Positions 1 through 34,401 of a stretch of DNA of 34,401 nt are shown one piece after another. How positions within the stretch are numbered: the first letter of the stretch is position 1; each line of letters opens with the position of its first letter. The notes beneath the pieces were generated by a model. It was not told the origin of the DNA. It saw nothing but the letters and a program-made list of their open reading frames with translations, and made no database searches. The translations under genes and the position numbers were made by a program. Source of the DNA: Dysgonomonas hofstadii. Lineage in GTDB: Bacteria > Bacteroidota > Bacteroidia > Bacteroidales > Dysgonomonadaceae. The stretch is from assembly GCF_014196915.1 (NCBI RefSeq), contig NZ_JACIEP010000025.1, forward strand, positions 1 through 34,401. The letters are read 5' to 3'.

Positions 1-51
1 TTCAGGTATGGCGAGATAATAAAACGATTGTACCAATTAAAAATTAAGAAA

Positions 52-807
52 ATGAAAAAAGAACCGATTTATGTAGCATTCTCAACCCAAAAGGGTGGAG
101 CCGGAAAAACAACTCTTACCGTATTGGCAGCTTCCTATTTGCACTATGTAAAAGGAAAAAATATCGCAGTAATTGATTGTGATTATCCTCAGTATTCCAT
201 TGCAGACATGCGAGAGCGAGATTTTAAGATGTGCGAAAATGACGAATATTACAAAGGAATGCTGTACGAACAGTTTACCCGTTTGGAAAACAAAAAAGCC
301 TATCCTATTATCGAGAGCAATACCAAAGAAGCTATCGCTGATGCCGAACATCTGACTCCACAAGGTGATTTTGATTTTATCTTTTTCGATCTGCCGGGAA
401 CACTCAACAATGTAGATTTAATCCATACGCTTGCACGAATGGACTATATTATTGCTCCCATTGCGGCTGACCGTGTAGTGATGGAGAGTACACTTGATTA
501 CATGGTGACTGTACGTGATGATATTATGGGCAGTGGCAAGTCTGATATTAAAGAAATCTATCTGCTTTGGAATCTGGTGGATGGACGGGAAAAATCCGAA
601 CTCTACGAAGTATATGAGGCGGTGATTAATGAATTGGAGTTTACAACTCTAAATGCATTTATCCCCAATAGCCTGCGATTTCGACGTGAACAATCCGAAA
701 GTCACAAAGCTTTGTTCCGATCTACTCTATTCCCTGTAGATAAGTCTCTTGTAAAAGGTAGTAACATAGATACTCTTTCAGACGAATTGCTTGAAATTCT
801 AAAGTAA
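52..807 (+). CDS. traA: ParA/MinD-family ATPase of the conjugation operon (TraA-like)
   Basis: This is a deviant-Walker ParA-type ATPase of about 251 residues, at the head of the visible transfer operon as in CTnDOT-type elements. The P-loop KGGAGKTT is at residues 14-21, with a switch-type aspartate in IAVIDCD and an FFDLPG stretch matching the second Walker region. I start at the ATG at 52 because the product then begins MKKEPIYVAF directly before the P-loop; a TTG at 28 would add eight residues but is less likely. The stop is six bases before the next gene, so they are co-transcribed. ParA proteins at this position are thought to act in element maintenance or in positioning the transfer apparatus; the precise role here is inference. 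Confidence 0.88.
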   Translation: MKKEPIYVAFSTQKGGAGKTTLTVLAASYLHYVKGKNIAVIDCDYPQYSIADMRERDFKMCENDEYYKGMLYEQFTRLENKKAYPIIESNTKEAIADAEHLTPQGDFDFIFFDLPGTLNNVDLIHTLARMDYIIAPIAADRVVMESTLDYMVTVRDDIMGSGKSDIKEIYLLWNLVDGREKSELYEVYEAVINELEFTTLNAFIPNSLRFRREQSESHKALFRSTLFPVDKSLVKGSNIDTLSDELLEILK

Positions 808-813
808 GCCGCT

Positions 814-1272
814 ATGGAAGAAAAGAAAACCGATACGAAGTTGAATGCTCAGGACATCATCGCACGTACAGGCAGAAGAGAACGTAAGTTACAGGCTTAT
901 TCTCCCGAATCTACTTCGATAGAAGGAGCAACTAATCAAGAGGAGCAAGTCGAAGAACAAGTGCAACTACCTGTAACCGAAGCCATAAAAGAACTGCCAC
1001 GCGAGGAACCACGTAAGCGAAAATCAAAAGCACAGGTAGAGGCGGATTATCAAAGCCTTTTTATACATGAGTCGGCAATAGCTGCACGAAGTGGAAAAAC
1101 GGTTTATATCTGTAAAGAGCATCACGAGAGAATCATTAAGATACTCCACGTCATCGCCAAGAATGATGTTTCCTTATTCAGTTACATCTACAATGTTTTG
1201 GAACATCATTTCACTACTTATCAGGAAGATATAACCGAACTATATGATAATAATATCGAAAAAATATTTTAA
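814..1272 (+). CDS. DUF3408 family conjugal transfer protein, first copy (TraB/TraC type)
   Basis: This 152-residue protein has a charged, low-complexity N-terminal half and a C-terminal DUF3408-like domain. The recognisable part is about residues 90-145, with KTVYICKEHHERIIKILHVI, an NDVSL segment and YNVLEHHFTTY. DUF3408 proteins occur just after the ParA gene in Bacteroidota ICEs and their molecular role is not established. The next gene encodes a shorter paralogue, with near-identical ITELY ends and the same HER-II core, so the pair arose by tandem duplication. The fold resembles small DNA-binding partners of ParA, but that is inference. Confidence 0.8.
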   Translation: MEEKKTDTKLNAQDIIARTGRRERKLQAYSPESTSIEGATNQEEQVEEQVQLPVTEAIKELPREEPRKRKSKAQVEADYQSLFIHESAIAARSGKTVYICKEHHERIIKILHVIAKNDVSLFSYIYNVLEHHFTTYQEDITELYDNNIEKIF

Positions 1273-1288
1273 TCCAAAAATAAAAAAC

Positions 1289-1594
1289 ATGAAAAAGAGA
1301 AAAAAAATCAATAAAAGAACAACTCCTTGTGAGACATCAAATGTAGTTCTTCCAACAACGGTTCAACAATATGAAGGTTGTTTTTTTAGAGAAGTCCAAA
1401 ATAAAACCAGAGACAGAAAACCTGTTTATATCCGAAAGGAGTTTCACGAACGTATTATACGTATTGTACAGGTTATCGGAGAGAACGATTATAGTTTGTA
1501 CGATTACCTGAACAATGTATTGGAACATCATTTTGATACCTATCAAAACGAGATTACCGAATTGTATCGCAAAAAGAACACAGATATATTTTAG
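1289..1594 (+). CDS. DUF3408 family conjugal transfer protein, second copy
   Basis: A 101-residue paralogue of the preceding gene. After a lysine-rich start (MKKRKKINKR) it carries the same domain: KPVYIRKEFHERIIRIVQVI, NDYSLYDYLNNVLEHHFDTY and NEITELYRKK. I choose the ATG at 1289 over an in-frame ATG at 1244 because 1244 lies inside the upstream gene and would add residues encoded by its 3' end. It is 16 bases from the previous stop and two bases from the traD-like start, so it belongs to the same operon. Function is unknown beyond membership of the conjugation cluster. Confidence 0.75.
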   Translation: MKKRKKINKRTTPCETSNVVLPTTVQQYEGCFFREVQNKTRDRKPVYIRKEFHERIIRIVQVIGENDYSLYDYLNNVLEHHFDTYQNEITELYRKKNTDIF

Positions 1595-1596
1595 CC

Positions 1597-2340
1597 ATGA
1601 AACAATATATTATTTCAGCCATCGTGCTGTATGCATTGTTTGTCGTTCTTTACCTGCTTCGAGAGCGGATGCAAAAACGAAAAAAGAATGCTGCTAAAAA
1701 ATCGGTATTTAATCCGTTTCGTGCAGCACCTAAAGAGGATATTATCGGCAAAAGCAAATTTGACATCAGACAATCCCGGACAGAAGCTACCACTCTGATT
1801 AATAATGAAAAAGAGAACAAAAATGCTTCTATATTTGTCGAGAAAGAAGAAAAAAAGACCTCGGTAGCAATCCCTTTGGATAAACTCGATGAAGTCTTTT
1901 CAACAGATAATAAAACGGAAGAAAATTCAGATGAAATCAATTTAGAGATTGAGAACACTCCCCCCGAATTTGAGCCTGACAATGATTCTGAAGAAATAGA
2001 CGAAACAGAAAGTGAAGAGGAAGATACCGAAGGGAGAGCCGGGGTTTCAATGGCGTTGGGGCTTGACTTCAATAATTTGGCGAGTATGGTGCGAACAGTA
2101 GAGACTCCCGACAATGCAACATCTGAAGAAAAAGAAGAAGCTGGACGGGTATTGGTCGAGATACGCAAGACCGATATGTTTGAACAAGTTGTATCGGGTG
2201 AACCTAAAAAGAAAGTGGTCGTATCCTCATTGATGGATGACTATTTTGCCGCCTTCCACCGCAAACAACAAGAAGCGGAAGTATCGAATGAACCGATAGT
2301 CAAAGCACCTAAAGAATTTGATGTACGCAGATTTGCGTAA
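1597..2340 (+). CDS. traD: TraD-like conjugal transfer protein, membrane-anchored and acidic
   Basis: This 247-residue protein has one N-terminal membrane segment (about residues 3-20, AIVLYALFVVLYLL) followed by a basic stop-transfer stretch, RERMQKRKK. A long acidic low-complexity linker (about 100-148, rich in E, D, N and S) leads to a conserved C-terminal part containing SMALGLDFNNLASMV and SLMDDYFAAF. This layout and the place between DUF3408 and traE match proteins annotated as TraD in Bacteroides conjugative transposons. It is not the F-plasmid TraD coupling ATPase: there is no P-loop. Its role is unknown. The gene is followed by a 170-base gap with several inverted repeats. Confidence 0.7.
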   Translation: MKQYIISAIVLYALFVVLYLLRERMQKRKKNAAKKSVFNPFRAAPKEDIIGKSKFDIRQSRTEATTLINNEKENKNASIFVEKEEKKTSVAIPLDKLDEVFSTDNKTEENSDEINLEIENTPPEFEPDNDSEEIDETESEEEDTEGRAGVSMALGLDFNNLASMVRTVETPDNATSEEKEEAGRVLVEIRKTDMFEQVVSGEPKKKVVVSSLMDDYFAAFHRKQQEAEVSNEPIVKAPKEFDVRRFA

Positions 2341-2391
2341 ACAATATGTAAGAACAAAAAACTAAAAAAACATGAAAGAGCGAGATTATGG

Positions 2392-2494
2392 TTAGCTGAC
2401 GTCAGCCAAACAAAAGGGTCTGCGACCCCCACTAAAAAATCAAAGTTAAACAACATTATCCACTTGGTACAGGGGACTATTCCACCCCCTGTAC
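2392..2494 (+). promoter_or_regulatory. Cluster of three inverted repeats upstream of traE
   Basis: The gap between traD and traE contains three perfect or nearly perfect inverted repeats. The first is a palindrome centred on GCTGACGTCAGC (2392-2409, one G:U-compatible mismatch). The second is GGGTC-TGC-GACCC (2416-2428). The third is a 9-bp stem GTACAGGGG/CCCCTGTAC with a 10-base loop (2467-2475 and 2486-2494), ending 16 bases before the traE start. No long T-run follows, so a simple terminator is not favoured. It could be an operator, an mRNA processing or stabilising site, or an attenuator setting expression of the following genes. The repeats are seen; the function is inferred. Confidence 0.55.
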
Positions 2495-2510
2495 TATTAT
2501 CAAAAATCGT

Positions 2511-2813
2511 ATGACAAAGAAAAAATTTCTTCTGTCAGCAGCCTTTATCATGGTTGCTGTATCATCAGTATTCGCACAAGGCAACGGTATCGGAGGTATT
2601 ACCGAAGCTACCAATATGGTAACTTCGTATTTCGATCCGGGAACAAAACTCATATACGCCATCGGTGCAGTTGTAGGACTCATCGGGGGCATCAAAGTGT
2701 ATAATAAGTTTAGCTCAGGTGACCCAGACACCTCAAAAACAGCCGCTTCGTGGTTCGGTGCGTGTATCTTCCTTATCGTGGCTGCTACCATTCTACGCTC
2801 TTTCTTCCTGTAA
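2511..2813 (+). CDS. traE: TraE, DUF4134 family small membrane protein, VirB2/pilin-like
   Basis: This 100-residue protein has a clear signal peptide (MTKKKFLLSAAFIMVAVSS, cleavage likely after VFA) and two hydrophobic segments: LIYAIGAVVGLIGGIKVY near residues 46-63 and ACIFLIVAATILRSFFL at the C-terminus. Size and topology match DUF4134/TraE, regarded as the VirB2-like pilin counterpart of Bacteroidota type IV secretion systems. It is followed after 22 bases by traF. The strong hairpin just upstream may raise or protect its message, which would suit a subunit needed in many copies; that is inference. Confidence 0.87.
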   Translation: MTKKKFLLSAAFIMVAVSSVFAQGNGIGGITEATNMVTSYFDPGTKLIYAIGAVVGLIGGIKVYNKFSSGDPDTSKTAASWFGACIFLIVAATILRSFFL

Positions 2814-2835
2814 TCAAGCTCCAAACAAATAAGAA

Positions 2836-3171
2836 ATGGAGTATAATATTAACAAGGGCATTGGCAAGAGCGTGGAATTTAAGGGTTTGAAAGCACAATA
2901 CCTTTTCATTTTCGCAGGCGGTCTATTGGCTGTATTCATCGCATTTGTAGTGATGTATATGGCCGGAGTAGATCAGTGGATATGTCTCGGTTTCGGTGTT
3001 ATCGCCGCCTCCACACTGGTATGGCTGACTTTCAACCTGAATGCGAAATATGGAGAATACGGACTCATGAAGTTGCTCGCTAAACGGCAACATCCCCGTT
3101 TTCTGATCAACCGTAAAAATCCCCGTCGCTTGTTCCAATACCCTAAAAAGAAGGAGGTGTGGAATGCGTAA
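2836..3171 (+). CDS. traF: TraF, DUF4133 family inner-membrane protein, VirB3-like
   Basis: This 111-residue protein has two adjacent membrane helices: YLFIFAGGLLAVFIAFVVMY (about 23-42) and the WICLGFGVIAASTLVWLTF region (about 48-66). A basic cytoplasmic tail ends in QHPRFLINRKNPRRLFQ. This is the DUF4133 pattern, the VirB3 counterpart of these systems. The gene overlaps the start of traG by 8 bases, as is usual for VirB3-VirB4 neighbours, which suggests translational coupling with the ATPase. Confidence 0.87.
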   Translation: MEYNINKGIGKSVEFKGLKAQYLFIFAGGLLAVFIAFVVMYMAGVDQWICLGFGVIAASTLVWLTFNLNAKYGEYGLMKLLAKRQHPRFLINRKNPRRLFQYPKKKEVWNA

Positions 3172-5656
3172 TACACTAAAAGCAGCTACTATCGAAAGTA
3201 AGTTTCCCTTGCTTTCAGTTGAACATGACTGCATCATCAGCAAGGATGCGGATATAACGGTAGCCTACCGTGTCGATCTGCCGGAACTGTTCACTGTTAC
3301 GGGTAGCGAATACGAAGCCATACACTCAGCTTGGACAAAAGCCATTAAGGTGTTGCCCGAATACTCAGTTATCCACAAACAGGATTGGTTTGTCAAAGAA
3401 AAATACAAACCCTCAACCGATAAGGAGAACATGAGTTTTCTATCCCGTTCATTTGAACGACACTTCAACGAACGTCCATTTCTGAATCATACTTGCTTTT
3501 TGTTTTTGACCAAAACGACAAAGGATCGGATGCGGATGCAAAGCAATTTTTCATCGCTCTGTAGAGGATATATCATCCCCAAAGAAGTCAATAAAGAGAT
3601 GGCAGTACGGTTCTTGGAGGCAGTCGGACAGTTCGAGCGTATCTTAAACGATTCAGGATTTATCACGCTAACACGTATTGCTTCAGACGAAATAACGGGA
3701 ACGGAAAAAGAAGCGGGGCTGATTGAAAAATACTTTGCCCTCTCATTAGAAGATACTACTTGCCTGGAGGATCTGGAGCTAGGAGCAGACGGGTTACGCA
3801 TTGGAGATAAAACGGTGTGCCTGCATACCATTTCCGATGTAGAAGACTTGCCGGGAACAATCGGAACAGATATGCGATACGAAAAGCTATCTACCGACCG
3901 GAGTGATTGCCGTCTGTCGTTTGCATCGCCTGTGGGCTTGTTGCTCTCTTGTGACCATGTATATAATCAATACATATTTCTGGACAATTCGGCAGAAAAC
4001 CTGCGGCAGTTTGAAAAATCTGCCCGTAATATGCAGTCGTTATCGAAGTACAGTCGTGGAAACCAAATAAATAAAGAGTGGATCGACAAGTACCTGAACG
4101 AAGCCCATAGTTTTGGATTGACTTCTGTCAGGGCACACTTCAATGTGATGGCATGGTCTGACGATGCAGAAGAACTGAAGAATATTCGTAATGATGTCGG
4201 CTCACAATTGGCACTTATGGAGTGCAAGCCTCGCCATAACACGGTGGATGTTGCTACACTCTATTGGGCGGCGATGCCGGGCAATGCGGGTGATTTTCCG
4301 AGTGAAGAAAGTTTCTACACGTTTATAGAACCTGCCTTGTGCTTCTTCACAGAGGAAACGAATTACAAAAGTTCTCCCTCGCCTTTTGGTATCAAGATGG
4401 CAGATCGGGTAAGCGGAAAACCCATCCATGTGGATATTTCCGACCTGCCCATGAAGCAGGGAATTATCACGAACCGCAACAAGTTTATCTTGGGGCCTTC
4501 GGGTAGTGGTAAGTCCTTTTTTACCAATCATATGTGTCGCCAATACTGGGAACAAGGTACTCATATCGTGCTTGTGGATACGGGAAACTCGTATCAGGGG
4601 CTTTGCAATTTCATCAACCGTCGCACCAATGGGGAAGATGGGGTGTACTTCACCTATACCGAAAAAAATCCCATCTCATTTAATCCATTTTATACTGACG
4701 ATGGGGTCTTTGATATCGAGAAAAGAGAAAGTATCAAAACCCTGATAATGACTTTGTGGAAGCGGGATAACGAACCTCCCACACGTTCGGAAGAGGTAGC
4801 CCTGTCCAATGCGGTGAGCTTGTATATAGAGCGTATAACGATTGATGAGTCGGTTGTACCCTCATTCAATTCATTCTACGAATTTGTTAAATTGGACTAT
4901 GCTGCTATCCTCGATGCCAAGCGGGTAAGGGAGAAAGATTTCGACCTTGCCAATTTTCTTAATGTGCTCGAACCCTACTATAAGGGTGGCGAATATGACT
5001 TCCTGCTGAACTCCGAAAAACAGCTCGACTTACTATCTAAACGATTCATTGTCTTTGAAATAGATGCGATCAAGGATCACAAAATTTTGTTCCCGATTGT
5101 AACGATCATTGTTATGGAAGTTTTTATCAATAAGATGCGTCGTTTACAGGGCATCAGAAAGATTATATTAATCGAGGAAGCGTGGAAAGCGATAGCTAAA
5201 GAAGGTATGGCAGAGTATATTAAGTACCTTTTTAAGACCGTTCGAAAATTCTTCGGCGAGGCAATCGTTGTCACTCAGGAAGTGGACGATATTATCGCAT
5301 CACCTATCGTTAAGGAGTCCATCATCAACAACTCCGACTGTAAGATTCTCTTAGACCAGCGTAAATACATGAACAAGTTTGATAGCATCCAAGCTCTCTT
5401 GGGGCTTACCGAAAAAGAAAAAAGTCAGGTGTTATCCATCAATATGTCCAAAAATCCGAACCGAAAATACAAGGAAGTCTGGTTTGGCTTGGGCGGTGTT
5501 CAGTCGGCTGTATATGCCACAGAAGTGAGTTTGGAAGAGTATTTTACGTTCACGACAGAGGAGACCGAAAAACTGGAAGTGATGCGGAAAACCGAAGAGT
5601 TAGATGGTAATATTGAGTTGGCTATAAAACAAATAGCTGAGAGTAAACGCAAGTAA
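3164..5656 (+). CDS. traG: TraG, VirB4/TrbE-family conjugation ATPase
   Basis: This 830-residue ATPase powers assembly of or transport through the conjugation channel. The Walker A motif GPSGSGKS lies at residues 444-451 and the Walker B-type IEEAW at about 670-674. Downstream are VVTQEVDDI and the NNSDCKILLDQ stretch typical of the VirB4/TraG C-terminal domain. The N-terminal ~400 residues form the CagE/TrbE-like domain. Length is as expected for full-length Bacteroidota TraG. The ATG at 3164 overlaps traF by 8 bases. Despite the name it is not the VirD4-type coupling protein; none is visible in this window. Confidence 0.93.
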   Translation: MRNTLKAATIESKFPLLSVEHDCIISKDADITVAYRVDLPELFTVTGSEYEAIHSAWTKAIKVLPEYSVIHKQDWFVKEKYKPSTDKENMSFLSRSFERHFNERPFLNHTCFLFLTKTTKDRMRMQSNFSSLCRGYIIPKEVNKEMAVRFLEAVGQFERILNDSGFITLTRIASDEITGTEKEAGLIEKYFALSLEDTTCLEDLELGADGLRIGDKTVCLHTISDVEDLPGTIGTDMRYEKLSTDRSDCRLSFASPVGLLLSCDHVYNQYIFLDNSAENLRQFEKSARNMQSLSKYSRGNQINKEWIDKYLNEAHSFGLTSVRAHFNVMAWSDDAEELKNIRNDVGSQLALMECKPRHNTVDVATLYWAAMPGNAGDFPSEESFYTFIEPALCFFTEETNYKSSPSPFGIKMADRVSGKPIHVDISDLPMKQGIITNRNKFILGPSGSGKSFFTNHMCRQYWEQGTHIVLVDTGNSYQGLCNFINRRTNGEDGVYFTYTEKNPISFNPFYTDDGVFDIEKRESIKTLIMTLWKRDNEPPTRSEEVALSNAVSLYIERITIDESVVPSFNSFYEFVKLDYAAILDAKRVREKDFDLANFLNVLEPYYKGGEYDFLLNSEKQLDLLSKRFIVFEIDAIKDHKILFPIVTIIVMEVFINKMRRLQGIRKIILIEEAWKAIAKEGMAEYIKYLFKTVRKFFGEAIVVTQEVDDIIASPIVKESIINNSDCKILLDQRKYMNKFDSIQALLGLTEKEKSQVLSINMSKNPNRKYKEVWFGLGGVQSAVYATEVSLEEYFTFTTEETEKLEVMRKTEELDGNIELAIKQIAESKRK

Positions 5657-5668
5657 AAACGAAAAGCC

Positions 5669-5983
5669 ATGTTCAGTCCATGTAATATAACCGATTCTTG
5701 TTCCACTTCTACAGACTTTTCCATGCGGGAGATTACGGGGCGTTGGGTAAGTAGAGAAGGTGCACCTGCGATAAGCATATACCGCAACATCTCCCGAAAG
5801 AAGGGAGGCATCCGGCTCAGTCTTATGTACAACAACCCGCTGGTGGTCTGTGATTGTACGGTCTACAACGTATTCGGTCTGCATTACATTGAGCTGTACG
5901 AGCGTATCGAGATTACTTATGACCGGGAGCAAGAGATCTTGCATCTTTCCGCTTTCGGAGAATATGTCCGTCAGGAGGATTAG
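5669..5983 (+). CDS. DUF3876 family protein
   Basis: This 104-residue soluble-looking protein contains the DUF3876 hallmarks: the ITGRWVSREGAPAISIYRN region at about residues 21-39, GGIRLSLMYNN, and LHYIELYERIEITYDREQEI in the second half. There is no signal peptide or membrane segment. Proteins of this family sit between traG and traI in many Bacteroidota conjugative transposons, and no biochemical role is known. It starts 12 bases after the traG stop and is in the same operon. Confidence 0.72.
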   Translation: MFSPCNITDSCSTSTDFSMREITGRWVSREGAPAISIYRNISRKKGGIRLSLMYNNPLVVCDCTVYNVFGLHYIELYERIEITYDREQEILHLSAFGEYVRQED

Positions 5984-6048
5984 TCCCCTCAAGGGCTACC
6001 TCCGACTTCGGACGATAAACGAGTAATAACAATTAAAAAATAACGAAT

Positions 6049-6669
6049 ATGAAGAAAATACTTTTCTGCCTTATGGCATTCATGACGCTTTGTACCTATC
6101 AGGTAAAAGCACAGTGGACGGTGATTGATCCCTCCAATCTGGCACAAAATATACTGACTGTTTCCAAAACAGCCACAACAGCCAGTAATGTGATTAACTC
6201 TTTCAAGGAGATGCAAAAAATCTACGATCAGGGAAAACAGTATTATGACAAATTAGAATCAGTACACAATCTGATCAAAGATGCCCGCAAAGTGAAAGAA
6301 ACGGTAGAATTGGTTAGCGAAATATCTCAGATCTATTCAACCAACTTCAACAAGATGCTATCCGATAGGAATTTCAGCGTTAACGAGTTGGAAGCCATAT
6401 CGAACGGATATGCCAAACTATTGAATGAGAGTGGTAACCTGCTTTCGGATATAAAGAATGTTGTTTCCCTCTCTAACGGGCTTTCGATGACCGATGCCGA
6501 GCGCATGTCAATTATAGATGACATACACGCTAAAATGCTAGAGCATCGCAACCTTGTCCGCTACTTTTCTAAGAAAAGCATTTCCGTGTCTTTTATCCGC
6601 AGTCAGGAAAAAGGAGATATGGAGCGAGTTAAAAGTTTGTATGGTAATCCATCCGATAGATATTGGTAA
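6049..6669 (+). CDS. traI: TraI, DUF4141 family periplasmic protein, VirB5-like
   Basis: This 206-residue protein has a signal peptide (MKKILFCLMAFMTLCTY, probable cleavage after VKA) and then an all-helical region with the conserved N-terminal pattern WTVIDPSNLAQNILTVSKTA. This matches DUF4141/TraI of CTnDOT-type elements, which by size, export and position next to traJ resembles VirB5. It is not the F-type TraI relaxase. The stop is two bases before the traJ ATG at 6672. A 65-base upstream gap holds only small inverted repeats (a CCCTCAAGGG-like one and TCCG-ACTT-CGGA). Confidence 0.85.
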   Translation: MKKILFCLMAFMTLCTYQVKAQWTVIDPSNLAQNILTVSKTATTASNVINSFKEMQKIYDQGKQYYDKLESVHNLIKDARKVKETVELVSEISQIYSTNFNKMLSDRNFSVNELEAISNGYAKLLNESGNLLSDIKNVVSLSNGLSMTDAERMSIIDDIHAKMLEHRNLVRYFSKKSISVSFIRSQEKGDMERVKSLYGNPSDRYW

Positions 6670-6671
6670 TC

Positions 6672-7673
6672 ATGATACTGCTAGCAATAGATTTTGATAA
6701 CCTGCATCAGCTTCTGAGGAATCTGCATCAGGATATGATGCCTCTTTGTGGTGATATGGTCGGTGTTGCTAAAGGAATAGCCGGACTCGGTGCACTCTTT
6801 TATGTAGCTTCCCGTGTATGGCAAGCCTTGGCACGGGCAGAACCGATAGATGTATATCCACTGCTCAGACCCTTTGTCATCGGACTCTGCATTATGTTCT
6901 TCCCGACATTTGTTCTCGGTACGATCAACGCTGTTATGTCTCCTGTGGTCAAAGGAACACATACCATATTGGAAACACAAATGACAGATGTGCATGGCTT
7001 GCAAGCCGAGAAAGAGCGATTGGAATACGATGCACGGCTGCGTGAAGGAAAGGCATGGCTGGTCGATGACGAGGTGTATGACCAAAAGATGAAAGATCTA
7101 GGAATTACGGATGCTGCCGAAATGATCTCCATGTGGGGAGAACGCACCTGGTATGATATGAAAGTGTGGTTTCGCCAACTGATCCGGGATTTCTTCGAAC
7201 TGCTGTTCAATGCCGCAGCCCTTACCATTGATACCCTGCGAACGTTTTTTCTGGTGGTCTTGTCAATCTTAGGGCCTCTGGCATTTGCCCTCTCTGTTTA
7301 TGACGGTTTTCAATCCACGCTGACCAATTGGATTTCCCGCTATATCTCGGTCTATCTGTGGCTACCCATTGCTGATCTGTTCTCGGCTGTGCTCTCCAAG
7401 ATTCAGGCACTCATGCTGCAAATGGATATAGACCTGCTAAGAGATCCGTCCTATGTGCCGGATGCCAGTAACGGTGTATATATCATTTTCTTCATCATCG
7501 GCATTATAGGATATTTCTCTATTCCGAGTGTGGCGGGTTGGGTTATTCAGGCAGGTGGCGGTAGTGCTACCCGTGGAGTAAACACAATGGCAAGCAAAGG
7601 GGCTGCGATGGCAGGAGGTGTTGCCGGAGCTGCGGCAGGCAATGTCGCCGGTCGCCTGATGGGAAAGAAGTAA
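6672..7673 (+). CDS. traJ: TraJ, polytopic inner-membrane protein, VirB6/TrbL-like
   Basis: This protein of about 333 residues has several hydrophobic helices: VAKGIAGLGALFYVASRVW near the N-terminus, PFVIGLCIMFFPTFVLGTI, FFLVVLSILGPLAFALSVY, and IIFFIIGIIGYFSIPSVAG near the end. The C-terminus is alanine/glycine-rich. This is the TraJ family of Bacteroides conjugative transposons, comparable to VirB6. I start at the ATG at 6672; an in-frame TTG nine bases earlier overlaps traI and would add only MVI. It lies between traI and traK. Confidence 0.88.
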   Translation: MILLAIDFDNLHQLLRNLHQDMMPLCGDMVGVAKGIAGLGALFYVASRVWQALARAEPIDVYPLLRPFVIGLCIMFFPTFVLGTINAVMSPVVKGTHTILETQMTDVHGLQAEKERLEYDARLREGKAWLVDDEVYDQKMKDLGITDAAEMISMWGERTWYDMKVWFRQLIRDFFELLFNAAALTIDTLRTFFLVVLSILGPLAFALSVYDGFQSTLTNWISRYISVYLWLPIADLFSAVLSKIQALMLQMDIDLLRDPSYVPDASNGVYIIFFIIGIIGYFSIPSVAGWVIQAGGGSATRGVNTMASKGAAMAGGVAGAAAGNVAGRLMGKK

Positions 7674-7718
7674 TTAGGCACACTGTATTTATTTATTAAT
7701 TCAAAATAAAACGAACAA

Positions 7719-8342
7719 ATGGAGTTCAAGAGTTTAAAAAATATAGAAACATCCTTCAAACAAATACGCCTGTTCGGTATTGTTTTTGTCTGTATGTGTG
7801 CTGCCATAACGGGATATTCCGTGTGGTCGTCGTACAACTTTGCCGAAGCACAACGTCAGCGTATTTATGTATTGGACGGAGGCAAGTCCTTAATGCTTGC
7901 CTTGTCCCAAGATATGACACAAAACAGACCTGTGGAAGCACGCGAACATGTCAAGCGTTTCCACGAGCTGTTTTTTACACTCTCACCCGATAAAAAAGCC
8001 ATCGAAAGTAACGTAAACAGGGCATTGTTCCTTGTCGATAAATCGGCTTTCAAATACTATCAGGATATTGCAGAAAAAGGGTACTACAACCGTATCGTGT
8101 CGGGGAATATCAATCAAATAGTACAGGTCGATAGCATTGCCTGTGATTTCGATAGCTACCCCTACAAAGCAGTAACCTATGCCAAACAGATGATTATCCG
8201 GGAGAGTAATGTCACAGAACGTAGTCTGGTTACCCGTTGCAATCTGATCAACTCGGTACGCTCGGACAATAACCCTCACGGTTTCACAATGGAGAAATTC
8301 GAAATTGTGGAGAATCGGGATATTCGGATATCGGAAAGGTAG
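7719..8342 (+). CDS. traK: TraK, VirB8-like conjugative transposon protein
   Basis: This 207-residue bitopic protein has a short cytoplasmic N-terminus (MEFKSLKNIETSFKQIR), one membrane helix at about residues 18-37, and a periplasmic domain with RIYVLDGGKSLMLALSQD and REHVKRFHELFFTLSPD, which are hallmark stretches of TraK. By topology and position it is the VirB8 counterpart. It is followed after eight bases by traL, in the usual traJ-K-L-M order. Confidence 0.9.
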   Translation: MEFKSLKNIETSFKQIRLFGIVFVCMCAAITGYSVWSSYNFAEAQRQRIYVLDGGKSLMLALSQDMTQNRPVEAREHVKRFHELFFTLSPDKKAIESNVNRALFLVDKSAFKYYQDIAEKGYYNRIVSGNINQIVQVDSIACDFDSYPYKAVTYAKQMIIRESNVTERSLVTRCNLINSVRSDNNPHGFTMEKFEIVENRDIRISER

Positions 8343-8350
8343 GTAAGGCT

Positions 8351-8620
8351 ATGATACGAAAAATAATGAAATACATTAATGAATGGTTGGAGGATGGTCT
8401 GCGAGGAATACTCGGCAGACTAACTCCCGACAGACGAATTATCCTTGTGATAGCAATGTTTCTTGTTTTCGGTGGTCTTTCCATCTACATGACCTTTTCC
8501 TCTATTTACAATTTCGGTAAAGACAAAGCAGAAAAGATGCAGATAGAGCAGATCGAATCGCTGAAACTACAATTGGAACAACAGCGAGACAGTATTAACA
8601 ATCTAAAATCAGTAGAATAA
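8351..8620 (+). CDS. traL: TraL, DUF3989 family small membrane protein
   Basis: This 89-residue protein has one membrane segment (about 29-48, RIILVIAMFLVFGGLSIYMT) and a C-terminal coiled coil (QIEQIESLKLQLEQQRDSI). Bacteroidota conjugation systems place such a DUF3989 protein between traK and traM. Its TAA stop shares an A with the ATG of traM (TAATG), indicating translational coupling. The exact role in the channel is unknown. Confidence 0.82.
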   Translation: MIRKIMKYINEWLEDGLRGILGRLTPDRRIILVIAMFLVFGGLSIYMTFSSIYNFGKDKAEKMQIEQIESLKLQLEQQRDSINNLKSVE

Positions 8621-10002
8621 TGGAACAGGAAGATTTGAATAAAGAAATACCACTACAAATGGAGGCTATTGCTGAAGCACAACCATCTGTACCGGATAAT
8701 AAATCGGAAGCGAAAAAAGAACCTCCGAAACCACCAAAGCAAGAACTTTCGATAGCGGAGAGACAGAAACGAAAGAAGATGTTGATTATGCCACTGTTCT
8801 TCTTGATTTTCGGTGGCGCGATGTGGCTGATCTTTGCCCCATCGGATGATGGGAAAGAACAGGCGGTAGGGTTAACGGGTTTCAATGCCGAACTGCCCGT
8901 GCCAAAAGACGAGGGCATTGTGGGAGACAAACGGGATGCCTATGAGCGGGAAGCAATGCGACAAAAGGAGCAAGAGAAGATGAAGTCTTTACAGGATTTT
9001 TCCTCCATGTTCAACAATACTGAGCAAAGCGATTATGAACAAAAGGACAATGCCTACAATACATCTCTGCAAGGAGAGCAACCCCGAAGTTCAACTTCCC
9101 GAACGATACAGTCCTCGGCAACTGCTTATCAGGACATCAACAAGCAATTGGGTGATTGGTACGAAAAACCTGCTGAAACGGACAGACAATCACAGTCCGA
9201 GATGGAACAGCGAATACAGGAATTGGAACGGAAGCAAGAGGAAGCCGAAGCAAAAAAAGCGGAAGAGGACGAACAGACAGCCTTGCTTGAAAAGTCTTAC
9301 CAGATGGCGGCACGCTATATGCCTGCTCAGCAGAGAGAACAACCAATAGACGATGTTAACATAACACGTACTAGCGAGAAAGTCAAAGTACAACCCGTTA
9401 AACAAGTGCATCAGAATGTTGTATCGCTATTGGCTGCTCCAATATCCAACGATGAATTTATCGCTTCGCACAGCAAACCCCGAAATACGGAATTTTTAAC
9501 TGCCGCAGGTAATGAGGCGATAAAGGATAAAAATAGCATACGTGCTTGCGTGAATCAAACCGTAACCCTGACCAATGGTAAAGAGGTACAACTTCGTCTT
9601 TTAGAGCCAATTAGGGCAGGCAATATCTTGATTCCTGCCAATACCTTGGTGACGGGAGCTTGCCGTATTGGTGGCGAACGTCTGGAGGTAACGATCAACT
9701 CCATTCAGTATGCAGGAAACATTATTCCGGTTGAACTGCAAGTGTACGATATGGATGGTCAATCTGGAATTTTTATTCCCAATAACGATGAAGTAAAAGC
9801 AGCCAAAGAAGTAGCTTCTACATTGGCATCATCAGCAGGAACAAGCATTATGATTTCAGATAATGCAGGTTCACAATTGGCAGCCGACATGGGTAAAGGT
9901 TTGATACAAGGGGCTTCACAGTATATCAGTAAAAAGATGAGTGTCGTAAAAGTTACCCTCAAAGCAAATTATAAGCTCCTGCTGTTACCCAAAGAAAATT
10001 AA
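8620..10002 (+). CDS. traM: TraM, VirB10-like channel protein
   Basis: This 460-residue protein has a proline/lysine-rich cytoplasmic N-terminus, one membrane helix at about residues 54-73 (LIMPLFFLIFGGAMWLIF), a glutamine/glutamate-rich periplasmic linker with coiled coil around 190-235, and a C-terminal VirB10-like domain. That domain includes NSIRACVNQTVTLTNGKEVQ, LEPIRAGNILIPANTLVTG and a GAGxxxxxxM-like tail (SSAGTSIMISDNAGSQLAAD). VirB10 homologues span the envelope and link the inner-membrane ATPases to the outer-membrane core. It overlaps traL by one base and is followed by traN. Confidence 0.9.
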   Translation: MEQEDLNKEIPLQMEAIAEAQPSVPDNKSEAKKEPPKPPKQELSIAERQKRKKMLIMPLFFLIFGGAMWLIFAPSDDGKEQAVGLTGFNAELPVPKDEGIVGDKRDAYEREAMRQKEQEKMKSLQDFSSMFNNTEQSDYEQKDNAYNTSLQGEQPRSSTSRTIQSSATAYQDINKQLGDWYEKPAETDRQSQSEMEQRIQELERKQEEAEAKKAEEDEQTALLEKSYQMAARYMPAQQREQPIDDVNITRTSEKVKVQPVKQVHQNVVSLLAAPISNDEFIASHSKPRNTEFLTAAGNEAIKDKNSIRACVNQTVTLTNGKEVQLRLLEPIRAGNILIPANTLVTGACRIGGERLEVTINSIQYAGNIIPVELQVYDMDGQSGIFIPNNDEVKAAKEVASTLASSAGTSIMISDNAGSQLAADMGKGLIQGASQYISKKMSVVKVTLKANYKLLLLPKEN

Positions 10003-10048
10003 TAAAACCACTAAAAAATCAATGTTTAACGAATTTAAAATCAAAAGT

Positions 10049-10999
10049 ATGAAACGATTCTTTTTAATATTAACACTTGCTGTAAGTGTATTTACAGTCC
10101 ATGCACAAGAAGTATCCCAAGATACTATTGTGGTCAATACCAAGCCGACAACGGGTGACTATTACGAGGGTTTTACCCGTCCGCTGACCTTTAACAGAAT
10201 GATACCACCTTATGCTCTGGAGGTCACTTTTAATAAAACAGTGCACGTTATTTTTCCTGCTCCTATACGTTATGTCGATTTAGGGTCGGCAGATCTTCTC
10301 GCAGCGAAAGCGGATGGCACGGACAATGTATTGAGAGTGAAAGCTGCTTTGCGGGACTTCAGCCGGGAGAGCAACTTGTCCGTCATTACCGAAGATGGTG
10401 CATATTATAGTTTCAATGTAAAATATGCGGATGAACCCGTAAAACTGTCCGTTGAAATGACCGACTTCCTGCACGATGGCGAAGCGGTGAACCGTCCGAA
10501 CAATGCTCTTGGAGTCTATATGCAGGAATTGGGACAGGAATCGCCACTACTTGTCAAGTTGATTATGCAGTCTATACACAAGAATAATGACCGGGAGATA
10601 AAACACATCGGCTCGAAGCGTTTCGGAATACAACACACGCTGAAAGGTATTTATACCCATAATGGACTGTTATATTTTCATCTGCAACTAAAGAACTCGT
10701 CCAACGTACCGTTCAACGTAGATTTTATCACATTTAAGATTGTGGATAAAAAAGTAGCCAAACGTACTGCGATTCAGGAGCAGGTGATTTGGCCACTTCG
10801 TGCCTACAATAATTTGATGCTGATAGGTGGACAGCAGACAGAACGCATGATTTTCACTTTGGCGAAATTTACGATTCCCGATGACAAAATGTTGGTGGTG
10901 GAATTGAACGAACAGGAAGGTGGACGCCATCAACGGTTCACATTGGATAATGCCGATTTGGTTCGGGCAAAGGTTATTAATGAACTAAAAGTGAAGTAA
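10049..10999 (+). CDS. traN: TraN, VirB9-like outer-membrane core component
   Basis: This protein of about 316 residues has a signal peptide (MKRFFLILTLAVSVFTVHAQ) followed by a beta-rich domain with PLTFNRMIPPYALEVTFNKT and PAPIRYVDLGSADLLAAKAD, the typical TraN start. TraN is the presumed VirB9 counterpart. I prefer the ATG at 10049 because it leaves a standard signal peptide; an ATG at 10022 would add nine residues in front of it. It is followed one base later by traO. Confidence 0.88.
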   Translation: MKRFFLILTLAVSVFTVHAQEVSQDTIVVNTKPTTGDYYEGFTRPLTFNRMIPPYALEVTFNKTVHVIFPAPIRYVDLGSADLLAAKADGTDNVLRVKAALRDFSRESNLSVITEDGAYYSFNVKYADEPVKLSVEMTDFLHDGEAVNRPNNALGVYMQELGQESPLLVKLIMQSIHKNNDREIKHIGSKRFGIQHTLKGIYTHNGLLYFHLQLKNSSNVPFNVDFITFKIVDKKVAKRTAIQEQVIWPLRAYNNLMLIGGQQTERMIFTLAKFTIPDDKMLVVELNEQEGGRHQRFTLDNADLVRAKVINELKVK

Positions 11000-11000
11000 A

Positions 11001-11585
11001 ATGAGACGCTCGATAATATTATTGGTGTTTATGCTGTGCTTGTTCTTTATAAACCAAGCACATGCACAACGTTCACTGCCGGGTATGCGAGGCATACAAC
11101 TCACAGGCGGTATGGTGGATGGAATCTATTCGTCCAAGAACGATAATGAAGCGGGATATTATTTCGGTGTGGCAATGGCGACCTATGCCAAGAACGGAAA
11201 TAAATGGGTGTTCGGTGCAGAATATCTGGAACGCTACTACCCGTATCGGGAGAAACGATTGCCAATAGCTCAATTCACGACTGAGGGAGGTTATTACTAC
11301 AATTTTCTGACTGATCGGTCTAAAACAGTTTTCCTTTCGTTGGGAGGTTCTGCCCTTGCAGGCTATGAAACATCAAATTGGGGCGAAAAGACCTTGTACG
11401 ATGGTTCTACTCTTCAACATAAGGATGCTTTTATCTATGGTGGTGCTATCACATTGGAGATTGAGACGTACTTGACAGACCGTGTGGTGTTACTCGTTAC
11501 AGGGCGAGAACGCATCCTCTGGGGTAACTCTACGGGACATTTTCATGGGCAGTTCGGTGTAGGAATCAAATTTATAATCAATTAA
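11001..11585 (+). CDS. traO: TraO, conjugative transposon outer-membrane-type protein
   Basis: This 194-residue exported protein has the signal peptide MRRSIILLVFMLCLFFINQ, probably cleaved after AHA. The mature part begins RSLPGMRGIQLTGGMVDGIY and contains alternating aromatic strands ending in FHGQFGVGIKFIIN, which looks like a small beta-barrel. This fits the TraO family located after traN in CTnDOT-type elements. Its role in mating is not defined at the molecular level. The next gene is traQ, not traP as in some relatives. Confidence 0.85.
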   Translation: MRRSIILLVFMLCLFFINQAHAQRSLPGMRGIQLTGGMVDGIYSSKNDNEAGYYFGVAMATYAKNGNKWVFGAEYLERYYPYREKRLPIAQFTTEGGYYYNFLTDRSKTVFLSLGGSALAGYETSNWGEKTLYDGSTLQHKDAFIYGGAITLEIETYLTDRVVLLVTGRERILWGNSTGHFHGQFGVGIKFIIN

Positions 11586-11627
11586 GAGGCACAGTCTCTT
11601 TTGTCTAACAGAATATACAATACAATA

Positions 11628-12086
11628 ATGATGAAAAGAATAAAGACTTTTTTCGGGATAACAGTGTGGCTGGCAGCGATAATGCTGCTGGCCTTAGCCT
11701 GTAGTAGCGATATGGATATTAATAAGGTTTACGCATTTGATTTGGTTTGTATGCCAGTTCAGAAAAAAATCGTTCAGGGAGAGGTGGCGGAGATCCGTGC
11801 ACAGATTGTAAAGGAAGGGAACTTTCAAGATACCAAGTTCTACATTCGGTATTTTCAAGTAGATGGCAAAGGAGAGCTTCGGCTCGATAATGGCACAGTG
11901 CTTCTACCAAACGATTTATATCTTTTGGAAAAAGAAACGTTTCGGATGTATTACACTTCTCATTCTACAGACCAACAAGTGATAGACGTGTATATCGAAG
12001 ATAGCCACAGACAAGTAGTACAAAAGACATTTTCTTTCCAAAATGACCGGGGTGACGAGGAAGATTTACCAATAGAAGCGGAATAG
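11628..12086 (+). CDS. traQ: TraQ, DUF3872 family lipoprotein
   Basis: A DUF3872-type protein of about 152 residues. It has a lipoprotein signal ending in the lipobox LALAC (AAIMLLALACSSD), then a single beta-rich domain with VYAFDLVCMPVQKKIVQGEV and KFYIRYFQVDGKGELRLDNG, which are recognisable DUF3872/TraQ stretches. Consecutive ATGs at 11628 and 11631 are both possible starts; a TTG at 11601 would spoil the signal peptide. It is the last recognised tra gene, and a strong hairpin follows 120 bases downstream. Confidence 0.83.
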   Translation: MMKRIKTFFGITVWLAAIMLLALACSSDMDINKVYAFDLVCMPVQKKIVQGEVAEIRAQIVKEGNFQDTKFYIRYFQVDGKGELRLDNGTVLLPNDLYLLEKETFRMYYTSHSTDQQVIDVYIEDSHRQVVQKTFSFQNDRGDEEDLPIEAE

Positions 12087-12088
12087 CC

Positions 12089-12196
12089 ATGATGACGATG
12101 ATGGTAATCTCATACATAGTTACTTGGATAAATATTATTTATGCCTATGTAACTGCTCCAACGGACGTTGAGATGTGGGGTGAAGAAATTGAATAG
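12089..12196 (+). CDS. Possible 35-residue membrane peptide after traQ
   Basis: A short frame starts two bases after the traQ stop and encodes MMTMMVISYIVTWINIIYAY followed by an acidic end (VTAPTDVEMWGEEIE). It contains one hydrophobic stretch long enough to cross a membrane, and it lies wholly before the transcription terminator, so it would be made on the tra message. I know no family for it and there is no independent evidence of translation; the tight spacing after traQ is the main argument. Confidence 0.35.
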   Translation: MMTMMVISYIVTWINIIYAYVTAPTDVEMWGEEIE

Positions 12197-12206
12197 TTAA
12201 CAATCA

Positions 12207-12239
12207 GATAAATGCCCGAAAATTCTTTGGGCATTTATC
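12207..12239 (+). terminator. Hairpin terminator closing the tra operon
   Basis: A perfect 11-bp inverted repeat, GATAAATGCCC (12207-12217) and GGGCATTTATC (12229-12239), with an 11-base loop, followed by ATTTT. It lies between the tra genes and the M23 peptidase gene, so the peptidase may have a separate promoter or depend on readthrough. Confidence 0.7.
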
Positions 12240-12255
12240 ATTTTACAGACAGACT

Positions 12256-12855
12256 ATGAAATATATAACAATCCTATTGATAACTTTACTTCATTTGCCT
12301 GCATGGGGACAGCAAAGCGATTCTCAAAGACGAAAATCTCAAATAGAAAAGTGTACGAAGCCGATTTATTCCGTTACAGCATTTTATCAGATAGCGGATT
12401 CTTTACAAATGACTATTGATGAATTATCGGATTATCCCGTAATATCTCCAATAAAAAAGTCTGGGCGTATCTCATCAGGTTTCGGGATGCGAAAGCACCC
12501 ATGTTACAAAAGACAAAAATTTCATACGGGAATTGATATTCCACAAGTGAAAGGCACTCCTGTGTATGCCACGGGCAACGGAATAGTGATTGGCAGAGGT
12601 TATGATGTGGGGTATGGCTATTTTATAGAGATTCAACATACTAGTGGCTTTCGTTCATTCTATGGTCATTTAAGTCGGATATTGGTAAATGTGGGGGATA
12701 GAGTAAGCATCACCCAACAGATAGCTTGTGTGGGTAGTACGGGAGTAACAACAGGGAGTCACTTGCATTATGAAATAAGGAAAGGAAGACGTTATTTAAA
12801 CCCGATAGGTTGGTGTTACCTGCTGTTTAAATACTTCAATGATGATTTCTTATAG
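12256..12855 (+). CDS. M23 family (LytM-type) metallopeptidase, conjugation-associated
   Basis: This exported peptidoglycan hydrolase of 199 residues has a signal peptide (MKYITILLITLLHLPAWG) and a complete M23 domain. Zinc ligands are visible: H90 and D94 in KFHTGIDIP, and H171 in the HLH motif of GSHLHYE (H169/H171), with an accessory histidine at YGHLS (H138). The family cuts peptide cross-links in peptidoglycan. Beside a tra operon it probably opens the wall for the channel, like the lysozyme-type enzymes encoded by other ICEs. It starts 17 bases after the tra terminator hairpin. Confidence 0.88.
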   Translation: MKYITILLITLLHLPAWGQQSDSQRRKSQIEKCTKPIYSVTAFYQIADSLQMTIDELSDYPVISPIKKSGRISSGFGMRKHPCYKRQKFHTGIDIPQVKGTPVYATGNGIVIGRGYDVGYGYFIEIQHTSGFRSFYGHLSRILVNVGDRVSITQQIACVGSTGVTTGSHLHYEIRKGRRYLNPIGWCYLLFKYFNDDFL

Positions 12856-12916
12856 AAAAAACTAAAATTACAGATGAAATATTACTTGCCGAATATCAAA
12901 AATTAACAAAAACAAC

Positions 12917-12924
12917 TAACTTTG
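12917..12924 (+). promoter_or_regulatory. Bacteroidota-type -7 box before the PH-domain gene
   Basis: TAACTTTG fits the TAnnTTTG -7 consensus of Bacteroides promoters and lies 17 bases before the ATG at 12942. A convincing -33 TTTG/TTG element is not evident, so this is a candidate only. Confidence 0.4.
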
Positions 12925-12941
12925 AAATAAATCATTAGTCT

Positions 12942-13394
12942 ATGAATTACATACAGAAAAATCTACTATCCGGGGAAGAAATAAAATATGTTGCAAGACT
13001 ACATTTTTTCCTTTTCGTTCAACCGATTATATTACTGCTTATCGGTGCTTTTTTAGCATCAAGTCCTAAAGAAATATCAGCCATGACTTACTATGCGGGC
13101 TTATTAATTTTGTTCTTCGGGATTATTTCGTTGTTGTCAAGAATACTAATAAAAGTAGGTTCGTCTTATGCCGTAACTAACAAACGGGTGATACTAAAAA
13201 CAGGTGTTATCAGTCGCAAAGCAGTAGATTTGGTATTGGCGAAATGTGAAGGTCTTCATATAAAACAAAGTATCTTAGGTCGGATATTTAATTTCGGAAC
13301 AATTACTGTTACTACAGGAGGTGTTTCAAGTTCCTATCCGTATATCGCCGATCCGTTGGTTTTTAGGAAAGAGATAAATACGCAGATAGGGTAA
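12942..13394 (+). CDS. PH-domain (bPH2, DUF304-like) membrane protein
   Basis: This 150-residue protein has two neighbouring membrane helices (about 22-41 and 48-66) followed by a bacterial pleckstrin-homology domain of the YdbS/YdbT type. The domain is recognisable by SSYAVTNKRVILKTGVISRK (about 84-103) and the ILGRIFNFGTITVTTGG segment. Members bind no known common ligand and are often membrane-stress or envelope accessory proteins. It lies between the peptidase and the cargo gene, has its own putative promoter and is closed by a terminator, so it is probably a single-gene unit. Its part in the ICE is unknown. Confidence 0.75.
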   Translation: MNYIQKNLLSGEEIKYVARLHFFLFVQPIILLLIGAFLASSPKEISAMTYYAGLLILFFGIISLLSRILIKVGSSYAVTNKRVILKTGVISRKAVDLVLAKCEGLHIKQSILGRIFNFGTITVTTGGVSSSYPYIADPLVFRKEINTQIG

Positions 13395-13400
13395 TAATAT

Positions 13401-13428
13401 AAAACGCTCAAATTATTCTGGGCGTTTT
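13401..13428 (+). terminator. Hairpin terminator after the PH-domain gene
   Basis: Inverted repeat AAAACGCTC (13401-13409) and GGGCGTTTT (13420-13428), with one G:U-compatible pair and a 10-base loop. The right arm ends in a T-run and the left begins with an A-run, so it could work in both directions. Confidence 0.65.
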
Positions 13429-13452
13429 ACATAACCTAAATAGCCATGTTGC

Positions 13453-13460
13453 TAATTTTG
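13453..13460 (+). promoter_or_regulatory. Bacteroidota-type -7 box before the AbiGi-like gene
   Basis: TAATTTTG matches TAnnTTTG and ends 28 bases before the start of the AbiGi-like gene, downstream of the preceding terminator. This suggests the cargo gene has its own promoter. Confidence 0.4.
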
Positions 13461-13488
13461 AGGCGTTATTTATATAAATATTTTCTCC

Positions 13489-14304
13489 ATGTCTAATTAT
13501 AGAACATCTTCATTATTTCACTATACCACGTATAATGGTCTAAAATCCATCTTAAAACAAGGAATTATTCCTAATTATTGCAAAGAAGATTTTTCCATAG
13601 ATGGAGATGCTTTTGCCGTTGGAATTCCTATGGTAAGTTTTTGTGATATCCCACTAACAAGGACATATGAGTTTACTAAAAGGTACGGACATCATGCCAT
13701 CGGATTAAGTAAAGAATGGGCATTGAAAAATCAAATCAACCCTATATTATACATTAAAAATGAGGATATTATCTCTTCGCTAAAGTTCTATAAGGAATAT
13801 GAGCTTTACTCCAAAGCAAAAATGGCAACTGGACTAATGAATTCCATTGACTTAAAAATGAACCCAATTAAGGTTTATAATCCATCTAAAGAGTATAAAT
13901 CTTCCCACAATGCAAACTTAAATCTATTTGGATTCTCTAAAAAATATATAGGAACACATAAAGGTAAAGAGCAATGTAACTACGAAGAAAATGAGTGGAG
14001 ATACATTTTGAAAGAAGAAAAAGATATAGCTTGGAAATGGGAAGAGGCAGAGTATTTAACATGGAGAGGTTCGGGAGATAAAAAGCCTGAGCCTGATAAA
14101 TATTTGAAAGCCCAAACACTTAAATTTGAGATAGAAGACATTTCATACATTATAGTTCAATTTGAAAATCAAAGAATGGGAATTGTAAACTATATCAGCA
14201 AATTATCAAAATTGTGTGAATCCGATCCAATATTGAATGATGAAAATAAAAAACTGCTCTATTCAAAGATAATTTCGATAGAACGCGTTAGAACAGATTT
14301 CTGA
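13489..14304 (+). CDS. AbiGi-like abortive-infection protein (orphan)
   Basis: This 271-residue protein resembles the AbiGi family (half of the lactococcal AbiG phage-resistance pair). Visible signatures are SLFHYTTYNGLKSILKQGI (about 8-26), the NYCKED segment after it, IPMVSFCDIPLTR, and YGHHAIGLSKEWA. The opening H-[YF]-T...L.xIL..G pattern is also seen at the NAD-binding end of DarT- and DUF2971-like ADP-ribosyltransferase folds, so an enzymatic toxin role is possible; that is inference. No AbiGii partner is adjacent. The region is AT-rich and has its own promoter and terminators, as expected of cargo. It lies between the PH gene and the outer boundary motif of the left module. Confidence 0.65.
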   Translation: MSNYRTSSLFHYTTYNGLKSILKQGIIPNYCKEDFSIDGDAFAVGIPMVSFCDIPLTRTYEFTKRYGHHAIGLSKEWALKNQINPILYIKNEDIISSLKFYKEYELYSKAKMATGLMNSIDLKMNPIKVYNPSKEYKSSHNANLNLFGFSKKYIGTHKGKEQCNYEENEWRYILKEEKDIAWKWEEAEYLTWRGSGDKKPEPDKYLKAQTLKFEIEDISYIIVQFENQRMGIVNYISKLSKLCESDPILNDENKKLLYSKIISIERVRTDF

Positions 14305-14354
14305 TATAATATTGGCATATGTTATTTGTAGGAATAGTAATGCCCGAGGGGAGA

Positions 14355-14386
14355 ATGTTTCATCTCAGTATCGAAGGAAGAAACAT
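14355..14386 (+). terminator. Possible terminator after the AbiGi-like gene
   Basis: ATGTTTC (14355-14361) and GAAACAT (14380-14386) form a 7-bp stem with an 18-base loop. The T-rich boundary motif starting at 14392 follows. The long loop makes this weak. Confidence 0.3.
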
Positions 14387-14391
14387 CTGAC

Positions 14392-14447
14392 ATGGCTTTT
14401 TTGCTTCTTTTTCTCCCGCATAAAGTCCTCTTGTGGCTCATGGAAAA
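14392..14447. repeat. Outer boundary motif, left copy (inverted relative to 28244-28299)
   Basis: The reverse complement of 14392-14425 matches 28267-28299 over 33-34 bases with one A-run indel; the core includes CTTTATGCGGGAG followed by AAAAAGAAGC. A second shared piece, the complement of TTTTCCATGAGC (14436-14447), matches 28244-28255. The copy lies at the convergent 3' ends of the PcfJ operon and the AbiGi-like gene. Function unknown; it marks the outer end of the module. Confidence 0.75.
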
Positions 14448-14452
14448 GTAAC

Positions 14453-14472
14453 GGCGGAAATTTCTCTCCGCC
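14453..14472 (-). terminator. Terminator of the PcfJ operon
   Basis: Stem GGCGGA/TCCGCC (14453-14458 and 14467-14472) with an 8-base loop. Read on the minus strand it is followed by a short T-run (GTTACTTTTCC). It starts one base beyond the last minus-strand gene. Confidence 0.6.
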
Positions 14473-14473
14473 A

Positions 14474-14653
14474 TTAAGTTTTTGATTTTCGTTTCAGTTC
14501 TTCGAGTTGTCGGAGCATAAAAGTGTGATTTTCTCCAACTGTATGCTCCGAATCCATCATAAAGGAACTATCTCGGCATAATCTGCATTGTTTGATAGCC
14601 TTATTCAAGTGTGTTACTTCGATGGACTTTCCTGTTATATCTTTAATTTTCAT
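14474..14653 (-). CDS. Small unknown protein, last gene of the PcfJ operon
   Basis: A 59-residue protein beginning MKIKDITGKSIEVTHLNKAI and ending in a lysine/arginine-rich helix (LRQLEELKRKS), with two cysteines close together (QCRLCRD). I take the internal ATG at 14653 because it overlaps the end of the upstream small gene by 11 bases, the usual coupling, whereas a longer frame from 14800 would run through the whole upstream gene. No membrane segment is present. I recognise no function. Confidence 0.55.
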   Translation of the reverse strand: MKIKDITGKSIEVTHLNKAIKQCRLCRDSSFMMDSEHTVGENHTFMLRQLEELKRKSKT

Positions 14654-14825
14654 TGTCTTTAATTTCTGATTCAAATACATACCAACTATCTCTATAATGC
14701 TCACCAATGAGATTAAAAGCTCCTGCCAGATTGGCACTTCGAGCAAACTTCTTGGCTTCCAAAATAGATTTGAATTCTCCCAATTTTCGGAAGCCAACAA
14801 ATAAGATGTAAATATTTTCTTTCAT
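14643..14825 (-). CDS. Small unknown protein after PcfJ
   Basis: A 60-residue protein (MKENIYILFVGFRKLGEFKS ...) with no membrane helix; the pattern of a beta start and helical EAKKFARSANLAGAF suggests a small alpha/beta fold. Its ATG shares a base with the PcfJ stop (TAATG), so it is translationally coupled to PcfJ. A similarly sized gene (27440-27622) occupies a comparable late position in the right module, but sequence similarity is not obvious. Function unknown. Confidence 0.55.
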   Translation of the reverse strand: MKENIYILFVGFRKLGEFKSILEAKKFARSANLAGAFNLIGEHYRDSWYVFESEIKDNEN

Positions 14826-16120
14826 TATGCTGCTAATCTATTTTCTATTAGTGATATATTTTGCTCTACAAGTTGAACGATTCTATCGTGGTGCTTGGTA
14901 TTTTTATTACATACTCCACGGCTTTGAATAACCTTTAATTGTGAAATTGATACCTCTATCGTTTCAATTCTTTTTCCATCAATACAAGCCGAAAGTATTA
15001 GTGAATCGGCTTTTGAGTGGTATCCTGCTACGCAATGATGCATTGCTTGTCCCTCTGCGATAATCTCTGCTACGCTCTCCAACATACGAATACTAATAGT
15101 TCCATCCGAAAACGCAAGTCCGAAAAATTTGCCTTTTTGTTCTCTGAATGAATCTTCCTTTGCAAGTTGCTTTTCGATTTCGGCTTGTGCATCTGCTTTT
15201 GCTCTCTTAATAACATATCGGTCATGTTCGGCTTTTAGGTCAGTCGGACAAACGTATTTTGCATTGTGCAAATCTTTACCGAAGAATCGAAGCATATCTA
15301 TATAGTCGCACCAAAGAATGGCATCTTCGATTTTGTATTTGTTGCGGATAACTATTTTGATGGATTGCCAATAACTGTCAATATGCTTCCATCCCATATT
15401 CATAATACGCTCTAATAGCTTTGTATAGCCTGCTTTGATGAGTGTTTCGGCTCTGCTGTCACTCAATAGGGTACGGAATAGGTCTAACTGTTTTTGTCCG
15501 TACAATGCTTTCTTATAGCCAGTTCTTTTCAGTTCGGGTATAAGTTTTTGACGTGGGTATATTTCCCCCATACTTCCTATCTTGTCATAGATATTTATGT
15601 AAAACTTATTGTTGCTGTTCTCGTTCCTAAGTTCCAAAGAGGTATGAAATATCCATAAATCAATACAGCATGTTCCCATCGTCTGGCGACGTCGGGCAAA
15701 GGTGTAATGTTTCCCATCGGGAGCAATCCAACGTTGCATCACTTCGGAATATGAAAGTTTTGTCAGTTCTCCCATTTTGGATTTATAACTTAACATGATG
15801 GTGCGCATCACTTGATAGCCTTTATGAGCCGTGATGATGTTCATATAATAACTGTCATCGAATGTCCGTTTCTTGGTGGTCTTGGCTATTAATTTTGATT
15901 GACAATTCGGGCACTCGCACCCCAAAAGGGTATTTGCTAATTCTCCCATTCCTTGCCATGTGTGACCGCACTTGGTACATGTAACGATTCCTTTTTCGGT
16001 TCTGCGTCCAACATATTGGATAGCGTGGTCATATCCCCATTGGATTTGCATTTTGGTAAGTTTGGGCAAACTTTTACTTGCTTCTACTACTTGTTTTTGG
16101 AGTTTATTCTTTGGTTTCAT
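14825..16120 (-). CDS. PcfJ-family conjugation-associated protein
   Basis: This 431-residue protein has an N-terminal zinc ribbon (C48-x2-C51 in CTKCGHTW, then CECPNC at about 68-73). Its C-terminal PcfJ domain is recognisable by EIIAEGQAMHHCVAGYHSKA (about 345-364) and by the IETIEVS and QSRGVCNK stretches. PcfJ was named from the enterococcal pCF10 plasmid; its biochemical role is unresolved, but family members occur on conjugative and mobilisable DNA together with PcfK. It is downstream of PcfK on the minus strand and starts 11 bases after it. Confidence 0.85.
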   Translation of the reverse strand: MKPKNKLQKQVVEASKSLPKLTKMQIQWGYDHAIQYVGRRTEKGIVTCTKCGHTWQGMGELANTLLGCECPNCQSKLIAKTTKKRTFDDSYYMNIITAHKGYQVMRTIMLSYKSKMGELTKLSYSEVMQRWIAPDGKHYTFARRRQTMGTCCIDLWIFHTSLELRNENSNNKFYINIYDKIGSMGEIYPRQKLIPELKRTGYKKALYGQKQLDLFRTLLSDSRAETLIKAGYTKLLERIMNMGWKHIDSYWQSIKIVIRNKYKIEDAILWCDYIDMLRFFGKDLHNAKYVCPTDLKAEHDRYVIKRAKADAQAEIEKQLAKEDSFREQKGKFFGLAFSDGTISIRMLESVAEIIAEGQAMHHCVAGYHSKADSLILSACIDGKRIETIEVSISQLKVIQSRGVCNKNTKHHDRIVQLVEQNISLIENRLAA

Positions 16121-16131
16121 AGGTCGATAAT

Positions 16132-16545
16132 TTAAAAGTCAAATAGACTTGGTTGGGGATTTAATGCTACTCTTTTGGCTTTCTTAGTTGGTTGTGTTAT
16201 TTTTCGATAGGCTTCGTCTTGTGCCTTTTGCATGGCATCTTGACGTGCTTTCTCTTTTTCTTCGGCTGTTAATACTACTACATGATTAACAGCTACTTGT
16301 GCATTGTGCATTGGCTTACCTATCTCGATGTTATCCTCGTCATAGAAATGTACAGCCATGCCGAATATCTCATCATCGTGAAAACCATTGCAACCGCTTT
16401 TCTGCACTTGGTTTAGTATATAAGTCACGCAATCCTCTAACTTCTTTTCGGGCAGGGAGTAGCGAAATGAAAATAGTAAATCTATCTCGGCACGTTTGTC
16501 TAAATATGCTTTTATCGTATTTTGGAAATGGTTTGTTGCTTTCAT
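16132..16545 (-). CDS. PcfK-like protein
   Basis: This 137-residue protein starts MKATNHFQNTIKAYLDKRAE, typical of PcfK-like proteins. The core has KKLEDCVTYILNQVQKSGCN and FHDDEIFGMAVHFYDED, and the tail is helical, charged and lysine-rich (KEKARQDAMQKAQDEAYRKI), ending PQPSLFDF. PcfK and PcfJ nearly always travel together. It is upstream of pcfJ in the same minus-strand operon. The molecular function is not established. Confidence 0.82.
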   Translation of the reverse strand: MKATNHFQNTIKAYLDKRAEIDLLFSFRYSLPEKKLEDCVTYILNQVQKSGCNGFHDDEIFGMAVHFYDEDNIEIGKPMHNAQVAVNHVVVLTAEEKEKARQDAMQKAQDEAYRKITQPTKKAKRVALNPQPSLFDF

Positions 16546-16591
16546 ATCTTTGGGTATTATGGGGCAGGATTACTGCCCCTTGTGAATACTT

Positions 16592-16822
16592 TTACTTCTT
16601 AGAATCGGAAATGAATATAAAAATTGAAGGCTCGTAAGGTTTGTTGTATATATCGGTACTGCTTTTTAGTTTTCGGCTTAATACCTCGACTTTTATAGCA
16701 TCATTCGGTACTTTATTTGTTCTACCAATTGAATACAAAGCACTTAGTTCAATATCAACTTTATAAACCTTGCTATTATAGTTTATTTGTTCGGGGAGGT
16801 TTGCTCTTTTAAATGTTTTCAT
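16592..16822 (-). CDS. Unknown 76-residue protein
   Basis: A small protein, MKTFKRANLPEQINYNSKVY followed by a mixed region ending FIFISDSKK, with no signal peptide or membrane helix. Its start overlaps the end of the upstream gene by 14 bases, which argues that it is real and co-translated. I recognise no family. It belongs to the left-module operon that ends with PcfK and PcfJ. Confidence 0.5.
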   Translation of the reverse strand: MKTFKRANLPEQINYNSKVYKVDIELSALYSIGRTNKVPNDAIKVEVLSRKLKSSTDIYNKPYEPSIFIFISDSKK

Positions 16823-17069
16823 CTTCTTGAGTGATTATATGTTCTTTGGGTATGTTTATTCCATAGTTTTGAGCATCCATTTTTAATGATCGTGCTACTT
16901 GGGGGTAGTTGGTATCAATCCAATCAAATTCATCTACAAAATTGTATCTGTCATCTATTCCCATTGCCGTCTCATTGGTCACTAAGACACCTTTAGGGAT
17001 TGTTATTTCGCCATAATTTCTGAAATTGATTGTTACAGAATTGGCTGTTACTTTTCTATTCTTTTTCAT
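16809..17069 (-). CDS. Unknown 86-residue protein
   Basis: Begins MKKNRKVTANSVTINFRNYG and has an acidic C-terminal half (VDEFDWIDTNYPQVARSLKM). The first 35 residues look like a small beta-sheet, with GEITIPKGVLVTNE. No known motif is visible. It overlaps the next gene by 14 bases within the minus-strand operon. Confidence 0.5.
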   Translation of the reverse strand: MKKNRKVTANSVTINFRNYGEITIPKGVLVTNETAMGIDDRYNFVDEFDWIDTNYPQVARSLKMDAQNYGINIPKEHIITQEDENI

Positions 17070-17113
17070 TATATCCTATGCTTTATATTTATACTTCCTT
17101 AGTTTTCTGATAA

Positions 17114-18115
17114 TTAATTTAATCCAAAGTAGTACGCTAAGCGTTGCTCCTGCGACTTTGAAAATATCCACCCTGCTAACCTTTTTCCGTTAAAGGTCAG
17201 TCTGCTGTTAAACTTTCCTCCCATTGCTTTGAGTTCGTCTTTGATGGCTCTTGTTTCTCCAAATACCGCTACCGCTTTCTCTGAATACTCTACTAATGTG
17301 CAACCGTTCTTGCTTGTGCCGTTCTTGTCGCTTGGGGGTGTTAGTGGTGTATCATCAGTCTTTTTGATGCGAATGTTATCTTCGCTCCCTGCTGCATAGG
17401 CAAATGATTTAATTGCTTGTTCTCGGTTGTAAATAGGCTCTTTTTCGATTATCCATCCGCTATATTTGCTTTCACCTAAATAGTACCCTGCACCCATCGA
17501 ATATTTTTCCCGATGTTCGTAATCTTCGTTGTACTCCGTTAAATAGGCAGTTTCTTCAAAATTGGATGCGTGTTTCCGCATTTCAGAAAAGATGTCTCTT
17601 TTGTGGGTGGAAAAGCCTAAAATGACAGTCCGTGTTGTTCTTGATGCAAAGTAGTCGCTTTGGCTGTCGCTCTCGTCTTGCTTCAAACGTGCCACAATAA
17701 CGCCCAAAGCATTTTCGGGAAGTATCTCGGCAAAACGTTTGCTACCTATCGCTTTGACTTCCTCCACTCGTATGCGTTCCTTTTCTTCCTCGTCCGCTTC
17801 TGTATTGGCTTTTGCTTGTGCTTCTTGGAGCAATATTGCTACTTCAAAACTGTCCATAAATTGAGGGGTGTCGCTATCGTAATAGAACCCAATGCCAAAT
17901 TTTTCTTTCAATGGTCGAATAATGTCGGCAGTATGAAAGTCCTTTGTCGTTAGGTTTATCAACTTGTAAGTGATGCCCCATTGATTTTTTGTAATGTCGT
18001 ACACTACATATCTGTGATAGCTGTACCCCTCCATTTGGATAACTTGATTGACCTCTACTACTTGTTCGGCTCTGTCTATTTCTTTGTTCGCACCTAATAA
18101 AAATACCTTTGTCAT
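17114..18115 (-). CDS. Unknown 333-residue ICE protein with a C-terminal 'AVFGETRAIKDELK' domain
   Basis: I do not recognise a named function. The protein has a beta-rich N-terminal part (VNQVIQMEGYSYHRYVVYDI), a charged helical stretch with EADEEEKERIRVEE, and a distinct C-terminal domain of about 55 residues: CTLVEYSEKAVAVFGETRAI, then KAMGGKFNSRL and AGWIFSK. That tail resembles a small domain I recall from plasmid- and ICE-encoded proteins, where it is joined to different partners. It is the second gene of the left-module operon, 20 bases after the small membrane protein, with no counterpart at the same place in the right module. Confidence 0.6.
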   Translation of the reverse strand: MTKVFLLGANKEIDRAEQVVEVNQVIQMEGYSYHRYVVYDITKNQWGITYKLINLTTKDFHTADIIRPLKEKFGIGFYYDSDTPQFMDSFEVAILLQEAQAKANTEADEEEKERIRVEEVKAIGSKRFAEILPENALGVIVARLKQDESDSQSDYFASRTTRTVILGFSTHKRDIFSEMRKHASNFEETAYLTEYNEDYEHREKYSMGAGYYLGESKYSGWIIEKEPIYNREQAIKSFAYAAGSEDNIRIKKTDDTPLTPPSDKNGTSKNGCTLVEYSEKAVAVFGETRAIKDELKAMGGKFNSRLTFNGKRLAGWIFSKSQEQRLAYYFGLN

Positions 18116-18135
18116 AACTTTTGTGTTTTAATGGA

Positions 18136-18372
18136 TTATAAATAAGTCAGCATTAGATAAATAAGGGTAATTACAGCACCCAACATCAGCAGGCACGAAA
18201 GAATACCCCGAATCACATCATAGAAGAGATACAAGCCCACCAAAGCCCAAATAAACCCTGCTCCCCATAAGGAGTAACCCACGATAATTAAGACTATTTT
18301 CAAAACCCAACCTATGCTAATTGGAAGGTAGGAGGATCGTTGTTTCTTATTTTTTTCTGCTGTTAGTTTCAT
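18136..18372 (-). CDS. Small membrane protein, left copy of a mirrored pair
   Basis: A 78-residue protein with a basic N-terminus containing NKKQRSS then LPISIGWVLKI, and two to three membrane helices. It is clearly homologous to the protein at 24457-24696 in the opposite orientation: LPISIGWVLKI is identical, and LWG and the GxLSCLL stretch are shared. It is first in the minus-strand operon, preceded by the conserved non-coding region. Function unknown; in both modules it is the first gene after that region. Confidence 0.7.
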   Translation of the reverse strand: MKLTAEKNKKQRSSYLPISIGWVLKIVLIIVGYSLWGAGFIWALVGLYLFYDVIRGILSCLLMLGAVITLIYLMLTYL

Positions 18373-18832
18373 AATTTCTGACCTTTTTTTTAACGCTATG
18401 CCGTATCGGAGCCGGTGAGGAGTATTCGAGTTTCAGTAGCTTAAAAAAGGGTAGTGTTTAGCTGTGCAAGGTTTTGACGAATAAATACGCTCGCCCGAAT
18501 AGCAGAAGAAGGGAAAGAGGAAGATTTTTCGCCAAACCCTTTAGGGCTTACCTTGCTGTCAGCGTGAAGAACACGGAATACCTTTGCGACTGAAATCGAA
18601 TACTCATTAGGCTCTGATGACATTTCGCTTAAAGGGGAAGAAATTATGAAACAAGTAGAAAAAATCCCTTTTACTCTTTCCTGAAGCTATCGAAAGAGTA
18701 TAAAATGTTTTTTAGGCATAGACAAGTATAGACTAAAGCTACCAGCCTATAAATTACTTATGTATACTGTAATTTAATGACTTATATTTGCTCCCCCCGT
18801 AATCATAGTATGAACAAAAAAAGTAAATTACT
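18373..18832. repeat. Conserved non-coding region, left copy (inverted relative to 23974-24456)
   Basis: No convincing gene. The 460 bases between the divergent membrane-protein and HTH genes align in inverted orientation with 23974-24456. Matching blocks include the T-run plus AACGCTATGCCGTATCGGAG next to the membrane gene, a GGAAAGAGGAAGATTTTTC block, AAGAACACGGAA, GGAAGAAATTATGA, TAGACAAGT, AAGCTACCAGCC and CCCGTAATCATAGTATGAAC next to the HTH gene. Indels that are not multiples of three (for example GTATT-CCGTG against GTATTTCCGTG) show that conservation is at DNA or RNA level. It may be an operator region, a structured RNA or a recombination site. Confidence 0.75.
18783..18790 (+). promoter_or_regulatory. 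-7 box of the left HTH operon
   Basis: TATATTTG fits TAnnTTTG, 42 bases before the HTH start codon. The right module has TACCTTTG at the matching place, 41 bases before its start, which supports both. Confidence 0.5.
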
Positions 18833-19120
18833 ATGGAGATAATATATATTGAAGCCCGAACATTCGAGGCAATGATGACGCAGTTTGAACTGTTCGCTCA
18901 TAAAGTGAACAAGCTGTGTGAACGCCATACAAGTAAAGGACTTGAAGATTGGTTAGATAATCAGGATGTGTGCCAGATGCTTAATATATCTAAGTGTACT
19001 CTTCAAGGTTATCGAGATAGTGGTATGTTGCCCTATACCAAGATTAGCCGAAAACTCTATTATAGAGTCAAAGATGTAAGAAAACTTATTCACGAATTAG
19101 AATTGCAACAAAATGGATAA
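18833..19120 (+). CDS. Excisionase-like helix-turn-helix protein, left copy 1
   Basis: A 95-residue DNA-binding protein with an N-terminal helical part (MEIIYIEARTFEAMMTQFEL) and a MerR/excisionase-type winged HTH, WLDNQDVCQMLNISKCTLQG followed by RDSGMLPYTKISRKLYY. It is homologous to the protein at 23677-23973 (MEIVNIEAHTFEAMM..., WLDSQDVCVILNVSK). Such proteins beside integrases act as recombination directionality factors or regulators of excision genes. It overlaps the next gene by 8 bases. Confidence 0.8.
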   Translation: MEIIYIEARTFEAMMTQFELFAHKVNKLCERHTSKGLEDWLDNQDVCQMLNISKCTLQGYRDSGMLPYTKISRKLYYRVKDVRKLIHELELQQNG

Positions 19121-19409
19121 TGACATTTTAACGAAGCGAAACGAGCGGGTAATGAAGTTTTTTGCTTTGCTCGACAAGATGTTGGATCGAATTGAAGTTG
19201 TCCTGACCTCCGAGAAGCCATCGCTCTTCGGAGAACGATTTTTGACTGATATGGAAATGGCTAAGAAGTTGAAAATAAGCAGAAGGACATTACAACTCTA
19301 TCGTACAGAGGGTAAAATTCCTTATTTTCAGTTTGGGGGTAAAACCCTGTATCGAGAATCCGATATTCAGAAGATATTGGATAGGAATTATGTTCAAGAA
19401 CTGAAATAG
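19113..19409 (+). CDS. Excisionase-like helix-turn-helix protein, left copy 2
   Basis: A 98-residue protein with a helical N-terminus (MKFFALLDKMLDRIEVVL) and an HTH_17-type domain: FLTDMEMAKKLKISRRTLQL, then YFQFGGKTLYRESDIQKIL. Its counterpart is 23361-23684, with FFAALDRMLDGLE, YLTDKEVAEWLKVSRRTLQE and QSDIQKLL. It is coupled to copy 1 by an 8-base overlap, exactly as in the right module. Probably a regulator or excision factor of the left element. A strong terminator follows. Confidence 0.8.
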   Translation: MDNDILTKRNERVMKFFALLDKMLDRIEVVLTSEKPSLFGERFLTDMEMAKKLKISRRTLQLYRTEGKIPYFQFGGKTLYRESDIQKILDRNYVQELK

Positions 19410-19434
19410 TATTCTATTTATGCGGCTACAACAG

Positions 19435-19469
19435 AAAACAGGCTTCGAAATAAACTCGAAGCCTGTTTT
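19435..19469. terminator. Bidirectional terminator between convergent HTH and RhuM-like genes
   Basis: A perfect 14-bp stem, AAAACAGGCTTCGA (19435-19448) and TCGAAGCCTGTTTT (19456-19469), with a 7-base loop and A/T runs on both sides, placed between converging genes. Confidence 0.9.
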
Positions 19470-19491
19470 TAATTACTTATGACGTCCTGCA

Positions 19492-19848
19492 TTAGTTGAG
19501 CATTGCATTTTGAATCGACAATAGAGGCATTGTTGTTACTTCTGGCTTGGTAAATTGATCAATGATCCACTTACGAAAAATATTTGCTTTGACTGATTGC
19601 ACCCGAAAAGCAATAGCAATTATCATATCCAAACCGTAATAGTCGGAGACGATTTTGGCTCCTTCGACTGTTCCACTCATTGACTGATCTCCTATACAGA
19701 TACCTAACTCTTCAATAGAACGAATATTCTTCTTTGCCGCTTGATAGAAGATTTCAAAGAGTTCAGCGATCTCTGCAATGTTCATTCTAACATTTTCTGG
19801 AACGTGTACAACTCTAGTATCGCTTATCTTGATTTTTGCATTTTTCAT
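19492..19848 (-). CDS. RhuM-like protein of the integrase region
   Basis: A 118-residue protein with an N-terminal part starting MKNAKIKISDTRVVHVPENV, a helical segment NIAEIAELFEIFYQAAKKNI resembling an HTH, and YYGLDMIIAIAFRVQSVKAN followed by FRKW, which resembles the YxLDxIIxxxxRVxS...FRxW signature of RhuM-type proteins. Full-length RhuM proteins are much longer, so this is a short form found next to integrases. It lies downstream of the broken integrase on the same strand, 27 bases away, and has no counterpart in the right module, where a second integrase holds the place. Function unknown; a DNA-binding regulatory role is inferred. Confidence 0.55.
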   Translation of the reverse strand: MKNAKIKISDTRVVHVPENVRMNIAEIAELFEIFYQAAKKNIRSIEELGICIGDQSMSGTVEGAKIVSDYYGLDMIIAIAFRVQSVKANIFRKWIIDQFTKPEVTTMPLLSIQNAMLN

Positions 19849-19875
19849 AACTCTATTGGTTGAGGGGTTCTATTA

Positions 19876-20352
19876 CTAATTATTAATTGCTTTTCGTCGT
19901 TCCATTAGTTTGTCCATATCTTCCGATATTTTATCATCAGTCACTTTCGAGTAAATTTGTGTACTCGAAATATTGGTATGTCCCATCATTTTGCTAATAC
20001 TCTCAATAGGAATACCAGCCGAGAGCATAAGCGTTCCGAAGGAATGACGGCTCATATGGTAGCTGAGATTCTCCTTGATGCCTAAAGAAAAGCCTATCTC
20101 ATGAACTTCAAACCATATCTGATCCCGGCTTGGTAATGGAAAAATAGGAGCCGTATTGTCCGTTGTATTGTAAAGCATTAAGATTTGTTCTGCTATTGGA
20201 TGCAGTGGGATAAATGCTTCAACTTTTGTTTTAGTTCTGCTACTTCGGATATATAATCTACCTTCCGCTGTTTTACCAATGTTTTGAGGATAGAGGTTAT
20301 GTACGTCAACAAAAGCAAGTCCGGTAAAGGGAGAGGAGGTCAGAAAAGAGGA
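19876..20352 (-). pseudogene. 5'-truncated tyrosine recombinase (integrase remnant)
   Basis: An open frame of 158 codons on the minus strand encodes only the C-terminal catalytic half of a tyrosine recombinase. It begins after a stop codon at 20353-20355 with SSPFTGLAFVDVHNLYP, continues through HMSRHSFGTL (HxxR) and MMGHTNISSTQ, and ends with the nucleophile in QIYSKVTDDK. About 250 N-terminal residues present in intact relatives are missing, and the only internal ATG (20178) falls after the first active-site region. It is not a copy of either intact integrase to the right. It is probably the original integrase of the left element, broken at the junction. Confidence 0.8.
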
Positions 20353-20662
20353 TTAGGAAAAACAACGAAGAAGAAACATAAATTATTTAATATGAGCGAA
20401 TTGTCGAGTTTGTGCATTTTCTGAAATTACAGAAAAAAGAGAAAATTCACAGACTGTTCGCTTCTAAATCATTACCTGAAAAATGGTTTAGATTTGCCAC
20501 GATTAGAAGACTTTACGCTGTCCTGAAAGCAAAAATACCAACTTGTTTGGATAAACAAGCAGCGGTTTCGCATTTCGGGGTTCTTATGTGAGGTAACGTG
20601 CTGGTTTTCATAGCTTATAATAATTCAAAAGTAAGTAACATTGCAAATGAATAATTATCGGT
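20353..20662. other. Junction region between the two mirrored modules
   Basis: This 310-base gap between the broken left integrase and the intact right integrase pair holds no recognisable gene. TAGATTTG (20489-20496) fits the -7 consensus but is far from the int start. GTAACATTGC (20635-20644) is one base from both the GTAnnTTTGC core used by IntDOT and, offset by one, the TAnnTTTG promoter box; it ends 18 bases before the integrase ATG. Either reading is tentative. This is where an element end or attachment site is expected. Confidence 0.4.
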
Positions 20663-21982
20663 ATGAAAACAGAAATGAACGTGCTTCTGCACATTAAAAA
20701 AACGGAAGTCGGCGAAGATGGTCTTTGCCCGCTTATGGGTAGAATAACGGTAAAAGGCAAATCCGATTCTACCGCTCAATTCGGGTGTAAAATAAGAATA
20801 GACCCGAAGCTATGGAACGCCACATCACAAAGATACACGGGGAAAAACCGTATTTCAGTCAGAACAAACAGAGAGATAGAATCCCTGCTGCTCCTGCTAC
20901 GCGCCCGGTTTAACGAGCTATACGATTTGGGCGATAAGTTTACGGCACTTGACGTAAAAAATGCTTTTCAAGGTATTGCCGCCGCTCAAACAACACTACT
21001 CGGATTATACCGCGAACACAACGAAGAATATGCTTTGCGCGTCGGGGTTAATCGTGCTGTCAGCACCTACTACCAATACTGCAATACCTATCGTTTACTC
21101 TCCGAATTTATCAACGTCAAATATAAGGTTTCAGATGTAGCCGTAAAATCATTGGATTGCTCCTTTATCGAAGCCTTTGATTACCACTTACGGGTAAACG
21201 AAAAGCAAAAGCCGGTTACCATACTCGGACATATCAACCGTCTGAAAAGCATTACTTATAATGCTGTTTATAAAGGTATCCTGACTGTTCACCCATTTAA
21301 AGACTTTTCGCCGGAAAAGCCGGAAAAGAAACAGCTATACCTTACCGAAGAAGAACTATCAAAGCTGATGAATACCACCTTTGATACGCCAAACCGTAAT
21401 TTCACACGGGATATGTTTGTTTTTTCGGCCATGACCGGATTTTGTTATTGCGATATGTGCAACCTGACGGAAACCGATGTAAAAAAAGATAATGACGGTA
21501 ATCTGTGGATCGAATCGAACCGCCAAAAGACAGGCACACCCGAAAACGTAATGCTGCTGGATATTGCGGTCAAAATCATGGAGAAATACAAAGGCTTGGC
21601 AGGCGGCGGTAAATTGTTCCCGATGCTTCACAATACAAGCATCAATCCGCACTTAAAAAAGATGGCGAAACAATGTGGTATAGAGCGTAATCTCACATTC
21701 CATATGGCACGCCACACATTCGCCTCGCAAATATGTCTGTCACAGGGAGTTCCGATAGAAACCGTCAGTCAGGCTATGGGGCATAAGAATATTTCCACGA
21801 CACAGCGTTACGCTAAAGTTACCAATGAGAAAATAGACCGCGATGTTACCGCATTGCACTTCAATATCGCAGAAAAATACACCTTGAAAGGTATTGATGC
21901 CCCGCCATCGACCATTCTAAAAGATATGAGCAGGCGTAAAGTCCGCCCAAGTAAAAAACTACAAATTCAGGAGGGAATATAA
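20663..21982 (+). CDS. Tyrosine recombinase, first of a tandem pair
   Basis: This 439-residue phage-integrase-family protein of Bacteroidota ICE type has an N-terminal arm-binding-like part, a SAM-like core-binding domain (about 110-215) and a catalytic domain with K289 (NRQKTG), H347 and R350 (FHMARHT), H374 (MGHKN) and the nucleophile Y383 (QRYAKV). At the usual first-arginine position it reads TGFCYCDM (C261), a change reminiscent of IntDOT, which also lacks that arginine. Two bases separate it from the second recombinase, so they act together or in sequence. It presumably integrates and excises the right-hand element. Confidence 0.92.
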   Translation: MKTEMNVLLHIKKTEVGEDGLCPLMGRITVKGKSDSTAQFGCKIRIDPKLWNATSQRYTGKNRISVRTNREIESLLLLLRARFNELYDLGDKFTALDVKNAFQGIAAAQTTLLGLYREHNEEYALRVGVNRAVSTYYQYCNTYRLLSEFINVKYKVSDVAVKSLDCSFIEAFDYHLRVNEKQKPVTILGHINRLKSITYNAVYKGILTVHPFKDFSPEKPEKKQLYLTEEELSKLMNTTFDTPNRNFTRDMFVFSAMTGFCYCDMCNLTETDVKKDNDGNLWIESNRQKTGTPENVMLLDIAVKIMEKYKGLAGGGKLFPMLHNTSINPHLKKMAKQCGIERNLTFHMARHTFASQICLSQGVPIETVSQAMGHKNISTTQRYAKVTNEKIDRDVTALHFNIAEKYTLKGIDAPPSTILKDMSRRKVRPSKKLQIQEGI

Positions 21983-21983
21983 T

Positions 21984-23297
21984 ATGAGAAGTACATTCAA
22001 AACGCTGTTTTACATAAACAGGCAAAAAATAAAAGCAGACGGTAGTTGTCCTGTCATGGGTAGAATCACCATTGACAGGAAAGTCAGCCAGTATTATACG
22101 GGCGAAGATATTAACCCCGCACTTTGGGATGTAAAGGCAGGCAGGGTTCTTATTAAAGGCGGCAATGCTAAAGATAAGCAAATGCTTAAAGACATTAATA
22201 TCCGGCTTGACGAGTTGGAGCAACAAGCACAGACAGCCTATAAAACAATCGTGGATACTATTGGCTACGTTTCTTCCGAAATGGTCAGGAATGCAGTTAC
22301 AGGCAGGGCACAGGCTAAAGAAACCCTTATTGCCCTGATGGATGAACATAACGAAGAATATGCAAAACGGGTTGGCATAGACCGTGCCCGCCATACCTAT
22401 ATACGTTACCTGACTACCCGGAAGCACCTCTACAATTTTCTGCAATATAAATATGAGGTGGAGGATATACCTTTGCGCTCCCTTGATATGCAGTTTATTA
22501 AGGATTTCCATTTTTACCTATCGACCGTGTTAAGGCTCAAAACTATTTCGCTGAATGATTATCTGATTCTCCTGCGCAAAATGGGTCGGCTTGCCGTCAA
22601 ACAGCGCACCTTGAAACGCGACCCGTTTGCGGGTTACAGGCTGGAAATACCGCCCATAAACCATCGCTACCTGACAGGCGAACAGCTTGAAAAAATTATG
22701 AATGCCGACCTGCGGACTTACCGCTTGTGCCATACCCGCGACCTCTTTATTTTCGCCGTGTTTACAGGCTTAGGCAGGGCGGAATTGGCAGAGCTTACCA
22801 CCGACCATATTATTACGGAGAAAGACGGTTCAAAATGGATTTACATTAATCGCCTGAAAACAAAAGCCGAATGCCGTATCAAACTATTGGACATTCCGCT
22901 TCAAATCATAGAGAAATACAAAAGAGAGGGCAAGGAAAATAAAATCTTTTATGTCCCTGCGACTTGTAGCCTTTGTCGCAGCCTTAAAATGATAGAGGAA
23001 ATATGTAAGTTGGATTTCCACCTCACATTCTATACGGCACGCCACACATTCGCGACCGAAACCTGCCTGTCTAACGGAGTTCCCATAGAAACGATCAGTA
23101 AAATGATGGGGCATTCCAATATCCGCACAACACAAATTTATGCGGAAATAACCAATCAGAAAGTCGGGCGTGATTTCGGCATATTGTCTAAAAAGACCAA
23201 AGATTCGTATGCCATTCCCGACGACAAAATGCCTTCCCGCGTTTATCAATGCGGCAGGTACAGCAAATGGAAAGATGAAGTTAAACCGGAATCGTAA
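21984..23297 (+). CDS. Tyrosine recombinase, second of a tandem pair
   Basis: A 437-residue paralogue of the preceding recombinase with the same N-terminal layout (GxCPVMGRITI...) and catalytic domain. Likely active-site residues are K292 or K294 (RLKTK), R353 (FYTARHT), H377 (MGHSN) and Y386 (QIYAEIT). The first-arginine position reads TGLGRAEL with G264 followed by R265, and the HxxR histidine is replaced by Y350, as in some other Bacteroidota integrases. It may be a specialised partner rather than a redundant copy. It is closed by a strong terminator shared with the convergent HTH genes. Confidence 0.92.
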   Translation: MRSTFKTLFYINRQKIKADGSCPVMGRITIDRKVSQYYTGEDINPALWDVKAGRVLIKGGNAKDKQMLKDINIRLDELEQQAQTAYKTIVDTIGYVSSEMVRNAVTGRAQAKETLIALMDEHNEEYAKRVGIDRARHTYIRYLTTRKHLYNFLQYKYEVEDIPLRSLDMQFIKDFHFYLSTVLRLKTISLNDYLILLRKMGRLAVKQRTLKRDPFAGYRLEIPPINHRYLTGEQLEKIMNADLRTYRLCHTRDLFIFAVFTGLGRAELAELTTDHIITEKDGSKWIYINRLKTKAECRIKLLDIPLQIIEKYKREGKENKIFYVPATCSLCRSLKMIEEICKLDFHLTFYTARHTFATETCLSNGVPIETISKMMGHSNIRTTQIYAEITNQKVGRDFGILSKKTKDSYAIPDDKMPSRVYQCGRYSKWKDEVKPES

Positions 23298-23304
23298 TTC
23301 AGCA

Positions 23305-23338
23305 AAACGGCTGTAAGAGCAAATTCTTACAGCCGTTT
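23305..23338. terminator. Bidirectional terminator between integrase 2 and the right HTH genes
   Basis: A perfect 14-bp stem, AAACGGCTGTAAGA (23305-23318) and TCTTACAGCCGTTT (23325-23338), with a 6-base loop between converging genes. It is the positional mirror of 19435-19469 but differs in sequence. Confidence 0.88.
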
Positions 23339-23360
23339 CATTTAGACATTTACATGGGAG

Positions 23361-23684
23361 CTATTCTAATGCCGTCCGTAAATGTTCTTCGAGTAATTTC
23401 TGAATATCGCTCTGCCGGAACAGAATCTTACTGCCTATCTGTACATAGCCGATGATGCCATTGTACCGCCATTCTTGAAGTGTCCGGCGGCTGACTTTCA
23501 ACCACTCGGCAACCTCTTTGTCGGTCAGATAACGCTCTCCATTGAGTACAGGCCGGCATTCTTTCGCCATACTCTCCAAACCGTCCAGCATCCGGTCTAA
23601 TGCAGCAAAAAAGGCGATTATCTGTGGGCTGCCTTTTGTCAGTAATCCGTTGCCGGGTTCCACATTGTCAAAGCCGTTATTCAT
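23361..23684 (-). CDS. Excisionase-like helix-turn-helix protein, right copy 2
   Basis: A protein of about 107 residues with a helical N-terminus (IIAFFAALDRMLDGLESMA) and an HTH_17 domain: YLTDKEVAEWLKVSRRTLQE, then GYVQIGSKILFRQSDIQKLL. I choose the ATG at 23684 because it gives an 8-base overlap with the upstream HTH gene, identical to the coupling in the left module; an ATG at 23717 would overlap more. Homologue of 19113-19409. Probably a regulator or directionality factor for the adjacent integrases. Confidence 0.8.
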   Translation of the reverse strand: MNNGFDNVEPGNGLLTKGSPQIIAFFAALDRMLDGLESMAKECRPVLNGERYLTDKEVAEWLKVSRRTLQEWRYNGIIGYVQIGSKILFRQSDIQKLLEEHLRTALE

Positions 23685-23973
23685 GACTTGCCTCCTTTCC
23701 CTTAGAGAGCCGTTCAATCATTCCCTGTACATCTTCCGGTCTGTAAAAGACCTTGTGGGCGATCATCGTATATCCCAACTCTCCCGTATCGCGTAAGTAT
23801 TGCAGTTTGCGTTTACTTACATTCAGAATCACACAAACATCCTGACTATCCAGCCATTGTTTCCTTTCATTGCCGTTATAGTCTTTACATATTGTTTCAA
23901 CCCTTTGAGTTAAAGCCTCAAATCGGTTCATCATAGCCTCAAAGGTATGGGCTTCTATATTTACTATCTCCAT
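23677..23973 (-). CDS. Excisionase-like helix-turn-helix protein, right copy 1
   Basis: A 98-residue protein starting MEIVNIEAHTFEAMMNRFEA, with a winged HTH (WLDSQDVCVILNVSKRKLQY, then YRPEDVQGMI). It is the homologue of 18833-19120, in inverted orientation. It is first in a two-gene minus-strand operon running towards the integrases, with a conserved -7 box 41 bases upstream. Likely function is control of excision or of integrase-region transcription. Confidence 0.8.
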   Translation of the reverse strand: MEIVNIEAHTFEAMMNRFEALTQRVETICKDYNGNERKQWLDSQDVCVILNVSKRKLQYLRDTGELGYTMIAHKVFYRPEDVQGMIERLSKGKEASHE

Positions 23974-24456
23974 ATTATTTTACCTTTTTCGTTCATACTA
24001 TGATTACGGGAAAACAAAGGTAATTCTTTAAAATACACCACATATCAATCCCTTGCGGGCTGGTAGCTTGCGTCTGCACTTGTCTATACCTAAAGTGCAG
24101 ATTGATTCGGGCGGAAAGTAAAATCAGCCGCTTTTTGTACTCCCTGTTCGGGCTATCCGGGAGTAAAGGGGGATTTTTTCAGCTATCCGTATCTCATAAT
24201 TTCTTCCTCTTTTAGCGGAATGCCGACTACGCCGATGAAGTGTTCGATTTCATGCGCAAAAGTATTTCCGTGTTCTTTACGCCGAAACAAGTTCGAGCCT
24301 AACGGTTTCGTGAAAAATCTTCCTCTTTCCGTTCCGGCGAGCGTATTTTAACCCGAAAAACTTGCATCGGCTGAACACTACCTTTTCCTGCCCCTGAAAC
24401 TCGATCACTCATAACCGGCTCCGATACGGCATAGCGTTAAAAAAAAAGTCAGAATT
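23974..24456. repeat. Conserved non-coding region, right copy (inverted relative to 18373-18832)
   Basis: No convincing gene. These 483 bases between divergent HTH and membrane-protein genes match the left copy in inverted orientation, block by block. This copy also has a perfect 9-bp hairpin, TCTGCACTT (24073-24081) and AAGTGCAGA (24093-24101), with an 11-base loop, which is not preserved in the left copy. The best block, a T/A-run plus the CCGATACGGCATAGCGTT segment, lies next to the start of the membrane-protein gene. Conservation without a shared reading frame points to a regulatory, RNA or recombination function. Confidence 0.75.
24015..24022 (-). promoter_or_regulatory. -7 box of the right HTH operon
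   Basis: On the minus strand TACCTTTG fits TAnnTTTG and lies 41 bases before the ATG at 23973, mirroring TATATTTG at 18783-18790. Confidence 0.5.
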
Positions 24457-24696
24457 ATGATACGGACAGCAGAAAAAAACAGGAAACAACGATTCTCAAA
24501 CCTTCCAATCAGCATAGGTTGGGTTTTGAAAATAGCCTTTGCGGTAGCGGGTTTTGCCCTTTGGGGTTGGTCATTCGTGGCGGTGGTAGCAGGGATATAT
24601 GTAGCGTGGGTAATCATTAAGGGCGTTCTCTCCTGCCTCCTTTCACTTGCCGTAATCATTGGCTTTATACTCCTTTTGATAGTATTAATTTTCTAA
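24457..24696 (+). CDS. Small membrane protein, right copy of a mirrored pair
   Basis: A 79-residue protein with a basic N-terminus containing NRKQRFSN, then LPISIGWVLKI and two to three hydrophobic helices. It is homologous to 18136-18372. It is the first gene of the plus-strand right-module operon that includes ParB. Function unknown; conservation at the same place in both modules suggests a core ICE maintenance role. Confidence 0.7.
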   Translation: MIRTAEKNRKQRFSNLPISIGWVLKIAFAVAGFALWGWSFVAVVAGIYVAWVIIKGVLSCLLSLAVIIGFILLLIVLIF

Positions 24697-24708
24697 AACG
24701 ATAAAGAC

Positions 24709-24921
24709 ATGAAACCAAATTATTTCAACTCGGTAGGCTCTCTGGAAAGCCACACACAGAATTTCCCTTGTAACAGCTTTGCCATTAACCCACAGCCAAG
24801 AACGTGCGGATGCGGAACAGTACGAATAGCATACGAAGTAACGAACAGGCAAGACAATGATATTCTTGAAATCCTTGTAGTATGTCCTCATTGTGCCAAT
24901 AACCCTAAAAAACAGCAATAA
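24709..24921 (+). CDS. Unknown 70-residue cysteine-containing protein
   Basis: A small soluble protein with a C-x-C pair (RTCGCGTV, about 32-39) and a C-x2-C pair (VVCPHCAN, about 58-65), so it may bind zinc as a ribbon. It starts 12 bases after the membrane protein and ends two bases before the next gene, within a tight operon. I recognise no family; no counterpart is seen in the left module. Confidence 0.6.
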   Translation: MKPNYFNSVGSLESHTQNFPCNSFAINPQPRTCGCGTVRIAYEVTNRQDNDILEILVVCPHCANNPKKQQ

Positions 24922-24923
24922 CC

Positions 24924-25367
24924 ATGACAGCAAGTAAAATGACAGTAAACGGCGTATCATTATGCGCCACAGGACAGGAAAATTACGAACGTTTCGAGGC
25001 AAGGCGGGGCAAGTGGTTTTACCAATACGACTACCGACACACGGACGGAGAACTGTTTTCCGTAGTGTTGCCGACCCTCGAAAGATGCAGACAGGAGCGG
25101 GATGTCTGGATAGCCGATAAGCTACTCAAAGCCTCAAAAAGACAGGCAATTATACAAGGCGACAAAACGGTATTAATATCCGAAGACGGTATTTCAATAC
25201 CAATGATTTTCAACAATCTGACAGGCAAGAACTACCAAACCGCCGAAGATTATTGCAACTATGTCCAATACGTTGCCCTCCCTCAAATGGGTTTTGAATA
25301 CGGAAAAATAGAAATGTTAGCGGACGGCGTAACCGTGCGGACAGGCGAAATACGCAAAGAGTTATAA
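24924..25367 (+). CDS. DUF3873-type protein with C-terminal extension
   Basis: This 147-residue protein's first ~65 residues resemble DUF3873: SKMTVNGVSLCATGQENYER, WFYQYDYRHTDGELFSVVLP and an ERCRQERDVW helix. About 80 further residues form an unknown region (LISEDGISIPMIFNNLTGKN). DUF3873 proteins are common in Bacteroides ICE maintenance operons and have no known function. It lies two bases after the previous gene and 32 bases before the ParB gene. Confidence 0.65.
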   Translation: MTASKMTVNGVSLCATGQENYERFEARRGKWFYQYDYRHTDGELFSVVLPTLERCRQERDVWIADKLLKASKRQAIIQGDKTVLISEDGISIPMIFNNLTGKNYQTAEDYCNYVQYVALPQMGFEYGKIEMLADGVTVRTGEIRKEL

Positions 25368-25399
25368 ATCAATCATAAATCATTCAAATAATTACAATT

Positions 25400-27388
25400 A
25401 TGACAGCAACTAAGAACAACGGCACAGCCGTAGCAGTACAAGCAACAGAGAACAGCAAGAGCGTAGCAGAAAACGCAAGTGTAGCAACAGGCGCAACCGC
25501 TAAAGGCGTGGAGAAAGCCGTAAACATTCCGTCCGACCTCATAGAGCCGAGCAACTACAACGCCCGAAAGACGTTCGATGCTGATGCACTCAAAGAACTG
25601 GCGCAAAGTATCTCCGTTCATGGACTGATACAACCCATTACAGTACGGCGCAAAGGCGAGAAAGGCGAACATTACGAAATCATTTGCGGGGAACGCCGTT
25701 TTAGGGCGTGCCGTATGCTGAAACTTACCGAAATCCCCGCCATTGTGCGGGAGGCAACCGATGAACAGGCGTATGACCTTTCAATCTCCGAGAACTTACA
25801 GCGGGAGGACGTGCCACCAATGGAGGCGGCAGAGGCTTACAAACGCCTTATCGACACCAAGCGGTACGATGTGGCAAGCCTTGCCCTGCAATTCGGTAAG
25901 AGCGAAAAGCACGTTTACCAAACGCTGAAACTTTGCGACCTCATTAAAGGCATTGCCAAACTTGTAAGAGAGGGTAAGCTGACCGCATCGGCAGGGGTAG
26001 TGATAAGTAAGTATGACAAGAAAATACAGGAGGATATTTTGAACGACCGTTTAGGTAAGGACGGTAACGGCGATTGGTGCAGTATCTCCGCAGGGGTATT
26101 GTCGGGCAAAATAGAGAACTGTTATACAAACAACCTCGAAAATTACAGTTTCGACAAAAGCAAGTGTCTGAAATGTATTCACAACTCCAATAATTTCGAC
26201 CTGTTCGCAGAGGGTGGCGGTTGTGGCAAGTGTACCAATAAAAAATGCCTTTCGGATAAGCAAACGGCGTACCTCGTAGAACAGGCGCAAGCCGTAGCCC
26301 TGCACGACCCGAAACTCGTTTTTGTCGGGGAGCAGTACAGCCACGACAACGAGGCAACCCAAATAATCAAAAAGGGCGGGTACGAGTTTAAGAACGTGCA
26401 AACGTATAACCTCGATTCATACCCCACAGCACCGACCGCACCGCAAGCCTCCGAGTATTCTAAACCCGAAGATTTTGACAAGGCGCAGGAGAAATACGGT
26501 AAGGAACAGGAACGGTACACCAAGCAGACGGCGCACCTTGACGAACTCAAAGAACAGGGCAAAATACGTGTGTACGCTAAAATCGGCGATAGCAATGTAA
26601 GAATGTACTACAAAGAGGTAGCGACCAAAGACACCAAAAGCAACGAGCAATTAATCGCCGACCTTACCGCCAAGAAGAAACGCAACACCGAATTACAAGC
26701 AGAAAAGACCGCCGAGAGCGTGAAAGAACTTTTGCGGACGGACGAACTGCCACAGTCGGCGTTTACCGCAGACGAAGAAACAGCCATGTATTTTTTCATG
26801 TTGTCGAAATTGCGCCGTAGCCACTACAAAGCCGTAGGCTTGAAAGAAAACGATTATTACGGATTGACGGACGAGAAAAGGCTCGAAATAGCCTCTACCC
26901 TTACCGAAGAGCAAAAGACCGTAATACGGCGCGACTACCTGTATAGCCACCTAACCGAGAGGACAAGCACCGTTGTCGATACAAAAGGCGGTTTGCTACT
27001 AATGTTCGCTAAACAGCACCTACCCAAGAAAACGGCAGAAATCGAGGCTACCCACGCCGAGGATTACGGCAAGAAAAATGCTCGATTGGATGAACGTATC
27101 GCAGGGCTGAAAAAGGCTGAAAAGAAAACGAAAGCAGATGCTAAAGCAAAAAAGGCAGAGCAACCCGCCAAAGCCGAAAAACCCGCTAAATCGGACGAAA
27201 AACAGGCAAAGAAAGCCGATAAGCCGAACACAGTGACCACCACAGCGGTAGCGGTAATTCCTAAAGCGGATGCAGTTGTAACAATGCAGTCTAAACCTGC
27301 CACCACAGCAACGCCGACAGCGGGAAGGGTACAGATTGTAACCGTACCCCCAAAAGGCAAAACGGCAAAGGTTGCCACAGCAGTATAA
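25400..27388 (+). CDS. ParB/RepB/Spo0J-family protein with cysteine cluster
   Basis: A 662-residue protein. After an alanine-rich start, the ParB N-terminal nuclease-like/CTPase domain is clear: DLIEPSNYNARKTF at about 47-60, GLIQPITVRR, GERRFRACR at 97-105 and ENLQRED at 131-137. A ParB HTH follows (about 157-178). A cysteine cluster (C256, C259, C275, C278, C283) could bind a metal. The last ~100 residues are lysine/alanine-rich. It is much longer than chromosomal ParB and no ParA is adjacent; the ParA at the left end belongs to the tra operon. A role in maintenance or transcriptional control of the ICE is inferred. Confidence 0.88.
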   Translation: MTATKNNGTAVAVQATENSKSVAENASVATGATAKGVEKAVNIPSDLIEPSNYNARKTFDADALKELAQSISVHGLIQPITVRRKGEKGEHYEIICGERRFRACRMLKLTEIPAIVREATDEQAYDLSISENLQREDVPPMEAAEAYKRLIDTKRYDVASLALQFGKSEKHVYQTLKLCDLIKGIAKLVREGKLTASAGVVISKYDKKIQEDILNDRLGKDGNGDWCSISAGVLSGKIENCYTNNLENYSFDKSKCLKCIHNSNNFDLFAEGGGCGKCTNKKCLSDKQTAYLVEQAQAVALHDPKLVFVGEQYSHDNEATQIIKKGGYEFKNVQTYNLDSYPTAPTAPQASEYSKPEDFDKAQEKYGKEQERYTKQTAHLDELKEQGKIRVYAKIGDSNVRMYYKEVATKDTKSNEQLIADLTAKKKRNTELQAEKTAESVKELLRTDELPQSAFTADEETAMYFFMLSKLRRSHYKAVGLKENDYYGLTDEKRLEIASTLTEEQKTVIRRDYLYSHLTERTSTVVDTKGGLLLMFAKQHLPKKTAEIEATHAEDYGKKNARLDERIAGLKKAEKKTKADAKAKKAEQPAKAEKPAKSDEKQAKKADKPNTVTTTAVAVIPKADAVVTMQSKPATTATPTAGRVQIVTVPPKGKTAKVATAV

Positions 27389-27439
27389 ACGAAAGTATTA
27401 ACAGGAGCGGGATTTTTCCCGCTTCATATTATAACGATT

Positions 27440-27622
27440 ATGAAAGCAGTATTTGTATTATTTCAAACGGACGTACACCGAACAAAGGCGAGCCGTGTAT
27501 TTTTCGGCGTATTCTCCACGGAGGTAAAAGCGATAGACCACGCCAAAACGAACGGATTATACACCTATGATGCGGAGGTTGTTATCATTGAGTGTGAAAT
27601 TGATAAATTCGGCGAGGTATGA
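27440..27622 (+). CDS. Unknown 60-residue protein
   Basis: Begins MKAVFVLFQTDVHRTKASRV and ends VVIIECEIDKFGEV, a compact alpha/beta-looking small protein with no membrane helix. It overlaps the next start by 4 bases (ATGA). It follows ParB after a 51-base gap. Its size and late position recall the gene at 14643-14825 in the left module, but homology cannot be shown by eye. Function unknown. Confidence 0.55.
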   Translation: MKAVFVLFQTDVHRTKASRVFFGVFSTEVKAIDHAKTNGLYTYDAEVVIIECEIDKFGEV

Positions 27623-27957
27623 GAGCACACAGATTTTGCAACAGGTGCAATACAGAGGTAGAAAGGGAAACCAAATTAGACTATCCGTATTATTGCCCCC
27701 AATGCGATGAAAACCTGTACAGTTTTGAAACCCAAGACGAGCAAAGCGATACTTCGCAGGGCGTTGTACGCCTTTGCGCTCACAATGTCGAATGGTGGTT
27801 AGACGGTGGCGGACACAATTTGTCGGAAACGGACGAAGAACATATTTGCAGTATGTTATCGCAGAACTTTTTTGCGGGGGAGTTGTGCAGTACCACCGCC
27901 AACGGAGGCGAGGTTTACGGATGGTGGAAAATTCAACGCATAGACATAGAGCTATGA
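27619..27957 (+). CDS. Zinc-ribbon protein, 112 residues
   Basis: The N-terminus has two C-x2-C pairs, FCNRCN (C7/C10) and YCPQCDE (about C26/C29), forming a probable zinc ribbon. An acidic linker and a C-terminal domain with NVEWWLDGGGHNLSETDEEH and GGEVYGWWKIQRIDIEL follow. The gene is coupled by 4-base overlaps with both neighbours. I recognise no named family; a nucleic-acid-binding or regulatory accessory role is plausible. Confidence 0.6.
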   Translation: MRAHRFCNRCNTEVERETKLDYPYYCPQCDENLYSFETQDEQSDTSQGVVRLCAHNVEWWLDGGGHNLSETDEEHICSMLSQNFFAGELCSTTANGGEVYGWWKIQRIDIEL

Positions 27958-28181
27958 GAATAGAAACCTATACGGGCAATCCCGTTGTTACCAACCAAAC
28001 ACAGTTTTATGAACTGGAGGAGCTTTTACACGAGATTGAACCGAATTGCGAAACGGTGCAACTTCGTACCGACCGTCTTATAATTGTGAATTTACGCCGT
28101 AAAACGTTCCACTATCCGCGCAATCCCTCGATTGAGTGGGTGGCTGCCCGACTGCACTACATGGTCGAAAATGGGTTGTAA
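27954..28181 (+). CDS. Unknown 75-residue protein, last gene of the right-module operon
   Basis: Starts MRIETYTGNPVVTNQTQFYE and ends WVAARLHYMVENGL. I use the ATG at 27954, which overlaps the upstream stop (ATGA), rather than a longer frame from 27774 that would run through the zinc-ribbon gene. No motif is recognised. A terminator hairpin lies 30 bases downstream. Confidence 0.55.
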   Translation: MRIETYTGNPVVTNQTQFYELEELLHEIEPNCETVQLRTDRLIIVNLRRKTFHYPRNPSIEWVAARLHYMVENGL

Positions 28182-28211
28182 ATGCCTTTTGTTGTGATTT
28201 TAAGAACTCAT

Positions 28212-28248
28212 GTCCGGGTCGAGGAAACTTTGCCCGGACTTCTTTTTC
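28212..28248 (+). terminator. Terminator of the right-module (ParB) operon
   Basis: Stem GTCCGGG (28212-28218) and CCCGGAC (28233-28239) with a 14-base loop, followed by TTCTTTTT. It directly precedes the outer boundary motif, as the 14453-14472 hairpin does in the left module. Confidence 0.75.
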
Positions 28249-28299
28249 CATGAGCAATTAGCGGGGCTTTATGCGGGAGAAAAAGAAGCAAAAAGCCAT
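28244..28299. repeat. Outer boundary motif, right copy (inverted relative to 14392-14447)
   Basis: TTTTCCATGAGC (28244-28255) and a 33-base block (28267-28299) beginning CTTTATGCGGGAG match the reverse complement of the left copy with one indel; the ~11 bases between them differ. It lies at the convergent 3' ends of the ParB operon and the Hachiman cargo operon. Read from the cargo side it is T-rich and may also help stop transcription. Confidence 0.75.
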
Positions 28300-28302
28300 T
28301 AT

Positions 28303-28332
28303 TCAGCATCTATTCAACTGGATTGATGCTGA
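28303..28332 (-). terminator. Probable terminator of the Hachiman cargo operon
   Basis: TCAGCATC (28303-28310) and GATGCTGA (28325-28332) form an 8-bp stem that overlaps the end of the last cargo gene. On the minus strand, T-rich sequence of the boundary motif (GGCTTTTTGCTTCTTTTT) follows within about ten bases. Confidence 0.45.
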
Positions 28333-28495
28333 TTATTTGAAATATTACCCCTTTTTTCCCTAATTGATTTTTCACATAATCGTTAATCCAAACTTTCGCA
28401 TTTGCTTCTCTCACTTTTTCATTATGGATATTATCCGAAAATTCTAAGTTATGAATTTCTCCTTCTACTCTGAAAGTTACAATAAATGTTCTCAT
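28310..28495 (-). CDS. Unknown 61-residue protein ending the cargo operon
   Basis: Starts MRTFIVTFRVEGEIHNLEFS and ends GVIFQIISINPVE, an alternating beta pattern with a central helix (REANAKVWINDYVKNQL). It could be a small ferredoxin-like fold. It begins 12 bases after the DUF3800 stop on the same strand, so it is likely co-transcribed with the defence genes. I recognise no family; a small antitoxin-like or accessory role is only speculation. Confidence 0.5.
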   Translation of the reverse strand: MRTFIVTFRVEGEIHNLEFSDNIHNEKVREANAKVWINDYVKNQLGKKGVIFQIISINPVE

Positions 28496-28507
28496 ATTTT
28501 TAAATCT

Positions 28508-29632
28508 TTATTTGCTTCGAATATCAGATATTAACTGCATTTTATTAACTTCTTCATAACTATCAACATTGTGTAGGAAAGCTTTATTTTTAAAGTCGGA
28601 TTTATTTAACAAGTCAAGATAATTATCAAGATTTACAAGTTGAATATCATTAAATCGACCTATTTCCTCTCTTATTTCACGGTGAGTATGGGTATTTATA
28701 AAAGAGGTCATTTTTCCTACTAAACCTACTAATACATCTGACACTTGAATAAATACATCGTTTTGCGAATCTTCGAAAATATAATTCTTAAACTCTACAC
28801 CATTGTCCAATAACCGATGTTCTCCAATTGCAGTCTGAATATCATTCTCGTTATCAAATATATGATTAGAATTTTTGAACTTATAAAGAGGTGCTAAATA
28901 AAAATGAGTGAAATTTTCCAATAACACATGATCCTTTTCATCCATTATAAAAGGTAGAGATTCCTTCTTTTCAGATTCTCGCAGTATTTGTTTTAGCGAC
29001 GTTAATCCAAAATGGAAATTAAAGTCGTCTTCATATTTCACAAACAACTGGGATAAGCTATTTATAAATGGAATAATGTCTTCTTTCCTCAAATTAGGAT
29101 ATTTGTAATGACTAAATATAGCAATTACATCTTCTATTTCACATTTACATAGAAAATATAGGTCGTTTTTGAGCTTATTAGCGAAAGGCATTCCAAGTTG
29201 TTGTGCTATTTTGGAGTTCACAATAGCAGAGTCAACAATGTCAGCAATAGACCAATACAAAAAATTTAAGCTTGTATAGTGCAGATATACCGGTGCGTCT
29301 ATTATCTTTTTTAGAAAAGCATCAAGCTTGGTTGATTTTAAGCAATCCTGAAACTCACCATGTGCTATATGTTTTAATTTAACCTCTTTTACATTAGGCT
29401 GCAATCTTAATCCATGAAAAATATCATCTAATTGAGGTTTATCTCCTTCATATAACACACCACCTAAAACGAAATTTGAATGAAAGGAATAATTGAAACC
29501 ATCCTCCCTTACATAAAATGTTTTTATATTGTTTGTTTCGTCATAGTAAAAGGTGAAACTTGAATCAAAATCTAATGTTGGATTTGATAATCTGATAAAT
29601 GTTCTTATTTCATTAACTTCAAAATCTATCAT
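28508..29632 (-). CDS. DUF3800-like protein in the Hachiman operon
   Basis: A 374-residue protein with the DUF3800 hallmark FYYDETNN (D31/E32 at about 28-35), a VLGGVLYEGD stretch after it, and the later FIQVSDVLVGLVG motif where a conserved aspartate is usual. DUF3800 is thought to adopt an RNase H-like fold with acidic residues and is widespread near mobile elements; its activity is not established. The start overlaps the end of the PIN gene by 14 bases, which indicates close translational coupling. A nuclease role with the PIN protein is inference. Confidence 0.7.
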   Translation of the reverse strand: MIDFEVNEIRTFIRLSNPTLDFDSSFTFYYDETNNIKTFYVREDGFNYSFHSNFVLGGVLYEGDKPQLDDIFHGLRLQPNVKEVKLKHIAHGEFQDCLKSTKLDAFLKKIIDAPVYLHYTSLNFLYWSIADIVDSAIVNSKIAQQLGMPFANKLKNDLYFLCKCEIEDVIAIFSHYKYPNLRKEDIIPFINSLSQLFVKYEDDFNFHFGLTSLKQILRESEKKESLPFIMDEKDHVLLENFTHFYLAPLYKFKNSNHIFDNENDIQTAIGEHRLLDNGVEFKNYIFEDSQNDVFIQVSDVLVGLVGKMTSFINTHTHREIREEIGRFNDIQLVNLDNYLDLLNKSDFKNKAFLHNVDSYEEVNKMQLISDIRSK

Positions 29633-30737
29633 GGTAATCTATTTCTGGGTGAACGATTTCTATATCATCTGAAAGTATCTCATTAAAAGCAGTATCAACA
29701 ATTAAAGACATTTTTAGCTTTACCGGAATTGTTTTTGAAGCTGCCATATAATGCTTATTCCAATCGTTGTTCCATATATAAGGCAACTCATCCTCATCCA
29801 TACACATTGCATCACTTTTGAAAATGAAGAAATCAAATTCACAATCAACATCCACATCAATTTCAATAAGAATTTCATCCTCTGAAATTTGCCGGACGTC
29901 TGTTACTGTATATGAAGGTTCATCAACGCTAACAACTGATGGGTTTTCAAATTCTTGTCTGAATGGGCTTTCTTCATAATCAAACTCACGATGTGACAAG
30001 TATTTTATAACTCTATCTTCTATTTCAGAATTTAAATCAATATCATTGTATCGCTTGTTCTTATTTAGTTTTGTTAAGATACTTTTGAGTATCTTTTGTT
30101 GTGGCTTTATATAATCATTAACGAATATATCAATTTCTTCTACAATCCTAACAGAGCCTTCTTGAAGCCCATTATTTACTAAATCTTCTTTCAAATCGGG
30201 GTGTAGAGAAAAATCTTTTTCGCAAAAATCCTTATAGTTCTTATTGATGAAAACAATTTTAGGAATATCAAATAATTCGGGTGATTTTTCACATAGAGAT
30301 TTTACGTTCTCCCAAATTAGAGCATCCCTATAACCCTTTCCACTTTCTTGGAATGGTTTTTTTCTCGCCAGATCTCTTTTAACAAGTTCTTTATGCTTTA
30401 TGGTTGGGTATGGGATAATGTTTATTCCTAATTTTTTAATTTGCTTCCTAAATTCTTTTTGATACTCTTCTACTTCTTTGATAATATATTCATCGGTAAT
30501 AGGGTTATCAAAAACCGTTTTTCCAATAAGTCTTTTTAAATCGGATATTCCCTTATCTATTTTAGAGTTTCCTAATTGCAATTGTTCTTTATATTTGTTG
30601 ATAGATTCATCAATTACTAATTCCGGAATGTACACTGTACCTCCTATTGACTTTGTCGATTCACATAAATTTTTAATTTTTGCACCTTTAAGGTGGAAAT
30701 CACCAAAAATTATATTTGTGTCAAGAACTACTTTCAT
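29619..30737 (-). CDS. PIN-domain protein (DUF4935-like) in the Hachiman operon
   Basis: A 372-residue protein with an N-terminal PIN-like nuclease domain: VVLDTNIIF (D6), IPELVIDES (E39/E44), GKGYRDALIW (D138) and IVFINKNYKDF (N166/D170), in the order and spacing expected of metal-dependent PIN RNases of the DUF4935 type. About 180 further residues include an acidic beta-rich region (DEILIEIDVDVDCEFDFFIF). It starts 21 bases after hamB, a gap holding a small ATATAC/GTATAT inverted repeat, and overlaps the DUF3800 gene by 14 bases. Probably an RNA-cleaving effector of the defence operon; that role is inferred. Confidence 0.75.
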   Translation of the reverse strand: MKVVLDTNIIFGDFHLKGAKIKNLCESTKSIGGTVYIPELVIDESINKYKEQLQLGNSKIDKGISDLKRLIGKTVFDNPITDEYIIKEVEEYQKEFRKQIKKLGINIIPYPTIKHKELVKRDLARKKPFQESGKGYRDALIWENVKSLCEKSPELFDIPKIVFINKNYKDFCEKDFSLHPDLKEDLVNNGLQEGSVRIVEEIDIFVNDYIKPQQKILKSILTKLNKNKRYNDIDLNSEIEDRVIKYLSHREFDYEESPFRQEFENPSVVSVDEPSYTVTDVRQISEDEILIEIDVDVDCEFDFFIFKSDAMCMDEDELPYIWNNDWNKHYMAASKTIPVKLKMSLIVDTAFNEILSDDIEIVHPEIDYHDRF

Positions 30738-30758
30738 ATATACTTAAATGTATATGAT

Positions 30759-33308
30759 TTACAATAAATTTCTTACCTCATCATACTCCAAAGTTCCGGG
30801 AGTGAACTTTGCCAATAGAATCGCTTTATTTATATTTTTAAGTTTTCCATTCTCTACGGTTAATGCACCTTTACATTCTTTATTGATTTTACTTGTAGTA
30901 TGTCTGGATAATCCCATGTTTTGTAAAGCGATCATTATTCGGTTTTGTGTTCCGTATTCTAATAGAGTAGCCCAATTCTCGCCAGCTTTTTCCTCTCCTA
31001 ATAAATTTTTCAACATTAAGTAATAATGGTTAAAATACTTCTCAAATTGAAATCGAAGGATATGTTCTATATCATTGATTATATTGCCGATTAGAATATT
31101 CACATGTGTTTTGTTTGATTTATTAAAAGCTTCATATTCATTATATGACACCTTTAATGTTTTCCCACTCCCTGAATAATAATCAACTGAGCCTGAAATA
31201 ATTTGATTTAGACTTTCGTCATTAATCCATTTGTTCATTAATGTTGCATAATATTTCAAGCTATTTTCATCAGACAAATGCTTGTTGGTTTGTTTCCAGT
31301 TGTAGAGTTTATGAAATGAGAGCAGGGTATTTTTACATGATTCGTAATTAACTTGCTTAGGCAAAGTTATAGATGTTCGTTGGGCATGTAAATATTTTAA
31401 ACGTTTGTAGGCAATATCTTGAGCATCTAACCCGATTGATTCATTTGAGTTCAGTATTGAGTACGGTGTTTCTAATTTTGAGGCTTTTGATTTTGCCAAT
31501 TCTATGATGTTATTCTTGTTTTTCTTAATTAATTCATCAATAATTGGACTGCAGTAGCCCGTTTTTGGTTCTAAAGTATCTATACATATAATATTAGCTA
31601 TATATTTCAATATATTTTTTTCTTCTTCGGAACCTGATTTAACTTCATTGCCTTTTAATAGAGTTTCAATTTTCTTTAGATTATGATTGATGCGAGAGAA
31701 AACAGATGGAACAAGTTCAATTTCTTTTTTATTGAAAAATGAAGTATCATCCCAAGAGCAATCTGAATGCTTCACACAAAATACATTTCCTTGCAACTCT
31801 TTAGATAGTCGCCCAGCTCTGCCTGCTAGATTCCAAAAATCGATTGGTTTTAATGTTTTTGTTGATTTTTTGTTATTAAGAATAAAAAGATTTTGAGTAG
31901 GCATATTTACCCCTTCTAACAATGTTGATGTACAAAACACAAAATTAATCTCACCCTTTTGATATAAGTCCTCGACTAAGTTCCTTATTAATTGCGGCAT
32001 ATTACCAAAATGATATGCAATCCCCTTTTTTATGATTTCAGCTAAATAATAATCAGGGTGAATGTATTCTCGGATAATTCGAGAAGCCTTATTCAATGAT
32101 TTATTTCCTTCTTCTAAATTAATTGTATCGGCAAATGACTTTGCATATTCAATCGTTCTTGATCTGGTATTACAGTAAACAAGATTACTCCTCTTTCCTA
32201 AATGTGATAAAGCCTGATTAATTGTTTTAACATTATTAGACAGCGGACTTTTTATTTTAATAAGTTCATTATTTGAAAAATAAGAAAACTCTCCATTTTC
32301 TAAGTCTGCAAAATATAAGTTTTGAGCAACAGGAGTTTCATTTGTTTTGAAATGATTTTTCTCTTGAGTATTTCGAAATATTTTAAGAAAAACTTCTGGG
32401 TTAGATACATTCGGAGAAGAAAAATATAGTTTTATATTAGGATGCTTTTTAAGAGTTTTCTCTATGGATGTGTAAGTTGTGATACTCCTTGAATCTTCAT
32501 TTTGAGCGATCTTATGGGCTTCATCAACAAAAAGAAATCCAATAGGAGGATTCTCTTGAGAAATATAGCTAATCAACCTTTCTGGCGTTAACACCATTAT
32601 GTAATTAATAATTTCTTCTGTGGAAAATTCAGAGATGTTAGAATTGGTAGCAATTCTATACTTGTATTGCTCAAGTAGTACTCCCAAGTCTTTTTTTAAT
32701 TCTAAAGCAAATTGATTAATTAAAGCTCTTGTAGGCACAAGCACTACCAAATTCTCAGGTGGTTTATTTTGTATAGCCTTACGAATAAATGCTTTAATAA
32801 TAAAAGACTTCCCCATAGATGTTGGCCCCGAAAAACTAAATTCGCGGGCACTACTCAACTCGGAAAATAGTTTATACTGTGTGTCTGTGAAAAATATTCC
32901 TTCTGATTCTGGAACTTCTTGAATTATTTTCTTTGCTTCTAATTCAACTAATCGGTCAAATGGTAACTCCGATTGATTGTTGTTTTCTTTTTCCAAATAA
33001 GCTACTGCCGGAAAATTTCCAAGATTATAATAAACTGCTTTAGATACTGTACAATAGTATGGGTTTTGCTGAAAATATGGGTTGAGATATGTTATTATTC
33101 TGTATGCATAATTTCTCGCTTCTGATATTGATGTAACTGACAATAAATCAGCAAAACGAAGTAAATCTTTAAACTCTTTTTCTGAATAAGAATCTTTGTT
33201 ATCAATCTTTAACTGATGAAAAATTGAGCGTTCTGTACAAATCTTAAAGAGTTTAAGAAAATACTGATTTGATAATATCTCTAATGCAATTTCGTCAGCT
33301 AATACCAT
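30759..33308 (-). CDS. hamB: HamB, DEAH-box helicase of the Hachiman defence system
   Basis: This 849-residue superfamily 2 helicase is complete. Walker A GPTSMGKS is at 161-168, motif Ia VPTRALINQ at 191-199, LTPERL at 240-245, DEAH at 262-265, SSPN near 297-300, NLVYCNTRS at 375-383, STLLEGVNMP at 461-470 and the arginine-finger motif NLAGRAGR at 493-500. A long helical C-terminal part follows. It lies two bases after the DUF1837 gene, the defining arrangement of Hachiman. In studied systems HamB senses DNA and controls the HamA nuclease. The gene is clearly AT-rich relative to the ICE core. Confidence 0.85.
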   Translation of the reverse strand: MVLADEIALEILSNQYFLKLFKICTERSIFHQLKIDNKDSYSEKEFKDLLRFADLLSVTSISEARNYAYRIITYLNPYFQQNPYYCTVSKAVYYNLGNFPAVAYLEKENNNQSELPFDRLVELEAKKIIQEVPESEGIFFTDTQYKLFSELSSAREFSFSGPTSMGKSFIIKAFIRKAIQNKPPENLVVLVPTRALINQFALELKKDLGVLLEQYKYRIATNSNISEFSTEEIINYIMVLTPERLISYISQENPPIGFLFVDEAHKIAQNEDSRSITTYTSIEKTLKKHPNIKLYFSSPNVSNPEVFLKIFRNTQEKNHFKTNETPVAQNLYFADLENGEFSYFSNNELIKIKSPLSNNVKTINQALSHLGKRSNLVYCNTRSRTIEYAKSFADTINLEEGNKSLNKASRIIREYIHPDYYLAEIIKKGIAYHFGNMPQLIRNLVEDLYQKGEINFVFCTSTLLEGVNMPTQNLFILNNKKSTKTLKPIDFWNLAGRAGRLSKELQGNVFCVKHSDCSWDDTSFFNKKEIELVPSVFSRINHNLKKIETLLKGNEVKSGSEEEKNILKYIANIICIDTLEPKTGYCSPIIDELIKKNKNNIIELAKSKASKLETPYSILNSNESIGLDAQDIAYKRLKYLHAQRTSITLPKQVNYESCKNTLLSFHKLYNWKQTNKHLSDENSLKYYATLMNKWINDESLNQIISGSVDYYSGSGKTLKVSYNEYEAFNKSNKTHVNILIGNIINDIEHILRFQFEKYFNHYYLMLKNLLGEEKAGENWATLLEYGTQNRIMIALQNMGLSRHTTSKINKECKGALTVENGKLKNINKAILLAKFTPGTLEYDEVRNLL

Positions 33309-33310
33309 AC

Positions 33311-34213
33311 TTACGCAGTCTTAAGTTTTTCTATAATTTTCTTTCTAGTATTATCTAATTCTGAGAAAGGAATAATATAGATATAAAAACTATAACCTGT
33401 AAATTCACTCTTTTTGATTTGGTTATTGAGTGTTGTCAATACATCCCTAACGGCCTTTTCTATCTTACTATTCATCAAAGTTCGGAAATCAGAATTTTTC
33501 ATTTTTCGTTCCTCATCCGTTATAGGAATATCAAACCCAAGGAAAATACCAAAAGAGTGGTCAATATTCAGATTTTCGTCATTTTCCGTCGGGATTAATA
33601 ACTTTTTTAATACAGTAGTAGATTCTTCGGTTGCAGTTTCTTTTAATATATTGCTATTAACCAAACTAATTTCGTATCGCAACTTATTCAGGTCATCTTT
33701 CAATAAAGTATTGATAGAACTAAACGCCTGATAGATTCCGGTTTGCAGATTGGCGTCTAACTTGGATTCACCAAAGACAAATTGATATGTTGAATCATCT
33801 ATTTTCAAAAGATGTACTCCATCTGCCCCATTTACATAATTATTTACAGCCGTTTTCAGTTCTAACTTTGTTAATAATTTAGGAGCATTTAGATGAGACT
33901 CTAACATACAATACAACAATATTTCCCCAAGCTCTCCGTCATTACTTTCTGCTTTTCTTAATTTTTCTTTAGCCTTTGCAACTAATGACCCATATTTCTT
34001 CTGAGTACACAATTCATCATATGTACTACGAGAAAGAGCATACGTTGTGAGGATATTACCTAATTCTTCCGTGAGTGTTTCGTAAGAGAAACAGTTATTG
34101 GTTATTTTTAAAGCAAAAAGATTTAATGTATTCCCATTCTCCAACGATTCGTTTTCTATTATTTTAGAAAACAAATTCAAAAAATTATTTTGTACATCCG
34201 TTCTTAAAGGCAT
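33311..34213 (-). CDS. hamA: HamA, DUF1837 nuclease of the Hachiman defence system
   Basis: A 300-residue protein with DUF1837/HamA features: DGELGEILLYCML (E94/E97) at about 92-104, KLELK at 116-120, then GADGVHLL (D131) and VFGESKL with E149-x-K151. This D...ExK layout is a PD-(D/E)XK-type nuclease core, so the catalytic residues appear intact. HamA is the effector of Hachiman and is held in check by HamB until phage DNA is sensed (known for studied systems). It is the first gene of the five-gene minus-strand operon, with a -7 promoter box about 27 bases upstream. Confidence 0.83.
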   Translation of the reverse strand: MPLRTDVQNNFLNLFSKIIENESLENGNTLNLFALKITNNCFSYETLTEELGNILTTYALSRSTYDELCTQKKYGSLVAKAKEKLRKAESNDGELGEILLYCMLESHLNAPKLLTKLELKTAVNNYVNGADGVHLLKIDDSTYQFVFGESKLDANLQTGIYQAFSSINTLLKDDLNKLRYEISLVNSNILKETATEESTTVLKKLLIPTENDENLNIDHSFGIFLGFDIPITDEERKMKNSDFRTLMNSKIEKAVRDVLTTLNNQIKKSEFTGYSFYIYIIPFSELDNTRKKIIEKLKTA

Positions 34214-34239
34214 GAAATATTAATTACTGTTGAATACCA

Positions 34240-34247
34240 CAAAGTTA
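34240..34247 (-). promoter_or_regulatory. -7 box of the Hachiman operon promoter
   Basis: On the minus strand TAACTTTG fits TAnnTTTG and lies about 26 bases before the hamA ATG. Upstream sequence is AT-rich with no obvious -33 TTTG. It is the only good match in the 188 bases between hamA and the end of the window. Confidence 0.5.
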
Positions 34248-34316
34248 ACAATTATTTTAACATAATATTTATTTGTTTGATTTATAATCAGAAGGCTCTC
34301 TAATAGTGTATAATAT

Positions 34317-34401
34317 AATTGAAAAGTAGTCCACTTAGTAATTGAAAAGTATACCACTAAGTGCTCTCGGATGAGATTGATTAAAGATATTTATTCTTCA
34401 T
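34317..34401 (+). mobile_element. Possible end of an IS21-type insertion sequence (partial)
   Basis: Two adjacent 23-base repeats (34317-34339 and 34340-34362) begin AATTGAAAAGTA and end in CCACTTAGT or CCACTAAGT, with three mismatches. Such tandem repeats of a gaaaagt..ccac type are typical of the ends of IS21-family elements. An open frame starts at the ATG at 34371 (MRLIKDIYSS...) and runs off the window; it could be istA, but too little is visible to say. Confidence 0.4.

Follow-up and report, generated by a model that had tools for sequence, protein, structure and literature searches.

The two-gene phage defence system Hachiman (HamAB) has been described by Tuck et al. 2024 (PMC12278908). 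According to the available part of that source, AbpAB is a Hachiman variant in which AbpA combines an N-terminal Cap4-like nuclease with an inactive HamA part. A further form, HamMAB, is presented in the accessible text of PMC12799240 with an extra nuclease of the MBL fold encoded upstream and with a HamA that is fused to a protease, its own active site being absent in virtually all cases. In the available excerpts of PMC10910872 and PMC12669027, DUF3800 proteins appear as accessory nucleases in CRISPR systems of types V-A2 and VI-F, and one of these papers also mentions associations of DUF3800 with structured RNA.

A five-gene block of Dysgonomonas hofstadii that includes a Hachiman pair was compared with these systems. 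With a probability of about 0.8, the block represents a defence stack, in which a two-gene Hachiman, separately acquired nuclease genes, and a small ORF occupy a cargo slot. A preliminary description of the same DNA had proposed a single extended Hachiman operon; that description is partly supported overall, but its extended-Hachiman reading is not supported.

Gene content and transcription signals

The window, i.e. the whole stretch of 34,401 nt that was analyzed, corresponds to D. hofstadii contig NZ_JACIEP010000025.1 and contains five minus-strand ORFs in a row at 28310-34213 (Table 1). The junctions along the block, from hamA to the 61-aa ORF, measure 2 nt, 21 nt, a 14-nt overlap (PIN to DUF3800), and 12 nt (DUF3800 to the 61-aa ORF). 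According to the ORF coordinates, the order hamA-hamB-PIN-DUF3800-small, the strand, and the spacings given in the preliminary description are correct to the single base. All five genes have strand, low GC, and near-operon spacing in common. The 61-aa ORF had no family match in Pfam and PADLOC profile searches and returned nothing at E <= 1 in a plasmid search; it was looked for in other genomes only within the fetched loci, and its standing as a real gene is uncertain.

Table 1. Coordinates of the cargo block genes and flanking elements in the window.
Feature	Position	Strand	Description
hamA	33311-34213	-	300 aa DUF1837 nuclease of Hachiman; PF08878, PDLC00156
hamB	30759-33308	-	849 aa SF2 helicase of Hachiman; PDLC00176, PDB 9wh1_B
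PIN_12/DUF4935 gene	29619-30737	-	372 aa, predicted RNase; PF16289
DUF3800 gene	28508-29632	-	374 aa, PADLOC candidate PDC-S51; PF12686, PDLC05033
Small ORF	28310-28495	-	61 aa, gene status uncertain
Border element	28244-28302	+	conserved, ~60 nt, probably non-coding; sibling-element homology ends here
Border element, second inverted copy	14392-14447	-	beside AbiGi cargo gene
Contig-end repeat	34307-34401	.	95 nt, 4 exact copies in own genome

The consensus of the Bacteroidota-type promoter box is TAnnTTTG. One such box lies at 34247-34240, 27 nt before hamA and without a recognisable -33 half, and three further boxes occur inside hamB and DUF3800. Sigma-70-like sites were no commoner than in shuffled sequences (31 vs 34.5 +/- 5.1). 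At the 3' end of the block, a hairpin of 8 bp with a 14-nt loop is followed by a T-rich run (z -1.42; 19 of 200 shuffles fold equally well), and this hairpin was not listed by a terminator scan that covered loops of 3-8 only. The promoter-like box and terminator-like hairpin said to frame the operon are present, but neither stands above chance, as judged by the shuffles and the three boxes inside genes. At most, the five genes are co-transcribed; lying so close together, they could be read from one transcript, none depending on another.

The Hachiman pair

HamA matches PF08878 at 1.2e-59, the HamA family being its sole Pfam match, and the PADLOC HamA profile (PDLC00156) at 399.8 bits. Inspection of the sequence found the catalytic residues D131 and G148-E149-S-K151 intact. 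HamB matches PADLOC HamB (PDLC00176) at 1097 bits, aligns over its full length to HamB1, and retrieved the solved structure 9wh1_B at 1.6e-168 in a sequence search. Its helicase motifs are intact, among them GPTSMGKS at 161, VDEAH at 261, and NLAGRAGR at 493. Identification of a recognisable Hachiman pair is borne out by the Pfam and PADLOC matches, with a DUF1837 HamA bearing the D/GExK residues and an SF2 helicase HamB next to it across a 2-nt gap. As judged from sequence, hamAB here is probably a complete, autonomous two-gene Hachiman, predicted to protect against phage. By analogy with studied Hachiman, HamB would scan DNA and load onto a free 3' single-stranded end; loaded HamB, in which the required motifs are present, would spend ATP to activate HamA, and HamA would then degrade DNA.

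The PIN_12 and DUF3800 proteins

The PIN protein matches PF16289 at 3.8e-29 (102.7 bits vs a curated cut-off of 32), and its residues D6, E44, and D138 are invariant in nine aligned sequences. No credible solved structure was recovered for it by sequence search. The structure model (pLDDT 55.9) includes a low-confidence beta-rich region at the C-terminus, and VapC structures were among its better Foldseek neighbours (probability 0.85-0.98; E 0.03-0.13), while nothing at E <= 0.001 was returned for either the PIN or the DUF3800 model. These neighbours speak for PIN as a VapC-like toxin, held in check by a neighbouring product, whose role would be to stabilise the cargo block and not to combat phages. 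This is extremely improbable, since the protein, at 372 aa, is far longer than VapC (132-134 residues in the chains listed), its model is of low quality, and profile searches found no antitoxin family among the five products. The most likely role of PIN is that of an RNase whose C-terminal region may serve in sensing or binding.

The DUF3800 protein matches PF12686 at 8.7e-7 and, over residues 4-371 of 374 and hence at full length, PADLOC PDC-S51 (PDLC05033) at 423.6 bits. No solved structures were found by sequence search, and no TPR domain by Pfam search. The predicted fold is RNase H-like with the conserved acidic residues kept, D31 and E32 being the presumed catalytic pair. Together with the PIN_12 match and its acidic residues, this agrees with the earlier impression that two of the extra genes look like nucleases. 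DUF3800 most likely acts alone, as a putative RNase HII-like enzyme that, going by the model, would cut RNA or RNA-DNA hybrids upon a trigger of its own. A search for a structured RNA partner with Rfam gave two matches in 27300-34401, both below gathering scores; across seven DUF3800 loci it matched nothing but parts of a group II intron in locus L072.

Co-occurrence in other genomes

The closest hamAB found (genome G415; 65-66% amino acid identity) consists of the two genes alone. A tree of HamB with 22 rows places the window beside G415 first and G186 next (support 100/100 and 99/98), and the hamAB loci of both are without PIN and DUF3800. Among 395 genomes of the phylum, HamA was found at 20 places besides its own, and at 19 of these the flanks that were fetched lack both PIN and DUF3800. 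The remaining place, in Flavobacterium ichthyis (G375), has the arrangement DUF3800-hamA-hamB, 106 nt apart, within a different conjugative element, and its hamAB belongs to a distant lineage. DUF3800 has met hamAB in the window and in F. ichthyis in opposite gene orders, and the F. ichthyis case is a second independent meeting, which weighs against the stack.

Neighbourhoods of DUF3800 were examined in 80 genome loci (the best 80 of 100 relatives) and nine viral loci. PIN was present in 0 of these 89, and hamAB was adjacent in one genome locus (F. ichthyis) and in no viral one; further partners may have been missed, because 30 of the 80 genome loci extended for under 4.7 kb on one side or both and only the best 80 of 100 relatives were kept. 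In locus L137 HamAB lay 5.5 kb from DUF3800, and in viral locus L151 the distance to HamB was about 5 kb. Both hamAB and PIN were absent from the DUF3800 neighbourhoods of six plasmids and one P2-like phage, and from 10 of 11 conjugative-element loci at one common site. Elsewhere DUF3800 adjoins, or lies within a gene or two of, Gabija, PD-T7-1, type I restriction, and Dsr1. DUF3800 was found in only three of the 395 phylum genomes, in two of them (the own genome and G375) beside hamAB, a further point against the stack.

Relatives of PIN occur in 4 of 395 phylum genomes and 2 of 295 order genomes, including its own in each case, the other in the order being a 54-residue match. Viral contigs queried with the PIN protein or HamB yielded no relatives. 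The 14-nt overlap, the 12-nt gap to the 61-aa ORF, and the nuclease-like appearance of both proteins would suit two systems side by side, Hachiman and a translationally coupled PIN-DUF3800(-small) RNase module forming a unit of its own. Against such a module, PIN is missing from every DUF3800 locus inspected, PIN relatives at 26-30% identity are without DUF3800 in the stretches seen, and DUF3800 proteins 50-57% identical occur without PIN. The module is unlikely, and PIN-DUF3800 as a conserved pair was rejected on the DUF3800 loci. Judging by its relatives, PIN would be a cargo gene that travels separately.

In the extended five-gene Hachiman of the preliminary description, DNA-end sensing by HamB would also switch on PIN and DUF3800, adding RNA destruction. 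The common strand, tight spacing, and common low GC are consistent with this, as are the renewed adjacency of DUF3800 and hamAB in the distant F. ichthyis lineage and the existence of another extended form, HamMAB, in the available text of PMC12799240. However, sister hamAB loci are without both genes, PIN stands with DUF3800 or with hamAB in no other locus seen, and HamA retains its full catalytic site, which almost every protease-fused HamA described in that text lacks. The five-gene system was rejected because the gene set does not co-occur in relatives (HamA places, DUF3800 loci, sister hamAB, and HamB tree), and the full hamAB-PIN-DUF3800 order was present in no other locus seen; we regard this system as very unlikely.

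The cargo slot

The cargo block has 30.2% GC vs 41.9% for the conjugative element core. It begins at the border element. Past this point the cargo of sibling elements is different and in large part defensive (SIR2, STAND NTPase, SIR2-pAgo, or other); cargo after the conserved border in the element family also includes AbiGi and metabolic genes. Copies of the border element differ by 1-nt indels, making a kept reading frame unlikely, and its short inverted ends are without covariation by eye. No border element was found in plasmids, nor was near-identical plasmid DNA found for window positions 9500-34401. The 95-nt repeat, probably an insertion-sequence end, lies about 94 nt before hamA, and another of its four copies opens contig C22, over 95 nt.

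The slot belongs to a Bacteroidota conjugative transposon with low-GC, swappable cargo. As a defence stack, the block would have arisen with PIN_12 and the PDC-S51-type DUF3800 each acquired separately, filling the slot together with Hachiman. It is doubtful, and indeed decidedly unlikely, that DUF3800 is a plug-in second Hachiman effector which distant hamAB lineages acquired on two or more occasions, with the HamB alarm triggering RNA or hybrid cleavage and PIN as a further plug-in here. A literature search, which covered few subscription papers, found no paper joining Hachiman and DUF3800; Hachiman and the term 'PIN domain' occur together in four. Should the rare DUF3800-hamAB meetings be functional, they would add another type of accessory effector to Hachiman, next to the nuclease-protease pair already published. 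The locus points to variable cargo slots in a Bacteroidota conjugative element family, and it illustrates how genes packed closely in a defence island may look like a novel system of several genes.

Comparison with known systems

The locus resembles Hachiman, as given in the available part of PMC12278908, in the order hamA then hamB, the intact D-GExK of HamA, and the helicase motifs of HamB; it differs in three further downstream genes, with no sign that they belong to Hachiman. With HamMAB, in the accessible text of PMC12799240, it shares an extra nuclease gene near a Hachiman locus. Here, however, HamA is 300 aa, intact, and without the protease fusion, and the extra genes lie downstream; the visible upstream stretch spans 188 nt, the contig ending in a repeat. 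AbpAB (PDB 9wh1), with a related HamA-like domain and a helicase, provides the best solved relatives of HamA and HamB by sequence. The match of HamA (residues 7-299 of 300) is confined to residues 244-525 of AbpA, and HamA has no Cap4-like fusion and retains its site. In the excerpts of PMC10910872 and PMC12669027, the CRISPR V-A2/VI-F nucleases have the DUF3800 domain and RNase H fold in common with the window protein, whereas the Cas12a2-linked DUF3800 carries TPR domains, of which the Pfam search found none here, and lies beside CRISPR genes. PDC-S51, a single-gene phage-defence candidate in PADLOC, is matched over its full length, and here stands in a row with hamAB and PIN.

Gene content of the window

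The window spans contig C25 (34401 b) entirely, one of 44 contigs of a 5.04 Mb genome, and a Bacteroidota conjugative transposon makes up much of it. Element proteins include a TraG P-loop protein, TraM, DUF4138, PcfJ/PcfK, a ParA-like protein, ParB and two tyrosine integrases. All five ORFs of the row in the preliminary description (hamA, hamB, PIN, DUF3800 and a 61-aa ORF) were recovered with the spacing described, at the right end of the element. HamA and HamB form an unambiguous Hachiman pair by Pfam and PADLOC family matches, and their best solved relatives by sequence are the two 9wh1 proteins (a helicase with its AbpA-type partner). PIN belongs to PIN_12/DUF4935, and the DUF3800 protein matches PDC-S51, a PADLOC single-gene candidate, over its full length. 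The 61-aa ORF was assigned to no family and had no match among plasmids. The promoter-like box and terminator-like hairpin taken to bracket the row are both present, but neither stands above chance.

Conservation of gene order

The row had been proposed to be a five-gene extended Hachiman operon, an order that was not seen again among the loci covered, whether searches started from HamA, PIN or DUF3800. Of 395 phylum genomes, 19 (counting own) have a HamA match. These matches occupy 21 places, of which 19 were fetched besides the window and G375 (Flavobacterium ichthyis, fetched separately). According to profiles built in this analysis, these comprised 11 clear hamA-hamB pairs, six places with HamB and no HamA, all matched by the Pfam HamA model, and two with neither. 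PIN and DUF3800 were absent from the fetched flanks at all 19, some flanks being cut by contig ends. The closest hamAB found (G415, same order; 65-66% identical) is a bare pair: in the 18 kb retrieved tblastn detected neither PIN nor DUF3800, and the ORF that follows downstream (172 aa) has no Pfam or PADLOC match. A 22-row HamB tree placed the window with G415 and then with G186 (support 100/100 and 99/98), both of which are without PIN and DUF3800. Four plasmid HamB neighbourhoods (of 148 records) were opened; neither PIN nor DUF3800 is annotated in three of them, and the fourth is unannotated.

Full-length PIN relatives are distant (26-30%, tblastn), with matches in 4/395 phylum genomes, own counted, and 2/295 order genomes. 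The PIN_12 family exceeded its cut-off in 25/395 genomes, and the nearest PIN_12-HamA distance on one contig, window aside, was 11.4 kb (G363; place lists compared by eye).

DUF3800 relatives occurred in three of the 395 phylum genomes, own included, and lay beside hamAB in two (own and G375), which by itself would favour a link. The larger DUF3800 sample, drawn from genomes of 84,980 species (the best 80 of 100 relatives, plus nine from viral contigs), does not bear this out: HamA/HamB adjoined DUF3800 in one of these 89 loci, the same F. ichthyis locus (L066), and PIN was near it in none. In 50 of the 80 genome loci each flank reached 4.7 kb or more. HamAB lay 5.5 kb away at L137 and HamB about 5 kb away at L151, both on the other strand. 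DUF3800 of the window's subfamily occupies a single conjugative-element site, next to a gene that by eye is TraG-like, in 11 genomes (L066-L074, L076, L089), with no hamAB in view in 10. A DUF3800 relative was also present in 147 plasmid records; six opened neighbourhoods lacked hamAB and PIN, and some of these carry other genes, including toxin-antitoxin-like ones. DUF3800 stands alone between FI and G in phage fiAA91-ss, a position that in P2 belongs to the fun gene.

Cargo slot and border element

GC content is 30.2% in the five-gene block and 31.4% at window 13395-14391, with 41.8-41.9% in the element's own genes. Identity between the window and the sibling elements of G409 and G412 is about 80% through parB and 76-77% over 27949-28302 (27949-28297 in G412), and the sequences diverge beyond. 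The border element, which is probably non-coding, separates element core from variable cargo. BLAST with window 28200-28302 yielded 16 copies, distributed over the window and 12 fetched sibling stretches (nine genomes including own); the stretch matched in 8/31 related genomes, and a stricter pattern in 4/25 genus genomes, own included in each. Copies lie on the parB side (like window 28244) or the PcfJ side (like window 14392), and the cargo beyond differs from copy to copy. Two direct copies, 8.2 kb apart, flank a defence cluster in G409 (L174). At L192 a copy immediately adjoins the bPH_2 gene, so that the slot seems empty. Since some copies precede cargo without defence matches, the slot is a general cargo site and not defence-only.

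Within the G409 cargo, the DUF3800 gene found with the SIR2, HNH and Mrr-like genes (L174 11462-12559) belongs to another subfamily (PF12686, 3.5e-12) and has no PDC-S51 match. The contig-end repeat of the window, probably an insertion sequence end, contains two 23-nt near-repeats, and one other copy forms the first bases of contig C22.

Features of the window, sibling cargo beside border-element copies, and the F. ichthyis row
Feature	Location	Strand	Remarks
AbiGi-family gene	window 13489-14304		second low-GC slot, beside inverted border copy; PF10899 1.1e-21; PADLOC 102 bits
Border element, inverted copy	window 14447-14392	-	BLAST match
Two tyrosine integrases	window 20663-23297		adjacent; identical domain make-up; between both border copies
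Border element	window 28244-28302	+	~60 nt, conserved; last stretch before sibling homology breaks
95-nt repeat	window 34307-34401		contig end; lies about 94 nt ahead of hamA; 4 exact genome copies including this one
Cargo	G409		Mrr-like (below cut-off), another DUF3800, HNH, SIR2, AlbA-AbiTii proteins
Cargo	G412		EAD11-NB-ARC-TPR protein
Cargo	G412:C238		squalene-cyclase-like protein; no defence match
Cargo	G397		SIR2-pAgo and Septu-like pair
Cargo	G411		DUF4365 and PDC-S31 proteins
Cargo	G405		ORFs; no PADLOC match
Cargo	G408, G405:C19, G428		transporter or resistance-type genes (by eye)
DUF3800-hamA-hamB row	L021 3662-8134 (G375) = L066 10001-14473		F. ichthyis; another conjugative element

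Association of DUF3800 with hamAB and other defences

DUF3800 meets hamAB twice, downstream in the window and upstream in F. ichthyis, where the order is opposite and the HamAB lineage distant: across 404 aligned residues the two HamB proteins are only about 25% identical, and they fall in different clades. The F. ichthyis HamA, too, retains its motif, there in the form GETK. That DUF3800 is a functional plug-in of Hachiman, met twice in distant hamAB lineages, appears improbable. Two meetings would be expected if DUF3800 and hamAB are both popular cargo of Bacteroidota conjugative elements.

Tight spacing within the block is weak evidence for one joint system. In 27 of 97 loci DUF3800 has a co-directional ORF (80 aa or longer) within 60 nt, a count that may include chance ORFs, and the partners differ (29 were listed; L085 and L131 are left out, their neighbour being a fragment of the interrupted DUF3800 gene). 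Among ten large or recurring neighbour proteins, hand-picked from ten DUF3800 loci, PADLOC named GajA beside or near DUF3800 in five (L100, L112, L126, L135, L136), GajB at L143, PD-T7-1 at L078, type I restriction at L097 and Dsr1 at L137, with a weaker match at L128. Because these named partners touch DUF3800 (L078, L097, L100, L126, L137) or lie one gene off (L112, L135, L136, L143), DUF3800 is often near other defences, sometimes at operon-like distance.

PD-T7-1-like genes forming one cluster, of which PADLOC named only that of L078, adjoin DUF3800 at -1 to 38 nt in both orders (L077, L078, L098, L143), and are a commoner DUF3800 partner than Hachiman in this sample.

Comparison with published Hachiman systems

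A literature search, largely of papers outside subscription, found none that mentions Hachiman together with DUF3800. The general idea of an extended Hachiman is not new, because PMC12799240 already describes HamMAB, an extended Hachiman of another kind. On Vibrio parahaemolyticus plasmid P2 (L214 2455-7388), genes for an MBL-fold hydrolase, a hypothetical protein of 420 aa and a HamB-like helicase follow one another in this order; by annotation only, they resemble a HamMAB locus.
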